Shown here: positions 1 through 64,000 of the stretch, piece by piece | Numbering within the stretch: position 1 is the stretch's first letter | Layout: each line of letters starts with the position of its first letter | Assembly: GCF_003253995.1 (NCBI RefSeq) | Contig: NZ_QKZL01000005.1 | Coordinates: 248,001 to 312,000, forward strand | Direction of reading: 5' to 3' | Source of the DNA: Palleronia aestuarii | GTDB lineage: Bacteria; Pseudomonadota; Alphaproteobacteria; Rhodobacterales; Rhodobacteraceae | Length of the DNA: 64,000 bases | Program-made: the position numbers and the translations under genes | Notes under the pieces: generated by a model | Told to the model about the DNA's origin: nothing | Databases searched by the model: none | The model's input: only the letters and a program-made list of their open reading frames with translations

Positions 1-543
1 CAGGTCGTGACTGACCATGAGCACCGCGCACCCCGTCTCCGACCGGACCTCCTCGAGGCGGCGGTAGAATGCGGCCGCGCCCGGCTGGTCGAGCCCCGCA
101 GTCGCCTCGTCGAGGATCAGGAGGTCGGGGTTCTCGAGGATCGCGCGGGCGAGGAGCACGCGCTGGAACTGCCCGCCCGACAGATCGGCCATCTGCTGCC
201 CGCCGAGATCGGGGATGCCGGCCCGGGTCAACGCCGCGTCGCGCTCGCGAGGCGGGATCCGTCGCGTCAGGCCCAGAAATCGTGTGACCGTCATCGGCAG
301 GGTCGGATCGAGCGCGAGGCGCTGCGGCACGTAGCCGAGCCGCAATCCCGGCGCGCGGTCGATGCGGCCCCGGCTCGGACGAACGCCGCCGAGGATCGTG
401 CGCAGGAGCGTCGACTTGCCCGACCCGTTGGGTCCGACGATCGTGACGATTTCGCCCCGGCGAATCGTAAAATCCACGTCGTCGAGCACCATGCTGCCCC
501 CGAGACGGACGGAAAGCCCCCGCGTCTCGACGAGAAAGGTCAC
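1..543 (-). CDS. znuC: Zinc ABC transporter ATP-binding protein ZnuC (3' end beyond window)
   Basis: This is the ATPase that energises high-affinity Zn2+ import, working with a membrane permease (ZnuB, not in the window) and the periplasmic binder ZnuA. Reading leftward from a GTG at 543 gives 181 codons that run off the window edge. Walker A GPNGSGKST lies near residues 38-46, followed by the signature LSGGQFQRVLLARA, Walker B LLILDEATAG and the H-loop SHDL at the very edge. The GTG overlaps the zur stop as GTGA, so the two genes are translationally coupled. Family assignment rests on the ABC motifs plus the zur/znuA neighbourhood; a manganese or other metal importer is less likely. Confidence 0.9.
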   Translation of the reverse strand, partial: MTFLVETRGLSVRLGGSMVLDDVDFTIRRGEIVTIVGPNGSGKSTLLRTILGGVRPSRGRIDRAPGLRLGYVPQRLALDPTLPMTVTRFLGLTRRIPPRERDAALTRAGIPDLGGQQMADLSGGQFQRVLLARAILENPDLLILDEATAGLDQPGAAAFYRRLEEVRSETGCAVLMVSHDL

Positions 544-1019
544 GCGGCCTCCGTCGCGCAGGAGGGACAAAGCCCGATCGCCTCGCGGACGGTCCGCTCG
601 ATCACGAAGCCCGCCGCCTCGGCCGCGCGGCCGAGCTCGCCTGCCCGCGGATCGGCCTCGGCCTCGACCACGCGGTCGCAGGAGCGGCAGATGAGGAAGG
701 CCGGGCTGTGCCGGTTCTCCGCATGAATGCAGGCGATGAAGGCATTGAGCCGTTCGATCCGGTGCGCGAAGCCGTGGCTCACCAGGAAGTCGAGCGCCCG
801 GTAGGCCACCGGAGGCTGCGAGCCGAACCCCTCCGCACGGAGCCGGTCGAGGATCTCGTAGGCGCCCATCGACCGGTGCTCCTCGAGCAGGATCTCGAGG
901 ACGCGACGGCGGGCCCGGGTGAATTGGAGCTTGTTGGCGGCGCAATGGCGCTCCGCAGAGGCGACGCCCTGCGCGATGCAGCTTGCGTGATCGTGCGATT
1001 CGAATGCGGTGCTCGACAT
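540..1019 (-). CDS. zur: Zinc uptake regulator, Fur family
   Basis: A Fur-superfamily repressor of 159 residues, expected to bind DNA when Zn2+-loaded and to repress zinc uptake. The N-terminal winged helix spans about residues 25-90. The C-terminal part carries the two structural-zinc pairs C111-x2-C114 and C151-x2-C154, and a His/Cys-rich hinge (C97, H99, H104) typical of Zur. It lies upstream of znuC with a 4-base overlap and divergent from znuA, the classic alphaproteobacterial znuA / zur-znuC layout. The only plausible Zur operator seen lies in the 88-base divergent gap, implying autoregulation and co-repression of znuA. A different Fur paralogue is unlikely given the neighbours. Confidence 0.92.
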   Translation of the reverse strand: MSSTAFESHDHASCIAQGVASAERHCAANKLQFTRARRRVLEILLEEHRSMGAYEILDRLRAEGFGSQPPVAYRALDFLVSHGFAHRIERLNAFIACIHAENRHSPAFLICRSCDRVVEAEADPRAGELGRAAEAAGFVIERTVREAIGLCPSCATEAA

Positions 1020-1081
1020 GGACGTCTCCTGTCATGCGGGGCTTGCGGCCGTAAAGAGCTTCGATTACTGCCGCCGATGAA

Positions 1082-1098
1082 ATGTTATCTAATTACAT
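1082..1098. promoter_or_regulatory. Candidate Zur box between zur and znuA
   Basis: A 17-base AT-rich imperfect inverted repeat, ATGTTAT-cta-ATTACAT, is the only AT-rich island in the gap. It resembles the family of Zur boxes built around TGTTATA/TATAACA half-sites. It sits immediately before the znuA ribosome-binding site (GAGG at 1099-1102), so binding would block znuA initiation. The assignment is inferred from position and symmetry. Confidence 0.55.
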
Positions 1099-1107
1099 GA
1101 GGCGCCC

Positions 1108-2196
1108 ATGTCCAACCGTCTGTCGACCCTTTCCGGCCTTGCCGGGCTACTCGCCACCAGCGCCGCGGTCGCCGACGTGCCGCAGGTCGCGACCGATATC
1201 GCCCCCGTTCATGGGCTCGTGGCGCGGGTGATGGGCGATCTCGGCGAGCCGACGCTGATCGTCCAGCCCGGCGCCTCCCCCCACGGTCATTCGATGCGCC
1301 CCTCCGAGGCGCGGGGCCTACAGGAGGCGGATGCCGTCTTCTGGATCGGGCCCGAACTCGAGCCCTGGCTGGAGAATGCGATCGCCAACCTCGCGCCCGG
1401 GGCGGAGGCCGTGGAGCTCCTGGAGGTTCCCGGCACGCAGACGCACGAATTCCGCACCGGCGCGACCTTCGCGCCGCACGATCATGGCGATCACGAGGGC
1501 CATGATCACGAGGATGACCATGCCCATGAGGAGGGGCACGATCACGAGGGCGAACATGCCCACGATGAGGACCACGAACACGAGGATGACCATGCGCATG
1601 GGGAGACGCACGATCACTTGGGCGAACACGCTCATGGGGAGGCGCACGATCATGCAGAGAGCGAACATGGTCATTCCCATGAGGGCGTCGATCCCCATGC
1701 CTGGCTCGACCCGGAGAACGCAAAGACCTGGCTCGACGCGATCGCCGTGACATTGGGCGAACTCGACGTCGAGAACGCCGAAACCTACGCGTCGAACGCC
1801 GCAGCCGGAAAGGCCGAGATCGACACGGCGGTGGAGGACGCGAGGAATACGCTCCGGGACGTCAAGGACCTGCGCTTCGTGGTCTTCCACGACGCATATC
1901 GCTATTTCGAGGAGCGGTTTGGCCTCTCGACCGTCGGCGCCATCGAACTCAGCGATGCGTCCGATCCCTCGCCGGCGCGGGTCGAGGAGGTGCGCGACAC
2001 CGTCCGGAACCTCGACGTCGCCTGCGTCTTCTCCGAGCCGCAGTTCAACCAGTCGCTCGTCGAGACCGTGGCCGAGGGTACCGATGCCCACACCGCGACG
2101 ATCGATCCGCTCGGCACGGAGATCGCGCTCGGCCCGGACTTCTATCCGCAGCTGATCGCCTCCATCGCGGAAGACATCGCGTCCTGCGCCGGGTGA
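1108..2196 (+). CDS. znuA: Zinc ABC transporter substrate-binding protein ZnuA with very long His-rich loop
   Basis: Periplasmic Zn2+-binding component of the ZnuABC importer, 362 residues. A signal peptide covers about residues 1-22 (AAVADVPQ). The mature protein has the ZnuA/cluster A-I fold, with candidate metal ligands in ASPHGHSM (about residue 59) and VDPHAWLDP (H197), then VVFHDAYRYF and an acidic C-terminal site. Between about 124 and 191 lies a flexible acidic loop with 24 histidines in 68 residues, mostly HDHE/DHAH-type repeats. This loop is characteristic of ZnuA but unusually long here. ATG is preceded by GAGG at a 5-base spacing. The gene is transcribed away from zur and ends at a strong hairpin. 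Confidence 0.94.
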   Translation: MSNRLSTLSGLAGLLATSAAVADVPQVATDIAPVHGLVARVMGDLGEPTLIVQPGASPHGHSMRPSEARGLQEADAVFWIGPELEPWLENAIANLAPGAEAVELLEVPGTQTHEFRTGATFAPHDHGDHEGHDHEDDHAHEEGHDHEGEHAHDEDHEHEDDHAHGETHDHLGEHAHGEAHDHAESEHGHSHEGVDPHAWLDPENAKTWLDAIAVTLGELDVENAETYASNAAAGKAEIDTAVEDARNTLRDVKDLRFVVFHDAYRYFEERFGLSTVGAIELSDASDPSPARVEEVRDTVRNLDVACVFSEPQFNQSLVETVAEGTDAHTATIDPLGTEIALGPDFYPQLIASIAEDIASCAG

Positions 2197-2204
2197 ACGC
2201 GATG

Positions 2205-2234
2205 CGCCCAAGCCATCGCTGGATGGCTTGGGCG
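2205..2234. terminator. Bidirectional hairpin terminator between znuA and pdxA2
   Basis: A perfect 13-bp stem (CGCCCAAGCCATC pairing with GATGGCTTGGGCG) with a 4-base loop lies in the 51-base gap between the convergent stops of znuA (2196) and the PdxA2 gene (2248). There is no strong T-run on either side. Position and stem strength still make a shared terminator the simplest reading. Confidence 0.75.
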
Positions 2235-2247
2235 GGGTCCGGGACGG

Positions 2248-3231
2248 TCACTTGCCCGATTTCGCCGCCTGCAGTTTTCGTCCGTATTCGAGGGCGGCGA
2301 GCATGTTGACGTGGTTCGCCTTGCCCGTTCCGGCGATGTCGAAGGCGGTGCCGTGGTCGACCGAGCAGCGGTCGATGGGCAGGCCCAGCGTGACGTTCAC
2401 CGCCGTGTCGAACGCGATGAGCTTGATCGGGATATGCCCCTGATCGTGGTATTGGGCCAGGACGAGATCGAAGGCGCCCGTGTTGGCCCGGTGAAAGACC
2501 GTATCGGCCGAGATCGGACCCACGACGTCGATGCCCTCGGCACGGGCGCGTTCGACACCCGGCGCGATCTGGGTTTCGTCCTCGCGTCCGAACAGGCCGT
2601 TCTCACCGCAATGGGGATTGATGCCGGCGACGGCGATCCGCGGCGCGTCGAGGCCCATGCGGCGCAGGTGATCGTGGCCCATGCGGATGGTGTCGTGGAT
2701 CCGGTCCGGCGTCGCCCGGCCGATCGCGTCCTTCAGCGAGACATGGGTCGAGACGTGCAGCACGTTCAGCGTCGGGGCCGCGAGAAGCATCCACGATGAG
2801 GGCGTCTGCGTCAGCGAGGCCAGCATGCCGGTATGGCCGTCGTAATGGTGGCCGGCCGCGTTCAGCGCTTCCTTGTTGATTGGTGCCGTGACGATGCAGC
2901 TCGCCTCCCCGTCGAGGCTCAAGCGCACGGCGCGCTCGATATAGCGGAAGGAGGCCTCGCCGCAGGCCTCAGACAGGACGCCGAACCTGCCGGGCAACCC
3001 GTCGACGGGGACGTGGATGAAGCGCAGCGCGCCATCCTTGGCCGTCCCGGCCTCCGCCAGCGGAAGGTCCAGTCCGGACGATCTGATCGCCCGGTCGAGC
3101 GTGTCGGCGTCGCCCACCACGGCGTAGCGGGCGCGGTCCTCGGGCGGCAGGCTCGCCATCGCCTTGGCGGTGACCTCGGCGCCCACGCCGGACGGATCGC
3201 CCATTGTGATGACGATGGGTGTGTCGGACAT
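2248..3231 (-). CDS. pdxA2: PdxA2-type 4-phosphate acid-sugar dehydrogenase (PdxA family)
   Basis: An NAD-dependent oxidative decarboxylase of the PdxA family, 327 residues, expected in the cytosol. The N-terminus has the family motif [12 protein letters not shown]. Metal/substrate histidines appear in DGHTGM (H133), STHVSLKDA (H163) and QYHDQGHIP. PdxA proper makes pyridoxal precursors. PdxA2 homologues beside DUF1537 kinases oxidise 4-phospho-D-threonate or D-erythronate and decarboxylate it to dihydroxyacetone phosphate (established for that pair). The divergent DUF1537 kinase at 3504 makes the catabolic role the better call; vitamin B6 synthesis is the alternative. Confidence 0.85.
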
Positions 3232-3295
3232 GCGGGTATCTCCGGATCGATCAGGCCAGGTCGCTGGCGTTCAGACAGTGCGGCGGCGCGCGCCC

Positions 3296-3472
3296 TCAAA
3301 GGACAGCGTCAAGGGCTTCTATCACCATCGGGACGGCATTCTCCACGGCCTCGCGCCTATCGGCGCCGCAATCCTTGATTTCCGTTACTGTGTCGTTCGG
3401 AAAATCGAGAGCGGGATGAGGGTGAGGTGCGCCTTCCGTCCAGGCGGCCTTTGAAGGACGCGGCCGGCGCGG
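3296..3472 (-). pseudogene. Protein-like minus-strand fragment, C-terminal remnant of unknown gene
   Basis: Upstream of pdxA2 on the same strand is an open stretch of about 58 codons, bounded by TAG (3475-3473) and TGA (3298-3296) with no convincing start. It translates to a protein-like tail: SKAAWTEGAPHPHPALDF, then a helix-like end containing EAVENAVPMVIEALDAVL. I cannot name the family. It occupies most of the divergent gap. It may be the surviving 3' end of a gene that once preceded pdxA2 in an operon, cut when the kinase side was rearranged. Chance openness in GC-rich DNA is the alternative. Confidence 0.3.
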
Positions 3473-3503
3473 CTAGGATAGGCGAGCAAGGCGGGGTGAG
3501 GTC

Positions 3504-4550
3504 ATGAGCCGGGTTCTTCTCATAGCGGACGATCTGACCGGGGCGCTCGATTCCGGCGTCGCCTTCGCCGCGCCCGAAACCCGCGTCCTTGTTGCCCGAT
3601 CCTTGGGTGAGGTGCGCGCCGTCTTGGCGGAAGCGCCCGACGTTCTTGTCGTCAGTTCCGGCACGCGCGACGGCACGGCGTCCGCAGCGACTGCCGCGAT
3701 GACAGAGCTTTGCGAGCGGATCGACTTCGGGGCCTACGACGTCATCGTGAAGAAGGTCGATTCCCGCCTGAAGGGCCATGTCGGCGCCGAGGTCTCGGTG
3801 CTCGCCGATGCGCTCGCTGACCTGCCCATCGTGGTGGCCCCAGCCATTCCGTCGATGGGGCGCATTCAGCGTGATGGCGCAATCCGCGGGCACGGGATCG
3901 AACGCCCGATCGCAGTCGCGCCGCTCTTCGACCGCGCCGTTCAATGCCCGGAGCTTGCAACAGAGGCCGATCTCGACCGTCTCGTGGCCGAATGTCGGCC
4001 GTCCCTGTGGGTGGGTGCGCGATCGCTCGCATTCGCCTTGGCGCGCGACCTCCGCACCATCCCGCCTTCGCGGCCTTCGTTGCCGCGACCGATCCTCGTG
4101 GCGATAGGCTCGCGTGATCCCGTTACGCAGGCGCAGGTCGATGTTCTGCGCCGGTCGTGGAACGTCCTGGCGGCGCCCGACGGCGATCTGGCGGAAATCG
4201 CCGGCGATGGCGCGGTCGTCATCGTCCAGATGACGGAAGGCGGCACGGGGCGGTCCCCCGCCGAAGCCGCGTCGGCTTTCTCGACGGCCATCGCCGCCCT
4301 CATGCGCGATCATGCCCCCGCCACGCTCATCGCCTCGGGCGGGGAGACCGCGAACGCGATCCTCGACGCCTCGGGGCTGCACCGCCTCTCGCTGATCGCC
4401 GAGATCGCTCCGGGTCTTCCGGTCAGCGATGTCCGGACGGATTGGGGGGAGCTTCGTCTGGTCACGAAATCGGGTGGTTTCGGAGGGCCGGACGCCCTCG
4501 CCGATCTGGTCCACAGCGATGTGCAAACGTCGAAAGGGCCGGTGAGATGA
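3504..4550 (+). CDS. Four-carbon acid sugar kinase (DUF1537 family)
   Basis: A cytosolic ATP-dependent kinase of 348 residues. The N-terminal domain has the substrate motif IADDLTGALDSGVAF (about residues 7-21) and KKVDSRLKGHVGAE (about 91-104). The C-terminal nucleotide-binding domain has ASGGETANAIL and TKSGGFGG. Family members phosphorylate D-threonate, D-erythronate or L-threonate at the 4-position. Paired with a PdxA2-type dehydrogenase rather than an aldolase, the likely route is D-threonate or D-erythronate to the 4-phosphate, then to DHAP. The protein is shorter than many members (about 400-430). The next gene is convergent. No dedicated transporter or regulator adjoins it. Confidence 0.83.
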   Translation: MSRVLLIADDLTGALDSGVAFAAPETRVLVARSLGEVRAVLAEAPDVLVVSSGTRDGTASAATAAMTELCERIDFGAYDVIVKKVDSRLKGHVGAEVSVLADALADLPIVVAPAIPSMGRIQRDGAIRGHGIERPIAVAPLFDRAVQCPELATEADLDRLVAECRPSLWVGARSLAFALARDLRTIPPSRPSLPRPILVAIGSRDPVTQAQVDVLRRSWNVLAAPDGDLAEIAGDGAVVIVQMTEGGTGRSPAEAASAFSTAIAALMRDHAPATLIASGGETANAILDASGLHRLSLIAEIAPGLPVSDVRTDWGELRLVTKSGGFGGPDALADLVHSDVQTSKGPVR

Positions 4551-4717
4551 TGGACGGCACGGACGCTTGGGCCTGATCCACATAGGCCAGGTGATACTCG
4601 GATGCCCGAGAGGCGTCTTGCCGATGCACGGTTCGCCTTCGAATTACGGCGTCTGAAACCTTCCCGGTCGCCGAGGTTTGCCCGGTGGTACAAAGGTAAA
4701 AGCGAGCACGACGAACG

Positions 4718-5691
4718 CTACACCGGATGCCAGCACGCCGTCTTGTGGCCCGGTGCGATCTCCGCGAGAGGTGGCTCCTCCGCACGGCACCGCTCGGTCG
4801 CGCGGGGGCATCGCGCGGCATAGGCGCAGCCCTGCATCGCGGCGCCCATGTCCGGCGGGGCGGCGAGGGGGGCCGTCCTCTGGCGGAGCCGTTGCGCGGG
4901 CGGATCGGGAACGGGCACCGCATCGAGAAGGGCGACCGTGTAGGGATGTCGCGGACGCCCGTAGATCGCCTCGCGCCCCGCGATCTCGACCAGCCGGCCG
5001 GCATAGAGGATCGCGACGCGGTGGGAGATCTGGCGCACGATGGCGAGGTCGTGGGCGATGAAGAGATAGCTCAACCCTTCCTCGCGCTGGATGTCCTGCA
5101 TGAGGTTGACCACCTGCGCCCGGACAGAGACGTCGAGGGCGGAAACCGGTTCGTCCGCGACGATCAGGCGGGGGTTCAGCGCAAGCGCGCGGGCGATCCC
5201 CACGCGCTGAAGCTGGCCGCCGGAAAAGGCATGGGGAAACCGCTCGGCGCTGTCCGCAGGCAGGCCCACCCGCTCGAGAAGCGACGCGACGCGCCCCCGC
5301 AATTCCGCGCGGGTTCCGGCCCGGCCATGGACCGTGAGGGGTTCGCCCACGAGGTCGGCGATGCGCATCCGCGGGTTCAGGGAGGTGAACGGGTCCTGCA
5401 GGATAAGCTGCATTTCCGCGCGGAGGCGGCGGAGCCGCGATCCGCTTGCCCGGGTGATGTCGGCACCCTGAAAGAGGATGCACCCGCCCGCGACATCCAC
5501 GCGTCGCAGGATCGCGCGTCCGGCGGTTGTCTTGCCCGACCCCGATTCCCCGACGAGGCCCAGCGTCTCTCCCGGCGCGATCTCGAAGCTGAGCGGATGG
5601 AGCGCCGTGACGCGCCGCTGCGACGGCCAGACGCCACCGCGATCCGTCACCTCGTAGGCGACGCTCAGGTTTTCGACGGTGAGGGTCGGCG

Positions 5692-5695
<4 letters not shown>
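4718..5695 (-). CDS. Peptide/nickel-type ABC transporter ATP-binding protein (DppF-like)
   Basis: Second ATPase of a five-gene oligopeptide/dipeptide/nickel-class importer. 325 residues from an ATG (5695) that overlaps the upstream ATPase stop as ATGA. It has Walker A GESGSGKTT, signature FSGGQLQRVGIARAL, Walker B LIVADEPVSALD, and the C-terminal oligopeptide/dipeptide extension with the cysteine pattern CAYAARCPRATERC (a possible Fe-S or zinc site in this family). It is the last gene of the operon 10015-4718. The substrate is unknown; there is no nickel enzyme nearby, so a peptide or amide-like solute is more likely. Confidence 0.88.
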
Positions 5696-6665
<970 letters not shown>

Positions 6666-6669
<4 letters not shown>

Positions 6670-7619
6670 GACCGGCCGGCGAGCCTGCGGGCCGTCTTGG
6701 ACCAGCCGAACCGCTTTTCCCGCTCGCGCGGATCCGTCGTCACCCGGACCCAGTTCGCGAAGAGGTTTATCGAAAGGACCGTGATCGCGATGGCGAGACC
6801 GGGAAAGGTCACGAGCCACCACGCGACATAGACGTAGTCGCGCCCGCTCGCCACATCGAGCCCCCAGCTCGTGGCCGGAGGCTGCACGCCCAGCCCGAGG
6901 AAGGAGATCGCCGCCTCCGCGAGGACGACGTTGGTGAATTCGAGGATCGCGACGGTGAGGAGGGGGGAGACGAGGTTCGGAAGGATGTGGCGCAGGATGA
7001 TACGCGCGGGACCGCATCCGACGATCTCCGCCGCCTCGACGTAAGGCGCCGCGCGGACGGACATCACCGTGCCGCGCACGATACGCGCGTAGATCATCCA
7101 GTTCGTGAGCGCGAGCACGACGACGATCGTCGTGAGGCTCGGGCCCACGATGGAGACGATGAGCAGGATGAGGAGGATGCCGGGGAAGGACACCTGGATG
7201 TCGACGAGCCGCATCAGGATCGAGTCGGTCCGGCCGCCCACGTATCCCGCGACGAGGCCCACGATCACGCCAAACGTCCCAGAGAGGAGCACGACCGCGA
7301 CACCCACGAGAAGCGTTGCGCGCGCCCCCCAGATGATCCGGCTGAGCACGTCGCGGCCGAGCGCGTCGGTCCCGAGGAGATGCGCCGGGTTCCCGCGGGG
7401 AAGCCAGGCGGGGGGCGCGAGCCGCGCGAGCACGGATTGCGCGGCCGGATCGTGCGGCGCGAGCAAGGGCGCGAAAATTGCCATGGCGACGATGCCGACC
7501 AGGACGAGGAACCCGATCAGGCCGGGTACGTCCTCGCCGAGCTCGGCTGCGAAGGCGCGGAGGCGCGTCCCGTTACGGGAGCGACGGGACGGGGCCTGAC
7601 GGGCGGCGGAATCAGCCAA
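6666..7619 (-). CDS. Peptide-type ABC transporter permease (DppC-like)
   Basis: Inner-membrane permease with the N-terminal OppC segment and BPD_transp_1 fold. It has the DppC hallmark LLGTDALGRDVLSRIIWGAR and the coupling EAA-like loop EAAEIVGCGPARIILRHILP. A TTG at 7619 lies in the last codons of the preceding permease (8-base overlap) and would give 317 residues; I chose it for translational coupling, and there is no clear Shine-Dalgarno. About six membrane segments are expected. It forms the channel with the DppB-like protein. Confidence 0.85.
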
Positions 7620-8532
7620 GGCCGATCCGCGGGTCGACGAGCTTGAAGACCAGGTCGAGGAGAATGTTGACGAGCACGATGAGCACCGCGACGACATAGA
7701 CGATCGCCTGAACGAGGAACAGGTCGCCGCGCTGCAGCGCCTGGATCGCCACGAGGCCCATCCCGGGCCAGGCGAAGACCGTCTCGACCACCACGGTATA
7801 GCCCGCGAGCGCAAGGACCAGCTCCCATCCCGCGAGGGTCAGGAACGGAATGAGCGCATTGCGCAGCGCATGGCCTACGAGGACCCGCCGGTGCGGCAAT
7901 CCCCGGGCGAGGGCGGTGCGGATATAGGGCTTGTTCAGTTCCTCCATCATCTGCGAGCGGACGAGCAGGGTCAGCCGCGCGAAGGGCACGAGTGCGAGCG
8001 TGACCGCCGGCAGGACGAGATGGGCCGGCGAGCCCATCCCGGATGTCGGCAGAAGCGGGATAGTGACCGCAAAGAGCACGATGAGCAGCAACCCCACCCA
8101 GAATTGCGGCATGGAGAGCCCCACGAGGCTGAGCCCCGTGACGATCCGGTCGAGGATCCCGCCCGGCCGCTGCGCCGCCAGGATGCCCGCGGGCAGCGAG
8201 AGCACGATGGCGAGGCCGAGACCCGCCCCGATCAGGAGCAGGCTGTTCGGCAGGCGTTCGAGCACGACCTCCATCGCCGGCCGGCGCTGCCACGTGCTTT
8301 CGCCGAAATCGAACCGCAGGAGCTCGCCCGCGAACTGGACGAATTGCACGGGGAGCGGCCGGTCGAGCCCGAGCTCCGATGCGAAGGCCGCGCGCTGCTC
8401 CGGAGAGGCCGACAGCGGCAGCATCAGATCGACCGGGTTGCCGAAGATCCGCGTGACCACGAAGACGGTGAAGGTGACGCCCAGAACGACGAGACCCCCC
8501 TGGATCAGGCGCCGGAGGAGGAAGGCCGCCAT
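7612..8532 (-). CDS. Peptide-type ABC transporter permease (DppB-like)
   Basis: Inner-membrane permease of 306 residues. The N-terminal segment FLLRRLIQGGLVVLGVTFTV is the first membrane helix of the DppB/OppB family. A large periplasmic loop follows (with FDFGESTW, the usual D-x-G-x-S element), then the transmembrane core with the loop TALARGLPHRRVLVGHALRNAL that contacts the ATPases. The C-terminus, DLVFKLVDPRIGLG, is the normal family ending. It begins 8 bases after the binding-protein stop. Confidence 0.89.
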   Translation of the reverse strand: MAAFLLRRLIQGGLVVLGVTFTVFVVTRIFGNPVDLMLPLSASPEQRAAFASELGLDRPLPVQFVQFAGELLRFDFGESTWQRRPAMEVVLERLPNSLLLIGAGLGLAIVLSLPAGILAAQRPGGILDRIVTGLSLVGLSMPQFWVGLLLIVLFAVTIPLLPTSGMGSPAHLVLPAVTLALVPFARLTLLVRSQMMEELNKPYIRTALARGLPHRRVLVGHALRNALIPFLTLAGWELVLALAGYTVVVETVFAWPGMGLVAIQALQRGDLFLVQAIVYVVAVLIVLVNILLDLVFKLVDPRIGLG

Positions 8533-8539
8533 GCCGGCG

Positions 8540-10015
8540 CTATTCCGTCACGCCCATCTCCTTGATGAGGAGCTTGGCATCGGTCCGCGGCTGCCACTCC
8601 ATCCGCTCCGACATGCCGTAGATGTCCTGCAGGTTGAAGAGCGGCACGGTGTAGTTCAGGTCGTGACCCTTGGCGAAGACCTGGTCGTAGAGATCTTGGC
8701 GCGCCTCCGGATCCGTGGTCACGCGCGCCTCGTCGATCATCGTGGCCATCTCCGCGTCCGAGTTGGAGGCCGCGGCGCCGTCCATGTGGTAGATGAAGGA
8801 GGCTTCGCGATCGGCGTCGAGCAATTCGTTGGAATTCGCGATGAAGATCGAGTCGGGACGCGGTCCGTCGCCCATCAGGCTGTCGAGATATTGCGAGAAT
8901 TCCTGGATCTGTACGTTCGGGACGAGCCCGGTCTCCGCCCAGTAGCCCGCGACGGCCTCGATCTGCTCGCGATCCTTCAGCCAGCGGCCGGATTCCCCCA
9001 CGACGTCGATCGTGGCGCCGGTCGCGCCTGCCTCCTCGATCAGCGCGCGGGCCCGCTCCGGATCGTAGGGATAGCTCTCGAGATCCGCGTTGAAGCCGAA
9101 GGCCGCGGGATTGACGTGGTGGCCCTGCGCGATGCTGGCATAGCCCTGGAACAGGGCCTGCACCATCGCCTCGCGGTCGATCGCGAGGTTCAGCGCCTCC
9201 CGGACCTTCGGGTTGGAGACGACTTCGTTGTCGGTGCCGAGCACGAAGACCGACGTCTCGAGCCCGTCGACGGCCGCGAATTTCGGCGCCGTCTGCGTGA
9301 ATTCCGGAAGGAGGTTGGTGATGATGTCGAACTCGCCCGCCATCAGGCCCGAGAGCCGCGTTCCCGCCTCGCCCACGAACCGGTAGGTCGCCGTCTCCAC
9401 CTCGGGCTCCTCGCCCCAGTAATCGGGATTGCGCTCGAGCGTGATGCTCTCGCCGCGCGACCAGTCGCCGAAGCGGTAGGGCCCGGTGCCCACCGGCTCC
9501 GCACCGATATCGCCATCCGTGGCATGACCGGGCGGGACCATCTTCATCCAGTACATGCGGGAGGGCAGGATCGGATCGGGTCCGGTCGTCGTGATCCGGA
9601 CCGTGAGGTCGTCCACCTTCTCCGCGCCGTCGATCGTCCCGAAATAGGCCATCTGTTCGGAATTGTTGGCCGGGTCGATGATGCGTTCGACGCTGGCCAC
9701 GACGGCATCGGCGTCGAAGGGCTCGCCGTTGTGGAACGTGACGCCCTCCCGGAGGTCGAACTCCCAGGTCGTCTCGTCTATCTGGCGGGCCTCGGTGGCG
9801 AGGCCGGGCTCCAGTTCGCCCTCGGGCGTCCTCGCCATCAGCGTCTCGTAGATGTTGTCGTTGACCTGCCGCTCGCCGCCGTCGTCGCGTAGCTGCGGAT
9901 CGAGCGTCGAAGGTTCGGATCCTATGGCGATGGTGATCGATTGCGCGCCTGCCGCCCCCGCGAGCAGGGTCAATGCGGCCGCACCGGCGAGGAGGTGCCT
10001 GATCGTCGTGGTCAT
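8540..10015 (-). CDS. Peptide-type ABC transporter substrate-binding protein (DppA-like)
   Basis: Periplasmic solute-binding protein of family 5, 491 residues. A Sec signal peptide spans about 1-24 (cleavage near AGA-Q). Mature-domain landmarks are the N-terminal SEPSTLDPQ, the family block WEFDLREGVTFHNGEPFDA and GTGPYRFGDW. It is the first gene of the minus-strand importer operon (10015 to 4718), with a promoter expected in the 149-base gap shared with the divergent SDR gene. Specificity cannot be read from sequence. Confidence 0.9.
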   Translation of the reverse strand: MTTTIRHLLAGAAALTLLAGAAGAQSITIAIGSEPSTLDPQLRDDGGERQVNDNIYETLMARTPEGELEPGLATEARQIDETTWEFDLREGVTFHNGEPFDADAVVASVERIIDPANNSEQMAYFGTIDGAEKVDDLTVRITTTGPDPILPSRMYWMKMVPPGHATDGDIGAEPVGTGPYRFGDWSRGESITLERNPDYWGEEPEVETATYRFVGEAGTRLSGLMAGEFDIITNLLPEFTQTAPKFAAVDGLETSVFVLGTDNEVVSNPKVREALNLAIDREAMVQALFQGYASIAQGHHVNPAAFGFNADLESYPYDPERARALIEEAGATGATIDVVGESGRWLKDREQIEAVAGYWAETGLVPNVQIQEFSQYLDSLMGDGPRPDSIFIANSNELLDADREASFIYHMDGAAASNSDAEMATMIDEARVTTDPEARQDLYDQVFAKGHDLNYTVPLFNLQDIYGMSERMEWQPRTDAKLLIKEMGVTE

Positions 10016-10164
10016 GTCCGTTTCCCGTCGGTTCCCGGCGGCACTTCGGCGGCCGCGGCGTTTTTCTGCGTCGAGATTGGCCCCGACCCCGTTTCCTTGT
10101 CAACGCGACGTGGCACTATCGTGTCCGCGGACGCAGGAGTGCCGCGGGATCGGGCAGGAATCGC

Positions 10165-10926
10165 ATGGACGGATCGCGGAAGGTCATCCTCATCACCGGG
10201 GCCAGCAGCGGGATCGGCGCCGCGACGGCGCGCCGGATCGCGGCACCGGATGTCGCGCTCATGCTGCATGCGCGGCGCAATCGCGACGGATTGGAGGAAG
10301 TGGCCGAGACCGCGCGCCGCGCCGGGGCGAAGGTCGGGCTGCATCTGGGCGATCTGGGCGCGGCGGAAACGGCAGGTGCGCTCGTCGCCGCGGCCCGCGC
10401 CGAATTCGACCGCGTGGATGGCATCGTGAGCAATGCGGGACAGGCGCGGCGCGGCACCGTCGCGGAGCTCTCGCCCGAGGAGCTCGCCGCCGATTTCGCC
10501 TCGATGCCGCTCGCCTTCCTGCGCCTCGTCCGCGCGGCCTTGCCCGATCTGCGCGCCGCGGGATCCGGCCGCGTGGTGGTCGTGAGTTCCTTCGTCGCGC
10601 ATCGTTACGGGGTCCGCGACATGACCTTTCCCGCGACGGCCGCGGCCAAGGCCGCGCTCGAGGCGCTCGCGAAATCCCTCGCCGCAGAGCTCGCGCCGTC
10701 TGGCGTGACCGTGAACTGCGTCGTTCCGGGCTTCACGCGGAAGGATCCCGGCGGCCACGGAGCGACCTCGCGGGGTGCGATGGAGGATGCTGCGGACGCG
10801 ATCCCGGCGGGCCGCATCGCCAGGCCCGAGGATATCGCGGGGGCCATCGCCTATCTCATGTCGGATGATGCCGCTCACGTGACGGGCGAACTCCTGCATG
10901 TCGATGGTGGCCTGATGCTGTGTTGA
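10165..10926 (+). CDS. Atypical short-chain dehydrogenase/reductase lacking the catalytic Tyr
   Basis: A 253-residue Rossmann protein of the SDR superfamily. The NAD(P)-binding motif TGASSGIG lies at about residues 11-18 and the NAG motif in IVSNAGQAR. The catalytic serine region VVVSSFVAHRYG is present. At the YxxxK position the sequence reads PATAAAKAAL, so Thr replaces the catalytic Tyr while Lys is kept; the nearby RYG tyrosine is not at the usual spacing. The C-terminus TGELLHVDGGLML is standard. It may use a different acid or act as a non-catalytic or unusual reductase. It is divergent from the peptide importer and convergent, 18 bases away, with the GntR gene. Confidence 0.82.
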   Translation: MDGSRKVILITGASSGIGAATARRIAAPDVALMLHARRNRDGLEEVAETARRAGAKVGLHLGDLGAAETAGALVAAARAEFDRVDGIVSNAGQARRGTVAELSPEELAADFASMPLAFLRLVRAALPDLRAAGSGRVVVVSSFVAHRYGVRDMTFPATAAAKAALEALAKSLAAELAPSGVTVNCVVPGFTRKDPGGHGATSRGAMEDAADAIPAGRIARPEDIAGAIAYLMSDDAAHVTGELLHVDGGLMLC

Positions 10927-10944
10927 GATGCGGAGGCGCGCGGG

Positions 10945-11652
10945 TCAGCTCTGGCGGACGTGTTCGAGCAATCCCCGCCCGCCCATCTCGATGTCGTACC
11001 GGATCCCGTCCCGCGCGGCCTCCTCGTCGCCCCGGCGCAGACCCTCGATGACGCGCATGTGCGGGTGCGGATCCCAGCCGGGCGGTTCACCGGCATCGTA
11101 GAGATGCGACAGGATCGGGCCGCAGCGGACCCAGAGCCCCTCGACGATCTCGTAGGTGATCGGCAGCCGTCCCGCGGCACAGAGAGCGAGGTGGAATTCG
11201 GTATTGAGCGGGATGGCGTCGTCGAAGCGCCGCTCGGCATGACATACGGCGATGCGCGCTTGAATCCGCTCCAGATTGTCGATCTCGTCCGGCATCGCCA
11301 TGCGCGCGGCGCTGGCCGCGAGCCGCCCCTCCAGATCCATCCGTATCGCGCGGATCTCGAGCAACTGGTCTAGGGACAAGGTTGGAACGATCACCGTGCC
11401 GCGCCCGTCGAGGTCCATCGCCTTCTCCACCACGAGCCGCAACAGCGCCTCTCGCATCGGCGTCAGGGATATGCCGAACTTCTCCGACATCGGGCGGAGC
11501 CTCATGCGTTCCCCGGGTGCAAGCTGCCCGCGCATCAGCGCCTCACGGATCGATGCATAGGCCTGTTCCGCGAGACTTTCGCGCCCCACGGGTCGGACCC
11601 AGTCGCCTGCGTTCGAGGATCGATCCCCTACCTTGTTCACACGGCTTGACAT
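10945..11652 (-). CDS. GntR family transcriptional regulator, FCD subfamily
   Basis: A ligand-responsive DNA-binding protein of 235 residues. The winged helix covers about residues 24-90 (LAEQAYASIREALMRGQL, then SLTPMREALLRL). The FCD effector domain covers about 98-225, with metal/ligand elements NTEFHLALCAAG and HPHMRVIEGLRRGD. I use the ATG at 11652, which has GAGGAA 10 bases upstream; an ATG at 11673 is possible but has no Shine-Dalgarno. It is transcribed away from the TPP-enzyme/Liv operon, which it probably controls, with a perfect palindrome in the shared gap. Confidence 0.86.
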   Translation of the reverse strand: MSSRVNKVGDRSSNAGDWVRPVGRESLAEQAYASIREALMRGQLAPGERMRLRPMSEKFGISLTPMREALLRLVVEKAMDLDGRGTVIVPTLSLDQLLEIRAIRMDLEGRLAASAARMAMPDEIDNLERIQARIAVCHAERRFDDAIPLNTEFHLALCAAGRLPITYEIVEGLWVRCGPILSHLYDAGEPPGWDPHPHMRVIEGLRRGDEEAARDGIRYDIEMGGRGLLEHVRQS

Positions 11653-11972
11653 GCTTGTGGATTCCTCGGACATTCTGTTATAACAAATATCAAATAACGA
11701 CAGCGGGTGGTAGCTCGTTCGTCGGACCCGCAGGGGGGCGGGATTGGAGGGGGACCATCGGTATCGATCCCATGCCGCGCAAGCCTTCGGGTCCTGAGGG
11801 GCCGCAGGCATGAGGATGCCGGCGCATCGGGGGTATCGGATCTCAACGGGAACGATGCCTTCTCTAGGGTGAGCCGCCGCAAATGGGATCGGCGACGCGG
11901 AGGTTGCCGCCCCCGATTTCCGGGCATGGATGGCGGCGATCGCGGGATCGTCGCGACGGGAGGACGTAGGAC
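11653..11972. other. Divergent intergenic region between GntR regulator and TPP-enzyme operon
   Basis: About 320 bases holding the AT-rich palindrome near the GntR start and, at the other end, a strong Shine-Dalgarno (GGGAGGA at 11958-11964) for the TPP enzyme. The middle (about 11700-11950) is GC-rich. I see no further gene or clear promoter hexamers in it. Promoters for both flanking genes are expected here. Confidence 0.5.
11676..11685. promoter_or_regulatory. Candidate GntR operator, palindrome TGTTATAACA
   Basis: A perfect 10-bp palindrome in an AT-rich patch, 24 bases upstream of the chosen GntR start. It fits the loose FCD-type GntR operator form TGT-N-ACA. Its position suggests autoregulation and possibly control of the divergent operon at 11973. 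Inferred from symmetry and location only. Confidence 0.4.
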
Positions 11973-13715
11973 GTGGACGACAGGGTGGAGATAGACGATC
12001 GGTCCCGTGCGGGGAACCGCACCGGGGCGCAGGTAATGGCCGCGGCGCTCGCGCGTCACGGGGTGACGGAGATCTTCGGACAGTCGCTCCCCTCGGCCCT
12101 CATCCTCGCGGCCCCCGATCACGGCATCCGGCAGATCGGCTACCGCACGGAAAACGGCGGCGCCGCGATGGCCGACGCCTATGCGCGGATCAGCAGCCGG
12201 GTGCCGGTCGTCACGGCGCAGAACGGTCCCGCCGCCACGCTCCTCGTTCCCGGCCTCGCGGAGGCGCTGAAAGCCTCGATCCCTGTCGTGGCCATCGTGC
12301 AGGACGTGCACCGCAAGTTCACCGACAAGAACGCCTTCCAGGAGCTTGATCACTTTGCCCTTTTCGCGGGGGTGTCGAAATGGATCCGGCGGGTGGCCGA
12401 TGTCGGCCGGATCGACGATTACGTCGACATGGCCTTCACCGCCGCCGCTTCGGGACGGGGCGGCCCGGCCGTTCTGATGGTGCCCGTCGATCTGCTTGAT
12501 GAGCGGCCGGACGTGGCCCAGGGGCCGCGCCGTGCCAGATCGCTCGGCACCTTTCCCGCCGACCGGAGCGTCGCCGATCCCGCCTGTGTAGAAGAGGCCG
12601 CCCGGCGTCTCGCGACGGCGGAGCGGCCGGTGATCATCGCAGGTGGCGGTGTCCATTCCTCGGGCGCTTCCGCCGCTCTGGGCGCGGTGCAGGAGCTTGG
12701 GTTTCCGGTCGCCACGACCGTGATGGGCAAGGGGGCCGTCGCGGAGACGCATCCGCTTTCCCTCGGCGTGGCAGGCTACTTCATGGCGCCGGGCGGGCGA
12801 GCGTCGCATCAGCGCGAGCTGATTACCGGGGCAGATGTCGTTCTCCTCGTGGGCAACCGCACGAACCAAAACGGCACAGATAGCTGGCAGCTCTACCCCG
12901 AGGGCGCGGACTATATCCATATCGACATCGACGGGGCGGAGATCGGACGCAATTACGAGGCGTTACGGCTCTTGGGCGATGCGCGATTGACGCTCGAGGC
13001 GCTGGCGGAGGCACTCGGAAAAGTCGATCTCTCGGGGATCGAGGCGCGCCGGTCCGATCTGGAGGCGCGGATCGCCAAGGGGCGAGAAGCGCATCTCGCC
13101 GATCTCGACCGGCTCGTCGACTGGGAGGCGTCGCCCTGCCGTCCGGAGCGCTTGATGCGCGATCTCGACGCGGTCCTGCCCGAGGACGCGATCGCCGTGG
13201 CGGATGCGAGCTATTCCTCGATCTGGATCGCCAACGGCCTGACCGCCCGAAAGGCCGGGCAGCGCTTCCTGACGCCGCGGGGACTTGCCGGGCTCGGATG
13301 GGGGCTGCCCTTCGCGCTCGGCGCTAAGGCCGCGCGGCCCGACGCTACGGTCGTCTGCGTCACCGGCGACGGGGGGTTCGGCCATGTCTGGGGAGAGCTC
13401 GAGACGTCGCGGCGGATGGGTCTGCCGGTGGTGCTTGTCGTACTCAACAACCAGATCCTCGGCTATCAGAAGCACGCGGAGCTGAGCCTCTTCGGCGCGC
13501 ATACCGATGTCGTGCATTTTGCGCCCGTCGATCACGCGGCGATCGCCCGGGCGGTCGGATGCGAGGGTATACGGATCGAGCGGCCGGAAGAGTTTCGCCC
13601 CGCGCTCGAGAAGGCGATCGCCTCGGGGAAGACGGTGGTGATCGACGTGCTGACCGACGAGCGGGCGCATCCGCCGATCACGAGTTTCGAGGGCAAGGAG
13701 GCGCTCGAGTACTGA
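11973..13715 (+). CDS. Thiamine-diphosphate-dependent enzyme, acetolactate synthase-like
   Basis: A cytosolic ThDP enzyme of the acetolactate synthase/benzoylformate decarboxylase superfamily, 580 residues, GTG start with GGGAGGA 8 bases before. The N-terminal Pyr domain has the catalytic Glu in YRTENGGAAMADAYAR (about residue 60). The central domain has the VIIAGGGV element. The C-terminal PP domain has the Mg/ThDP motif VTGDGGFGHVWGE ending in LNNQILG. First gene of a nine-gene operon (importer, SDR, AroE-like, GMC, FAD/Fe-S). It probably carries out a catabolic C-C cleavage or carboligation; true branched-chain amino acid synthesis is unlikely because no regulatory subunit adjoins it. Confidence 0.85.
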   Translation: MDDRVEIDDRSRAGNRTGAQVMAAALARHGVTEIFGQSLPSALILAAPDHGIRQIGYRTENGGAAMADAYARISSRVPVVTAQNGPAATLLVPGLAEALKASIPVVAIVQDVHRKFTDKNAFQELDHFALFAGVSKWIRRVADVGRIDDYVDMAFTAAASGRGGPAVLMVPVDLLDERPDVAQGPRRARSLGTFPADRSVADPACVEEAARRLATAERPVIIAGGGVHSSGASAALGAVQELGFPVATTVMGKGAVAETHPLSLGVAGYFMAPGGRASHQRELITGADVVLLVGNRTNQNGTDSWQLYPEGADYIHIDIDGAEIGRNYEALRLLGDARLTLEALAEALGKVDLSGIEARRSDLEARIAKGREAHLADLDRLVDWEASPCRPERLMRDLDAVLPEDAIAVADASYSSIWIANGLTARKAGQRFLTPRGLAGLGWGLPFALGAKAARPDATVVCVTGDGGFGHVWGELETSRRMGLPVVLVVLNNQILGYQKHAELSLFGAHTDVVHFAPVDHAAIARAVGCEGIRIERPEEFRPALEKAIASGKTVVIDVLTDERAHPPITSFEGKEALEY

Positions 13716-13759
13716 AAAAACCCCCGATGCGGGGGAATCCGAGTTCTGGGAGGAGCTTC

Positions 13760-14959
13760 ATGAGACTGTCATCCATACTTGCCACGACCGCGACCGCGGC
13801 CCTGATCGCAGGCCCCCTCGCGGCGGAGGTCAAATTCGGCGCGCTCTATCCGTTCAGCGGCCAGCTTGCCCTTCTCGGGGAAGAGAGCGCGCGGGGCGTC
13901 GAACTCGCCGTGGAGGAGGTCAACGCGAATGGCGGGGTGCAGGGCGAGGAGGTCGTGCTGGTGCGCGGCGACGCCGTCGACAACAACCAGGCCATCGGCG
14001 AGGCACGCCGCCTGATCTCGCGCGAGAACGTGGTGGCGATCCTCGGCACCTATTCCTCATCGCGATCGATCGCGGCGAGCCAGGTCGCCGAGCTTTCCGG
14101 CATCCCCTATTTCGAGCTCGGTGCCGTCGCCGACGAGGTGACGGGCCGCGACCTGCAATATCTCTTCCGCACCAATCCGACGGCGGAAGATATGGGGCGG
14201 ATGTCGATCCAGATGATCGTCGACCGGATCGCGCCCGTGATCGGCAAGGACCCCTCGGAGGTCCGGGTCGGGGTGATCCACGAGGATTCGAGCTACGGCA
14301 CCTCCGTCGCCGGCCACCAGGAACGGTTCGGCGAAGAGGCCGGGCTCGAGATCGTCACGGTGCAGGGCTACCCCGCCTCGACGGTCGACATGTCTTCGCT
14401 CGTCCTCGACCTGCAGGGCCGCGAAGTCGACGTGGTGATGCAGACCTCCTACCAGAACGATTCCGTCCTGTTTCTCCAGCAGGCCAACGAGGCGGGCTTC
14501 AAGCCCTCCGCGATCATCGGCGGCGGCGGCGGCTATTCGATGGTGCCGACCGCGGAGGCCGTCGGGACCGACGTGATCGAAGGCGTGTTCGACGTGGACT
14601 TCACGCAATACACGGTCGATCCGTCCTATGCGCCCGGAATGGAGGATTTCGTCGCGACCTACCGCGAGAAGTACGGGGAGGAGCCGCGTTCGGGCCATTC
14701 GCTCAACAACTACGTCGGCGCGATGGCGATCTTCGGGGCGCTTGACGAAGCCGACGGCTTCGAGCCCGACACGATCCTCGCCGCGGTGGAAGCGGTCGAC
14801 ATCCCCGAGGGGGAAACCGCGGCGGGCTACGGCGTCAAGTTCGGCGACCAGAACCAGAACGAGCGGGCAAAGATGATGGGAATGCAGTGGCAGGACGGCC
14901 GCCTCGTCACGGTCTATCCCGAGGAGGCCGCGACCTCCGAGATGAAGATCGGCGAGTAA
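13760..14959 (+). CDS. Branched-chain-type ABC transporter substrate-binding protein (LivK-like)
   Basis: Periplasmic binding protein, type 1 fold, 399 residues from ATG 13760 (Shine-Dalgarno GGGAGGAG just upstream). Signal peptide about 1-22 (GPLAA-EVKFG). The mature start FGALYPFSGQLALLGEESARG is the Peripla_BP_6 hallmark, and VIHEDSSYGTSVAG marks the hinge region. Such proteins bind amino acids, amides or aromatic acids. Its operon partners are oxidoreductases acting on hydroxy- or keto-compounds, so a polar carbon compound is as likely as an amino acid. A 10-bp hairpin follows it. Confidence 0.88.
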   Translation: MRLSSILATTATAALIAGPLAAEVKFGALYPFSGQLALLGEESARGVELAVEEVNANGGVQGEEVVLVRGDAVDNNQAIGEARRLISRENVVAILGTYSSSRSIAASQVAELSGIPYFELGAVADEVTGRDLQYLFRTNPTAEDMGRMSIQMIVDRIAPVIGKDPSEVRVGVIHEDSSYGTSVAGHQERFGEEAGLEIVTVQGYPASTVDMSSLVLDLQGREVDVVMQTSYQNDSVLFLQQANEAGFKPSAIIGGGGGYSMVPTAEAVGTDVIEGVFDVDFTQYTVDPSYAPGMEDFVATYREKYGEEPRSGHSLNNYVGAMAIFGALDEADGFEPDTILAAVEAVDIPEGETAAGYGVKFGDQNQNERAKMMGMQWQDGRLVTVYPEEAATSEMKIGE

Positions 14960-14979
14960 GGCCCCACAAGCACGTTTTA

Positions 14980-15010
14980 ATCCGGAGCGGGGGCGCCCTT
15001 CGCTCCGGAT
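14980..15010 (+). terminator. Stem-loop between binding protein and LivH-like permease
   Basis: A perfect 10-bp inverted repeat (ATCCGGAGCG and CGCTCCGGAT) with an 11-base loop, not followed by a T-run. Such hairpins downstream of binding-protein genes usually stabilise the upstream mRNA or partly attenuate read-through, giving excess binding protein. Read-through must still occur because the importer continues at 15033. Confidence 0.55.
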
Positions 15011-15032
15011 CGTCATTCCCCACGGAGGCGTC

Positions 15033-15920
15033 ATGCAGACCTTTCTCCAGATCATCGCCAACGGATTGATGCTGGGCGGCCTCTTCGCGATCGTCGCGGT
15101 GGGGCTCACGCTTATCTTCGGCATCGTCAAGGTCGTCAATTTCGCCCACGGGGAGTTCCTCATGGTGGGCATGTACGCGACGTACCTGCTGACCACGGGG
15201 CTCGGGGTCCATCCCTACGCCACCGCCATCGCCGTGGTGCCGATCCTCTTCGTGCTGGGCGCGCTGACGCAGCGATTCCTGATCCAGCCGCTGATGAACG
15301 CGCGCGACGAGCATATCCAGATATTCGCGACCGTCGGGCTCTCGACCGCGCTCATCAATCTCGCGTTGCTCCTCTTCGGGGCCGATATCGCCAACACGCC
15401 GAATTACCAGTTGCGGTCCCAGGTCGAGATCGGGCCGGTGCGCCTGCTTCAGGGGCAGCTCTGGGTGTTTCTCGCCGCCATCCTGCTCGTGACGGGCCTT
15501 CAACTCTTTCTCAAGCGGACGAATATCGGACGCGCGATCCGCGCGACCGCGCAGAACCGGGCGGCGGCGCGGTTGATGGGGATCAACGATCGCTTCGTAT
15601 ACATCCTCACCTTCGGCATCGGCGCGGCCTGTGTCGGGCTCGGCTCCGCACTGATCGCGCCGCTCTATCCGAGCTCGCCCACGATCGGTACGTATTTCGT
15701 GCTGATCGCCTTCGTCGTCGTGGTTCTGGGCGGGCTCGGCTCGATCCCCGGCGCCTTCTTCGGCGCGCTCCTCATCGGTCTCGTCGATGCGCTGTCGGGG
15801 TTCTACATCGGTTCCGACCTGCGCGAGGCCGTCGTCTTCGGCATCTTCCTCGTGATCCTGATCCTGAAACCCTCCGGTCTCTTCGGAACCCGGATGAGCC
15901 TGTCGCACGTGTCACCATGA
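15033..15920 (+). CDS. Branched-chain-type ABC transporter permease (LivH-like)
   Basis: Inner-membrane permease of 295 residues with about eight hydrophobic segments. The N-terminal run GLMLGGLFAIVAVGLTLIFG with VVNFAHGEF is the LivH signature. The cytosolic loop RATAQNRAAARLMGIN contacts the ATPases, and GGLGSIPGAFFGALLIGL is the conserved late segment. Its TGA overlaps the ATG of the LivM-LivG fusion (ATGA at 15917). Confidence 0.9.
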   Translation: MQTFLQIIANGLMLGGLFAIVAVGLTLIFGIVKVVNFAHGEFLMVGMYATYLLTTGLGVHPYATAIAVVPILFVLGALTQRFLIQPLMNARDEHIQIFATVGLSTALINLALLLFGADIANTPNYQLRSQVEIGPVRLLQGQLWVFLAAILLVTGLQLFLKRTNIGRAIRATAQNRAAARLMGINDRFVYILTFGIGAACVGLGSALIAPLYPSSPTIGTYFVLIAFVVVVLGGLGSIPGAFFGALLIGLVDALSGFYIGSDLREAVVFGIFLVILILKPSGLFGTRMSLSHVSP

Positions 15921-17716
15921 CGGAGACCGCCACAAGACCCGCCACCGCCCTCGAACGGACGAACCGCCAGACCCTCGGATGGGCCGCGCTCGGGCTGCTT
16001 CTCGCCGCGCTCCTCGTCGTGCCCATCGTGGTGGGCGACGAATTCGTCTACCACATCTTCATCACAATCTGCCTCTTCGCGGCACTCTCGACCGCGTGGA
16101 ACATCGTCGGCGGTTATGCCGGGCAGCTTTCTCTCGGGCATGCGATCTTCTACGGGATCGGCGCCTATGCAGGCGTGATCCTCGTCAACATGGGCGTCTC
16201 GCCGTGGTTCGGAATGTTCGTGGGCGCAGGCGTCGCGGTCGTGGCGGCCGTGGTGGTCAGCTATCCCTGCTTCCGCCTCCACGGGCCCTTCTTCGCGCTC
16301 GCTACCATCGCCTTCCTCGAGGTGTTCCGCGTCCTCGCGCTGCATTTCCGCGACCTGACCGGCGGGGCGACGGGCCTCATGATTCCGCTCAAGATCGGCT
16401 GGGAATGGATGGTGTTCCGCGAACGCCTGCCTGCGCTCCTCATCGCGTTCGGCATGCTGCTCGTCTGCCTCGCCGTCGCCTGGGCGATCCGCTCGCGCCG
16501 GCTCGGCTTCCAGCTCGTGGCCACGCGCGAACGGGAATCGGCGGCGCGCGCGGCGGGGGTCGCGACCGTGCGGGTCCGGCTCATCGCGGTCTCCGTCTCC
16601 GCCGCGCTCTCGGCCATGGTGGGCACGTTCCACGCCATGTACCTCACCTATATCGAGCCCGCCTCGATGTTTTCGCTGCAACTCTCGATCCAGATCGCGA
16701 TGTTCGCGCTTATCGGCGGGATCGGCACGATCTGGGGTCCGCTCCTGGGCGCGGTGCTTCTTGTGCCGATCACCGAATTCGCGCGCGGTGCGCTCGGGGC
16801 GGAGGCGATCGGGCTTCACGGTTTCGTCTACGGGCTCGTGCTGATGCTCGTCGTCCTCTTCATGCCCGACGGGATCATGGGCGTCCTTTCCCGCTTCTCC
16901 GGCGCGCGCAAGGCGCAGGACGGGGGCGACGAGGGCCATATCGCCGCCGCATCGCCGTCGCGCACGCCGCCCGAGATCGGCAAGCCGGTGTTGAAGGTCG
17001 AGAACCTCGAAAAGCATTTCGGCGGGCTGCACGTGACGAACGACGTGAGCTTCACTCTCCGCGAGGGCGAGATCCTCGGCCTGATCGGCCCGAACGGGGC
17101 GGGCAAGACGACACTCTTCAACATGATCTCGGGTTTTCTCGCGCCCGATGGCGGCAGCGTCAGCGTTCTCGGTCGCGACGGGACCTGGCATTCGCCGAGC
17201 GATCCCGGGGAATACGCGGCGCTCGGTGTCGGGCGAACCTTCCAGATCGTCCAGCCCTTCGCCGCGATGAGCGTGGAGGAGAACATCATGGTCGGCGCCT
17301 TCCATCGCTTCCACGCGGTCGCGGATGCGCGGGAGGCCGCGCGGCAGACGGCGCACCGCATGGGCCTCGGCCGCTATCTCGAGGACGAGGCGAGCAGTCT
17401 CACGATCGGCGGGCTGAAACGGCTCGAGGTCGCGCGCGTGATGGCGATGGAGCCGCGAGTCCTCCTCCTCGACGAGGTGATGGCCGGCATCAACCGCGCC
17501 GACGTGCGCCGGGCGGTCGACCTGATGCTCTCGATCCGGGAAACAGGTGTCAGCATCATCGCCATCGAGCACGTGATGCAGGCGGTCATGGCGCTGTCGG
17601 ACCGGGTGATCGTCCTCAACTCCGGCGAGATCATCGCGGAGGGCGATCCGAAGGAGGTGGTCCGCGACCCGCAGGTGATCGAGGCCTATCTGGGCAAGGA
17701 ATTCGCCGATGCTTGA
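15917..17716 (+). CDS. Fused LivM permease and LivG ATP-binding protein
   Basis: A 599-residue two-domain transporter subunit. Residues about 20-335 form a LivM-type permease (AWNIVGGYAGQLSLGHAIFY, GGIGTIWGPLLGAVL). After a hydrophilic linker (about 335-352), residues 355-599 form a LivG ATPase: Walker A GPNGAGKTT near 391-399, Walker B VLLLDEVMAG, and the divergent signature LTIGGLKRLEVARVMA (LTIGG in place of LSGGQ). That variant appears elsewhere in this LivG branch. The fusion fixes one permease to one ATPase; LivH and LivF remain separate. The next gene starts 8 bases inside this one. Confidence 0.9.
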   Translation: MTETATRPATALERTNRQTLGWAALGLLLAALLVVPIVVGDEFVYHIFITICLFAALSTAWNIVGGYAGQLSLGHAIFYGIGAYAGVILVNMGVSPWFGMFVGAGVAVVAAVVVSYPCFRLHGPFFALATIAFLEVFRVLALHFRDLTGGATGLMIPLKIGWEWMVFRERLPALLIAFGMLLVCLAVAWAIRSRRLGFQLVATRERESAARAAGVATVRVRLIAVSVSAALSAMVGTFHAMYLTYIEPASMFSLQLSIQIAMFALIGGIGTIWGPLLGAVLLVPITEFARGALGAEAIGLHGFVYGLVLMLVVLFMPDGIMGVLSRFSGARKAQDGGDEGHIAAASPSRTPPEIGKPVLKVENLEKHFGGLHVTNDVSFTLREGEILGLIGPNGAGKTTLFNMISGFLAPDGGSVSVLGRDGTWHSPSDPGEYAALGVGRTFQIVQPFAAMSVEENIMVGAFHRFHAVADAREAARQTAHRMGLGRYLEDEASSLTIGGLKRLEVARVMAMEPRVLLLDEVMAGINRADVRRAVDLMLSIRETGVSIIAIEHVMQAVMALSDRVIVLNSGEIIAEGDPKEVVRDPQVIEAYLGKEFADA

Positions 17717-18413
17717 GGTCAGGGACGTCCATTCCGGCTACGGCTCGACGGTGATCCTGCAGGATGTCTCCCTCCGGGTCGACGAGGGCGAGGTCGTCAC
17801 CATCGTCGGCGCCAACGGGGCGGGCAAGACGACGACGCTCAGGACGATTTCCGGGCTCGTCACGCCGGTCGCGGGCAGCGTCCATTTCGACGGCGAGGAG
17901 ATCTCGAAGCTGCAGCCCCACGAGGTGGTGGATCGCGGCATCACCCTGATCCCGGAGGGACGACAGCTCTTTCCCGACATGAGCGTGCGGGAGAACCTCA
18001 TGATGGGGGCCTATCGCCGAGCGGCGCGATCTGCGCAGGCGCAGACGCTCGAGGAGGTGCTCGACCTCTTTCCCCGCCTCGGCGAACGGCTGGAGCAGCA
18101 CGCCTCCTCCCTCTCTGGCGGGGAGCAGCAGATGGTCGCGATTGCCCGCGGGATGATGGCTCGGCCGCGGCTTCTCATGTTCGACGAGCCGTCGCTCGGT
18201 CTCGCCCCGATCATCGTCGAACAGGTCTTCGACGTCATCTCCAAGGTGGCGCGGACCGGCACGACGGTGCTCATCGTGGAGCAGAACGTCTTTCACACGC
18301 TCAAGGCCGCCGATCGCGGCTACGTACTCGAAAACGGCGAGATGGTGCTTGACGACGCGGCCGACGCGCTGCTGCGCAACGACCATGTCCGGCAGGCCTA
18401 TCTGGGGATTTGA
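17709..18413 (+). CDS. Branched-chain-type ABC transporter ATP-binding protein (LivF-like)
   Basis: The second ATPase of the importer, 234 residues. Walker A GANGAGKTTT (about 36-45), the LivF-typical PEGRQLFPDMSVRENL, signature LSGGEQQMVAIARGM and Walker B LLMFDEPSLGLAP are all intact. It overlaps the LivM-LivG fusion by 8 bases and directly precedes the SDR gene, so it belongs to the same transcript. Confidence 0.92.
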   Translation: MLEVRDVHSGYGSTVILQDVSLRVDEGEVVTIVGANGAGKTTTLRTISGLVTPVAGSVHFDGEEISKLQPHEVVDRGITLIPEGRQLFPDMSVRENLMMGAYRRAARSAQAQTLEEVLDLFPRLGERLEQHASSLSGGEQQMVAIARGMMARPRLLMFDEPSLGLAPIIVEQVFDVISKVARTGTTVLIVEQNVFHTLKAADRGYVLENGEMVLDDAADALLRNDHVRQAYLGI

Positions 18414-18415
18414 CC

Positions 18416-19225
18416 ATGCAGTTCAGCGACGACAGCGACGCGCGCCACGCGGGGCGAGACAGCCACCGGGGCCGGCACGTCCTCGTCACCGGCGCGGCGC
18501 GCGGGATCGGCCGCGCCATCGCCGAGGGGTTCGTGCGGCGCGGCGCGACCGTCGGCCTTCTCGATCTTCGCGGAGAGGACGTCGCGGCGGCGCAAGCAGA
18601 ATTGGAGGGGATCGGGTCCGGCCATGTCCGGGGCCTCGTCTGCGACGTCTCCGACTATGCCGCCCTTGCGGACGCGTTGGTGCGCGCGGAAGCGGACGCC
18701 GGCGCGCCCTTCGATACGATCGTCAACAACGCGGGCATCTCCCCCAAGCACGACGGCGCCGCCCACCGCGTCTGGGAAATGGATCCGGAGGAATGGCGCC
18801 ATGTGGTGGACGTGAACCTCACGGGCCATTTCAACACGATCCGCGTGCTCACCCCCGCGATGCGGGAGGCGGGGCGCGGCTGGATCGTCAACACGGCCTC
18901 GGTGGCGGGCAAGACCTATTCGCCGATCGTCGCGTGCCATTACGCGGCGACGAAGTCTGCGATCATCGGCTTCACCAAGCATCTCGCGGCGGAGCTCGGA
19001 CCCTGGAACATCCGCGTGAATGCGCTGGCGCCCGGCAGGATCGCCACGCCGATGGTCGCAGGCGTCGCCGCGGAGATCAACGACGCGCAGGTCGCATTGA
19101 CGCCGATGGGCCGTCTGGGCGAGCCTCCGGAAGTCGCGGATACCGCCCTCTGGCTGACTTCGTCCGAGGCGAGCTTCGTGACCGGACAGACGATCGACGT
19201 CGCCGGCGGGTACATGATGACGTGA
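18416..19225 (+). CDS. Short-chain dehydrogenase/reductase
   Basis: A 269-residue NAD(P)-dependent classical SDR. The ATG at 18416 is preferred; a TTG at 18410 overlapping the LivF stop is possible. All active-site elements are present: TGAARGIG, NNAGIS, the serine block VNTASVAGKTY and YAATK (Tyr and Lys). C-terminal LAPGRIATPM and DVAGGYMM are normal. It probably oxidises a hydroxyl of the imported compound or reduces a keto intermediate, working with the AroE-like and GMC enzymes that follow. Confidence 0.88.
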   Translation: MQFSDDSDARHAGRDSHRGRHVLVTGAARGIGRAIAEGFVRRGATVGLLDLRGEDVAAAQAELEGIGSGHVRGLVCDVSDYAALADALVRAEADAGAPFDTIVNNAGISPKHDGAAHRVWEMDPEEWRHVVDVNLTGHFNTIRVLTPAMREAGRGWIVNTASVAGKTYSPIVACHYAATKSAIIGFTKHLAAELGPWNIRVNALAPGRIATPMVAGVAAEINDAQVALTPMGRLGEPPEVADTALWLTSSEASFVTGQTIDVAGGYMMT

Positions 19226-19239
19226 AGGGACAGGACAGG

Positions 19240-20073
19240 ATGGAGGAACGGAGCGGCGCGGCCGGAGGCCCCCCCGAGGTGACCGGGCGCACCCGCCTCT
19301 ACGCGATCCTCGCCGACCCGATCGCGCATGTGAAGACGCCGCAGACCATGCACGCCCTCTTCGCCCGCCATGGAATAGACGGCGTCCTCGTCCCCATGCA
19401 TGTCGCGCCAGACGATCTGGCCGTGACGCTCGACGGATTGCGGGGCCTGCGGAACTTCGGCGGCTTCATCGCGACGGTGCCCCACAAGGGCGCGATGCGC
19501 GATCTCTGCGACGAGGTGAGCGCGGAGGCGGAGGCGATCGGCGCGGTCAATTGCGTGCGCCGCGATCCGGACGGCCGGATGATCGGCGCGATGCTCGACG
19601 GGACGGGCTTCGTCGAGGGGCTGGCGTCCGAGGGGATCGATCTCGACGGACGCCGCGTTCTTCTCGCGGGTGCGGGAGGTGCCGCGAGCGCGATCGCCTT
19701 TTCGGTCGCGTCGCGCGGCGCGGCGCGGCTCACGATCGCCAACCGCACCGTGGAGAAGGCCGAGCGACTGGCCGAGCGTGTGCGGGCGCATTATCCCGGT
19801 CTCGAGGTCTCCGCTCTCGGTTCCGACGCGGATCCGGGCGCGCAGGAGATCGTCGTCAATGCGACATCCCTCGGGATGCGGCCGGACGATCCTCTGCCCG
19901 TACCCCGCTCCGTGCTGGAGCGTGCGGAGGTCGTGGCGGAAGTCATCATGGACCCGGTCGAGACGCCGCTTCTTGCCGCCGCGCGCGCGGCGGGATGCCG
20001 GGCGCATCCGGGATTGCCGATGCTCGAACGGCAGATCGAACTGATGGCGCGCCACATGGGGGCGCTGACGTGA
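19240..20073 (+). CDS. Shikimate/quinate dehydrogenase family protein (AroE-like)
   Basis: A 277-residue NAD(P)-dependent dehydrogenase of the AroE family, ATG 19240 preceded by AAGGGA. The catalytic Lys is in TVPHKGAM, the conserved Asp in DGTGFVEGL, the dinucleotide loop is GAGGAAS, and NATSLGM is the family signature. Because it sits in a catabolic operon with an importer and flavoproteins, quinate, shikimate or a related cyclic or acid substrate is more likely than the core aromatic pathway. The alternative is a YdiB-like paralogue with broad specificity. Confidence 0.83.
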   Translation: MEERSGAAGGPPEVTGRTRLYAILADPIAHVKTPQTMHALFARHGIDGVLVPMHVAPDDLAVTLDGLRGLRNFGGFIATVPHKGAMRDLCDEVSAEAEAIGAVNCVRRDPDGRMIGAMLDGTGFVEGLASEGIDLDGRRVLLAGAGGAASAIAFSVASRGAARLTIANRTVEKAERLAERVRAHYPGLEVSALGSDADPGAQEIVVNATSLGMRPDDPLPVPRSVLERAEVVAEVIMDPVETPLLAAARAAGCRAHPGLPMLERQIELMARHMGALT

Positions 20074-20091
20074 TGGGCCGGAACGCGGCAC

Positions 20092-21696
20092 ATGTCTAAG
20101 ACCTTCGATTACGTGATCGTCGGGGGCGGGACCGCGGGATGCGTTCTGGCGAACCGGCTGAGCGCGGATCCGCGCAACCGCGTCGTCCTGATCGAGGCGG
20201 GATCGTGGGCGCGTACGCCCTGGACCGTGATCCCGGCGGGGTTCTACAAGCTTTTGACCAATCCGCGCTTCAACTGGATGTTCACCTCGGAGCCGGAGCC
20301 GGGCACGATGGATCGCCAGATCGCCATCCCGCGCGGCAAGGGTCTCGGCGGATCGACCCTCATCAACGGAATGATCTATGTCCGCGGCCAGAAGCTCGAT
20401 TACGACGGCTGGGCGCAGCGCGGCTGCACCGGGTGGAGCTTCGACGACGTGGCCCCGCTCTTCCGCCGGATCGAGAGCTACGCGGGCGGCGATCCGGACG
20501 GCGAGCGCGGTCAGGACGGACCGCTTCCCGTCACCGAGGTGTCGGAGCGTCCGGCGATCGCGCGGGCCTTCCTCGATGCGGCCCATGAAGCCGGCCACGC
20601 GTTCAACCCCGATTACAACGGCGCCGCGCAAGAAGGTGTGGGCTGGTATCAGGTCAACCAGCGCGCCGGGCGTCGGATCAGCGCCGCTGCCGCCTATCTC
20701 GATCCCATCCGCCACCGGACGAACCTGAAGATCGAGACCGAGACGCGCGCGCGCCGTATCCGCCTCGAACACGGCCGCGCGACGGGGGTGGAGGTGACGC
20801 GGGACGGGGGCGGGGACGCCTTCATCGCCGCCACGCGGGAGGTGATCGTCGCGGCGGGTGCGGTACAGACGCCGCACCTTCTGGAGCTTTCGGGCATCGG
20901 GTGTGCCGAGCGGCTCTCGGGGCTCGGGATCGCGCCGGTCCGCGACCTCCCCGAGGTCGGGGAGAATTATTCCGATCATTTCTGCACGCGGATGAACTGG
21001 CGCGTCACCCGTCCGGAGACGCTGAACGAGCAATCCCGCGGCCTGCGCCTCCTGCGGGAGGTCTTTCGCTACGCTGTCGGGCGGCAGGGCGTGCTGACGC
21101 TCGGAACCGGGCTCGCGCATGCCTTCATCCGCACGCGGGAGGCGCTCGCAACGCCCGACGTGCAGTTCTTCTTCATGCATGCGAGTTACGCCAATGCGGC
21201 CAAGCGAAAGCTCGAGCGGAAGCCCGGCATGACACTCGGCGTGACGCAGCTCCGCCCCGAATCGCGCGGCACGATCCACGCCCGGACGCCGCGGATGGAG
21301 GATCAGCCGGCCATCCGTCCGAACTTCCTCGACGCCGCCGAGGATCGCGAGACGATGATCGCGGGCATGAAGGAGGCCCGCCGCATCGTCGAACAGCCCG
21401 CGCTCGACGCATGGCGCGGCAGCGAAATGTCGCCCGGCCCCGATTGCAGCACCGACGCGGAATGGCTAGATTTCGCGCGATCGAACGGTCAGACGATCTA
21501 CCATGCGGCCGGGACCTGCCGGATGGGTGCGGATCCCGGATCGGTGGTGGACCCGCAGCTCCGGGTTCGCGGTGTGCAGGGTCTGCGGGTCGTCGATGCC
21601 TCGATCATGCCGTCGCAGGTCTCCGGAAATATCCAGGCGGCCGTTTTCATGATTGCCGAGAAGGGGTCGGAACTGGTGCTGGATCGCCGTGGCTAG
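20092..21696 (+). CDS. GMC family FAD-dependent oxidoreductase (choline dehydrogenase-like)
   Basis: A 534-residue flavoprotein of the glucose-methanol-choline family. It has the N-terminal FAD motif IVGGGTAGCVLANRLS, the second FAD block GKGLGGSTLINGMIYVRG, and the signature AAGAVQTPHLLELSGIG. The C-terminal active-site region has YHAAGTCRMG with the catalytic His, and VSGNIQAAVFMIAEKG. It oxidises a primary or secondary alcohol and usually passes electrons to quinone or oxygen. It overlaps the FAD/Fe-S gene by 8 bases, suggesting the two act in sequence. Confidence 0.88.
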   Translation: MSKTFDYVIVGGGTAGCVLANRLSADPRNRVVLIEAGSWARTPWTVIPAGFYKLLTNPRFNWMFTSEPEPGTMDRQIAIPRGKGLGGSTLINGMIYVRGQKLDYDGWAQRGCTGWSFDDVAPLFRRIESYAGGDPDGERGQDGPLPVTEVSERPAIARAFLDAAHEAGHAFNPDYNGAAQEGVGWYQVNQRAGRRISAAAAYLDPIRHRTNLKIETETRARRIRLEHGRATGVEVTRDGGGDAFIAATREVIVAAGAVQTPHLLELSGIGCAERLSGLGIAPVRDLPEVGENYSDHFCTRMNWRVTRPETLNEQSRGLRLLREVFRYAVGRQGVLTLGTGLAHAFIRTREALATPDVQFFFMHASYANAAKRKLERKPGMTLGVTQLRPESRGTIHARTPRMEDQPAIRPNFLDAAEDRETMIAGMKEARRIVEQPALDAWRGSEMSPGPDCSTDAEWLDFARSNGQTIYHAAGTCRMGADPGSVVDPQLRVRGVQGLRVVDASIMPSQVSGNIQAAVFMIAEKGSELVLDRRG

Positions 21697-24601
21697 AGAC
21701 GAGTACGACACGCGGCGGATCGACGGCGCGGACGAGGGTGCGCCCGCGCCGGACGCGTTGGCCGCCTTTCGCGAGGAGCTCGGACAATCCGCCTTCGAGG
21801 GTGGCCAGCGATGGGGGCGGGCGCCGCGGCGCGTCAACGCCACCGATAATTCCATCTATCAGATCGAGCCCGCCGCCGTGCTCGAACCTCGCCATGCGGC
21901 CGATGTGGCACTGGCCATGGGCATCGCGGCGCGGCACGGGATCGCGATGGCGCCCCGGGGCGGCGGGACCGGGACGAACGGGCAATCCCTGACCCGTGGC
22001 GTGGTCCTCGACACGTCGCGCCACATGCGCCGGATCGTTGATTTCGATCCCGAGGCGGGACGGATCCGGGTCGGACCGGGCATGATCCTCGACGAGCTCA
22101 ACGCCTGGCTGAAGTCGCATGGCTGGATGTTCGCGCCCTCCGTCTCCACCGGATCCCGGGCCACGATCGGGGGGATGGTCGCGACCGACGCCTCCGGCAA
22201 GGGATCGTGCCGCTACGGGCGCACGTCCGATCATCTGCTCTCGGTGGACGTGGTTTTCGCCGATGGCAGTACCGGGGCGCTCCGCGACATGGGCGCCGAG
22301 GAGATCGCGGCGGAGACGGAGTGGGATGGCCCGCTCGGGCGCGTCCTTGCGTGCCTCGTGGAAGGCCTGCCGGGCCAGCGAGACGAGATCGCGGCCGTCT
22401 TCCCGGAGATGAACCGCTCGCTCACGGGCTACAACCTGCGAGACGCGGCGGGGCCCGATGGCGGGCTGAGGCTCCCGAAGCTTTTTGCCGGGTCCGAAGG
22501 GACGCTCGCCGTCGCGACCGAGATCGAGCTTTCGCTCACGCGGATGCCGGCGCATCGCGGCCTCGCGCTCTTGGGCTACGACGATTGCGATGCGGCGCTC
22601 GGGTCGGTGACCGATCTGCTCGCCGCCGGCCCCGAGGCGGTGGAGTTTCTCGACGATACCGTCGTCCGCCTCGGACGCGCGACGCCGGTCTGGACCGATC
22701 TGCAGCCCTTCATGGGCGCGCTCGCGGAACGGGGCGGCTTTCTCTTCGCCGAAGCCGCGGGTGATACGCCGGAAGCGGTCGCCGCGCAGCTTGCCGAGAT
22801 CGACCGGATCGCACAGGCACAGGCGGCCTGCCGGGGCTGCGTCTCTTCCACCGATCCGGCCGTGATGAAGGCGATGTCGGAGTTTCGCCGCGACAGCGTC
22901 GGGCTCCTGTCGCGCGGAGGCGACGGGCGTCAGGGTACCGCCTTCGTGGAAGATGCCGCGGTGCCGCCTGCAAACCTCGCCGAATTCGTGCGCGACTTCC
23001 GCGCGATCCTCGACGAGGCCGATCTTCGGTATGGTATGTTCGGCCATGCGGATGCGGGCTGCGTCCATGTCCGCCCGATGCTGAACATGCGCATCGCGGA
23101 GGATCGCGCGCTCATCCGACCCATATCGGACGCGGTCGCGGCCCTCGCGAAGCGTCATGGCGGGCTGATCTGGGGCGAGCACGGCAAGGGCGTGCGCGGC
23201 GAGTATCTGGAGACCTATTTCGGTCCGGCACTCTATCGCTACCTGCGGGAGATCAAGACGGCCTTCGATCCGGAGAACAGGCTCAATCCCGGCAAGCTCG
23301 TCGTGCCGATCGGGGCGCCCGGCGCGGTCGGCCGGATCGACAACCTGCCCTTCCGCGGCGCGCACGATGCCGAGATCGGGGCAGTCGAGGGTTTCGCGAC
23401 GGCGCTCTCCTGCAACGGCAACGGCGCCTGTTTTCATTGGGACGCGGCCCAGGAGATGTGCCCCTCCTACCGCGCGACGGGCGATCGGGTGCAATCGCCG
23501 AAAGGGCGTGCCACGCTGATCCGTGCCTGGCTGCGCGAACGGGAGGCGGGAGGCGATCCCGCGGCCCTGCGCGAAGCGGAGCGCGATCTACGGCAGAGCC
23601 TTTCCACCTGTCTTTCATGCAAGGCCTGCACCAGCCAGTGCCCCGTCCGGGTCGACATCCCCGCGATGAAATCGCGTTTCCTGTCCGAACAGGAGGGCAG
23701 CCGGCCGAGGCGGGACATGATCGTGTGCCTTCTCGAGCCCGCGACGATCCTGGCGGCGAAGATCCCGGCCCTATCGCTATCGCGTGCGATCTGGCAATCG
23801 GCTACCGTGCGCCGCGGCGTCGAGCGGCTTTTCGGGATGGCCGACCTGCCGTCCTTGCCCGGACGCTCCGTTGGCGCGGCGATGCGGGGCACCGGTGCGC
23901 GGCCCTGGACGGCGGGATCGGGCGATCTCGTCCTGCTCACGGACAGCTTCCTCGGCGTCTTCGACCCCGACATCCTCGCAGCCGCGGCGCGCTGCCTCGC
24001 CGTCGTTTCCGACGATGTCCGCTTCACGCCCATCCTCGCCAACGGCAAGGCCAGAGAAGTCCGCGGGTTGCTCGCCGGTTTGCCTGAACTCCGCACGCGG
24101 CTTGCCGAACGGCTCCGCGCCATCGCGGAGGACGGCGCCACGCTCGTGAGCGTCGAGCCGGCCTTCACCATGCTCCTGCGCCAGGAGATGGGCGATCTGC
24201 TGGCCGATGTTCCCGTCGCCTCGATCGAGGATGTCCTCCATGAAAGGCGGAGCCGGCTCCCGCACGCGGCGAACCCCGGGCGGTTCCGCCTCATCGGGCA
24301 TTGTACGCAGACGGCCGCCGATCCCGACCATCTTGCCCGGTGGCGTGCGACCTTTGCGGCAGCCGGTCACACGCTCGAGACGGTTCGGTCAGGGTGTTGC
24401 GGCATGGCCGGCCTCTGGGGCCACGAGGCCGAGAATGCCGGATTGTCACGCGAAATCTATGACTTGTCGTGGAAATTTCATGTCGAGGATGGCGACGGCG
24501 AACTTCTCGCTACGGGGTTTTCCTGCAGGTCGCAGGTTCACCGTTTCGGGCGAAGGGCGCTCCGGCATCCCGCGCAGGTGCTGGCCGTTCAGGATGGCTG
24601 A
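21689..24601 (+). CDS. FAD-linked oxidase with Fe-S and CCG domains (YdiJ / D-2-hydroxyglutarate dehydrogenase-like)
   Basis: A 970-residue D-2-hydroxyacid dehydrogenase-type flavo-iron-sulfur protein; GTG 21689 overlaps the previous stop. The N-terminal FAD-binding-4 domain (about 40-260) has APRGGGTGTNGQS and TIGGMVATDASGKGS. The FAD-oxidase C domain follows to about 540 (WGEHGKGVRGEYLE). Next is a 4Fe-4S region with CNGNGACFHW, an MCPS cysteine and CLSCKACTSQCPV, then a C-terminal heterodisulfide-reductase-like domain with GCCGMAGLWGHE. Length and order match E. coli YdiJ. Probably oxidises a D-2-hydroxy acid produced by the pathway and feeds electrons to the quinone pool. Confidence 0.85.
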   Translation: MARDEYDTRRIDGADEGAPAPDALAAFREELGQSAFEGGQRWGRAPRRVNATDNSIYQIEPAAVLEPRHAADVALAMGIAARHGIAMAPRGGGTGTNGQSLTRGVVLDTSRHMRRIVDFDPEAGRIRVGPGMILDELNAWLKSHGWMFAPSVSTGSRATIGGMVATDASGKGSCRYGRTSDHLLSVDVVFADGSTGALRDMGAEEIAAETEWDGPLGRVLACLVEGLPGQRDEIAAVFPEMNRSLTGYNLRDAAGPDGGLRLPKLFAGSEGTLAVATEIELSLTRMPAHRGLALLGYDDCDAALGSVTDLLAAGPEAVEFLDDTVVRLGRATPVWTDLQPFMGALAERGGFLFAEAAGDTPEAVAAQLAEIDRIAQAQAACRGCVSSTDPAVMKAMSEFRRDSVGLLSRGGDGRQGTAFVEDAAVPPANLAEFVRDFRAILDEADLRYGMFGHADAGCVHVRPMLNMRIAEDRALIRPISDAVAALAKRHGGLIWGEHGKGVRGEYLETYFGPALYRYLREIKTAFDPENRLNPGKLVVPIGAPGAVGRIDNLPFRGAHDAEIGAVEGFATALSCNGNGACFHWDAAQEMCPSYRATGDRVQSPKGRATLIRAWLREREAGGDPAALREAERDLRQSLSTCLSCKACTSQCPVRVDIPAMKSRFLSEQEGSRPRRDMIVCLLEPATILAAKIPALSLSRAIWQSATVRRGVERLFGMADLPSLPGRSVGAAMRGTGARPWTAGSGDLVLLTDSFLGVFDPDILAAAARCLAVVSDDVRFTPILANGKAREVRGLLAGLPELRTRLAERLRAIAEDGATLVSVEPAFTMLLRQEMGDLLADVPVASIEDVLHERRSRLPHAANPGRFRLIGHCTQTAADPDHLARWRATFAAAGHTLETVRSGCCGMAGLWGHEAENAGLSREIYDLSWKFHVEDGDGELLATGFSCRSQVHRFGRRALRHPAQVLAVQDG

Positions 24602-24628
24602 CTGGCGCCATGCCGTCCGGTCGCTGAA

Positions 24629-24771
24629 CTAACTCACCTTCGATCGCGACGAGGTTGCCGCGGTTCCGGCGGAAGACAGGTAGAGCGCTTCCAGCACCAC
24701 CGCTTCTAGATCGCCAAGGCGATCATTTCGCGGCAATCTAGAACTTATGCTAGGCAGGCCTGGGCGGAGCG
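24629..24771 (-). pseudogene. C-terminal remnant resembling a Gfo/Idh/MocA oxidoreductase
   Basis: In the 261-base gap between the convergent operons, one minus-strand frame is open for about 47 codons. It ends with a protein-like tail, GDLEAVVLEALYLSSAG followed by a short basic end and TAG (24631-24629). That pattern resembles the final helix of Gfo/Idh/MocA sugar dehydrogenases. There is no start codon or upstream body, so only a 3' scar survives, presumably from a gene lost when the two operons were joined. The match is by eye. Confidence 0.3.
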
Positions 24772-24862
24772 GAGATTATCCGCTCGCGCCCCGGACTTTC
24801 GCCCGTTCGCCCGCCAGGGCGGTGGGCTGGCCAATCGTCAGCCGTTGTCCCGTGCGCCTTGC

Positions 24863-25795
24863 TCAATATCCCCGCGAGGCATCGGCGAGATCGGCGCAAG
24901 TCCCGGTCGTCTCGAAGGACTTCAGGTTCTCCGCGATGATCCGTGCGCCGGTGCCCGCGTCGATGCGGGAGGCCACGTGCGGCGTCACGGTGATGCCCGG
25001 ATGGGACCAGAACGCATGATCCCCGGGCAGCGGCTCCTGATGGAACACGTCGAGCGTCGCCTGCTTGATCTGGCCGCTCTCGAGCGCCGCGAGGAGGTCG
25101 TCGTCGACCAGATGAGGTCCCCGCGCACAATTAATGACGCAGGCCCCCTCCGCGAGTTGCCCCAGCAGGTCCGCGTCGAGGATTCCGCGCGTCTCCTCCG
25201 TTAGTGGCAAGAGGTTCACGAGGATCTCGCAACCCGACAGGAACGCCGGCAGGCCGTCCGCACCGGCAAACGTCGTGACCCCATCGATCTCCTTCTCCGT
25301 CCGGGCCCAGCCGCGGGTGTCGAAACCGAGACCCGCCAGCGTGCGGGCCGCCGCCGCGCCGAGATTGCCGAGGCCGAGCACGCCCACGACCCGGTTCGGT
25401 GCGACCGGCACGACGATGGAATGCCAGTCGCGCTCCGCCTGCGCCTGAAGTTGCCGCGGCATGTCGCGATGGTGGCGCAAGACGTGGAGGGCGACGTATT
25501 CCCGCATCCGCTGCGTCAGGTCGCGTCCGACGGTTCGGATGATCGGCACGTCTCGCGGGAGATCCGGATCGTCCAGCACGTGGTCGATCCCCGCGCCGAT
25601 CGAGACGATGGCCCTGAGGTTCGGGAACCGCGCGAGATCGCCCGGGCGCGGCCGCCAGACGACACCATAGGTGATCTCCGCGGGATCGCTCACCGCGTCG
25701 ATCGGCTCGATGGTCCAGCCGGGCAGCAGCTCCTCGAGCATCTCCACCCACCAGGCCTGCGTCTTCTCGTCGGGCAGATAGATCGCGACCTTCAT
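24863..25795 (-). CDS. Glyoxylate/hydroxypyruvate reductase A-like D-2-hydroxyacid dehydrogenase
   Basis: A 310-residue NAD(P)H-dependent 2-ketoacid reductase. The Rossmann motif GVLGLGNLGAAAARTLAG is followed by GWARTEK, whose basic residue favours NADPH. The catalytic triad is present: Arg in NCARGPHLVDDDLL, Glu in FHQEPLPGDHAFW and His in TPHVAS. Overall order matches GhrA, which reduces glyoxylate and hydroxypyruvate. The ATG (25795) overlaps the RraA-like stop (TAATG). Last gene of the 39348-24863 operon, so it probably disposes of a 2-keto acid released by the upstream hydrolases. Confidence 0.88.
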   Translation of the reverse strand: MKVAIYLPDEKTQAWWVEMLEELLPGWTIEPIDAVSDPAEITYGVVWRPRPGDLARFPNLRAIVSIGAGIDHVLDDPDLPRDVPIIRTVGRDLTQRMREYVALHVLRHHRDMPRQLQAQAERDWHSIVVPVAPNRVVGVLGLGNLGAAAARTLAGLGFDTRGWARTEKEIDGVTTFAGADGLPAFLSGCEILVNLLPLTEETRGILDADLLGQLAEGACVINCARGPHLVDDDLLAALESGQIKQATLDVFHQEPLPGDHAFWSHPGITVTPHVASRIDAGTGARIIAENLKSFETTGTCADLADASRGY

Positions 25796-26478
25796 TACGC
25801 CTGGCCCTCGGTCTTCGCCCGGACCATGCGCGTCGCGCCCGACATCTCGCCGAGATAGGTTCCCGCCGTGATCTTCGCCTCGTTCTTCCGTCCGGCCTCG
25901 GTCTTGGCTTCTCCCTGCTCGATCACCGCATCGAGATCCTCGGGCGCGATGAAGAGGACGCCCGACGGATCGGCGAGCACGGCATATCCCGGCAGCACCG
26001 CCGCGCCGCCGATCGAGACCGGGACGTTGAAGCCGCCGCCCGTGTCGTAGAGTCGCGTCGTGACCGGGGACGCGCCGCGCGACCACATGGCGAAACCCTG
26101 TTCCTCGATCTCGGCGGTATCGGTATGGGGGCCGTCGACGCAGGCGCCCGCGAGGCCCTTCAGCGCGGCCATCCGCGTCACGCCGCCACCCCAGCAGGCG
26201 TACTTGCTGTCGCCCAGGCGATCGACCGCCATGAAATAGCCCTCACCCACTTCCGCGAGGCAATGGTGGAGGAGGGTGGAATCGAGCCCTGGGATCGCGA
26301 GCGTCGTCACGGTCGCGGCTACAATTTTCCCAGGAAGAACCGACTGGATCGCCGGGTCGGCGAAACCGAAATGGTAGAAGTGACCGATCGTTGCCGTCTC
26401 GAGTTTCGCGAGCCGGTCGAGCTTCGCCTGGTCGATCCGCTCGGGCACGGCATTCATTTTGTAGGTCAGGTTGGTCAT
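25795..26478 (-). CDS. RraA-like / HMG-CHA aldolase family protein
   Basis: A 227-residue member of the RraA-like fold. Typical elements are the early TIGHFYHFGF, the loop CWGGGVTRMAALKGLAGACVDG, and VLADPSGVLFIAPEDL. The family includes divalent-metal oxaloacetate decarboxylases and 4-hydroxy-4-methyl-2-oxoglutarate aldolases as well as the RNase E regulator. The TRAP and reductase neighbours favour an aldolase or decarboxylase acting on a 2-keto acid. The usual RD catalytic pair after the DG loop is not obvious, so activity is uncertain. ATG overlaps the DctM stop. Confidence 0.78.
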   Translation of the reverse strand: MTNLTYKMNAVPERIDQAKLDRLAKLETATIGHFYHFGFADPAIQSVLPGKIVAATVTTLAIPGLDSTLLHHCLAEVGEGYFMAVDRLGDSKYACWGGGVTRMAALKGLAGACVDGPHTDTAEIEEQGFAMWSRGASPVTTRLYDTGGGFNVPVSIGGAAVLPGYAVLADPSGVLFIAPEDLDAVIEQGEAKTEAGRKNEAKITAGTYLGEMSGATRMVRAKTEGQA

Positions 26479-27773
26479 TGAGAAGTAGATCCTTCGGGTC
26501 CGAGTACGAGGTCAGGCAGGAACGTGGCAATCTGCGGCACGTATGTGAGGAGGATGAGCACGGCGAAGAGGGGCACGAGCATCGGCAGCACCGCCATCGT
26601 CACCTTCTCGAACCGCACGCGGCCGACTTCGGAGACGATGTAGAGGCCGATGCCCATGGGGGGCGTCGCGATGCCGATGAGGAGGCCGAGCTGGATGATG
26701 ATGCCGAAATGGACGCGGTCGATCCCATAGGCGTCGGTTACGGGCAGGAGCGTGGGCACGAGGATCAGCTTCGCCGGAACCCCCTCGACCACGCAGCCCA
26801 CGAGGATCACGAAGACGATGAGGAGCCCGAGAAAGACGTTCTTGTTCTCCGTGAAGGAGAAGGTCCAGTCGGCGAGCTGCTGCGGCACCTGCTCGATGGC
26901 GAGAAGCCAGCCCATCGCGATGGAGAAAGCGATGATGATCATGATGACGGCGGTCATCATCGCGGTATCGCTCACGGCCTGGAAGAAGCTCTTCCACGTG
27001 AGCTCCCGGTACCATAGCCCGAGCATGATGCAGTAGAGCGAGGCGAGAACGCCTGCCTCCGTTGCCGTGACGAAGCCCAGCATGATCGAGCCGAGGATGA
27101 TGCCGGGCGCGACGAGCGCGAGGAAGCCGTGCCGGGCGGTGCCGGCGACTTCCCGCGCGGTCGCGCGCTCCTGCGTCGGGAAATCCTCCCATCCCGCGCG
27201 GAGGCGGACATAGATCATCAGCGACAGCCCGACGAGGAGGCCCGGGATCAGGCCGGCGAGAAACATCCGCTCGATCGATTGCTGCGCGAGGAAAGCGTAG
27301 ATCACGAGCCCGATCGACGGCGGGATGAGCGGTCCGATCACGGAGGAGGCGACGGTAATCGCTGCGGCGAAATCGGGCTTGTAGCCGCGCTCGCGCATCG
27401 CCTTGATCTCGATCGCCCCGAGCCCCGCGCAATCGGCAACCGCGGCGCCGGAAATGCCCGCGAAGATCATCGAAGAGAGCACGTTCACCTGCGCGAGACC
27501 CGCTTTCATGTGGCCGACGAGGGAGTTGGCGAAGGCGAAGATCCGCTCCGTCACGCCGGTGGCGTTCATCAGGTTTCCGGCCATGATGAAGAACGGCACG
27601 GCGGTCAGGGACGCCTTGTTCACCCCCTCGAGCATCTGCTGCGGCACGATCTGCAGCGCGTTTGAGAAGTCCGAGGCGAGGAAGGTGAGGATCGTGGCCG
27701 TCCCGATGGCGATTGAGATCGGGACGCGCAGCAGGATCAGTGCAATGAAGGTTCCGAAGAGTATCCAGGCCAT
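26475..27773 (-). CDS. dctM: TRAP transporter large permease (DctM)
   Basis: The 432-residue 12-segment membrane subunit of a TRAP importer, which carries organic acids driven by a sodium gradient. The start is ATG 27773. DctM hallmarks are VPFFIMAGNLMNATGV, GISGAAVADCAGLG, VIGPLIPPSIGLVIYAF and GIATPPMGIGLYIVSEVG. It starts 4 bases after the small-subunit stop. It is part of a dctPQM set placed downstream of an ABC importer in the same operon. Confidence 0.92.
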   Translation of the reverse strand: MAWILFGTFIALILLRVPISIAIGTATILTFLASDFSNALQIVPQQMLEGVNKASLTAVPFFIMAGNLMNATGVTERIFAFANSLVGHMKAGLAQVNVLSSMIFAGISGAAVADCAGLGAIEIKAMRERGYKPDFAAAITVASSVIGPLIPPSIGLVIYAFLAQQSIERMFLAGLIPGLLVGLSLMIYVRLRAGWEDFPTQERATAREVAGTARHGFLALVAPGIILGSIMLGFVTATEAGVLASLYCIMLGLWYRELTWKSFFQAVSDTAMMTAVIMIIIAFSIAMGWLLAIEQVPQQLADWTFSFTENKNVFLGLLIVFVILVGCVVEGVPAKLILVPTLLPVTDAYGIDRVHFGIIIQLGLLIGIATPPMGIGLYIVSEVGRVRFEKVTMAVLPMLVPLFAVLILLTYVPQIATFLPDLVLGPEGSTSQ

Positions 27774-27777
27774 GTCG

Positions 27778-28341
27778 TCAGATCTCCGGGTGGCTCTCGG
27801 CCAGGTTCTCGGGCAGACCCGCGGCCATCTTGGCGAGGTCGAGGAGCGCGTTGAGCGCGATGAGGGCGGTCGAGACGAAGAGCGGTATGGAAAGGGCGAG
27901 CCGCGGCAATTCGAACCCGTCGGGCAGGATTGCGCCGTTGTAGACGCCGCGCGAGGTGTCGATGACCATCGGCAATTGCGACAGGAGGATACCGGTGACG
28001 AAGAGCGTCGCGGCGTCGGAGACGATCCGCGTGATCGCCATGCCCCTGGGGCCGAAGAGGCCGGCCACGAAATCGACCCGCACATCCTTCAGCCGCGCAT
28101 AGAGAGCGAAGAATCCGAAGAAGCTCAACCAGATGAAGAACACCATCGTCCAGGGCCACATCCAGTACTGCGCAAGCGACAGCGGGCGCAGGACGATCGT
28201 GGCCGCCGTCAGGGCGAGCATCGCGAGAAGGCAGAGGTTCGACAGCCAGAGAAAGGCGCCTCCGAGGCTCCAGTTGAGGCGATCGGCGAGGTTGAGGGCC
28301 CTCTGCAGAGGGCCCTCCGGAACGATTTCGTAGGGGGTCAA
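27778..28341 (-). CDS. dctQ: TRAP transporter small permease (DctQ)
   Basis: A four-segment membrane protein of about 187 residues that bridges DctM and the binding protein. The TTG at 28341 overlapping the DctP stop (TTGA) is the only start giving a full N-terminus. The family pattern is seen in a first hydrophobic segment near 30-50, then FFIWLSFFGFFALYARLKDVRVDF, interrupted here for length, which contains the conserved W and R/K-x-H/R-x-D element. Coupling by overlap matches the usual dctPQM order. Confidence 0.85.
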   Translation of the reverse strand: MTPYEIVPEGPLQRALNLADRLNWSLGGAFLWLSNLCLLAMLALTAATIVLRPLSLAQYWMWPWTMVFFIWLSFFGFFALYARLKDVRVDFVAGLFGPRGMAITRIVSDAATLFVTGILLSQLPMVIDTSRGVYNGAILPDGFELPRLALSIPLFVSTALIALNALLDLAKMAAGLPENLAESHPEI

Positions 28342-29339
28342 TTCGTGGCCGCCCGCGTCTCTTCCACCGTCTCGAGGAAGCCCTCGGGCAGGTCCCCCTG
28401 CGCGGCGCGCTCCTCGTAATAGGCGCGCATGTTCTCCACGAAGGGTTCGGTGTCGAGGACGGTATAGGTGACGCCCTGCGCCTCCATATCCGCGATGCTG
28501 CTCTCGGCGACCTCGTTCATCACTTCCTGCGAATAGTCGCCCGCCTCCTCGTAGGCCTGCATCAGCCCCGCGCGCGTTTCGTCGGAAAGATCGTTCAGCG
28601 CCTGTTCGTTCACCATGAAGCCGATCGACTGCCAGTATTCGTCGTGGCGCGCGATATAGGGGGCGACCTCGTTGAACCGCATCGCCTGGACGAGCGCGAT
28701 GGGCGAGTTCACCGCCTGCACCAATCCCTTCGAGATGCCCTGATAGACATCGGTCCAGGGCAGGGTGAGCACTTCCGCGCCGAGCTGGTCCCAGGTCTCG
28801 ATCGCGGTCTTGTCTTCGTGCATCCGGAGCTTGATGCCCTGCACGTCCTCGGCCGAGGTCACCGGGACGTTCGAGACCATCACCCGGAACGGTCCGCGCA
28901 GGATTCGCGTCGGATCGCCGAGGGGCCGGACCCCGGACTGTTCGGCCGCGCTGTCGAACCAGCCCGTGACCAGGTCGGTTTGCATGAACCGCCGCCAATG
29001 GTCGTAATCGTCGAAGGCGAAGGCCGCGGAAATCCAGCCGAGCGCCGGTTCCCACTTCTGCATGTAGCTGAAGCCCTCGGCGTAAATCTGGATGATGTTG
29101 GCCTGAAGCTGTTCGAGGACGGCGTCCTCCTGTCCGAGCTGCTCGTTGGGGTAGACGTCGATGACGAGCTCGCCGTCGGTATATTCCTCCGTCAGCTCGG
29201 CGAAGCGCTGGAAGACCTGCCCTTCGGAGCTGTCGACGGGCTGCTTGGTGGCCATCCGCCACGTGGTCTCGGCACTGGCAGTGCCCGCAAGGACGAGGCC
29301 TAGGGCGGTGGCGAGGGTAAAGGGCAGTGTCGGTTTCAT
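28338..29339 (-). CDS. dctP: TRAP transporter substrate-binding protein (DctP)
   Basis: Periplasmic TRAP solute receptor of 333 residues. Signal peptide about 1-23 (GTASA-ETTWRM). Core features: VYPNEQLGQEDAVLEQLQ near residue 62, the family Arg in LRGPFRVMVSN and GIKLRMHEDK that pairs with a ligand carboxylate, and VQAVNSPIALVQAMRF. A carboxylate ligand such as a 2-hydroxy or 2-keto acid is expected. The operon also encodes a 2-ketoacid reductase. Confidence 0.92.
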   Translation of the reverse strand: MKPTLPFTLATALGLVLAGTASAETTWRMATKQPVDSSEGQVFQRFAELTEEYTDGELVIDVYPNEQLGQEDAVLEQLQANIIQIYAEGFSYMQKWEPALGWISAAFAFDDYDHWRRFMQTDLVTGWFDSAAEQSGVRPLGDPTRILRGPFRVMVSNVPVTSAEDVQGIKLRMHEDKTAIETWDQLGAEVLTLPWTDVYQGISKGLVQAVNSPIALVQAMRFNEVAPYIARHDEYWQSIGFMVNEQALNDLSDETRAGLMQAYEEAGDYSQEVMNEVAESSIADMEAQGVTYTVLDTEPFVENMRAYYEERAAQGDLPEGFLETVEETRAATN

Positions 29340-29393
29340 CTCTCTCTCCTTGTCATGAAAACGCCGGCTTCTGCCGATCTTGTCGTCTCTTGG

Positions 29394-30203
29394 TCAGTCA
29401 TGGAGTCCGCGCGCGACGTGGTCGGCGACGAAGCCCGCCCCGATCTCCACGAGCCGCGCCGCGAGCTTCTCGCCCGTCTCGGCCGAGCAGAGCGTGGGGT
29501 CGCATCCGAAGGCGCCGGTCTCCGTCGCCTCCCGCGCCTCGATCGGAGCCTGTATCTTCGCCCCGTCATAGGCGATGGCCGAGAAGCCGGCGATCTCCAC
29601 CCCGTTGATCGTCGCGCCCTCGGGCGCCGGGCGGACGAGGTCGGGACGAAGCAGGTCGGGATAAAAATGAAGGCCGAGCGAGGTCAGCGGATCGCCGCCG
29701 TGACCCGACGCCTTCGCCGCATGCTCGGCCCCGACGAGACCCGGCAATTCGCCGTAGGCAATCTGCCAGAGATACATCGACGGCACGAAAAGCCCGGCCT
29801 TGTGGCGCCAGCGCAGCGCGACCTCGGTGATCGCGGGCACGTTGCCGCCATGGCCGTTGACGATCATGATCTTGCGGATGCCGTGGCGCGTCAGGCTGGC
29901 GAACATGTCGTCGATTATGCCCGCGAGCGTGGCGTGACTGATCGAGATGCCGCCGTGGCTCGAATCGAAATAATCGCGTCCGCCGAAGGGGATGACGGGC
30001 GCGACGAAGGTGGGAACGCCGCGTTCCCGAGCGGCCTTCGCGATCTCGAGCGCCATGCGGTCGGCGGCCATGTAATCGCCCATCGGCGCATGAATGCCCT
30101 GATCCTCAAGCGATCCCATCGGCAGGAGCACCACCGCGTCGTCCGTGAGGTTCTCGCGCGCCTCCTGGGAGGTCAGCTCCGCCATCCTAATCTTGTCGAT
30201 CAT
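29394..30203 (-). CDS. Creatininase family amidohydrolase
   Basis: A 269-residue metal-dependent hydrolase of the creatininase family, ATG 30203 overlapping the ABC ATPase stop. Metal-ligand elements seen: LLPMGSLEDQGIHAPMGDY (Glu, His and Asp), SSHGGISISH, and MIVNGHGGNVPAI. The family includes creatinine amidohydrolase and enzymes opening other small cyclic or formamide bonds. With HyuA/HyuB in the same operon, opening of a cyclic amide is plausible. True creatinine use is not proven because creatinase and N-carbamoylsarcosine amidase genes are not in the window. Confidence 0.85.
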   Translation of the reverse strand: MIDKIRMAELTSQEARENLTDDAVVLLPMGSLEDQGIHAPMGDYMAADRMALEIAKAARERGVPTFVAPVIPFGGRDYFDSSHGGISISHATLAGIIDDMFASLTRHGIRKIMIVNGHGGNVPAITEVALRWRHKAGLFVPSMYLWQIAYGELPGLVGAEHAAKASGHGGDPLTSLGLHFYPDLLRPDLVRPAPEGATINGVEIAGFSAIAYDGAKIQAPIEAREATETGAFGCDPTLCSAETGEKLAARLVEIGAGFVADHVARGLHD

Positions 30204-31213
30204 GGTCGTCCTTTCTCTTTGGTCTCGTCCGGCGCGGGCCGCGGCCCCGCCTTGATGCAGGCCGCGCGCCATCCGCCCTCCACGGCCTCGAGCGGCGGCA
30301 CCGCCTTTGCGCAGGCGGGTTCCGCGATCGGGCAGCGCTTGCGGAAGGCGCAGCCCGACGGAGGGTTGGAGGGGCTCGGCAATTCGCCCGACAGGATCCG
30401 GTCGCCGGTCGCATCGGGGCGGGGGTGAAGCGACGGCGTCGCGGCGAGAAGCGCGCGGGTATAAGGGTGGGCGGGCGTGCCGAAAACTTGCTCCGCAGGC
30501 CCCTCTTCCACGATCCGGCCGAGATACATCACCACGATCCGGTCGCAGAAATGTCGAACGATATGGAGGTCGTGGCTGATGAAGAGGATCGCGAGGTCCA
30601 GATCCCGGCGCAGGTCGATGAGCAGGTTCACGACCTGTGCCTGGATCGACACGTCGAGCGCCGAGATGGGCTCGTCAGCGACGATGAAGTCGGGCCGCGT
30701 GGCGAGGGCGCGCGCGACCGCGATCCGCTGCCGCTGCCCGCCGGAGAATTCGTGCGGCCTGCGGGTCATGGCGGCGGACGACAGGCCCACCTGCTCGATA
30801 AGCCGCGTGGTCTCGTCCGCGATCTCCCTTGCGGGCACGATCTTGTGGATGCGGAGACCGTCCGCGATCTGCGCGCCGACGGACCGGCGGGGATCGAGCG
30901 AGCCGAAGGGATCCTGGAACACCATCTGCATCCGGCGGGCGAGGCGTCGCCGTTCCGCTCCGCGCAGCCCGGCAATGTCGCGTCCGTCGAACCGGACCGA
31001 GCCGATGCTCGGATCCTCGAGGCCCATCATCATCCGGCCGAGCGTGGACTTGCCGCAGCCGGATTCGCCCACGACCCCGACGCTTTCCCCGCGAACCATG
31101 TTGAGGCTCACGTCCCGGACGGCCCAGACGTCCTTCTGGCGGCCGAGAAGCCCCTGCCGCATGGGGTAGTTGCGGCCCAGTCCATGGGCCTCGATGAGCG
31201 AGGTCTCCGGCAT
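30200..31213 (-). CDS. Peptide-type ABC transporter ATP-binding protein (DppF-like)
   Basis: The second ATPase of the operon's peptide-class importer, 337 residues from ATG 31213, which overlaps the fused permease-ATPase stop by one base (TGATG). Walker A GESGCGKST, Q-loop FQDPFGSLDP, signature FSGGQRQRIAVARAL and Walker B FIVADEPISALD are intact. The C-terminal oligopeptide extension has CAFRKRCPIAEPAC. It works with the ATPase domain of the fusion protein just upstream. Confidence 0.9.
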   Translation of the reverse strand: MPETSLIEAHGLGRNYPMRQGLLGRQKDVWAVRDVSLNMVRGESVGVVGESGCGKSTLGRMMMGLEDPSIGSVRFDGRDIAGLRGAERRRLARRMQMVFQDPFGSLDPRRSVGAQIADGLRIHKIVPAREIADETTRLIEQVGLSSAAMTRRPHEFSGGQRQRIAVARALATRPDFIVADEPISALDVSIQAQVVNLLIDLRRDLDLAILFISHDLHIVRHFCDRIVVMYLGRIVEEGPAEQVFGTPAHPYTRALLAATPSLHPRPDATGDRILSGELPSPSNPPSGCAFRKRCPIAEPACAKAVPPLEAVEGGWRAACIKAGPRPAPDETKEKGRP

Positions 31214-33087
31214 CAGGCGATCTCCTTCCAGCGGACGCACCGGGTGCGTCGTTCCGGCGTCGGATGGGAGGTGGGTGGCGACCCGGTCCGGCAGACATCC
31301 CGCGCGTGGCTGCAGCGCGGGGCGAACCGGCATCCCTCGGGCATCGCGTCGGGCAGGGGGACGGTACCGGGGATCGCGACCAGCCGGTCCGTTCCGCCCT
31401 CGGGGACGGATGCGAGAAGCGCGGCGGTATAGGGATGGTGCGGATGCGCGAAGACCTCGTCCGCCGGCCCGTCCTCGACGACCTCGCCCGCATACATGAC
31501 CGTCACCCGGTCCGCGATCTCCGCCACCACGGCGAGGTCGTGGGTGATGAAGATGAGGCCCATGTCCGGCGTCGCCTTCTTCAGCGAGCGGAAAAGTTCG
31601 AGGATCTGCGCCTGGATCGTCGGATCGAGTGCGGTCGTCGGCTCGTCCGCGATGAGCAGGCGCGGATTGTTCGCCACCGCGACGGCGATCATCGCGCGTT
31701 GCCGCTGGCCGCCCGAGAGTTCGTGCGGGTAGGCCCTGGCGCGGCGCTCGGGATCGGGCAGGCCCACCTGGCGCAGCAGTTCGACGACGCGCGCGTCGAC
31801 GTCGCGTCCGCGTGCCCCGCCATGCGCCCGGAGCGCCTCCGCTACCTGCTCGCCGATCCGGAGCACCGGATTGAGCGAGGCGGCGGCATCCTGGAACACC
31901 ATGGAGATCTCGCCGCTTCGGATGCGCCGGAACCCCGCTTCGTCGAGCGCGCCGAGGTCGATCTCCTCGCCGTCCCGCGCGACGAACCGCACGTCGCCCC
32001 CCGTGATCGAGAGCGCGTCGGGCAGGAGGCCCGTGAGCGCGAGGCCGGTGATGCTCTTGCCCGAGCCGGATTCGCCCACGAGCGCGACCGTCTCGCCCCG
32101 CCTGACGGTCACCGAGACGCGCCGGACGAGCTCCAGCGACGTGCCCGCGTTTTGCGCTGCGATCGACATTCCCTCCACCTCGAGCAGGGTGTCCTGCTTC
32201 GGGGCGGCAGCTCGCCGGGCGGAGCGCGGCACGGCGCCCCGTGATCCACCCCCGCGCAGCCAGAGCGCACCGCCCGCGGTGATGCCCCGCGGATCGAGCG
32301 CCGTCTGCAGCCGGTCGCAGAGGAAATTGAAGGTCAGGATCGTGCCCGCGAGCGCCAGGGAGGGCCAGAGAAGCAGCATCGGCGCCACCTCCATCGATCC
32401 ACGCGCCGCCTGGATCATCAGGCCCCACGACGGCGTCGGCGGCACGACCCCGAGCCCGAGAAAGCTCAGGCCGCTCTCGATCAGCATCGCGGAGGCCACG
32501 ACGAGCGAGATCTGCACGAGGAGCGGCGGCATTACGTTCGGCAGGACCGTGGTCGCGAGGATCCGCAGGGGATAGGCGCCCATCGCCTTCTGCGCCGTGA
32601 CGTAGTCGAGCGAGCGGACCTGCAGCGTGGCGGAATAGACGACGCGCGCATAGATCGGCGTGTAGAGGATCGTGAGCGCGAGGATCAGCGGCCAGGTCCC
32701 CGCGCCGAGGATCGTCACGACGAGAAGTGCGAGGAGAAGCGGCGGCAGGCAAAGGATCACCTCGGCCGCGCGGACCGTCACGAATTCGACGAGCCCGCGG
32801 AAGTAGCCGCCGAGAAGCCCGAGAACCGTCCCGATCACGGCCGCGGCGAGCGCCGATCCCACGGCGATGAAGAGCGAGGCGCGGCCGCCCCAGATCAGGC
32901 GGGCGAGAACGTCGCGTCCGAACTCGTCCTGGCCGAGCCAATGCGTCGCGGACGGACCGGCAAACCGGTTCGGGACATCCATCGACCGGACATCCGGAAG
33001 CGGCAGGACCGGCGCGAGGACGATCACGGCCACGACCAGGGCCGCGAGCGTGGCGGGTAGGATCAGCTTGCGTTGCGCGCGGGTCAT
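31213..33087 (-). CDS. Fused DppC-type permease and DppD-type ATPase
   Basis: A 624-residue protein joining two subunits normally encoded separately. Residues about 10-275 are a DppC permease ([40 protein letters not shown] coupling loop). A linker of about 25 residues follows. Residues 300-624 are a DppD ATPase with Walker [10 protein letters not shown], signature [15 protein letters not shown], Walker [13 protein letters not shown] and the cysteine tail [14 protein letters not shown]. The reading frame is clean through the junction, so this is a real fusion. It overlaps the DppB stop by 4 bases. Confidence 0.9.
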
Positions 33088-34043
33088 CGGCGCACCAGCG
33101 AGATGCGCGGGTCGAGGAGCGCGTTGACGAGATCGACGGCGAGGTTGAGGAACACGAAGATGACAGAGATCGTCATGACGATGCCGACCACTTCGGGGTA
33201 ATCCCGCGCATCGACCGCCGCGACGAGATAGCCCGAGAGACCCGGCCAGTTGAAGACGTATTCCACGAGCACCGTGCCGCCGATCAGCGTTCCCATCTCG
33301 AGGCCCAGCACGGTCAGGACGGGGATGAGGGCGGTGCGCACGACGTGGCGGCGCAGGATCGGGCCGCGCCCGAGCCCCTTGGCGCGGGCGGTCCGGACGT
33401 AATCCCTCTGCAGGACCTCGAGCACGGCGCCCCGGCTCATCCGCACGATCACGGCCCAGAGGGCAAGCGCGACGGTGCCCGCGGGCATCAGGAGGAGCTT
33501 CAGATGCTGGACGGGATCGACCGAGAACGGCACGTAGCCGCCCGCGGGAAGAATGCGGAGTTGCTGCGCGAAGAGCAGGATGACGACGGAGCCCACCACG
33601 AAGACCGGCGTCGACATCGCCGCGGAGGCGAGAAAATTGACGAAGCCGTCCACGCGCCCGCCCGCCCGGATGGCCGCGTAGGTGCCGACGGGGATTCCGG
33701 CCGCCGCGGCGATCACGGCAGCCGCGATGATGATCTCGAGCGTGCGCGGCAACCGCGTCGCGATCTGCTCCGCTACCGGCGCGCCGTCGCGGAAGGAGGC
33801 GCCGAAATCCCCGGTGACGACGCCGCCGAGATGGTCGAGATATTGCTGCCAGATCGGATCGTTGAGCCCCATCCGTTCCCGCAGTGCCGCGACCGCGGCG
33901 GGGTCGGCCGCGATCGAGCCCTGGCTCAGCAGCAATTCAGCCGGATCGCCCGGCACGAGGTGCAGGAGCATGAAGACGAGCGTGACGACGACCCAGACGA
34001 GGAAGATCGCCGTCAAGCTCCGTATCGCGACATAGCGGATCAT
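33084..34043 (-). CDS. Peptide-type ABC transporter permease (DppB-like)
   Basis: Inner-membrane permease of 319 residues with the standard N-terminal helix, HLVPGDPAELLL and the periplasmic block GDFGASFRDGAPV. The cytosolic loop TARAKGLGRGPILRRHVVRTAL contacts the ATPases, interrupted here by family-normal variation, and the C-terminus is LVNALLDPRISLV. Located between the binding protein (9-base gap) and the DppC-DppD fusion. Confidence 0.9.
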   Translation of the reverse strand: MIRYVAIRSLTAIFLVWVVVTLVFMLLHLVPGDPAELLLSQGSIAADPAAVAALRERMGLNDPIWQQYLDHLGGVVTGDFGASFRDGAPVAEQIATRLPRTLEIIIAAAVIAAAAGIPVGTYAAIRAGGRVDGFVNFLASAAMSTPVFVVGSVVILLFAQQLRILPAGGYVPFSVDPVQHLKLLLMPAGTVALALWAVIVRMSRGAVLEVLQRDYVRTARAKGLGRGPILRRHVVRTALIPVLTVLGLEMGTLIGGTVLVEYVFNWPGLSGYLVAAVDARDYPEVVGIVMTISVIFVFLNLAVDLVNALLDPRISLVRR

Positions 34044-34052
34044 CGGTCGCGA

Positions 34053-35588
34053 TCAGCCGGCCATGACGTCTTCGAGGGTGATCGGGGAGTAGAAGGTGAG
34101 CTGCCCCGGAAGGTTGGTGAAGCCCTCGATACCCGACTTCATCGCGTAGCCCTGCGAGCGCCAGGCGAGGCCCGTCATCGGCGTCGTCTCAAGCGCGATC
34201 TCTTCCAGTTGCCGGTAGAGCGCGATGCGCTCCTCCAGGTCGAACGTCGCCCGGGCACGCGCGAAGAGATCGGAGATCTCCGGCGTCTCCATCCCGTAGC
34301 TGCGTACAAAGGAGGGGGGCAGCGATCCGTCGAGGACGGTGGCCAGGCCGTCGGGATCGTTGTTGTCGGCCGTCGTGCCCATCACCGCGAGGTCGTATTG
34401 CCCGTCATTTCCCTTCTGGACCCGGGTCGCCCATTCCGGCAGGTCGAGCTGGACGTTGATCCCCACCATCGACAGGTAGGCCTGGCAGACCTCGGCCGTG
34501 GATTGGTGCATCCCGTATTGCGCGGTTGACAGCATCACGCAGTCGAACCCGTCCGGGTAGCCCGCCTCCGCCAGGAGCGCCTGCGCCTGCTCCGGATCGT
34601 AAGCCCAGCCCTGGGAGAGATCCTCCTGGTAGAACTCTGAGGCATCGGCGATCGGAAGATGCGCGAGCGACCCGCCCCGTCCGTAGAAGGCGGCCGCGGC
34701 GATGTCGTCGCGGTTGATGGCGTGGGCTACGGCACGGCGCACAAGCGGATTGTCGAAGGGCGGGCGCGAGCCGTTGAAGGTGAGGTACATGAACGGCCCG
34801 TCGACCGCGTCGAGCTTCAGGGACGAATTGTCCTCGATCTGCTGCATCGCCTGCCACGGGACGTACTCGATGAGATCGACGTCGCCCGCCTCGAGTGCCG
34901 TGACGCGGAGGTTCTCGTCGGCATAGACGATGGCCTCGATCCCGCCGAGCTTCGGAAGCCCCTCCTTGTAGTAGTCGCCGAAGGCGCCGAGGCGGATGGA
35001 GACGCCGCGCTCCGTGCTGTCGAAGGTGAACGGGCCGGCCCCGATAAGGCTGTCCTGCGCCTCGCCGTCCTTGAGGATCGGCATGTGGTAATGCGCGAAC
35101 CAGCCGGGCAGGGTGGCGAGCGGGCGATCTGTGACCATCCGCACGGTGCGCTCGTCCGGCGTCTCGACGGAGGTGATGAGGGCAAGCTGCGCCTGGAAGA
35201 GCGCGGCGGAATCGGGCTTCTGGGCTTCAGTAACGGTCCAGGCCACGTCGGCCGACGTCACCGGAGAGCCGTCGTGCCAAAACGCCCCCTCGCGGAGCGT
35301 GAAGACCCAGGCGCCCTCGTCGTCGACCTCCCAGTTCTCGGCGAGTTCGCCGCGCAGGGCGCCGTCGGGTCCGTAGCTCAGAAGCCCGCGATGGATCATC
35401 AGCTTGATCGCCCCCGCCGCGGAGCCCGTCGAGGCCCAGGCATCGAAGCTCGGCGGATAGGTCGAGAGGGCATAGCGGAGCGTCTGGCCCTCCTGGGCCT
35501 TCAGGCCCTTAGGCCCGAGGAAGGTCAGGGCGCCGGCCGCCGCGCCGGTGCTTGCCAGGAATCCACGGCGGTTCAAGGTTCCAGTCAT
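34053..35588 (-). CDS. Peptide-type ABC transporter substrate-binding protein, Tat-type signal
   Basis: Periplasmic family-5 solute-binding protein, 511 residues from ATG 35588. The N-terminus MTGTLNRRGFLASTGAAAG is a twin-arginine signal, so export is folded via Tat, unlike the other two family-5 binders in the window, which have Sec signals. Family blocks include WVFTLREGAFWHDGSPVTSA and GAGPFTFDSTERG. It follows HyuB by 68 bases. The ligand is probably the substrate of HyuA/HyuB or of the creatininase-like enzyme. Confidence 0.9.
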   Translation of the reverse strand: MTGTLNRRGFLASTGAAAGALTFLGPKGLKAQEGQTLRYALSTYPPSFDAWASTGSAAGAIKLMIHRGLLSYGPDGALRGELAENWEVDDEGAWVFTLREGAFWHDGSPVTSADVAWTVTEAQKPDSAALFQAQLALITSVETPDERTVRMVTDRPLATLPGWFAHYHMPILKDGEAQDSLIGAGPFTFDSTERGVSIRLGAFGDYYKEGLPKLGGIEAIVYADENLRVTALEAGDVDLIEYVPWQAMQQIEDNSSLKLDAVDGPFMYLTFNGSRPPFDNPLVRRAVAHAINRDDIAAAAFYGRGGSLAHLPIADASEFYQEDLSQGWAYDPEQAQALLAEAGYPDGFDCVMLSTAQYGMHQSTAEVCQAYLSMVGINVQLDLPEWATRVQKGNDGQYDLAVMGTTADNNDPDGLATVLDGSLPPSFVRSYGMETPEISDLFARARATFDLEERIALYRQLEEIALETTPMTGLAWRSQGYAMKSGIEGFTNLPGQLTFYSPITLEDVMAG

Positions 35589-35656
35589 CGATCGATCTCC
35601 TTTGTTGGTCGGGCGGGCTCTTGGCGGCCGCGTCCCGTCGATTGTCGCGAACGGGC

Positions 35657-37258
35657 CTATTCGGCCGCGAGGGTCTCCATATCGATATCGTCTTCGCGTT
35701 CCTCGGCCCGGCCATAGCCGCCGCCACCGGGCGTCACGACCTCCAGCCATTCGCCCGCCCGCAGGACACCGCGGCCCCGCTCGAACGGCGCGGCCTCAGG
35801 TGAGACGCGGAAGCTCCCGTGGCCGCCTTCGCCACCGCCCTGCAGGCCCCAGGACCGCGAACGGTTGCGCGAGATATCGACGCCGACCATGCAATCCTCC
35901 GTGGCGCGGTAGACGCGCCTGAGGCCCATCCCGCCGCGCTGCCGACCCGGTCCGGCCGATCCGTCGACGAGTTCGTAGCGCTCGAGGATCAGGGGATACT
36001 CGACCTCGAGCGCCTCCACGGGCAGGTTGGAGGTGTTGGTGGTATGGACGTGGATGCCGTCGAGCCCGTCCGCATCCGGGCGCGCACCGCCGCCGCCGCC
36101 GATCGTCTCGAGATAGATCCAGTACTCGCCCGCCGAAGGCCCGCTCGTTCGCGTGCCGGAAAAGAGTGCCACGGTGCAGGCCGAGTTGGTGCAGGCGGAG
36201 ACGCGTTCCGGCACGGCTTGCGCGAAGGCCCCGAGGATCAGGTCGGCGACCCTCTGGCAGGTCTGGACCCGCCCGTTGACGGCCGCGGGATGCGCGCAGC
36301 TTAGGAGGCTTCCGTCGGGGGCGGTGACCGTGATCGGCCGCGAGAGGCCCGCATTCGGCAGGACCGTCGGATCGACGACGGATTTCACGATATAGTAGAC
36401 CGTGGCGAGAAGCGCGGTGCGGGTCATGTTGATGCCCGTGCGCGTCTGCGGCGGTGCCTCGAAGTCGAGCGCGATGTCGCCACCCGCGATCGTGATCGTC
36501 ACGGCAAGGGGCAGCGGCTCGGGCACTTCGAGATTGTCGAAGACGTCCTCGAACCTCCAGCGCCCGTCGGGCAGGGCCGCGAGCCCCGCGCGCATCTTCC
36601 GCTCCGCATAGTCGAGAAGTGCCTCGCCCGCGGCGAGGACCGTCTCCGCCCCGTGGCGCGCGCAGAGTTCCTGGAAGCGCTGCACGCCCACGCGGTTCGC
36701 GGCCCGCTGCGCCCGCAGGTCGGAAAGCCGTTCCCGCGGCACCTGGCAATTGTGCAGGATGAGGTTCAGCACGTCTTGCTGCATCTCGCCCGCGCGGCAG
36801 AGGCGGATCGGCGGGATCCGCAGCCCTTCCTGGTAGATATGTGCATGGCCGCGATCGACGAAATCGGAATGATGCGCGAGATTCACCGTCCAGGCGACCA
36901 TCCGGCCGTCGACGAAGATCGGCTCCGCGAGCACGATGTCGGGCAGGTGGGTGCCGCCCCCGAGATAGGCGTCATTGCCGACGAAAGCGTCGCCGGGCCG
37001 CATCTCTGCCGGATCGTGTTCGGCCATCACCATCGGGATGAAGTCGAGGAAGCTGCCCAGATGCACCGGAACGTGCTCCGCCTGGCAGAGCGTGCGCCCC
37101 TCCAGATCGAAGAGCGCCGTGGAGCAGTCGCGCCGCTCCTTGATGTTGGTCGAGTAGGACGCCCGGACGAGCGCCTCGCCGGTTTCGTCGACGATCGAGG
37201 AGAGCGCGGCGCCGATCACTTCCACGGTGATCGGATCGAGCGACGTGGCACGGGTCAT
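35657..37258 (-). CDS. hyuB: Hydantoinase B / oxoprolinase family protein (HyuB)
   Basis: The 533-residue B subunit of an ATP-dependent cyclic-amide hydrolase (N-methylhydantoinase, 5-oxoprolinase or acetone-carboxylase-like group). Family blocks: TNIKERRDCSTALFD, HLGSFLDFIPMVM, PGDAFVGNDAYLGGGTHLPD and the late SAGPGRQRGGMGLRR. ATG overlaps the HyuA stop as ATGA, so the two subunits are made together. In this family HyuA phosphorylates or activates the amide and HyuB completes hydrolysis. Confidence 0.9.
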   Translation of the reverse strand: MTRATSLDPITVEVIGAALSSIVDETGEALVRASYSTNIKERRDCSTALFDLEGRTLCQAEHVPVHLGSFLDFIPMVMAEHDPAEMRPGDAFVGNDAYLGGGTHLPDIVLAEPIFVDGRMVAWTVNLAHHSDFVDRGHAHIYQEGLRIPPIRLCRAGEMQQDVLNLILHNCQVPRERLSDLRAQRAANRVGVQRFQELCARHGAETVLAAGEALLDYAERKMRAGLAALPDGRWRFEDVFDNLEVPEPLPLAVTITIAGGDIALDFEAPPQTRTGINMTRTALLATVYYIVKSVVDPTVLPNAGLSRPITVTAPDGSLLSCAHPAAVNGRVQTCQRVADLILGAFAQAVPERVSACTNSACTVALFSGTRTSGPSAGEYWIYLETIGGGGGARPDADGLDGIHVHTTNTSNLPVEALEVEYPLILERYELVDGSAGPGRQRGGMGLRRVYRATEDCMVGVDISRNRSRSWGLQGGGEGGHGSFRVSPEAAPFERGRGVLRAGEWLEVVTPGGGGYGRAEEREDDIDMETLAAE

Positions 37259-39348
37259 CGCGGCACCTCCAGGATGAGCGTATCGGTCGCGTCGACCGCG
37301 CCGGTGACGCCCGGAGGAACGAGCGTGGTCGTATCCATCTGCTCCACGATGGCCGGCCCCTCGATCTTCATGCCGGGCGCCAGTCGGTCGCGGTCGTAGA
37401 GAACGGTTTCCGCGAAATCGCGCGTCTCGGGATACCAGACCGACCGCGTGCCGATCACGGCCGTCATTGGGTCGGCATCGCCCAGCGGACGATGCGGGAG
37501 GGTGGCCTTGTCGACCGAGCCCGAGGCCTCGGCGCGGAAGGTCACGCAGAAGATCCGCTCCCCCTCGACCGAAAAGCCGTAGAGACGGTCATGGGCCTCG
37601 GCGAAGCGCGCGGCCAGCGTCTCGAGTGTGCGCGACGTGATCTCGCCCTCGGGCACCGCGATGGACAACTCGTAATTCTGCCCTTCGTAGCGCATGTCGA
37701 TCCGGCGCGAGAAGTTCTGGCGGTCGGGGGCGATCCCCTCCGCGTCGAACCAATCCCTGGCCTCCGCCTCGGCCTGTCCGACGGCAGCGGCGATCTCGTC
37801 GATGGCGGCCTCTTCGAGGGGGATCAGGCGGGTCTGGGAGAAATCCGCCCGCAGATCGGTGAGCAGCAGGCCCAAAGCGCAGAGTGTGCCGGGCGTGGGC
37901 GGCACGATCACCCGTGTCATCCCGAGCTCCTGCGCGAGCCGCACGGCATGGAGCGGGCCCGCGCCGCCGAAGGCCATCAGCGCGTAGGCGCGGGGATCGT
38001 GCCCTTTCTGGACGGAGATCACCCGGATCGCCTTGGCCATGTTCGCGGTGACGACGGAGATGATGCCCTGCGCCGTCTCCATAGGCCCCATGCCGAGGGT
38101 TTCGGCCATGACGCCGATCGCGTCTATCGCAAGATCGCGCCGTACCTCCATCCGACCGCCGAGAAGATGGGTGGGGTTGAGCACCTGCAGCACGATGTTC
38201 GCATCGGTCACGGTCGGCTCCGTCGCGCCCCGCCCGTAGCAGACCGGGCCCGGATCGGCGCCCGCGCTTTCGGGGCCGACCTTCAGAAGTCCGCCCGCAT
38301 CGATCCGCGCGATGGATCCGCCGCCCGCGCCCACCGTATGGATGTCGAGCATCGGCGCCTTTATCGGATAGCCGTGGACCACGCTCTCGCTCGTCAGAAC
38401 GACCTCGCCCCCGGCGAGGAGCGCCACGTCGCTCGACGTGCCGCCCATGTCGAAGGTGATGACGTCTGCAAAGCCCGAGGCCGCGCCGATCGCCTGTGCC
38501 GCGACCACGCCGGTAGAGGGGCCCGAGAGCACGGCGCGTACGGGCGTCTCCGCCGCCGCCTCGAACCGCACGACGCCGCCGTTCGATTGTGTCAGATGCG
38601 GCGCTACGCCGAGGCCCAGCTCCTCGAGCCGGGGCGCGAGACGGCTGATGTAGCGATGCATGATCGGCCCGAGATAGGCGTTGACCGTACTGGTCGAGAG
38701 GCGCTCGAACTCGCGGAATTCAGGCGCGATCTCGTGGCTTGCCGTGATGAATGCATCCGGAAGCTCTTCGGCCACGATGCGGCGCGCGGCCTTTTCGTGG
38801 GCGGGGTTGACGAAGGCATAGAGAAAGCAGATCGCCACGGCCTCCACGCCCGCCCGCCGCATCGCGCGCGCCCGGTCTCGCACCGCCGCCTCGTCGAGCG
38901 GGGCGAGGATCTCCCCGGTATGCAGGACACGTTCGGGCACCTCGAAGCGCAGCGCGCGCGGGACGAGGGTGATCGGCTTGTCGGCGAAGATGTCGTAGAG
39001 ATCGGGGCGCTTCTGCCGGCCGACCTCGAGCAGGTCCCGGAACCCGTCCGTCGTCAGGAGGCCTACCTTCGCGCCGCGATGGGTGATGAGCGCGTTCGTC
39101 GCGACCGTCGTGCCATGTCCGAGATAGGCGATCGCGCGCGCCGGATCGCTCCGGGCATCCGTCCGGTTGCGCATACCCTGGGCGACGGCGTCGCTGATAC
39201 CCCGTGACGGATCGTCCGGTGTCGAGGGGACCTTCCAGACCGCGAAACGTCCGGTCTCCTCGTCGAACATGCAGATGTCGGTGAAGGTCCCTCCGGAATC
39301 GACGCCGACCCTCCAGGTCTTCCGATTGATCTCCTGCGATCCATCCAT
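37255..39348 (-). CDS. hyuA: Hydantoinase A / oxoprolinase family protein (HyuA)
   Basis: The 697-residue A subunit, ASKHA-type ATP-binding fold, start ATG 39348. N-terminal phosphate loop GVDSGGTFTDICMFDE, then GHGTTVATNALITHRGAKVG, the second nucleotide loop FDMGGTSSDVALL and GAGGGSIARIDAGG are all intact. First gene of a 12-gene minus-strand operon. The divergent gap to the GntR gene holds a TGTATACA palindrome. Substrate could be 5-oxoproline (consistent with the nearby GGT-family gene), a hydantoin, or another lactam. Confidence 0.9.
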   Translation of the reverse strand: MDGSQEINRKTWRVGVDSGGTFTDICMFDEETGRFAVWKVPSTPDDPSRGISDAVAQGMRNRTDARSDPARAIAYLGHGTTVATNALITHRGAKVGLLTTDGFRDLLEVGRQKRPDLYDIFADKPITLVPRALRFEVPERVLHTGEILAPLDEAAVRDRARAMRRAGVEAVAICFLYAFVNPAHEKAARRIVAEELPDAFITASHEIAPEFREFERLSTSTVNAYLGPIMHRYISRLAPRLEELGLGVAPHLTQSNGGVVRFEAAAETPVRAVLSGPSTGVVAAQAIGAASGFADVITFDMGGTSSDVALLAGGEVVLTSESVVHGYPIKAPMLDIHTVGAGGGSIARIDAGGLLKVGPESAGADPGPVCYGRGATEPTVTDANIVLQVLNPTHLLGGRMEVRRDLAIDAIGVMAETLGMGPMETAQGIISVVTANMAKAIRVISVQKGHDPRAYALMAFGGAGPLHAVRLAQELGMTRVIVPPTPGTLCALGLLLTDLRADFSQTRLIPLEEAAIDEIAAAVGQAEAEARDWFDAEGIAPDRQNFSRRIDMRYEGQNYELSIAVPEGEITSRTLETLAARFAEAHDRLYGFSVEGERIFCVTFRAEASGSVDKATLPHRPLGDADPMTAVIGTRSVWYPETRDFAETVLYDRDRLAPGMKIEGPAIVEQMDTTTLVPPGVTGAVDATDTLILEVPR

Positions 39349-39381
39349 CGAGTCGATTCCATTGCCGTCCTGTCTACGTCG

Positions 39382-39389
39382 TGTATACA
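39382..39389. promoter_or_regulatory. Candidate FCD-GntR operator, TGTATACA
   Basis: A perfect 8-bp palindrome (within GTGTATACAAG) 34 bases upstream of hyuA and about 78 bases upstream of the divergent GntR start. TTGTATACAA-type sites are typical for FCD GntR regulators, so this could control both transcripts. Short palindromes also occur by chance. Confidence 0.45.
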
Positions 39390-39466
39390 AGAGGAAGAAT
39401 TCGGGTCTGTCCAGCCCAGTGTGACCTTTGGTAAGGAGAATGGGCCGGGCCGCGAGGAGATACCGC

Positions 39467-40150
39467 TTGGACAAATCGCTTGGCATGCATCCTGCGCAAA
39501 AGATCGGCGAACCGCGAATTCCATCGGAATCGGCTCGTGAACGGGCCTACCGGGGCATTCGCGCCGGCATCATCGCGGGGGACTTCGCACCCGGCGAGTT
39601 CATCGAGGAGGCCACCGCCTGCGAGGCGACCGGCGTATCGAGATCGCCGGTGCGAGAGGCCCTTAATCGCCTTGCGGCGGAAGGGTTCGTTGAATTGCAT
39701 CCCCGGCGCGGCGCGCTGGTCAAGCCGCTCTCGGCGGAAGAATTGCGCGACCTCTTCGAGGTGCGCAGCATCATCGAGCGGCATGCGGTCAGCCGTATCT
39801 GCCGCGAGTCCCGGCCCGTCCCCGACGATCTCCTAGAGATCTGTCGCAGGCACGAGGCGCTCGACCCCACCGATCTGCCCGCCTGCGTCGAGATCAACCG
39901 CCTCTTTCACCGACAGGTGATTGCCGCGAGTGGCAACCAGGTCCTCCTACAGGTCTTCGACAGCCTTCGAGCGAGCCTCACGCGGGTGGCGATGCTTTCC
40001 CTCCAGCTGGGTGTGGGCAAGAACGATATCATCGAGAGCGAGCATCGCGAATTGGTCGAGGCGCTGCAGGCGCAGGACGAGGCGGCGGCGCTCGACGTGC
40101 TCGACCGTCATCTGCAACCCATGCCTAAACTCATGGCCGCGTTGCGCTGA
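39467..40150 (+). CDS. GntR family transcriptional regulator, FCD subfamily
   Basis: A 227-residue regulator. Winged helix about 20-85 (ARERAYRGIRAGIIAGDF; GVSRSPVREALNRLAAEG), FCD domain about 95-220 with NRLFHRQVIAASGNQ and SEHRELVEALQAQDEAA. TTG 39467 has GAGGAG 7 bases upstream. ATG 39485 lacks a clear Shine-Dalgarno, and ATG 39440 is too close to its purine run. Divergent from the HyuA operon and upstream of the GGT-family gene, so it probably regulates both in response to a pathway carboxylate. Confidence 0.85.
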   Translation: MDKSLGMHPAQKIGEPRIPSESARERAYRGIRAGIIAGDFAPGEFIEEATACEATGVSRSPVREALNRLAAEGFVELHPRRGALVKPLSAEELRDLFEVRSIIERHAVSRICRESRPVPDDLLEICRRHEALDPTDLPACVEINRLFHRQVIAASGNQVLLQVFDSLRASLTRVAMLSLQLGVGKNDIIESEHRELVEALQAQDEAAALDVLDRHLQPMPKLMAALR

Positions 40151-40223
40151 CACATGTGCGCCGCCCGGGCCTCTAGGGCCCGAACTCGGTTCCGGCCGGC
40201 CGACAGGAAGAAAGGATCGTCTG

Positions 40224-41906
40224 ATGACACCAGAGAAGACACCGGCAAGGGGATACGGCGGCGTGGTCGTGACCAACCATCCGCGGGGGACGGCTGCCGG
40301 ATACGAGATGCTCGCCGCTGGCGGCAACGCCGTCGATGCGGCGGTGGCCTCGCTCCTCGCGCTCTGCGTGGTCGAGCCGATGATGGTGGGCATCGCGGGC
40401 GGCGGCATGGCGCATATTCGCCTTGCCGATGGGTCTCACCGGGTGATCGACGGGCTCGCCTACGCCCCGGCCGCGATGAAGGCGGACAGCTACGAGCCCG
40501 TCTCCGACGAGCCGCCCGATCATATGGAAACGGTGGGGCAGCGCTCGAAACTTGGGCCCACCGCCGTCGCGGTGCCCGGCAACCTGGCCGCCTGGTGCGG
40601 AATGCAGGAGCGGTTTGGCAAGCTTCCCTTCGCCGACGTGATCGCGCCCGCCATCGGGCTCGCGCGCCGCGGCTTCGCGGTGACGCATTACCTCGCCGGC
40701 GCAATCGGGGAGGCGGCGTCGGACTTCGCCCGCGATCCGGCGATCTCGAACCTGATGATGCCGAACGGCACGCCGCTCCGGGCGGGCGACCGTCTCGTCC
40801 AGGGAGATTTCGCCGAGGCGCTCGCGCACATCGAGAAGGACGGCGCGGCGGCGCTTCATGGCGGCGCGCTCGGCGCGGCCCTCGCGGACCGGATCGCCAC
40901 CGGCGGCGAGGATGCCGGATGGCTCGACCGTGACGATCTCGCGGCCTACGAGGTGCGCGAGCGGGAGGTGATCCGGGGGAGCTATCGCGGGCACGAGGTG
41001 ATCGGCCCGCCGCCGCCCGCCTCCTCCGGCGTGCACGTCGTGGAGATGCTGAACCTGCTCGAGCATTTCGACGTCGCGGGGCTCGGGTTCGGGACGAAGG
41101 AGGGGCTGCACCTCATGGCGAGGGTGATACGGCTGGCCTTCGAGGATCGGCGCGCGACGAGCGGGGACCCGGATTTCGTCGATGTTCCGGTGGAGAAGCT
41201 GACTTCGAAGGCCTATGCCGAAGCCTCGCTGGCCCGTCTGGACGGCGTCGCGCGAGACGGAGGGTCCAGCGCATACGAGAGCGCCGACACCACCCATGTG
41301 ACCGTGGCCGATCGCGACGGCAACGTCGTCTCCGCGACGCATACGATCAACGGGATCTTCGGTGCGCGTTTCATGGTGCCCGGGACCGGGATCATCCCGA
41401 ACAACTACATGATGAACTTCGATCCCCATCCGGGACGGGCGCTTTCGGTCGCGCCGGGCAAGCGGGTGCCCACCTCGATGGCGCCGATGATGGTCCTGAA
41501 GGACGGGCGGATCCGTTTCGCCCTGGGGCTTCCCGGCGGCCTGCGGATCTTTCCCTCCGCGCTGCAGGCCATCGTCAATCTCGTGGATCACGCCATGCCG
41601 CTTCAGGAGGCGATCGAATCGCCGCGGATCTGGACCGAGGGGCATCATCTCGAGGTCGAGAGGGCGCTGGAACCGATGGCCCCGGCGCTTCGCGCGCGCG
41701 GCCACGAGGTGCGCGTGATGCCGCATGTCGGCGGCGGGATGAACGCCATCTCCTTCGGAGCGGACGGCGTGATGGAGGGCGCGGCCTGCTGGCGCGCGGA
41801 CGGGACCGTGGCCGCCCTCGGCGGTGGCGAGGCCCGCCCCGGCATCCGCTTCTGGCCCGATCGCGCCCCCGAGCGGACCGAGGGCGAGGGCGATCCCGAC
41901 GCCTGA
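40224..41906 (+). CDS. Gamma-glutamyltransferase family Ntn-hydrolase
   Basis: A 560-residue self-processing Ntn-hydrolase, ATG 40224 with AAAGGA 8 bases upstream. The N-terminal block ANDPRG-like region reads VTNHPRGTAAGYEML. The nucleophile is T356 in ADTTHVTVADRDGN, giving subunits of about 355 and 205 residues. The late motif RVPTSMAPMMVLKDG is present, and the oxyanion glycines lie in LGLPGGLRI. No signal peptide is seen, so it acts in the cytosol. It could hydrolyse gamma-glutamyl compounds whose product feeds HyuA/HyuB, but cytosolic relatives such as oxamate amidohydrolase (HpxW) show that the family also acts on other amides. Confidence 0.85.
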   Translation: MTPEKTPARGYGGVVVTNHPRGTAAGYEMLAAGGNAVDAAVASLLALCVVEPMMVGIAGGGMAHIRLADGSHRVIDGLAYAPAAMKADSYEPVSDEPPDHMETVGQRSKLGPTAVAVPGNLAAWCGMQERFGKLPFADVIAPAIGLARRGFAVTHYLAGAIGEAASDFARDPAISNLMMPNGTPLRAGDRLVQGDFAEALAHIEKDGAAALHGGALGAALADRIATGGEDAGWLDRDDLAAYEVREREVIRGSYRGHEVIGPPPPASSGVHVVEMLNLLEHFDVAGLGFGTKEGLHLMARVIRLAFEDRRATSGDPDFVDVPVEKLTSKAYAEASLARLDGVARDGGSSAYESADTTHVTVADRDGNVVSATHTINGIFGARFMVPGTGIIPNNYMMNFDPHPGRALSVAPGKRVPTSMAPMMVLKDGRIRFALGLPGGLRIFPSALQAIVNLVDHAMPLQEAIESPRIWTEGHHLEVERALEPMAPALRARGHEVRVMPHVGGGMNAISFGADGVMEGAACWRADGTVAALGGGEARPGIRFWPDRAPERTEGEGDPDA

Positions 41907-42214
41907 TCGGGCGCATCTGCGAAATATCCCCTCATGCATCCGCATGGGGGAGATTGGCTGGAACGTGATCCAAGCGCACGCGCTTCCCGAACGCGCCTGC
42001 TAGTCACGTGCCGCTGAGACGGACGCGAGTGCAAGGAAGCTGCTATGCTCTCGTGAAAGATCAAACATCCCGCATTGCCCCACGCGAGCGTCGGATACTG
42101 GCGCGACTGGGCACCGGAGTTTCGCCGATACCGTCAACCCAATCTGGGTGTATCCCTCGCACGATCGGAGTTCGCAGGTTGGGCCTTATCCGCTCTCGGC
42201 AAAAAGGGCACCGG
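41907..42214. other. Convergent intergenic region, no supported gene
   Basis: About 308 bases between the convergent stops of the GGT-family gene and the class III PLP enzyme. Near 41928-41957 an imperfect stem (CCCC, 2-base bulge, ATGC pairing with GCATGGGG) could act as a terminator. The remainder has open frames on both strands but none with a start, Shine-Dalgarno or recognisable motif. Confidence 0.45.
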
Positions 42215-43435
42215 TCAGGCGACCTCTTCCAGGGCGTCCGACAAGGCATCGAGAAGCAGATCCCCATGCGCCGGCGTGAACGTCAATGGCGGGCGGATCT
42301 TCAGGACGTCGCCCTTGGGGCCGGATGCATTGAGGAGGACCCCGCGGCGTCGCATCGCCTCGACGATCCGGCCCGCGGGGACAGCCATCTCCACTCCGGC
42401 GAAAAGGCCCGCGCCGCGCACCTCGACGATAGCCTCCGACCTGTCGGCAAGCGCACGGAGGCCCGTGCGGAGATGTGTGCCGCTCTCACCCACGCGGTCG
42501 AGGAAGCCGGGCTCCGTCAGGATCGAAAGCACCTCCGCGGCGGCCGCGATCGTCACATGACCACCGGCGAAGGTGTTGAAGTAGCGTACCGTCTCTCCGA
42601 ACGCCGCACCGATCTCGGGGCGGAGCGCGACCGCGGCGATCGGCAGGCCGCCCCCCATCGGCTTGCCCATCACGGCGAGGTCGGGCGTGATCCCATGCCG
42701 TGCGAACCCCCACATATCCGGTCCGAGACGGCCGAAACCCGGCTGGACCTCGTCGGCGATATAAAGCGCCCCGGCCGCATGGACCGCGTCAAGGGCGGGA
42801 GCGAGAAGTCCCGGCGGATCGGCGACGACCCCGTCGGAGGAAAAGATGCCGTCGGCGATGAACGCCAGCGGCGTGATGCCGTGACGCGCGAGATCGGCGA
42901 AAGCGGCGGCGATCCGCCCCGCGAAAGCGTCGCCGTCGCCATCGAGCGGCGGGGCGACGGTGCGCACATGCGGCCCGATCGGCACACCGGGTCCGAGGGA
43001 CGGGGAGATCGCGGCGACCGCCGCGCTCGTGCCGTGATAGGCGTTGTCGGTCACGACGATGCCTGCGCCGCCGTTGTGCCGGGCGGCGATCCGAAGCGCG
43101 AGATCGACCGCTTCGGATCCCGTACAGGTATACATTACCTGCGAGATCGCGTCCGGGAAGGTGTCGAGCAGCGCTTCGGAATAGTCGAGGATCGCCGTGT
43201 CGAGATAACGCGTATGGGTGTTGAGCCGCCCCATCTGCTCGGCAACGCGGGCGGCCACCCGCGGGTTGGCGTGACCGACACAGGGCACGTTGTTGTAGGC
43301 GTCGAGATACCGCCGTCCCGCGCTGTCGTGGAGCCAGACGTCGTCGCCCCGGACGATCTCGAGCGGTTCGTCGTAGAAGAGGCGGTAGGAGCCGCCCAGA
43401 AGCCGGCGCCGCCGTTCGATCGTGGTCTCGCTCAT
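42215..43435 (-). CDS. Class III PLP enzyme (aminotransferase / amine phospho-lyase-like)
   Basis: A 406-residue fold-type I PLP enzyme of aminotransferase class III. It has YLDAYNNVPCVGHANPRV near the N-terminus, CTGSEAVDLALRIA, the cofactor Asp in FIADEVQPGFGR, and the PLP-binding Lys in AVMGKPMGGGLP. The YNNVP/VGH pattern and its pairing with an APH-fold kinase recall the ethanolamine-phosphate and phosphohydroxylysine phospho-lyases, which eliminate phosphate and ammonia rather than transaminate. ATG overlaps the kinase stop (ATGA). A plain transaminase using pyruvate is the alternative. Confidence 0.85.
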   Translation of the reverse strand: MSETTIERRRRLLGGSYRLFYDEPLEIVRGDDVWLHDSAGRRYLDAYNNVPCVGHANPRVAARVAEQMGRLNTHTRYLDTAILDYSEALLDTFPDAISQVMYTCTGSEAVDLALRIAARHNGGAGIVVTDNAYHGTSAAVAAISPSLGPGVPIGPHVRTVAPPLDGDGDAFAGRIAAAFADLARHGITPLAFIADGIFSSDGVVADPPGLLAPALDAVHAAGALYIADEVQPGFGRLGPDMWGFARHGITPDLAVMGKPMGGGLPIAAVALRPEIGAAFGETVRYFNTFAGGHVTIAAAAEVLSILTEPGFLDRVGESGTHLRTGLRALADRSEAIVEVRGAGLFAGVEMAVPAGRIVEAMRRRGVLLNASGPKGDVLKIRPPLTFTPAHGDLLLDALSDALEEVA

Positions 43436-44484
43436 CGGGCGCACGCCTCCGCGATGCGTCCGGCGATCCTGTCGCGCGGCATTGCGTCGAGACGGTCGAA
43501 CTGCCGCCAGACATCGGAGCTGTTGCGCAGGATGTAGGCCCTCCGCTCCGGGAGGCGGTCGGCACGGGCCTGCGGGATCAGGACGCGCATCGCCATGCGT
43601 GCTTCGATCGCGGCGGGCAGGAGGGTGATCTCCGCCTCGTCGAGCGGCCGTTCGGCGGAGAATCCCGAGAGGAAGGCGCAGGCGGGGTCGAGCGGATCCT
43701 CGGACCGGCCCATCTGGTGGGCGGCGCCGATGGCCGCGTCGAAGACCCGCGCCGTGCGGACCATGTCGCCGAAATCGATGATGCCGCTGACGCGGGCGGG
43801 GTCCCGGGGGTCCATCAGGACGTTGTCGGTGTTCATGTCGTTATGAACCACCTGCCTCGGCAGATCCGCGGTGACGCGCTCGTCGAACGCCGCGAGGGCA
43901 CGGGCTACGCGGCGCGATTGCGCCGCCTCGGGGAAACGAACCGGAAGGTCGCGCAGCTCGCCGGCTCTGGCGAGATCCCAGGTGGTGCGATGGCCGTCGG
44001 CCGGGTGGCGGAAATCGGCAAGCGCCGTCTGCAGGCGCGCGGCGACGGCGCCGATCGCACGGCTTTGTGCGGCGTTGCGGTGGCAGTCGGTCTGCGCGCG
44101 GCCGTGGGCGAAACTCGTCGCCCGGACGGTCCGCCTGTCGCCTGCCCCGAAATCGAGCCGCAGCGACGGCGCCTCGGTCAGGGTGCGGCGCAGACGCAGG
44201 ATTGGAAGCTCGGCGGCTCGGGCCTCGAGATGGACAAGCGCTTCGGTATGGAAGTCGGAAATCTCCGGCGGCTCGCCGGGGCTGACGATCTTGAGGAAGA
44301 GACGCGTGCCGCACTCCGACGTGATCGCAAAATTGCTGTCCTTCTCTCCGGGCAGGGATGTCGCCGCGCCCACGACGCCATAATGCACGCGTGCGATCTC
44401 CGCCGCGACCTCGGGCGTGATCTGCGGCGCGATGTCGGCGAGGCTCGGATCGAGACCCGGCGCCGCAAGGGGTTCAGGCCGCAT
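43432..44484 (-). CDS. APH-fold small-molecule kinase (hydroxylysine/ethanolamine kinase-like)
   Basis: A 350-residue aminoglycoside-phosphotransferase-fold kinase from ATG 44484 (11-base overlap with the amidase gene). The ATP-anchoring Lys region is RLFLKIVSP, the catalytic loop is VVHNDMNTDNVLMDP (usual H-x-D-x5-N) and the metal Asp is in IIDFGDMVRTA. The domain arrangement resembles AGPHD1-type hydroxylysine kinases. Placed between an amidase and a class III PLP enzyme, it probably phosphorylates the hydroxyl of an amino-alcohol or hydroxy-amino acid before phospho-lysis. Antibiotic resistance is unlikely in this context. Confidence 0.82.
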   Translation of the reverse strand: MRPEPLAAPGLDPSLADIAPQITPEVAAEIARVHYGVVGAATSLPGEKDSNFAITSECGTRLFLKIVSPGEPPEISDFHTEALVHLEARAAELPILRLRRTLTEAPSLRLDFGAGDRRTVRATSFAHGRAQTDCHRNAAQSRAIGAVAARLQTALADFRHPADGHRTTWDLARAGELRDLPVRFPEAAQSRRVARALAAFDERVTADLPRQVVHNDMNTDNVLMDPRDPARVSGIIDFGDMVRTARVFDAAIGAAHQMGRSEDPLDPACAFLSGFSAERPLDEAEITLLPAAIEARMAMRVLIPQARADRLPERRAYILRNSSDVWRQFDRLDAMPRDRIAGRIAEACAR

Positions 44485-45910
44485 CGTCGCGAGGCATGTC
44501 GGGGAAGGGTTCGGGATGGGCGCCCTGGTAAGCGGCGGCGAGCCGCAGGACCACCTCGTCGCGGAACCGCGCTGCGGCGAACTGCGCCCCGATCGGCAGA
44601 CCGCCCGCATCGAAACCACACGGCACGGTCACCGCCGGCTGGCCCGTCAGGTTGAAGGGGTAGGTGAACGGACTCCATTCGGTCCAGTCCGACATCCCCT
44701 CGTTGTGCGGCAGATCGATGCCCGCGGGCAGGGCGGTGCGCGGCATCGTGGGCGTCAGGAGCGCGTCGTAGGTCGTGTGAAACTTCGCCATGGCGACCTT
44801 CAGCTCGGCCCGCGTGGCCAGCGCCTCGATATAGCGCCGGGCGGAGATCTCGCGCCCCTTGTCGGCGATGGCGCGCAGGCCCGGATCGAGCGCGGCACGG
44901 TCCGCCTCGGTCTTCGCGATGGCGTCGACGCTCGCGGACTCCGCGGCGAACCAGATCGTCTGCAGCGCCTCGAGCGGCGAGGCGAAGGGCGAGGAAACCT
45001 CGTCGACCCGCACCCCGAGATCGGCCAGCCTCTCGGCCGTCCGCAGGATCGCCGCGCGGACGTCGGGCTCCACACCGCCCTGTCCGAGATCGAGGCAGAG
45101 CCCCACGCGCAGTCCGTTTACGCCGCCCGCGATTATCTCGGTCCAGTCCGGCACGGAGGGTGGGCAATCGCCGTAGAGCGCACGCGGGGAGGCGCCCGTG
45201 ACGGCGTTCAGAAACAGCGCACTGTCGGCGACGCTGCGCGTCAGGGGGCCGCGATGGGCCAGTTCGCGCAGGGGCGAGGGGGCGTCGGCGGGGATCCAGC
45301 CGAAGGTGGGCTTGATGCCGAAGACACCGCAAAAGCTGCCCGGAATGCGGATCGAGCCCGCGCCGTCCGACCCTTCGTGCAGCGTGCCCATGTTGAGCGC
45401 GGCCGCGACCGCGGCGCCGCCCGAAGAACCGCCCGAGGCACGGGACGTGTTCCAGGGATTGACGGTATTGCCGTTGAAGGGGCCGTGGGTGAGGCCCTTC
45501 CAGCCCAGTTCGGGCGAGGCCGTGGCGCCGATCAGGACGGCGCCGGCCGCACGCAGCCGCTCCACGATGAGGATCTCGTGACCAGCCACCACCTCGGACA
45601 GCAGGGCCGAGCCGCGGCGCCAGGGCCAGCCCTCGACCGGCGTCAATTCCTTGATCGTTACCGCCGCGCCGTCGAGGGGGCCACGCGGCTCGCCCGCCTT
45701 CCAGCGTGCCTCCGAGGCGTGCGCCGCCTCCATCGCGCCCGTCTCGTCGAGATGGACGAAGGCATTCACCGCCCCGTCGAACCGCGCGATGCGCTCGAAG
45801 CTCGTCCGGACGGCCTCGACCGGGGACGCCTCCCCGGAGGCGTAGAGGCGCGAGAGCTCTCCCGCGCCCATCTCGCCCAGATCGGTCTTCGTCGTCGCGT
45901 CCACGCTCAT
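44474..45910 (-). CDS. Amidase signature family hydrolase
   Basis: A 478-residue amidase-signature enzyme with the Ser-cisSer-Lys triad: Lys in VTIKELTPVEG, cis-Ser in SRASGGSSGGAAVA and the nucleophile Ser in SDGAGSIRIPGSFCG. FGIKPTFGW and a C-terminal GLPIGAQFAA complete the fold. No signal peptide, so it is cytosolic. It hydrolyses an amide to acid plus ammonia or an amine. It lies immediately downstream of an importer and upstream of the kinase and PLP enzyme, so it probably acts first on the imported compound. Confidence 0.9.
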   Translation of the reverse strand: MSVDATTKTDLGEMGAGELSRLYASGEASPVEAVRTSFERIARFDGAVNAFVHLDETGAMEAAHASEARWKAGEPRGPLDGAAVTIKELTPVEGWPWRRGSALLSEVVAGHEILIVERLRAAGAVLIGATASPELGWKGLTHGPFNGNTVNPWNTSRASGGSSGGAAVAAALNMGTLHEGSDGAGSIRIPGSFCGVFGIKPTFGWIPADAPSPLRELAHRGPLTRSVADSALFLNAVTGASPRALYGDCPPSVPDWTEIIAGGVNGLRVGLCLDLGQGGVEPDVRAAILRTAERLADLGVRVDEVSSPFASPLEALQTIWFAAESASVDAIAKTEADRAALDPGLRAIADKGREISARRYIEALATRAELKVAMAKFHTTYDALLTPTMPRTALPAGIDLPHNEGMSDWTEWSPFTYPFNLTGQPAVTVPCGFDAGGLPIGAQFAAARFRDEVVLRLAAAYQGAHPEPFPDMPRDDAA

Positions 45911-45998
45911 GATGCGTCCTTTCCTGCCGGAGATCCGGCGCGCGGGCCGGGTGTCCCGCCTGATTGCCCTTTTCGGGGATTTGGGTTCCTCGATGCCG

Positions 45999-47621
45999 TC
46001 ACGATGCGACCGCGGTCTCGCGGGCCCAATCGGCGCCCGGAACGGCGGCGAGTAGCGTCCGCGTGTACTCTTCCTGCGGCGAGAGGAACACGTCGTGGAC
46101 CGGCCCGACCTCCACGATCCGTCCGTTCTGCATCACCGCGATCCGGTCGCAGAGCTGCGCCGCGACGCGCAGGTCGTGGGTGATGAAGAGGATCGAGAGC
46201 TTCATGCGCGCCCTGAGGTCGCGCAGCAGATCGAGGACCTGCGCCTGGATCGAGACGTCGAGGGCCGAGACCGCCTCGTCGGCGATGATGAGTTCGGGAT
46301 CCATCGCGAGCGCGCGCGCGATGCCGATCCGCTGCCTCTGGCCGCCGGAGAACTCGTGCGGGAATCGGTCCGCGCTGTCCGCCCCGAGCCCCACAATGTC
46401 GAGCAGTTCGCGCGCCCGGGCACGAGCCTTGTCCTTCGGTACGCCGCGCGCGACGGGGCCGTCGATGAGCGCGCGGATGATACGCTGACGCGGATTGAGC
46501 GAGGCGTAGGGATCCTGGAAAACCATCTGCACCTTGTTGCGCTGGCGCCGCATCTCCTCCTCGGAAAGCGTGGCGAGGTCGGTGCCGCCCACCACGACCT
46601 GTCCGCTGTCCGGGGTGACGAGTCGTACGATGGCACGGCCGAGCGTGGATTTGCCGGATCCGCTTTCGCCGACGAGGCCCAGAACCTCGCCGCGCGCGAC
46701 GGTGAGGCTCACGTCGTTCACCGCCGTCACGGTGCGGGCCTTGCGCCTGAAACCCCCACCGGTGCGGTAGGTCTTGCAGAGGTTCCTCACCTCGAGCGCG
46801 GGCGCGTCCTCGACCGCCGCGTTCTGCGGCACGTGTCCCGTGGGGATCGCGTCGAGAAGGGCGCGGGTATAGCCGTCCTCGGGGGACTTCAGGACCTTCT
46901 CCGCGGGCCCGGCCTCGACCACCTTGCCGTAGCGCATCACGATGACGCGGTCGGCGATCTCGGCCACGACGCCGAAATCGTGGGTGATGAACATGACCGC
47001 CATGCCGCGCCGGTCGCGCAGATCGAGGATCAGGCGCAGGATCTGCGCCTGCGTCGTCACGTCGAGCGCCGTGGTGGGCTCGTCGGCGATCAGGATGTCC
47101 GGCTCGAGCGCGAGCGCCATGGCGATGAGGGCCCGCTGGCGCTGCCCGCCCGAAAGCTGGAATGGATAGGCGCGGATGATCTGCTCGGGATCGGGAAGCT
47201 GTACCTCGCGGATGAGGTCGAGCGCGCGGGCCTGCCGTTCGGAGGCGGAATGGCGGTCATGGGCCGCGAAGACCTCCGCGATCTGGTCGCCGATGCGCAT
47301 CAGCGGATTGAGCGCGGTCATCGGCTCCTGGAAGATCATCGCGATCTGCGCCCCGCGTATCTTGCGGGCCTCGCGCTCGGTCAACCGCAGGACGTCGCCG
47401 CCGTGAAAGAGCGCGCGGCCCGCACCGACCCGCACGCCGCCCGGCAGGAGCCCCATCAGCGCGTTCGCGGTCATCGACTTGCCGGAGCCGGATTCGCCGA
47501 CCATGCAGAGGATTTCACCACGCCGAAGCTCGAGGCTCAGGTTCTCCACCGCATGCGGCCGGTCGGCGCCCCGCGGCAGGTCGATGGTCAGCCGCTCGAT
47601 GGTCAGGATCGGCTCGGTCAT
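45999..47621 (-). CDS. Fused DppD-DppF dual ATP-binding protein of peptide-type ABC importer
   Basis: A 540-residue protein with two complete ABC ATPase domains (about 4-255 and 275-530), as in GsiA and YejF. First half: [35 protein letters not shown]. Second half: [35 protein letters not shown] (Ala for the usual Pro after the catalytic Glu). ATG overlaps the DppC stop as ATGA. One gene supplies both halves of the motor; the gap of 88 bases to the amidase shows no promoter I can support. Confidence 0.92.
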   Translation of the reverse strand: MTEPILTIERLTIDLPRGADRPHAVENLSLELRRGEILCMVGESGSGKSMTANALMGLLPGGVRVGAGRALFHGGDVLRLTEREARKIRGAQIAMIFQEPMTALNPLMRIGDQIAEVFAAHDRHSASERQARALDLIREVQLPDPEQIIRAYPFQLSGGQRQRALIAMALALEPDILIADEPTTALDVTTQAQILRLILDLRDRRGMAVMFITHDFGVVAEIADRVIVMRYGKVVEAGPAEKVLKSPEDGYTRALLDAIPTGHVPQNAAVEDAPALEVRNLCKTYRTGGGFRRKARTVTAVNDVSLTVARGEVLGLVGESGSGKSTLGRAIVRLVTPDSGQVVVGGTDLATLSEEEMRRQRNKVQMVFQDPYASLNPRQRIIRALIDGPVARGVPKDKARARARELLDIVGLGADSADRFPHEFSGGQRQRIGIARALAMDPELIIADEAVSALDVSIQAQVLDLLRDLRARMKLSILFITHDLRVAAQLCDRIAVMQNGRIVEVGPVHDVFLSPQEEYTRTLLAAVPGADWARETAVAS

Positions 47622-48457
47622 GGCTTGCCCGCGCGTTCGAGATTGGGATTTAGCGCATCGTTCAGCCCCTCGCCGATCAGGTTCAGCGCGAGCACCGTGA
47701 TGATGATCGCGATGCCCGGAAAGAAGCTCAGCCACCAGGCGGAGCGGATCACGGTGCGTGCAGCTCCGATCATGTAGCCCCAAGACATGGCATTTGGATC
47801 GCCGAGACCGAGGAAGGCGAGAGAGCTTTCGAGAAGGATGGCCGTGGCGACCATGAGCGAGGCCATGACGATGATGGGCGAGACCGCGTTCGGAAGGACC
47901 TGGGAGATCAGGATGCGGGGCCGCGAGAGACCGGCGAGATGCGCCGCGTCGACGAATTCGCGTTTCCTGAGCGACATGACCTCGGCCCGGACGAGCCGCG
48001 CCACGGGCGGCCAGGAGACGATGGCGATGGCGAGCGTGATCGAGCCCAGCGTCGGTTGCAGGATCGCCACGAGGACGATGGCCAGCGCGAAGTTCGGGAT
48101 CGTCTGGAAGAATTCCGTGAACCGCATGGCGCCCTCGTCGGTCCAGCCGCCGTAGAACCCCGCTACCGCGCCGAGAGGCACCCCGATGCAGAGCGCGACG
48201 AGGGTGGAGACGAGGCCCACGAGGAGCGAGACCCGGGCGCCGTAGACGATCCCCGCGGCCACGTCGCGTCCGAGCGTATCGGTCCCGAGATAGAGTCCGT
48301 CGACGCCCATCGGCGGCAGGAACGGGCGTTGCACCATCCGCCACGGCCCGCCTGGATAGAGCAGAGGCGCGGCGAGCGCCAAGACGATCACTGCGATGAG
48401 TACGGCGAGGCCGACCAATGCGGCGCGATTACGGGCGAAACGTTTCCACAGCTTCAT
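47618..48457 (-). CDS. Peptide-type ABC transporter permease (DppC-like)
   Basis: Inner-membrane permease of 279 residues: LYLGTDTLGRDVAAGIVYGA after the first helix, coupling loop DAAHLAGLSRPRILISQVLP, then SSLAFLGLGDPNAMSWGYMI. It overlaps both neighbours by 4 bases, so it is cotranslated with the DppB-like and ATPase genes. Same importer as the binder at 49487-51031. Confidence 0.91.
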   Translation of the reverse strand: MKLWKRFARNRAALVGLAVLIAVIVLALAAPLLYPGGPWRMVQRPFLPPMGVDGLYLGTDTLGRDVAAGIVYGARVSLLVGLVSTLVALCIGVPLGAVAGFYGGWTDEGAMRFTEFFQTIPNFALAIVLVAILQPTLGSITLAIAIVSWPPVARLVRAEVMSLRKREFVDAAHLAGLSRPRILISQVLPNAVSPIIVMASLMVATAILLESSLAFLGLGDPNAMSWGYMIGAARTVIRSAWWLSFFPGIAIIITVLALNLIGEGLNDALNPNLERAGKP

Positions 48458-49431
48458 GCCTTTGCTCCGATCCTGGGGTCGATGAGGCGGTAGATGAGGT
48501 CGGTGGCGATGTTGAAGAGGATCACCATCGCGGCGGAGACGATGAAGACGCCGAGGATGGTGTTATAGTCCCGCGCCTCGAGGCTTTCGAACATCAGCCG
48601 CCCGATGCCCGGCCAGGCGAAGACCGTCTCCGTCAGGACCGCACCGCCGACGAGCTGTCCCGCCTGCAGGCCCGCGAGGGTGACGACCGGCAGGAGGGCG
48701 TTTCGCAGGATGTGCCGGCGCTGGATCACCGATCCGCGCAGGCCCTTGGCGCGGGCGGTCTTCACGAAATCCATCTGCGCGACCTCGAGCATGGAGGAGC
48801 GGGTGAGGCGCATGTAGACGGCCATGAAGAAGAGCCCCAGCGTGAGTGCCGGCAGGACCAGATGGCGCGCCACGTCGAGGACCCGTTCGAGCCCGCCGTA
48901 ACCGCCCCCCACCGTCTCGAAGCCGAAGCCCGGCAGCCAGCCCAGCTGAACTGAGAAGACGAGGATCGCCATCAGGGCCGCCCAGTAGAGCGGGGTGGCG
49001 TAGAAGAGGAGCGCGAAGGTGGTGATCAAGCTGTCGGCGGGGCGCCCGCGCTGCGACGCGGCCAGGACGCCGAAGGCGGTGCCCAGCGTGAGCGAGATGA
49101 CGAAGGCCGTGGCCGTGAGCAGGAGCGTCGCGGGGAGGCGGTCGGCGATGAGCTGGCTCACCGGCGCGTCCTGTCGGAACGAATAGCCCAGATCGAGCGT
49201 CAGGACGTTGCTCACATAGGTCCAGAGCTGAACGTGGAAGGGCTGATCTAGGCCGAACCGTTCACGCAATTGCGCAATGAACTGCGGATCGGCGGCACCG
49301 GCCTCGCCTGCCAGGACCGCCGCCGGATCGCCCGGCGCGGCATGGATCAGGAAGAAGTTCAGGACCGCGATCGCGAGGAGCGTGAGGATCGCCTTGGCCA
49401 GCCGGCTCAGGATCGCTGTGAGGATCACCAT
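48454..49431 (-). CDS. Peptide-type ABC transporter permease (DppB-like)
   Basis: Inner-membrane permease of 325 residues: first helix then IHAAPGDPAAVLAGEAG, periplasmic DLGYSFRQDAPVSQLIADRL, coupling loop TARAKGLRGSVIQRRHILR, and the family ending LIYRLIDPRIGAKA. It follows the binding-protein gene by 55 bases. Together with the DppC-like protein it forms the channel. Confidence 0.91.
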   Translation of the reverse strand: MVILTAILSRLAKAILTLLAIAVLNFFLIHAAPGDPAAVLAGEAGAADPQFIAQLRERFGLDQPFHVQLWTYVSNVLTLDLGYSFRQDAPVSQLIADRLPATLLLTATAFVISLTLGTAFGVLAASQRGRPADSLITTFALLFYATPLYWAALMAILVFSVQLGWLPGFGFETVGGGYGGLERVLDVARHLVLPALTLGLFFMAVYMRLTRSSMLEVAQMDFVKTARAKGLRGSVIQRRHILRNALLPVVTLAGLQAGQLVGGAVLTETVFAWPGIGRLMFESLEARDYNTILGVFIVSAAMVILFNIATDLIYRLIDPRIGAKA

Positions 49432-49486
49432 GAGGGACCTTTCCTCGGGGCAGGACGCGCGGACCCGGGTCCGCGCGGGGAGAGGA

Positions 49487-51031
49487 TCACTCCTCGATCC
49501 AGGCGTCGCGCAGGCCGTCGTTCAGCCCGATGCCGGTGGTGACGAGGTTCTGCACGTTGCAATTGTAGATCGTGGGGAAATCGAGTTCCTGCAGCCAGGC
49601 CACCGGAACGTCGTCGACGAGCTCCTGCTGGATCTCGGTATAGAGGCGCTGGCGCTCTTCCGTATCGGCGGTGCCCGCCGCGGCCGCCCATTTCTCGTCG
49701 AGTTCGGGGTTCTCGTACCCCTCGACATTGTTCCAGGGGCTGCCGCGCTCGATCTGGTCCATCGTGTAGGTGCGCGAGACGCCAAGCGCCGGGTCGCCGT
49801 ACTGGTAGAGGTAGGTGAAGGCGATATCGTAATCCCACTGGGCCGTGGCCTCGTTCCAGCCGGCCACGTCGGTCGCCTCGATCTCCGTGTTGATGCCGAC
49901 CTCCTGGAGGTTCTGGCGCACCGCCTCCGCCCAACGCTGCCATGTCTCGCCGTAGGGCAGGGGCAGGAGACGTACCGGCGCGCCGTCGTAGCCCATCTCC
50001 TCGAGCAGTTCGCGGGCGCGATCGGGGTCGTATTCGTACTGCGTCACGTCGTCGGTATAGAAATTGGTGCTGGATGAGACGGGACCGGTCGCGACCTTGC
50101 CGAACCCGTTCCAGACCACGTCGACCATGAACTGGCGATCCATCGCATACATCACAGCCTGGCGGAAACGCACGTCGGAGGTCGGACCCTCGCGGTTGTT
50201 GAGCCACATCCAGGCATGGGGGGCGAAGAATTCCCAGCCCTCGGAGGTCACGCAGGCATTGTCGCCCTCCGACAGGCGCGCCACGTCCCAGTTCTCCACC
50301 GATCCGCCGGGCAGGACATCGACCTCGCCGGTTTCGAACGCCACGGCACGGGACGCGGCGTCGGGGATGACGCGGTAGTAGATCTCGTCGAGATGGGGCA
50401 GATCGTCGATGTAGTAGTCCTCGTTCGCGACGAGGTGGATGAAACTGCCCCGCTCCCAGCTTTCGAACTTGAACGCACCGGTGCCGATCGGCGTGTTGTT
50501 GGCGTCGTTGTTGGCGAAGTCCGTGCCCTCGTAGATATGCGCTGGGATCATCGGCATCGTGCCGACCTCGAAGACGCTGATGAAGGGTCCGAATGGCTCC
50601 GAGAGGTTGAAGATCACGGTGCGGTCGTCGGGCGTCTCGATGCTTTCGACGTATTCGAGGCTGGCGCGGAGCCGCGGATGGGTCTCGCGCAGGAAGACGT
50701 CGGCGGAGAACTTCACGTCGGCGGAGGTAAAGGGCTCGCCGTCATGCCAGAGCACACCCTCGTGCAGGGTGAAGGTATAGCTCATCCCGTCTTCGGAGAT
50801 TTCCCAGCTCTCGGCAAGGCCCGGCATCGGATTGAGGTCGGTGTCGTATCGCAGGAGACCTTCGTAGATCTCTCCCGCGATCATCTGGGTCGGACCGTTC
50901 TGCACGAGGCCCAGCATCAGGCTCGGCGGCTCGGGCTGGACGACGACATCGAGCCGCCCGCCCTGTTCCTGGGCGAAGGCGCCTTGCGCAAGAAGGGCCG
51001 TGGCGAGTGCGGTGGTGATCTTCAGCTTCAT
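49487..51031 (-). CDS. Peptide-type ABC transporter substrate-binding protein (DppA-like)
   Basis: Periplasmic family-5 binder of 514 residues, ATG 51031 overlapping the upstream class II aldolase-like stop. Sec signal about 1-20 (AQGAFA-QEQ). Family elements YTFTLHEGVLWHDGEPFTSA and GTGAFKFESWERG are present. The operon gives its product to an amidase, kinase and PLP enzyme, so an N-acyl or amide-linked amino-alcohol is a reasonable but unproven ligand. Confidence 0.91.
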   Translation of the reverse strand: MKLKITTALATALLAQGAFAQEQGGRLDVVVQPEPPSLMLGLVQNGPTQMIAGEIYEGLLRYDTDLNPMPGLAESWEISEDGMSYTFTLHEGVLWHDGEPFTSADVKFSADVFLRETHPRLRASLEYVESIETPDDRTVIFNLSEPFGPFISVFEVGTMPMIPAHIYEGTDFANNDANNTPIGTGAFKFESWERGSFIHLVANEDYYIDDLPHLDEIYYRVIPDAASRAVAFETGEVDVLPGGSVENWDVARLSEGDNACVTSEGWEFFAPHAWMWLNNREGPTSDVRFRQAVMYAMDRQFMVDVVWNGFGKVATGPVSSSTNFYTDDVTQYEYDPDRARELLEEMGYDGAPVRLLPLPYGETWQRWAEAVRQNLQEVGINTEIEATDVAGWNEATAQWDYDIAFTYLYQYGDPALGVSRTYTMDQIERGSPWNNVEGYENPELDEKWAAAAGTADTEERQRLYTEIQQELVDDVPVAWLQELDFPTIYNCNVQNLVTTGIGLNDGLRDAWIEE

Positions 51032-51849
51032 GATGTCGATCCCTCTCTGTTGGGGGGCAATGGCGCAGAGCCGGCGTAATTGGGGGCGAGACGATCGAGG
51101 CGGCGGAGCATCGCCTCCCATTCGGGATCGCGGCCCGTGGCCTCGTTCTTGTCGTTGCCCTTCTGGTATTGCGCGGCCGCATGGGCGGCGACCGCCTCGG
51201 GCAGGATGTCGGGCGTCAGACCCATACCCAGGGCCGCGACCTGCGCGCGGCAGGAGCGCTCGAGGTTGAGCGCCAGCTTCACCGCCTCGGCGACGGAGCG
51301 GCCCAGGACGAGCATCCCGTGATTGCGCAGGATCATGACCCAGAGCGCGCCGAGATCCTCCACGATGCGCTCCCGCTCGCTCAGATCGAGCGCGATCCCC
51401 TCGTAATCGTGGTAGGCCACCTTCCCGTGGAACTGCGCCGACCACTGGTTGAGGCTAAGGAGCCCTTCCTTGACCGAAGAGACGGCCACGCCCGCCACGG
51501 TATGGGTATGGAGCACGCAAAGCGCGTCGTGCCGGGCCATGTGAACCGCGGAATGGATGGTGAAGCCCGCCGCGTTCACGCCGAGGCCCAGGGGATCGTC
51601 GAGCACGGAGCCGGCCTCGTCGATGGTCACGAGGCTCTCGGCCGTCACCTCCTCGAAGCGCAATCCGTAGGGATTGAGCAGAAACCTCTTCTCCCCGCCG
51701 GCCCCATCCGGAAGTCTGGCGGAGATATGGGTGTAGATCGAATCGTCCATCCCCTCGAGCGCGATCAGGCGATAGGCCGCTGCCAGATCCCGGCGGATGT
51801 GCTCGGTGGTTTCTCGGATTGCGCCATCAGGCATGTGAGCCTCCGTCAT
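51028..51849 (-). CDS. Class II aldolase/adducin family protein
   Basis: A 273-residue class II aldolase/adducin domain protein. Zinc ligands are the HTH pair in VLHTHTVAGVAV and a later His in ILRNHGMLVLGRS. The early THISARLPDG and LLNPYGLRFEEV are typical. Family members include fuculose-phosphate aldolase and many proteins of unknown role; this subgroup (SORLPDG, NPYG...) often lacks the aldolase phosphate site, so the reaction is uncertain. First gene of the 51849-42215 operon, facing the GntR gene across the operator region. Confidence 0.85.
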   Translation of the reverse strand: MTEAHMPDGAIRETTEHIRRDLAAAYRLIALEGMDDSIYTHISARLPDGAGGEKRFLLNPYGLRFEEVTAESLVTIDEAGSVLDDPLGLGVNAAGFTIHSAVHMARHDALCVLHTHTVAGVAVSSVKEGLLSLNQWSAQFHGKVAYHDYEGIALDLSERERIVEDLGALWVMILRNHGMLVLGRSVAEAVKLALNLERSCRAQVAALGMGLTPDILPEAVAAHAAAQYQKGNDKNEATGRDPEWEAMLRRLDRLAPNYAGSAPLPPNREGSTS

Positions 51850-51878
51850 CTATGACCCTCAGCATTGATTAACCAAGC

Positions 51879-51910
51879 CACTTGTCAAGTGAATTGTCGA
51901 CATTCGACAA
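51879..51910. promoter_or_regulatory. Two adjacent inverted repeats, probable GntR operators
   Basis: In the 83-base divergent gap lie CACTTG-t-CAAGTG (51879-51891, 6-bp arms) and TTGTCGA-cat-TCGACAA (51894-51910, 7-bp arms). Both arms are perfect and share the TTGTC half-site, on one face of the helix region before the GntR start. This is the expected layout for an FCD GntR repressor controlling itself and the divergent operon. Confidence 0.65.
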
Positions 51911-51932
51911 AAGACGGTGTAGAAGAGGTCCC

Positions 51933-52649
51933 ATGAAGCCGAGGACGGACATGAACGGACCGATCGAAACCGCAAAGTTCGCACCGCTTGATCGCGAGGG
52001 GCTGGTCGACCGGATCGCCGAAACCCTCATGGAGGCGATCATCGCCGGTCGGATTGCTCCGGGCGATCGGCTGTCGGAATCGACGATCGCGCGCGACATG
52101 GGCGTGAGCAGGGCACCGGTGCGCGAGGCGGCACGACTGCTCGAGAATTCAGGACTCGTGAGATACCGGGCCAATCGCGGCTTCTTCGTTCACGAGATCG
52201 CCGCGGAGGGGTTTCGCGACCTCTACGAGCTCAGGATCGCGATCGAGACGGCGGCCGCCTTGCGCCTGATCGCGGGCGATGCGGCGGCGGCACTGCCGGC
52301 GCTCACCGCCGCGCTCGACCGCCTCAAGGCGGCCGCGGAGGGTGAGTGCGACGTAACTGCGATGATCTCCGCCGATCTCGCCTTTCACCGGGCGATCTGT
52401 CTCGCTTCCGGAAATGCCCGCTTCGTTCAGGTCTTTGACCAGATCGCCAACGAAACGCGACTGGGCGTGATGCTGATCGGCCGTCTCTATGACGACCCCG
52501 CCGAGATCGCGCGAAGCCATGAACCGGTTCTTGCGGCGATCGCGGCGAGCGATCGGGAGGCGGTAGTCGCGGCGATCGAGTATCATTTGGGAACGGCACG
52601 CGACCTCGTCCCCCCGATGCTGGTGGCCGATACAGAGAAAAGGCGCTAG
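51933..52649 (+). CDS. GntR family transcriptional regulator, FCD subfamily
   Basis: A 238-residue regulator from ATG 51933 with GAAGAGG 5 bases upstream. Winged helix about 22-90 (VDRIAETLMEAIIAGRIAPG; GVSRAPVREAARLLENSG). The FCD domain, about 98-230, carries DLAFHRAICLASGN, HEPVLAAIAASDREA and a terminal IEYHL, so the metal-binding histidines are present. Divergent from the aldolase/importer/amidase operon and placed just after two perfect inverted repeats, it is almost certainly the local regulator. Confidence 0.88.
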   Translation: MKPRTDMNGPIETAKFAPLDREGLVDRIAETLMEAIIAGRIAPGDRLSESTIARDMGVSRAPVREAARLLENSGLVRYRANRGFFVHEIAAEGFRDLYELRIAIETAAALRLIAGDAAAALPALTAALDRLKAAAEGECDVTAMISADLAFHRAICLASGNARFVQVFDQIANETRLGVMLIGRLYDDPAEIARSHEPVLAAIAASDREAVVAAIEYHLGTARDLVPPMLVADTEKRR

Positions 52650-52696
52650 CGCTTTACCGCCCGCGGCGGCGCACCCTGCGGTTGCGCTGTATTTTG

Positions 52697-52723
52697 TTTG
52701 GCCTCGATGGTGTGACCGCCCCC
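52697..52723 (+). repeat. 27-bp imperfect direct repeat, copy A
   Basis: Matches 23 of 27 positions with the sequence at 55501-55527; the last 16 bases (TGGTGTGACCGCCCCC) are identical. It lies just downstream of the GntR gene. Copies A and B bracket the adenylation-carrier-acyltransferase gene in the same orientation. Both copies are followed by a GGGG-rich arm ending in GGTCGA. Confidence 0.7.
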
Positions 52724-52779
52724 AACCTGCATCCGATGCGCCAATGGAGGCGGGGAGGGTCGACGGCCCCTCTATCGTT

Positions 52780-55296
52780 TCAGGACAGGCCATCCTTCGC
52801 CGCGCGGGTCGACTGGACGGGCAGAGCCTTCGTCACGAGATGGTCGATCCGCAGGTAGATGCGCCATACGAGGACGCCCCCGATCACCGATCCGATGACC
52901 GAGACGGTCGGGTGTGTCAGGCCAACCTTTGCCAGAGCCGACGCGAACTGGAAATGCGTCAGGTAGATCGCCAGCGAACCTGCCGCGACCGAACGAATTG
53001 GTATGGCGAGAGGGCGCGGCATTCGAAGCTTCGGGCTCCAGATCATGGCGAATGTCACGACGGCGAAGAACGGCGAGACGGCGATGCCGTAGAACCCCAT
53101 GATCCCCGACGCGGCGATCAGCGCGACCCACATCTTCTGGCCGCTACTCCTCGCCGCCTGCGCCACCATTCCGAGCAGGAACACCCATCCCAGGAGAAAC
53201 GGTAGACGCCGATAGAGATGATCGGTGTCGAGTACGGAATCGAGGGCGATCGCTGCAAGGGCAGCGCACGCGGCCGTCACGGCCAGCGCGGTGAACCCCT
53301 TCATCGCGAAGAACGAACGGACGGACGGGCTCAGGAGGGGAAGCGAAATCAACAGGAGGCATTGCAGGTAGACTTCGACGAACCAGGCGCCTCCGGGAAC
53401 GTCCGGGCCGACCCAGTTCGAGACGAAGAACGTCGCAGGCCACGATCCATAGCCCGTAAGCGCCCAATTCGCGGCACCCATCAGCGCAGTGAAGATCCCG
53501 ACACGCAGGCCCAAAGTGACTATCGGGGCGATGCTGCCCGATCGCAACACGGACGGAAGCGTGAACGCGCCAAACGCCCAGCCCGCGACGAGGAAGAGTG
53601 ACAATGCCCCGCCGCCTCCGTAGGCGAAAAGCTGAAAATGGTCCGCGACGATCGCAACGATCGCCAGGGCGCGCACGAGCGTGGGCATGTCCACGGCCAC
53701 GGTGGAGCGCCGTGACGCCGACAGCGCATCCAGGTCCCGCGCCGGCAAGTTCTCCCATCCGTCAGGCAAATCGCCGACCGATGCCTCGAGATCAAGCGCC
53801 ACGGAGAGGTAATTCAGGCTGTCGCCCCCGAGATCGATGAAGCTCGTGTCGTCGTCGATGTCGGACGCGGGAAAATGCACGCGAAAGATTTCCGCCGCTG
53901 TCATATCGCGACCGACGGGTCGCACGGGTGGGGTGGCGGAGGCCGAACCCGCTTCCGCGACGGCCCGCATCCCGAGCCCGTCGATCTTGCCATTCGCGTT
54001 TCTCGGCAGGTCGGTGACGGCATGGACGCGCACCGTTCCGCGCGGGAACTTGAGCCATCGATCGATCTCGTCCGCCAACCGGGCGGCATCCTCGGATGGG
54101 ATCCCGGCCACGACATGGATCTCTTCACCGATGGCGATAGATGCCGCGGAAATACCGTCGCGCTTCACCTTCGCGTCCAGCTCGTCGAGAGAGATCCGGT
54201 AGCCGAAAAGTTTGACGAACCGGCTTTGCCGCCCGGTGATCGCGAAGAGTCCGTTGGGCTGCCGTCGCGCGAGGTCCCCGGTATGCAAGACACCCGGCCC
54301 TTGCCCCAATGCGAGATCGGCGGCCGAACTCGCGTAACCCATCATGACGTTGGGCCCCTCGTAGACGAGCTCCCCTTCCTCTCCATCGGGCAGGATATCG
54401 CCCGCGTCGTTGCGGACGGAAAGCGTTCCCCCGGGAATGGCGCGGCCGATGCATCCGGGATTGGCCTGGGCTTCTTCCGGCGGCAGATAGGCCATCCGGG
54501 GCGCCGCCTCCGTTTGACCGTACATCACGACGAAGGACCAGCCTTCGGCCCGGGACCGCGCGCTCCACGCTTCGATCGCGGCGGGCGGCATTTTCCCTCC
54601 CGCCTGGGTCATCATCCTGAGTGTCTTGAGCCCGGACGTATCCACCCGGCTCTGCTCGATCAGGTCGAACGTGTGCGGGACCCCTGCGAGACTCGTGCAG
54701 CCGCGGGACTTGAACGTCTCCCAGAACTCCGGGGACGATACGGAGCCGGGCATCAGCACGATCTCCGCGCCCGCCAGGAGGTGCGAGTTCACCACCGACA
54801 TGCCGTAGGAGTACTGGAACGGCAGTGACATGGCGGCTTTGTCATCGCCCGTGATCCCGAGATACGCGATGATCGACTCGGCGTTCGCGCGGATATTGGC
54901 ATGTGACAGCCGGACGCTCTTCGCCGCGCCCGTAGAGCCGGAGGTCGAAAGGAGAACCGCCAGGTCCGCATGGATCTCCGGCGGGACGCCTTCGTCGATC
55001 TCAAGCAGATCCTCGCCGGGACTGTAATCATACGTGACCGGAAAAGCCTGCCCGGAACCGGCGGCAGACCCATCGACGAGCGCGACCGGGCACCGTATCG
55101 AGAGAGCGGCGAGGTAGGCGACGTACTGCCGGTAGGTCCCATCGCATCGCAATAGAAAAACACCACGTCCGCACGTGATCCTCTCCGCGAATGACGTGAC
55201 ATCCGCGGAGAGGTCGGCATATGTGACTGTCCAGCCGCCGGGACCGGAAAACGCAACTCGATCCGACGAACGGTTTAACCAACAAATATCCGACAT
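52780..55296 (-). CDS. Adenylation domain - carrier domain - membrane acyltransferase-like fusion
   Basis: A single 838-residue protein. Residues 1-440 form an ANL adenylation domain: A3 loop LLSTSGSTGAAKSVRL (115-130), A5 MYGQTEAA (258-265), A7 HTGDLARR (338-345) and the catalytic Lys in PRNANGKID (K437). Residues about 464-530 are a carrier domain with the phosphopantetheine Ser in DLGGDSLNYL (S493). From about 538 to 830 is a polytopic hydrophobic domain resembling Acyl_transf_3: a first helix ending in VADHFQLF (H553) and about ten segments. It probably activates an acid, loads it on its own carrier and transfers it across or at the membrane. Acyl substrate and acceptor are unknown. No other biosynthetic gene adjoins it. 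Confidence 0.85.
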   Translation of the reverse strand: MSDICWLNRSSDRVAFSGPGGWTVTYADLSADVTSFAERITCGRGVFLLRCDGTYRQYVAYLAALSIRCPVALVDGSAAGSGQAFPVTYDYSPGEDLLEIDEGVPPEIHADLAVLLSTSGSTGAAKSVRLSHANIRANAESIIAYLGITGDDKAAMSLPFQYSYGMSVVNSHLLAGAEIVLMPGSVSSPEFWETFKSRGCTSLAGVPHTFDLIEQSRVDTSGLKTLRMMTQAGGKMPPAAIEAWSARSRAEGWSFVVMYGQTEAAPRMAYLPPEEAQANPGCIGRAIPGGTLSVRNDAGDILPDGEEGELVYEGPNVMMGYASSAADLALGQGPGVLHTGDLARRQPNGLFAITGRQSRFVKLFGYRISLDELDAKVKRDGISAASIAIGEEIHVVAGIPSEDAARLADEIDRWLKFPRGTVRVHAVTDLPRNANGKIDGLGMRAVAEAGSASATPPVRPVGRDMTAAEIFRVHFPASDIDDDTSFIDLGGDSLNYLSVALDLEASVGDLPDGWENLPARDLDALSASRRSTVAVDMPTLVRALAIVAIVADHFQLFAYGGGGALSLFLVAGWAFGAFTLPSVLRSGSIAPIVTLGLRVGIFTALMGAANWALTGYGSWPATFFVSNWVGPDVPGGAWFVEVYLQCLLLISLPLLSPSVRSFFAMKGFTALAVTAACAALAAIALDSVLDTDHLYRRLPFLLGWVFLLGMVAQAARSSGQKMWVALIAASGIMGFYGIAVSPFFAVVTFAMIWSPKLRMPRPLAIPIRSVAAGSLAIYLTHFQFASALAKVGLTHPTVSVIGSVIGGVLVWRIYLRIDHLVTKALPVQSTRAAKDGLS

Positions 55297-55479
55297 TCAC
55301 CGTGACCCCGGGCCATATTTCGAAGCGACTCCTACGACGACGGACTCGTAGTCCGCAAAGCATTCCCGTTAAGGTAGTTAATTCGAAGGTTACGTACCGC
55401 GATGGGTTTGCCGGAGGCCGATCATGGGCAGGCTCGGGGCCGAATGGTCTACGGCATTAGCTGTAATCAAGGCTTCGCT

Positions 55480-55493
55480 GGAAACGCGTTTCC
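55480..55493. promoter_or_regulatory. Perfect 14-bp palindrome GGAAACGCGTTTCC
   Basis: An uninterrupted 14-bp palindrome with a central CG, the form typical of LacI-family operators (GAAACG/CGTTTC). It lies 184 bases upstream of the divergent fusion gene and 289 bases upstream of urtA. No LacI-type regulator is encoded in the window, so the cognate protein would be elsewhere. Confidence 0.45.
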
Positions 55494-55500
55494 GATCCCC

Positions 55501-55527
55501 TTTGGCTCTGGTGGTGTGACCGCCCCC
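55501..55527 (+). repeat. 27-bp imperfect direct repeat, copy B
   Basis: Second copy of the repeat at 52697-52723 (23 of 27 identical, same orientation), on the far side of the adenylation-carrier-acyltransferase gene. It runs directly into a 9-bp stem-loop. Together the copies look like the edges of an inserted segment or remnants of a mobile-element end, but no transposase is left. Confidence 0.7.
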
Positions 55528-55543
55528 TGATGGGCAGGGGGCG
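55521..55543. other. Strong stem-loop at repeat copy B
   Basis: CGCCCCCTG and CAGGGGGCG form a perfect 9-bp stem with a 5-base loop, flanked by GAC/GGTC bases that could extend the structure. It is not followed by a T-run. It may be a terminator, a mobile-element end, or a structured part of the urtA leader. Confidence 0.55.
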
Positions 55544-55782
55544 AAGGTCGATGCGGAAGCGGCTGCAGCAACGCTTAAATTTCGATCAAACCCCCCGCAA
55601 ACCGCTTCACTTGGCGGCGATGTCGGGAATGGCAATCGATGGGCCTCACTGGGCTCTGCCACGTCGTGTCTCAATTTGGAATACGCTCTGCAGCGAGCCA
55701 CCAGACATCTGGCGTCTGCAGGCAGGCGGAGTGTCCCTCGGGGCAAATCCGGAAAGTCGTGTCCAAATAGAGGAAATGTTAG

Positions 55783-57066
55783 ATGCTGATCCGATCGCTT
55801 TTCGTCACGGGCGCCCTTTGCGTCGCCGCACAGCCCGGTGTCGCCCAGGAAACCGACTGCCCGGTGAAGGTGGGCGTGCTGCACTCGCTGTCCGGGACGA
55901 TGGCGATCTCCGAGACGACGCTGAAGGACGTCATGGAGATGCTCATCGAGCAGCAGAACGAGGCGGGAGGCGTCCTCGGATGCGATATCGAGGCCGTCGT
56001 CGTCGATCCGGCCTCGGACTGGCCGCGCTTCGCGGAACTCGGTCGTCAGCTCCTGACCGAGGACGAGGTCGACGTGATCTTCGGCTCCTGGACCTCGGTC
56101 AGCCGTAAATCCGTCCTGCCGGTGCTCGAGGAACTGAACGGGCTGATGTTCTACCCCGTCCAGTACGAGGGCGAGGAGAGCTCGAAGAACGTCTTCTACA
56201 CCGGCGCGGCGCCGAACCAGCAGGCGATCCCGGCGGTCGACTATTTCCTGGAGGAGCTCGGTATCGAGAAATTCGCGCTGCTCGGGACCGACTACGTCTA
56301 CCCGCGCACGACGAACAACATCCTCGAGAGCTACCTCCAGGACAAGGGGATCGCGTCGGAGGACATCTTCGTCAATTACACGCCCTTCGGACATTCCGAC
56401 TGGTCGACGATCGTGTCTGACGTGGTCGAGCTCGGCTCCGACGGCTCCCTCGTTGGCGTGATCTCGACGATCAACGGCGACGCCAATATCGGTTTCTACA
56501 AGGAACTTGCCGCACAAGGGATCGATGCAGCCGACATTCCGGTCGTGGCCTTCTCGGTCGGCGAGGAAGAGCTTTCGGGCCTCGACACGTCGAACCTCGT
56601 CGGTCACCTCGCCGCGTGGAACTACTTCATGAGTGCCGACACGCCCGAGAACGAAGAATTCATCGCCGCGTGGCATGACTTCACCGGCGACGAGAACCGC
56701 GTGACGAACGACCCGATGGAAGCCCATTACATCGGCTTCAACATGTGGGTGAACGCGGTCGAGGAAGCCGGGACCACGGATGTCGATGCAGTGCGCGAAG
56801 CGATGTGGGGCCAGGAATTCCCGAACCTCACGGGCGGCACCGCCGTCATGGGCACCAATCACCACCTGTCGAAGCCGGTATTGATCGGCGAGATCCGCGA
56901 GGACGGTCAGTTCGACATCATCTCGGAAACCGACCCCGTGCCGGGCGATGCCTGGACCGATTACCTGCCCGACAGCGCCGTCCTGACCTCCGACTGGAAG
57001 GAGCTCGATTGCGGGATGTACAACACCCGGACCGAGACCTGCGTCCAGCAGACGTCGAACTACTGA
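55783..57066 (+). CDS. urtA: Urea ABC transporter substrate-binding protein UrtA
   Basis: Periplasmic urea receptor of 427 residues, signal peptide about 1-21 (PGVAQ-ETD), AGAGGAA 9 bases before the ATG. UrtA-specific blocks: VGVLHSLSGTMAISETTLKD, IFGSWTSVSRKSVLPVLEE, MFYPVQYEGEESSKNVFYTG and the late EAHYIGFNMWVNAVEEAG. C-terminal Cys in LDCGMYNTRTETC may form a disulfide. First gene of urtABCDE, which imports urea at low concentration; urease genes do not follow, so they must be elsewhere if present. Confidence 0.95.
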   Translation: MLIRSLFVTGALCVAAQPGVAQETDCPVKVGVLHSLSGTMAISETTLKDVMEMLIEQQNEAGGVLGCDIEAVVVDPASDWPRFAELGRQLLTEDEVDVIFGSWTSVSRKSVLPVLEELNGLMFYPVQYEGEESSKNVFYTGAAPNQQAIPAVDYFLEELGIEKFALLGTDYVYPRTTNNILESYLQDKGIASEDIFVNYTPFGHSDWSTIVSDVVELGSDGSLVGVISTINGDANIGFYKELAAQGIDAADIPVVAFSVGEEELSGLDTSNLVGHLAAWNYFMSADTPENEEFIAAWHDFTGDENRVTNDPMEAHYIGFNMWVNAVEEAGTTDVDAVREAMWGQEFPNLTGGTAVMGTNHHLSKPVLIGEIREDGQFDIISETDPVPGDAWTDYLPDSAVLTSDWKELDCGMYNTRTETCVQQTSNY

Positions 57067-57123
57067 CAGGCGATGCCAAGCGGCGCGCGCCCCGGTGCGC
57101 GTCGCACGTTCGGAATCTTGCTT

Positions 57124-59058
57124 ATGCTGCGTCTGCTCCTCGCCCTTGCCATCACCCTGATCGTGGCCCCCGCCGCCGCGCAGGACGATCTGCAAGCCAT
57201 TCTCCAGACCCATGCCGAAGAGGTCGCGAACCCCGGGCGCCGCAGCGTCGGCGCGCTGATCGACGATTTGCTCGCCTCCGACCTGCCGTCCGTTCCGGTG
57301 TTCCTCGACGCGTGGCAGGATCGGGAGGTTGTACGCGACAGCCGCGACGGACGCTTCTTCATCGCGGGCGATGAAGAAGATGGGGTTGTGACGCTTCTGG
57401 ATATCGCGAACGGGGACGAGATCGGGACGGCGCCGGAGGCCGCGCTAGAGGAGGTGCGGCCGAACGGCGGCGTGCGCCGCGTGATCGGCGGAGCACTGGT
57501 GCAATTCCGCCTGAGCGATCCCGATCCGAGGGCGCGGCAACGCGCGCTCGCCTCGATCGCGCGACGTCCCGACGCGGACCAGATCGACCCTTTGCGCGCT
57601 TCGATCGAAGAGGAAGACGATGCCGGTATCCTGGCCGAGAAGGAACGGCTCCTGAACATCCTCGTCGCGCGGTTCGGCGCGACAACGGAGGATCGGATTG
57701 CCGCCATCGAGGCCTTGGCGGGCGAGATCAATCCCGACGCGCGCGCCGCGCTGAGTGAAATCCTCAGGACCGAGGACCGCGTCGTTCCCGCCGGGGAGGC
57801 GACGGACGGCAACGTGGCGGGTACGCTAAGCCTGCCGCGGGCTGAAGCCTATGGCCGGCTGGTCGATGCGGAGCTGGCGCCGCCTGGCGTGTCGCCCGCA
57901 GAGATCCGCGACACGCTCCTGGCCAATGTCGAGGCAGGCGCGGTGGCGGGCACGCGGCTTGCGGATCTCGACACCGATACCGCCCGCCATGCCGCCTACG
58001 AGCGATTGTCGGAGACCGGGCGCGCGGCGCCGTTCGTCTCCGATGAGGAGATCGACGCGGCCATCGCGGCGCACAGCTTCGAGGCGGTCTTTCTGGAGGA
58101 GGACGAAGCCGTCATCGATGCCGCGCGCGCGACGCTTGGCTCGGTCGAGCGACAGGTGGCGCTGAACCGCGCGGCCGATCTCGGGCTCGATGCGCTGTCG
58201 CTCGCCTCGATCTACTTTCTCGCCGCCATCGGTCTCGCGATCACCTTCGGGGTTATGGGGGTCATCAACATGGCCCATGGCGAGTTCATCATGATGGGCG
58301 CCTATACCGGCTACGTCGTCCAGCAATTCGTCCCGGACTACACCCTGTCGCTGGTCATCGCCCTGCCGCTCGCCTTCATCGTCGCCGCCGCCGCGGGCGT
58401 GGCGATGGAGCGCCTGGTGATCCGGCATCTCTATCACCGTCCGCTGGAGACGTTGCTTGCGACGTTCGGCATATCCATCGCGCTGCAGCAGCTTGCCAAG
58501 AACATCTTCGGCACGCAGGCCCGGCCGCTGACCTCGCCCGACTGGCTGGGCGGTCAGCTGGTCGTCAACGAACTGGTCTCGATCAGCTATATCCGCATCG
58601 CGATCTTCGTTCTTGCGCTGGCCTTCCTCGGGCTCCTGCTCTTCATTCTCAACCGCACCCGGCTGGGGCTCGAAGTGCGCGCTGTGACGCAGAACCCCGG
58701 CATGGCGGCGTCGATGGGGATCGACCCCGACCGTATCAACATGATGACATTCGCCCTCGGCTCCGGCATCGCCGGGATCGCCGGCGTGGCCATCGGCCTC
58801 TATGCGCAGGTCACGTCCGAGATGGGCGCCAACTACATCGTGCAGAGCTTCATGACCGTGGTCGTCGGCGGTGTCGGGAATGTCTGGGGGACCCTGGCCG
58901 GCGCGGGCCTGATCGGCGTGCTGCAGAAGCTGATCGAGGGGATGAACCCGTCGAACACGCTCGCCGCTCAGACCTACATGATCCTCTTCATCATTCTCTT
59001 CATCCAGTTCCGGCCCCGCGGCATCGTCGCGCTTCGCGGCCGCGCCGCGGAGGGCTGA
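57124..59058 (+). CDS. urtB: Urea ABC transporter permease UrtB (long form)
   Basis: A 644-residue permease. I prefer ATG 57124 because it begins directly with a signal-like helix (LLLALAITLIVAPAAAQ); ATG 57073 would add 17 residues. Residues about 20-355 are a soluble, probably periplasmic, HEAT-like region; a LivH-type permease follows (ITFGVMGVINMAHGEFIMMG, RAVTQNPGMAASMGID, VGGVGNVWGTLAGAGLIG). The long N-terminal part is normal for proteobacterial UrtB. UrtC starts 4 bases after its stop. Confidence 0.93.
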   Translation: MLRLLLALAITLIVAPAAAQDDLQAILQTHAEEVANPGRRSVGALIDDLLASDLPSVPVFLDAWQDREVVRDSRDGRFFIAGDEEDGVVTLLDIANGDEIGTAPEAALEEVRPNGGVRRVIGGALVQFRLSDPDPRARQRALASIARRPDADQIDPLRASIEEEDDAGILAEKERLLNILVARFGATTEDRIAAIEALAGEINPDARAALSEILRTEDRVVPAGEATDGNVAGTLSLPRAEAYGRLVDAELAPPGVSPAEIRDTLLANVEAGAVAGTRLADLDTDTARHAAYERLSETGRAAPFVSDEEIDAAIAAHSFEAVFLEEDEAVIDAARATLGSVERQVALNRAADLGLDALSLASIYFLAAIGLAITFGVMGVINMAHGEFIMMGAYTGYVVQQFVPDYTLSLVIALPLAFIVAAAAGVAMERLVIRHLYHRPLETLLATFGISIALQQLAKNIFGTQARPLTSPDWLGGQLVVNELVSISYIRIAIFVLALAFLGLLLFILNRTRLGLEVRAVTQNPGMAASMGIDPDRINMMTFALGSGIAGIAGVAIGLYAQVTSEMGANYIVQSFMTVVVGGVGNVWGTLAGAGLIGVLQKLIEGMNPSNTLAAQTYMILFIILFIQFRPRGIVALRGRAAEG

Positions 59059-59061
59059 GCC

Positions 59062-60306
59062 ATGGCCGACGCTACGCTGACCGGACCGGCGACGGTGCCC
59101 CCGATCAGGCGAACATCGACGATGATCTTCCTCGCCGCGCTCGCCGTCTTCGTCTTGCTGGTGACGTTGCTCGCCGATGCCGGCATGATTTCGACCTCCA
59201 CCGTCAAGCTGCTCGGCAAAACCCTCTGTCTGGCGCTTGCAGCAGTGGCAATGGACGTCGTCTGGGGCTATACCGGCATCCTCTCGCTCGGCCACATGGC
59301 CTTCTTCGGGCTCGGTGGCTACGCGATCGGGATGTGGCTGATGTGGGCCCGGACCGAGGCGATCGTCCTCGCCGATATGGCGGCACGGACCCTTCCCCCG
59401 ACGCCTTCCGAGCTACAGGACGCCATCGGCAGCCAGATATTTGGCGTCGTGGGCACGTCGGACATCCCCATGATCTGGACCTTCGCGCATTCCCTGCCGC
59501 TGCAACTGGCCATGGTCGTACTGGTGCCGGGTCTCCTGGCGCTCGTCTTCGGCTGGCTCGCCTTCCGCAGCCGGGTCGCCGGGGTGTACCTGTCGATCCT
59601 GACCCAGGCCATGACGCTCGCCCTGTCGCTCTATCTCTTCCAGAACGATAGCGGGCTACGGGGCAATAACGGCCTTTCTGGGCTGCAGAATATTCCCGGT
59701 TTCGAGACCACCTCCCAGGCGACGATCTCCATCGCCTTCTTCTGGGGTTCGGCCCTCGCGCTCGGGCTCGGCTATCTCCTGTTCGCCTGGGTGGTGTCGG
59801 GCCGCATGGGCAGCGTCCTCAGGGCCGTGCGCGACGACGAGGCGCGCGTTCGCTTCCTCGGCTACCACGTCGAGTCGTTCAAGCTCTTCGCCTTCACCCT
59901 GACCGCCATCGTTACCGGGATCGCGGGTGCGCTCTATTACCCGCAGGCCGGCATCATCAATCCAAATGAGATCGCCCCCGTCGCGTCGATCTATCTCGCG
60001 GTGTGGGTCGCCATCGGCGGACGCGGCCGCCTTTACGGCGCGGCCATCGGCGCGATCGTGGTTTCGCTTTTGTCGAACTGGTTCACCTCCGGCGGCGCGC
60101 CGGACATCGATCTCGGGATCTACGAGATCCGCTGGACGGAATGGTGGCTCGTCCTGCTCGGTGTGAGCTTCATCTGCGTTACGCTCTTCGCACCGCAGGG
60201 CCTTGGCGGTCTATTCGACCTCTTGTCCGCGCGCCGCCGCTCGGGGCGCAGGGCAAGCTACGGCCCCGACACGGGCGCGAAACGTCCAGAGGAGGGAGCG
60301 GAGTGA
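59062..60306 (+). CDS. urtC: Urea ABC transporter permease UrtC
   Basis: A 414-residue LivM-type permease with about ten segments. Features: VVWGYTGILSLGHMAFFGLG, the UrtC-typical NNGLSGLQNIPGF, the cytosolic loop RAVRDDEARVRFLGYHVESF, and VWVAIGGRGRLYGAAIGA. It forms the urea channel with UrtB. Its TGA overlaps the UrtD GTG start (GTGA). Confidence 0.95.
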   Translation: MADATLTGPATVPPIRRTSTMIFLAALAVFVLLVTLLADAGMISTSTVKLLGKTLCLALAAVAMDVVWGYTGILSLGHMAFFGLGGYAIGMWLMWARTEAIVLADMAARTLPPTPSELQDAIGSQIFGVVGTSDIPMIWTFAHSLPLQLAMVVLVPGLLALVFGWLAFRSRVAGVYLSILTQAMTLALSLYLFQNDSGLRGNNGLSGLQNIPGFETTSQATISIAFFWGSALALGLGYLLFAWVVSGRMGSVLRAVRDDEARVRFLGYHVESFKLFAFTLTAIVTGIAGALYYPQAGIINPNEIAPVASIYLAVWVAIGGRGRLYGAAIGAIVVSLLSNWFTSGGAPDIDLGIYEIRWTEWWLVLLGVSFICVTLFAPQGLGGLFDLLSARRRSGRRASYGPDTGAKRPEEGAE

Positions 60307-61034
60307 GCCTGCTGGAAGTCGATGGGATCTCCGTCTCCTTCGACGGATTCAGGGCGATCAACAATCTGTCCTTCACGATCGAAGAGCCGGAATTGCGGGC
60401 GGTGATTGGGCCGAACGGGGCGGGAAAGACGACCTTCATGGACATCGTGACCGGCAAGACCCGCCCCGATACCGGCAAGGTGTTGTGGGGCGAGGATAAC
60501 CTCAACCTGATCGGACGGTCTGAAAGCGCCATCGCCCGTGCGGGCGTGGGACGGAAATTCCAGAAGCCCACGGTCTTCGAGGACCAGTCGGTTCGCGAGA
60601 ACCTGGCGATGGCGATCAAGGGCGACCGCAATCCTTTCGCCGTGCTTTTCGGACGGCGGGACGACGCGGCGCGCCTGACCGAGATCGCCACGGAGATCGG
60701 CCTGTTCGGCCGGCTCGGGCGCAAGGCGGGCGAGCTCAGCCACGGGCAGAAGCAATGGCTCGAGATCGGGATGCTGCTCGCTCAGGAGCCGCGCCTCCTG
60801 TTGGTGGACGAGCCGGCCGCCGGGATGACGCCCGAAGAGCGCACGCAGACCACCGATCTGTTGAAGCGGTTGGCGACACGCCACGCCGTCGTCGTCGTCG
60901 AGCACGACATGGATTTCGTCCGCCGCCTGGATTGCCGCGTGACCGTCCTGCACGAAGGGCGCGTCCTGGCCGAGGGAAGCGTCGACCATGTCACGCAGAA
61001 CCCGGAGGTCATCGATGTGTACCTGGGACGTTGA
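60303..61034 (+). CDS. urtD: Urea ABC transporter ATP-binding protein UrtD
   Basis: A 243-residue ATPase with GTG start overlapping the UrtC stop. Walker A GPNGAGKTTFMD, the UrtD-specific FQKPTVFEDQSVRENL, the divergent signature LSHGQKQWLEIGMLL and Walker B LLLVDEPAAGMTPEE identify it as UrtD rather than a generic LivG. It pairs with UrtE. Confidence 0.95.
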   Translation: MSLLEVDGISVSFDGFRAINNLSFTIEEPELRAVIGPNGAGKTTFMDIVTGKTRPDTGKVLWGEDNLNLIGRSESAIARAGVGRKFQKPTVFEDQSVRENLAMAIKGDRNPFAVLFGRRDDAARLTEIATEIGLFGRLGRKAGELSHGQKQWLEIGMLLAQEPRLLLVDEPAAGMTPEERTQTTDLLKRLATRHAVVVVEHDMDFVRRLDCRVTVLHEGRVLAEGSVDHVTQNPEVIDVYLGR

Positions 61035-61036
61035 GA

Positions 61037-61732
61037 ATGCTTGAGGTTCGCGATCTGACCCTGCGCTACGGACAGAGCCAGGTCCTGCACGGAATAAACC
61101 TGACCGCGAAGGCGGGGGAGGTCACGGCCGTGATGGGCATGAACGGCGTCGGGAAGACCTCGTTGATGAAAGCGATCGCGGGCCGGCATCCCTTCCACGG
61201 CGGCTCGATCCGCCTTGGCGAGCGGGACCTTGGCCATCCGACCGCCGCCGAGGCGGCACGCGCCGGGATCGCCTACGTGCCGCAGGGCCGCGAGATATTC
61301 CCGCGCCTGACCGTGACCGAGAACATCGAGTCCGGCTTCGCCTGCTTGCCTCGCGCCGAACGACGCGTGCCGCCGCGCATCTACGACCTGTTTCCGGTCC
61401 TGCGCGAGATGCATGGCCGCCGGGGCGGCGATCTGTCCGGCGGCCAGCAGCAGCAACTCGCGATCGCGCGAGCGCTAGTGACAAAACCGCGCGTTCTCCT
61501 CCTCGACGAGCCGACGGAAGGGATCCAGCCCTCCATCATCAAGGAGATCGGACGTGTCATCGCGACCTTGCGCGACGAGGGAGAGATGGCGCTGATCCTG
61601 GTCGAGCAATATTTCGACTTCGCCGTCGAGGCCGCCGACCGGGTATACGCGATCCGCGGCGGCCATGTCGCTTTCGAGAGCGCCGCACGTGATCTCGACC
61701 GCAATCGCCTCCTCCGCGAGATCGCCTTGTGA
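61037..61732 (+). CDS. urtE: Urea ABC transporter ATP-binding protein UrtE
   Basis: A 231-residue ATPase, ATG 61037, 2 bases after the UrtD stop. Walker A GMNGVGKTSLMKAI, VPQGREIFPRLTVTENIESG, signature LSGGQQQQLAIARAL and the UrtE hallmark LLLDEPTEGIQPSIIKEIG are intact. Last gene of the urea importer. Downstream DNA is decayed and carries no urease accessory gene. Confidence 0.95.
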   Translation: MLEVRDLTLRYGQSQVLHGINLTAKAGEVTAVMGMNGVGKTSLMKAIAGRHPFHGGSIRLGERDLGHPTAAEAARAGIAYVPQGREIFPRLTVTENIESGFACLPRAERRVPPRIYDLFPVLREMHGRRGGDLSGGQQQQLAIARALVTKPRVLLLDEPTEGIQPSIIKEIGRVIATLRDEGEMALILVEQYFDFAVEAADRVYAIRGGHVAFESAARDLDRNRLLREIAL

Positions 61733-62047
61733 TCGTTTGGAGTGATTTTCGGAGGTGAGCGTCATGAAGCGCGGTGAAGAGGCCTGGGAGACGAGTTCTG
61801 TGCCGTGAACGCAGTAGCCGCTTCGCAGGATTCGCCGCGGCTGTCGACGTGCCGGAGCCGCCCTCGAGTTCCATGGTCCCAATGGCGTGCATGCCGTCAT
61901 CGTCACGCAGACCTCGCGGGTGATTGCCGGCACGACGTGCGGTCCTCAAGTGGACTCAGATCACTCGGATATGATGGGCCGAGAAACGGCGGCGATTGCC
62001 GCAGGGGAGGCTCGGCGAGGGGCTGCGGCTTCGCTTAAAATTAGGGT
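61733..62047. other. Decayed region after urtE, no supported gene
   Basis: About 315 bases. A Shine-Dalgarno-like GGAGGTGAG at about 61754 is followed by an ATG (61764), but its frame stops after 14 codons. Other frames are short and show no motif I recognise. Composition drops and the next features are gene fragments, so I read this as degenerate DNA. Confidence 0.45.
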
Positions 62048-62230
62048 TCACATCGCCCGTGCTACGCCCCGGGACGCTATTTCGCGCCGTACGAGTTTCG
62101 AGATCACCTTCCTTCCAGTGAGCGTCGGAAGCAACGCTTCGACCTTTACTGCTGCCTCGGCCAGTACTGCCCCGGGTTCGCCGGCCAAGAACGCAACTAT
62201 TGAAGAGGCATCAAGAGCGCAGATGGCCAA
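62048..62230 (-). pseudogene. PIN-domain (VapC-like) toxin fragment
   Basis: About 60 codons on the minus strand. The N-terminal stretch ICALDASSIVAFLAGEPGA matches the first strand and helix of VapC PIN toxins, with the catalytic Asp in LDAS. After EALLPTL the sequence jumps to KVISKLVRREIASRG and stops, so the middle and C-terminal acidic residues are missing (internal deletion and truncation). No intact antitoxin is visible upstream. It probably no longer makes a working ribonuclease. Confidence 0.5.
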
Positions 62231-62289
62231 TCCCGTTCCGCCTCAGCTCTGCATCGACGTACTTCTCCGCGAAGAACGTCTGGGCCGCG

Positions 62290-62363
62290 CCGTCCTGCAG
62301 CTTCAAATGCCGTGTGACGAGGGTCACCGTCCTGCAGCTTCAAATGCCGTGTGACGAGGGTCA
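62290..62363 (+). repeat. Perfect tandem duplication of a 37-bp unit
   Basis: Positions 62290-62326 and 62327-62363 are identical (unit begins CCGTCCTGCAGC and ends GACGAGGGTCA). Only two copies, no spacer, so it is not a CRISPR. It lies in decayed DNA between the PIN fragment and the epimerase pseudogene and looks like a recent slippage or recombination duplication. Confidence 0.9.
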
Positions 62364-62472
62364 GTGCGCAGCGGCGGCGGATTTGGGCCGTGGTTTCCGT
62401 CGGCCAAATCTAAAACGGTATGAATACGACGATACCGACCCGGTCGATCCCGGTGAGCCGGAAGCCTCGAAC

Positions 62473-63281
62473 TCAGACCGGCCGCGGCGCTCTCTTGAAA
62501 CCCGCTGTGCAGAAGTTCCCGCCGTGAAACTGTTCCGCCTCCGCCAAGTCCGGCGGCTTGTCGGGCACGTCGTCGTCTCAATCCGTCCCGTTATGCACCG
62601 GTGCATACACGAGCCGGTGATCAAGTTCTCCGTTATAACAGTGGGCGTCAGCGTTAGCCGAAAAGCCGCCGGCCACGAAGTGGTCGAATGGAAGCGCATC
62701 GACGCAGTATTTCAGAAGCCGCCCCATGTCCCGGTGACTTATCCAAGTCCGCAGGTCGCGCCGGGAGAGGGGCCGTTCACGGAACTATCCAATCTTAGGC
62801 GCGCCGGTTTCGAGCCCGTGGCGGTCGGCGCAGAGGCATTCCACGGCCTCGCCTCCGACCTTCGACGCGCCATAGCGCGTATCCGGGCGGGGCAGGGCAG
62901 TGCGGTCATGCCGCTCTAGGCAGGACGATATTCCGCCGCGTGGTTGGAACTTGCGAAGATCACGTGTCCGACACCCGCGATCCGCATCGCCTCGAAGGCC
63001 GTGTAGGCCCCGATCACGTTGGCAGGCAGGATCGCGTCCGCCTCTACTTCCGTCGGGATGCCGGCAAGAAACACGAGGCAATCCATGCCCCGGTACGCCT
63101 CGATCATCGTGACCAGTTCGGTCCCACCGGCGATCCGCATTTCCTTATTCTCGTGCAGGTCGGGCACGAGATTGAAATCTGGGAGGCGCAGAAGATCGCG
63201 CTACGGCGCGAGGGCGCGGCGCGCCGCTCCTCCGATCCGTCTCGCAACTCACGTGACAACGATCCGCTCCATTCGGCCCAT
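62473..63281 (-). pseudogene. Inactivated NAD-dependent epimerase, uronate dehydrogenase-like
   Basis: About 270 codons of an extended SDR of uronate-dehydrogenase type are recognisable end to end. ATG 63281 has GGGGAGG upstream, then MERIVVT and a Rossmann-like region. AILPANVIGAYTAFEAMRIA, VIFASSNHAAEY, the catalytic block RYGASKVGGEA, then WISHRDMGRLL and FSANADAHCYN follow. The frame is broken by TGA (63251-63249), TAG (63203-63201), a frameshift near 62918 with TAG, TAG (62787-62785) and TGA (62580-62578). Five or more lesions make it non-functional. It is divergent from the GntR gene at 63356, which probably once regulated it. Confidence 0.75.
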
Positions 63282-63355
63282 CTGGTACCTCCCCTTTTGT
63301 CTTGGCCATGCGATTAGAGTAGGCTCATCGGGCAAGAGCCAAACGAGGACTTGTG

Positions 63356-64000
63356 GTGTCGAGACAAAGCACCGGTAATGCGGTCCCCAAAAACACAGCG
63401 CCAGCCCGCCGCCGCCGCCGTGACCTGACGGAGGAGATCGCGGGCCGCATCGTGGAGCACGCGCGGTTCGCCGCCGTGCCCCTCGGAAGTCATGTCTCGA
63501 CCCAGGAGATGGCGGACCGGCTTGGTGTCTCGCGCTCGCCGGTACTCCGCGCGCTTGCGTTCCTGTCGGAAAAGGGCGTGGTCCGCCACGAGCCCAATCG
63601 CGGCTACTTTCTCGCCGGCATCGAGACGCCCGAGGAACTTGGTCGGGCGCCGCACGACGATCTCGGGGTCATCTATCTCAGGATCGCCGAAGACCGGCTT
63701 GCGGGCCGGCTTGGCGAAGTGACGACCGAGGCGCAATTGCGCGACCGGTACGGTCTGACCCGAGGAGATGTCGGTCTCGTCATGGGCCGGATCGTGGGAG
63801 AAGGCTGGGCGGCGCGGCGGCGCGGCTATGGCTGGCGCTTCTCGCCCGCGCTGAACACGCCGGAGGCGCTCGACCAGAGCTATGCCCTGCGGCTCGCCGT
63901 CGAACCCGCGGCACTTCTCGAGCCGGGCTTTCATCTTCCCGATGCAGAGGCCGCGCGGTGGCAGGACCTCGAGGAACGGCTCCTCGCGGGCGAGATCGAG
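63356..64000 (+). CDS. GntR family regulator with two winged helices (3' end beyond window)
   Basis: 215 codons from GTG 63356 (GAGGA 6 bases upstream) to the window end, still open. Residues about 20-88 are a GntR winged helix (STQEMADRLGVSRSPVLRAL; GVVRHEPNRGYFL). Residues about 105-165 look like a second winged helix (TTEAQLRDRYGLTRGDVGLV; EGWAARRRGYGWRF), followed by the start of an FCD-type domain (SYALRLAVEPAALLEPGFHL). A basic N-terminal tail (ARRRRRDL) precedes. It is divergent from the inactivated epimerase gene, so its original target there is dead. Confidence 0.8.
   Translation, partial: MSRQSTGNAVPKNTAPARRRRRDLTEEIAGRIVEHARFAAVPLGSHVSTQEMADRLGVSRSPVLRALAFLSEKGVVRHEPNRGYFLAGIETPEELGRAPHDDLGVIYLRIAEDRLAGRLGEVTTEAQLRDRYGLTRGDVGLVMGRIVGEGWAARRRGYGWRFSPALNTPEALDQSYALRLAVEPAALLEPGFHLPDAEAARWQDLEERLLAGEIE

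Follow-up and report, generated by a model that had tools for sequence, protein, structure and literature searches.

The locus analysed here raises the question of whether one polypeptide can activate a carboxylic acid, load it onto a carrier of its own and pass it to an acceptor through a membrane acyltransferase. The window, by which we mean the whole 64,000-nucleotide stretch of the Palleronia aestuarii genome under study, holds a frame for which the initial annotation proposed such a chain, consisting of an adenylation (A) domain, a carrier or thiolation (T) domain and a polytopic membrane domain resembling the AT3 acyltransferases (PF01757).

Gene Organization and Genomic Context

The 838-residue frame at 52780-55296 is real and lies on the minus strand; the plus strand of the same interval contains stops. 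The orthologue in a genome of the same genus is 840 residues long and has its start codon at the equivalent place. The G+C content of the gene, 0.60-0.65 against 0.62-0.69 in its surroundings (1 kb steps), does not stand out. The features of the locus are as follows.

52780..55296, minus strand: A-T-AT3 fusion gene, 838 aa, a single-gene unit (open frame; orthologue start at the same place)
53977..55296, minus strand: adenylation domain, residues 1-440 (PF00501)
53986..53988, minus strand: K437, catalytic lysine (A10)
53716..53934, minus strand: carrier (thiolation) domain, approximately residues 455-527 (PF00550; helices in the model of carrier plus AT3)
53818..53820, minus strand: S493, phosphopantetheine attachment site in LGGDSL
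52783..53706, minus strand: AT3-type membrane domain, residues 531-838 (PF01757 below cut-off; structural model; weak HGSNAT-like fold)
53638..53673, minus strand: R-x10-H motif in TMH1, R542 to H553
52954..52956, minus strand: H781 in the IYLTH motif of a late helix
51882..52649, plus strand: GntR/FCD regulator, convergent neighbour (Pfam; apparently outside the system)
55783..57066, plus strand: urea/amide-type substrate-binding protein, divergent neighbour (Pfam; apparently outside the system)

The gene had been described as having no other biosynthetic gene beside it, and this is correct. One flank carries the GntR/FCD regulator followed by a class II aldolase and a peptide ABC system, and the other carries an ABC operon of the urea/branched-chain type, divergent from the fusion gene. 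Neither the regulator nor the urea-type binding protein appears in the 20 kb surrounding the 61% orthologue, and operon partners were rejected as candidates, the fusion gene itself being all that the two loci have in common over the 20 kb compared. Across 20 fusion loci, a common gene order appears mainly in Microbacterium, Agromyces and Nocardioides, where it includes an ABC transporter; it is not read as functional. The permease gene 3′ of the urea-type binding protein (57073-59058) has approximately 370 residues preceding its BPD_transp_2 domain. Elsewhere in the window, ARAGORN calls an 87-base tRNA-Ala (cgc) at 36532-36618, which is probably spurious because Rfam at gathering scores has no match in the whole window.

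The Adenylation Domain and the Activated Acid

The A domain matches the Pfam AMP-binding family with 158.9 bits (E 2.1e-46). Its conservation was examined in an alignment of 28 A-T proteins of Alphaproteobacteria and Actinomycetota, the window's included, in which no pair is at least 90% identical and from which L043 and L055 were left out; 26 of the 27 other sequences are 27-37% identical to the window's protein. The adenylation motifs TSGSTG (118-123), YGQTE (259-263) and TGD (339-341) are invariant or nearly so, and K437 is Lys in 28/28. With TSGSTG, YGxTE, TGD and a C-terminal Lys, the fusion protein has the features of an ANL adenylation enzyme.

Position 163 bears on the nature of the acid. 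It is Ser in the window's protein and S, C or I in 27/28, and in a phmmer alignment it corresponds to an Asp of 3wvn, which we take to be VinN and whose Asp is presumably the amine-binding residue. Since this Asp is missing in 27/28, the acid is unlikely to be an amino acid as in Dlt, and amino-acid activation of the Dlt kind was set aside for this branch. The sole exception among the 28, L011/L085, has the C-A-T-AT3 architecture and an A domain of a different kind.

The stand-alone relatives of the A domain provide a second indication. They have common neighbours in 19 of 23 loci; in L059, the one locus scanned in full, these are ACP, SDR, LuxE and LuxC, which also adjoin a 444-aa A protein in a genome of the same genus (G001). 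This company would indicate acyl rather than aminoacyl chemistry, and the activated acid is most likely, judging from these sequences, one without an alpha-amino group. Unlike the fusion, these operons keep the carrier as a separate gene and have no fused AT3 domain. Operons of the ACP-SDR-A-LuxE-LuxC kind occur in L054-L080, for example at L059 6788-11808, and at L177 4691-9907, their family names being taken from L059 and, by tblastn, L177 only. DegT aminotransferase genes are present in L059 and L070, and a glycosyltransferase gene in L061.

The Carrier Domain and its Proposed Loading

The carrier region matches PF00550 (PP-binding) with 22.2 bits against a cut-off of 20.8 and has both the GGDSL motif and its attachment Ser, S493, which is Ser in 28/28 aligned sequences, the window's protein included. 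Both S493 and K437 are thus found where the initial annotation placed them, and their loss across homologues, which would have spoken against the proposal, was not seen.

The window's genome contains one PF01648 match, by eye AcpS, and no match to the 4PPT_N model and so no Sfp-type transferase by this model, which is positive in only 3/14 control genomes. In 14 other genomes with fusions, split pairs or longer versions, PF01648 is matched once in 9, twice in 4 and not at all in 1, the last being only 79% complete. In many of these genomes, loading therefore probably falls to AcpS, as it does for DltC to judge from a title cited in PMC12838833.

The Membrane Domain

The initial annotation assigned the C-terminal third to an acyltransferase fold, and a lack of any such match over residues 538-838 would have counted against it. 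A match exists, although a weak one: PF01757 (Acyl_transf_3) covers residues 540-810 with 26.8 bits (E 3.3e-6), below the cut-off of 31, and the same-genus orthologue, at 27.3 bits, is also under it. It is backed by relatives of the same architecture that exceed the cut-off, namely L039 (36.8 bits), L144 (32.9), L052 (32.3) and L042 (107.2). Besides PF01757, no Pfam family matches the membrane region at E up to 1, MBOAT included, which is the family of DltB.

AT3 acyltransferases such as OafA, OafB, Oac and OatA have in common an R-x10-H motif in the first helix of the membrane domain, in which Lys may take the place of Arg; in OafA, mutagenesis shows that neither end of the motif can be dispensed with (excerpt of PMC7448272). 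Counts for this domain refer to 27 sequences, since in one of the 28 aligned proteins (L053) the AT3 domain is not in the same chain. R542 is Arg in 26/27 and H553 is His in 27/27, and the motif is kept in 18/18 fused or split domains, the window's among them. W638 is kept in 27/27 and H781 in 26/27. The FxxxxG motif of TMH2 is absent in its usual form: G572 is kept in 27/27, but in the window's protein a Leu stands five residues before it and a Phe four before it.

A model of residues 531-838 built from the 27-row alignment is helical and confident (pLDDT 88.9, pTM 0.86), as is one of the carrier and AT3 domain together, residues 455-838, as a single body (pLDDT 86.7, pTM 0.87). A Foldseek comparison of the 531-838 model with the PDB gave no match at E < 0.001. 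Among the best 50 of 350 matches, probability exceeded 0.6 only for HGSNAT entries and 8jkv/8jl4 (best probability 0.91, TM 0.41-0.48, E 0.3 and up), whereas the first row by E-value was the unrelated TTYH3, at probability 0.16; 8jkv is named HGSNAT in an excerpt of PMC12423673. The AT3 assignment is supported by the relatives that exceed the cut-off, by the presence of R-x10-H and by the confident model of residues 531-838.

Distribution, Split Pairs and Longer Versions

Fusions turned up in Rhodobacterales, Sphingomonadales, Phenylobacterium, a Hyphomonadaceae MAG, Microbacterium, Agromyces and Nocardioides when 100 related genomes were searched and named genomes were scanned once. By sequence, the A-T-AT3 protein is a member of a scattered, conserved family that has split and C-A-T versions. 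The first of two AT3 subtypes found among the fusions gave 18 matches in 15 of the 394 genomes of the window's family, with the best five candidates per genome scored, so that weaker single-domain relatives could be missed; 17 of the 18 lie in frames of 828-1366 aa and the remaining one belongs to a split pair (G287), of which it is the AT3 gene. The rare, patchy presence of the family, with Actinomycetota among Alphaproteobacteria, suggests horizontal spread. Among the matches listed in the open-licence literature, by titles and abstract starts, none concerned A-T-AT3 or C-A-T-AT3 proteins.

A quick tree of 61 A domains separates 37 A-T proteins from 24 stand-alone A proteins on a branch with SH-aLRT 95. 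This tree excludes L011, L055 (cut by the contig's end) and the divergent L145-L147, and it includes, as a long branch, the 444-aa same-genus A protein, which lies in an ACP-SDR-A-LuxE-LuxC operon. An earlier tree of 54 rows lacked that protein and several other A-only rows and gave 36 versus 18 with SH-aLRT 99. AT3 is part of the same polypeptide in 35 of the 37 A-T proteins and is encoded by an adjoining gene for the remaining two. In the 54-row tree the second AT3 subtype falls on two separate branches, which suggests that the membrane domain was swapped while the A-T/AT3 pairing was retained. The divergent A-AT3 proteins L145-L147 (in G269, G337 and G243) are further variants, and Sphingomonas solaris has, at L042 7716-14163, two convergent A-T-AT3 genes with a stand-alone AT3 gene between them, the carrier GGDSL of the second fusion being read by eye.

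Two split pairs are known from this set. In G287, an A-T frame (L141 4295-6262) overlaps an AT3 frame (6255-7271), both starts being the first possible codon. In Donghicola mangrovi, 79 bases separate the end of the AT3 gene (L053 369-1421, 92.6 bits) from the A-T gene that follows it. GGDSL and the carrier Ser are kept in both split A-T proteins; Pfam names the carrier in that of D. mangrovi and not in that of G287. Both pairs stand beside glycan genes, with a sugar transferase, a GT4 and a sulfotransferase in one case and a GT25 in the other.

Three genomes of the window's family, G011 (same genus), G269 and G144, also encode longer frames of 1351-1426 residues in which a related AT3 domain follows an NRPS-like module at the C-terminal end. 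The longer frames are located as follows.

L085 8387-12655: C-A-T-AT3 frame
L155 5949-10001: C-A-T-AT3 frame
L156, minus strand: C-A-T-AT3 frame

In the G011 protein, Pfam recognizes condensation and adenylation domains, with carrier (19.8 bits) and AT3 (24.5 bits) both below cut-off; in that of G269, it recognizes condensation and adenylation before AT3 and names no carrier; the domains of the G144 protein were read by eye only. All three contain a carrier-like DSL motif. Their A domains have Asp where the window's protein has Ser (by eye in G269 and G144), and so amino acids are probably activated there.

The Acyl Donor

The donor question turns on a motif at TMH3. In simulations, RxxR holds the 3′-phosphate of CoA, and the counterpart of R542 also contacts this phosphate in OafB (excerpt of PMC9833829); RxxR at this position is highly, not absolutely, conserved in AT3 proteins. 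We scanned for R..R..P downstream of R-x10-H, using as controls full-length or partial-match AT3 proteins from the window's and related genomes. RxxRxxP was found in 0/18 fused or split domains, in 15/25 full-length controls and in 0/7 controls with partial matches. The comparison of 15/25 with 0/18 gives a Fisher p of 3.9e-5, which is too small because related rows are not independent, and the absence is not unique to the fusions, as 10/25 full-length and 7/7 partial controls also lack the motif. This control set, 32 loci selected by Pfam, is preferred to a first one that gave 20/21 controls against 0/23 fused domains and that had been picked with a model built from motif-bearing proteins. 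RxxR without the following xxP occurs in 8/23 fused domains, and the window's protein has neither form. By eye, KARR replaces the motif in L140 and L142, single-domain relatives of the second fusion subtype.

The absence of RxxRxxP fits a carrier-held rather than a CoA-held donor, but does not prove it. From these sequences we infer an acyl-carrier donor acting in cis, whose phosphopantetheine arm could bring its phosphate into contact with R542.

Proposed Mechanism and Alternatives

The most likely mechanism, which we favour by a modest measure, is carrier-fed transfer through the AT3 domain. The A domain, to judge from its motifs, would activate a carboxylic acid with ATP, and the acid would go onto the phosphopantetheine arm of S493. 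From the cytosol, the arm would enter the AT3 domain where the pantetheine half of acyl-CoA sits in ordinary AT3 enzymes, and near H553 the acyl group would pass to an acceptor on the periplasmic side. The whole protein would thus be an inner-membrane machine for acyl transfer that is complete in itself. We propose that R-x10-H has been kept, and the TMH3 part of the CoA 3′-phosphate pocket has not, because the donor is tethered. Conservation, the two split gene pairs and the missing CoA-type motif support the original proposal of activation, loading and transfer in one polypeptide. A broader reading is that in one lineage AT3 was turned into a carrier-fed release domain for A-T or C-A-T modules, giving up part of the CoA 3′-phosphate site and, in a single step, both releasing its product and carrying it across the inner membrane; we consider the case for and against this evenly balanced.

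The main alternative keeps the chemistry and changes the acceptor to a small molecule or lipid, so that the product would be a secreted or membrane-bound small acylated compound instead of a surface polymer. The solitary fusion gene, with no neighbour shared with the 61% orthologue in the 20 kb compared, is in line with this, as are the 30/40 fusion loci that have none of seven glycan markers, the apparent resemblance of the C-A-T-AT3 versions to lipo-amino-acid makers and the precedent of CmmA, an AT3 protein that acetylates a macrolide (excerpt of PMC9558356). The position of both split pairs beside glycan genes and of several fusions in polysaccharide loci argues the other way, and we regard this alternative as rather unlikely.

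Less probable still is that the AT3 domain continues to use acyl-CoA, with the A-carrier part making or delivering a co-substrate or representing a separate activity. Acetyl-CoA is the donor in vitro for several AT3 proteins (CmmA, TmaT and OatA), and a review favours acyl-CoA over acyl carriers as the AT3 donor (excerpt of PMC9558356); R542, whose counterpart contacts the CoA phosphate, is kept in 26/27, and the 10/25 ordinary full-length controls without RxxRxxP weaken the argument from that motif. Against this reading are the absence of RxxRxxP from all 18 fused or split domains and an A-T/AT3 pairing that persists through splitting and, in the tree, through replacement of the AT3 subtype. 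We give very little weight to a reading in which the loading enzyme is merely anchored by an AT3 relative that is dead or confined to transport: the weak Pfam score and the loss of RxxRxxP and of the usual TMH2 Phe position would suit it, but the retention of R542, H553, W638 and H781 in 26, 27, 27 and 26 of 27 sequences, despite an overall identity to the window's protein of 27-37% in 26 of the 27 others, would be needless for an anchor.

The Acyl Acceptor

The proposed carrier-fed transfer by the fusion protein leads to the question of its acceptor, the least supported step. The annotation's suggestion of a surface glycan is plausible, and glycosyltransferases, a flippase, a pyruvyl transferase, a sugar transferase or sulfotransferases are found near several relatives, with extra stand-alone AT3 genes adjoining four. 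Enrichment is not significant, however: the seven glycan markers, partly drawn from the fusion loci and so biased in their favour, occur near 10/40 fusion loci (the window's included, L053 being outside the 40) and in 2/20 control stretches hand-picked in nine of the genomes (Fisher p 0.30). The 16 kb around the window's gene contain none of these markers. Although suggestive by eye, the glycan neighbourhood is consequently not taken to prove the acceptor, for which an envelope glycan or glycolipid is the leading but unproven candidate.

Relation to Known Systems

A Gram-negative precedent for adenylation, carrier and transferase acting in series is the AlmE-AlmF-AlmG system of lipid A glycinylation. 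Unlike the fusion, it consists of three proteins, uses an amino acid and has a transferase of another family. The Dlt system is similar in that an acid is adenylated, loaded onto a carrier and handed over to a membrane acyltransferase (excerpt of PMC12838833), and the comparison drawn in the initial annotation holds at the level of this logic. It does not extend further: Dlt is made up of separate proteins and acts on an amino acid, whereas the fusion lacks the anchoring Asp (gone in 27/28) and its membrane domain matches AT3, not MBOAT.

The accepted model for AT3 acyltransferases, transfer from a cytosolic thioester to an outside acceptor, is the same as that proposed for the fusion, which differs in its likely donor, a carrier in cis, and in lacking RxxRxxP. 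The bacterial AT3 fusions named in excerpts of PMC9558356 and PMC9833829 involve SGNH or alanine racemase domains, and "other domains" are mentioned there for Eukarya. HGSNAT and the TmAT superfamily, which carry out transmembrane acyl transfer (excerpt of PMC12423673), offer the nearest solved fold, weakly and among the best 50 of 350 matches; unlike the fusion, HGSNAT uses acetyl-CoA and has no A or carrier domain.

Implications

As a natural fusion with its own carrier and without the CoA-type motif, this protein makes the AT3 donor question testable in one polypeptide, and it provides a single-gene handle on non-acetyl groups of envelope molecules. As the C-A-T-AT3 versions suggest, an NRPS-like module may be able to release its product across the membrane. 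Taken from sequence, the scattered family suggests that a known kind of membrane acyltransferase can take a built-in carrier instead of coenzyme A. If true, there would be a carrier-fed route of transmembrane acylation apart from DltB, one that may be shuffled behind different adenylating modules.
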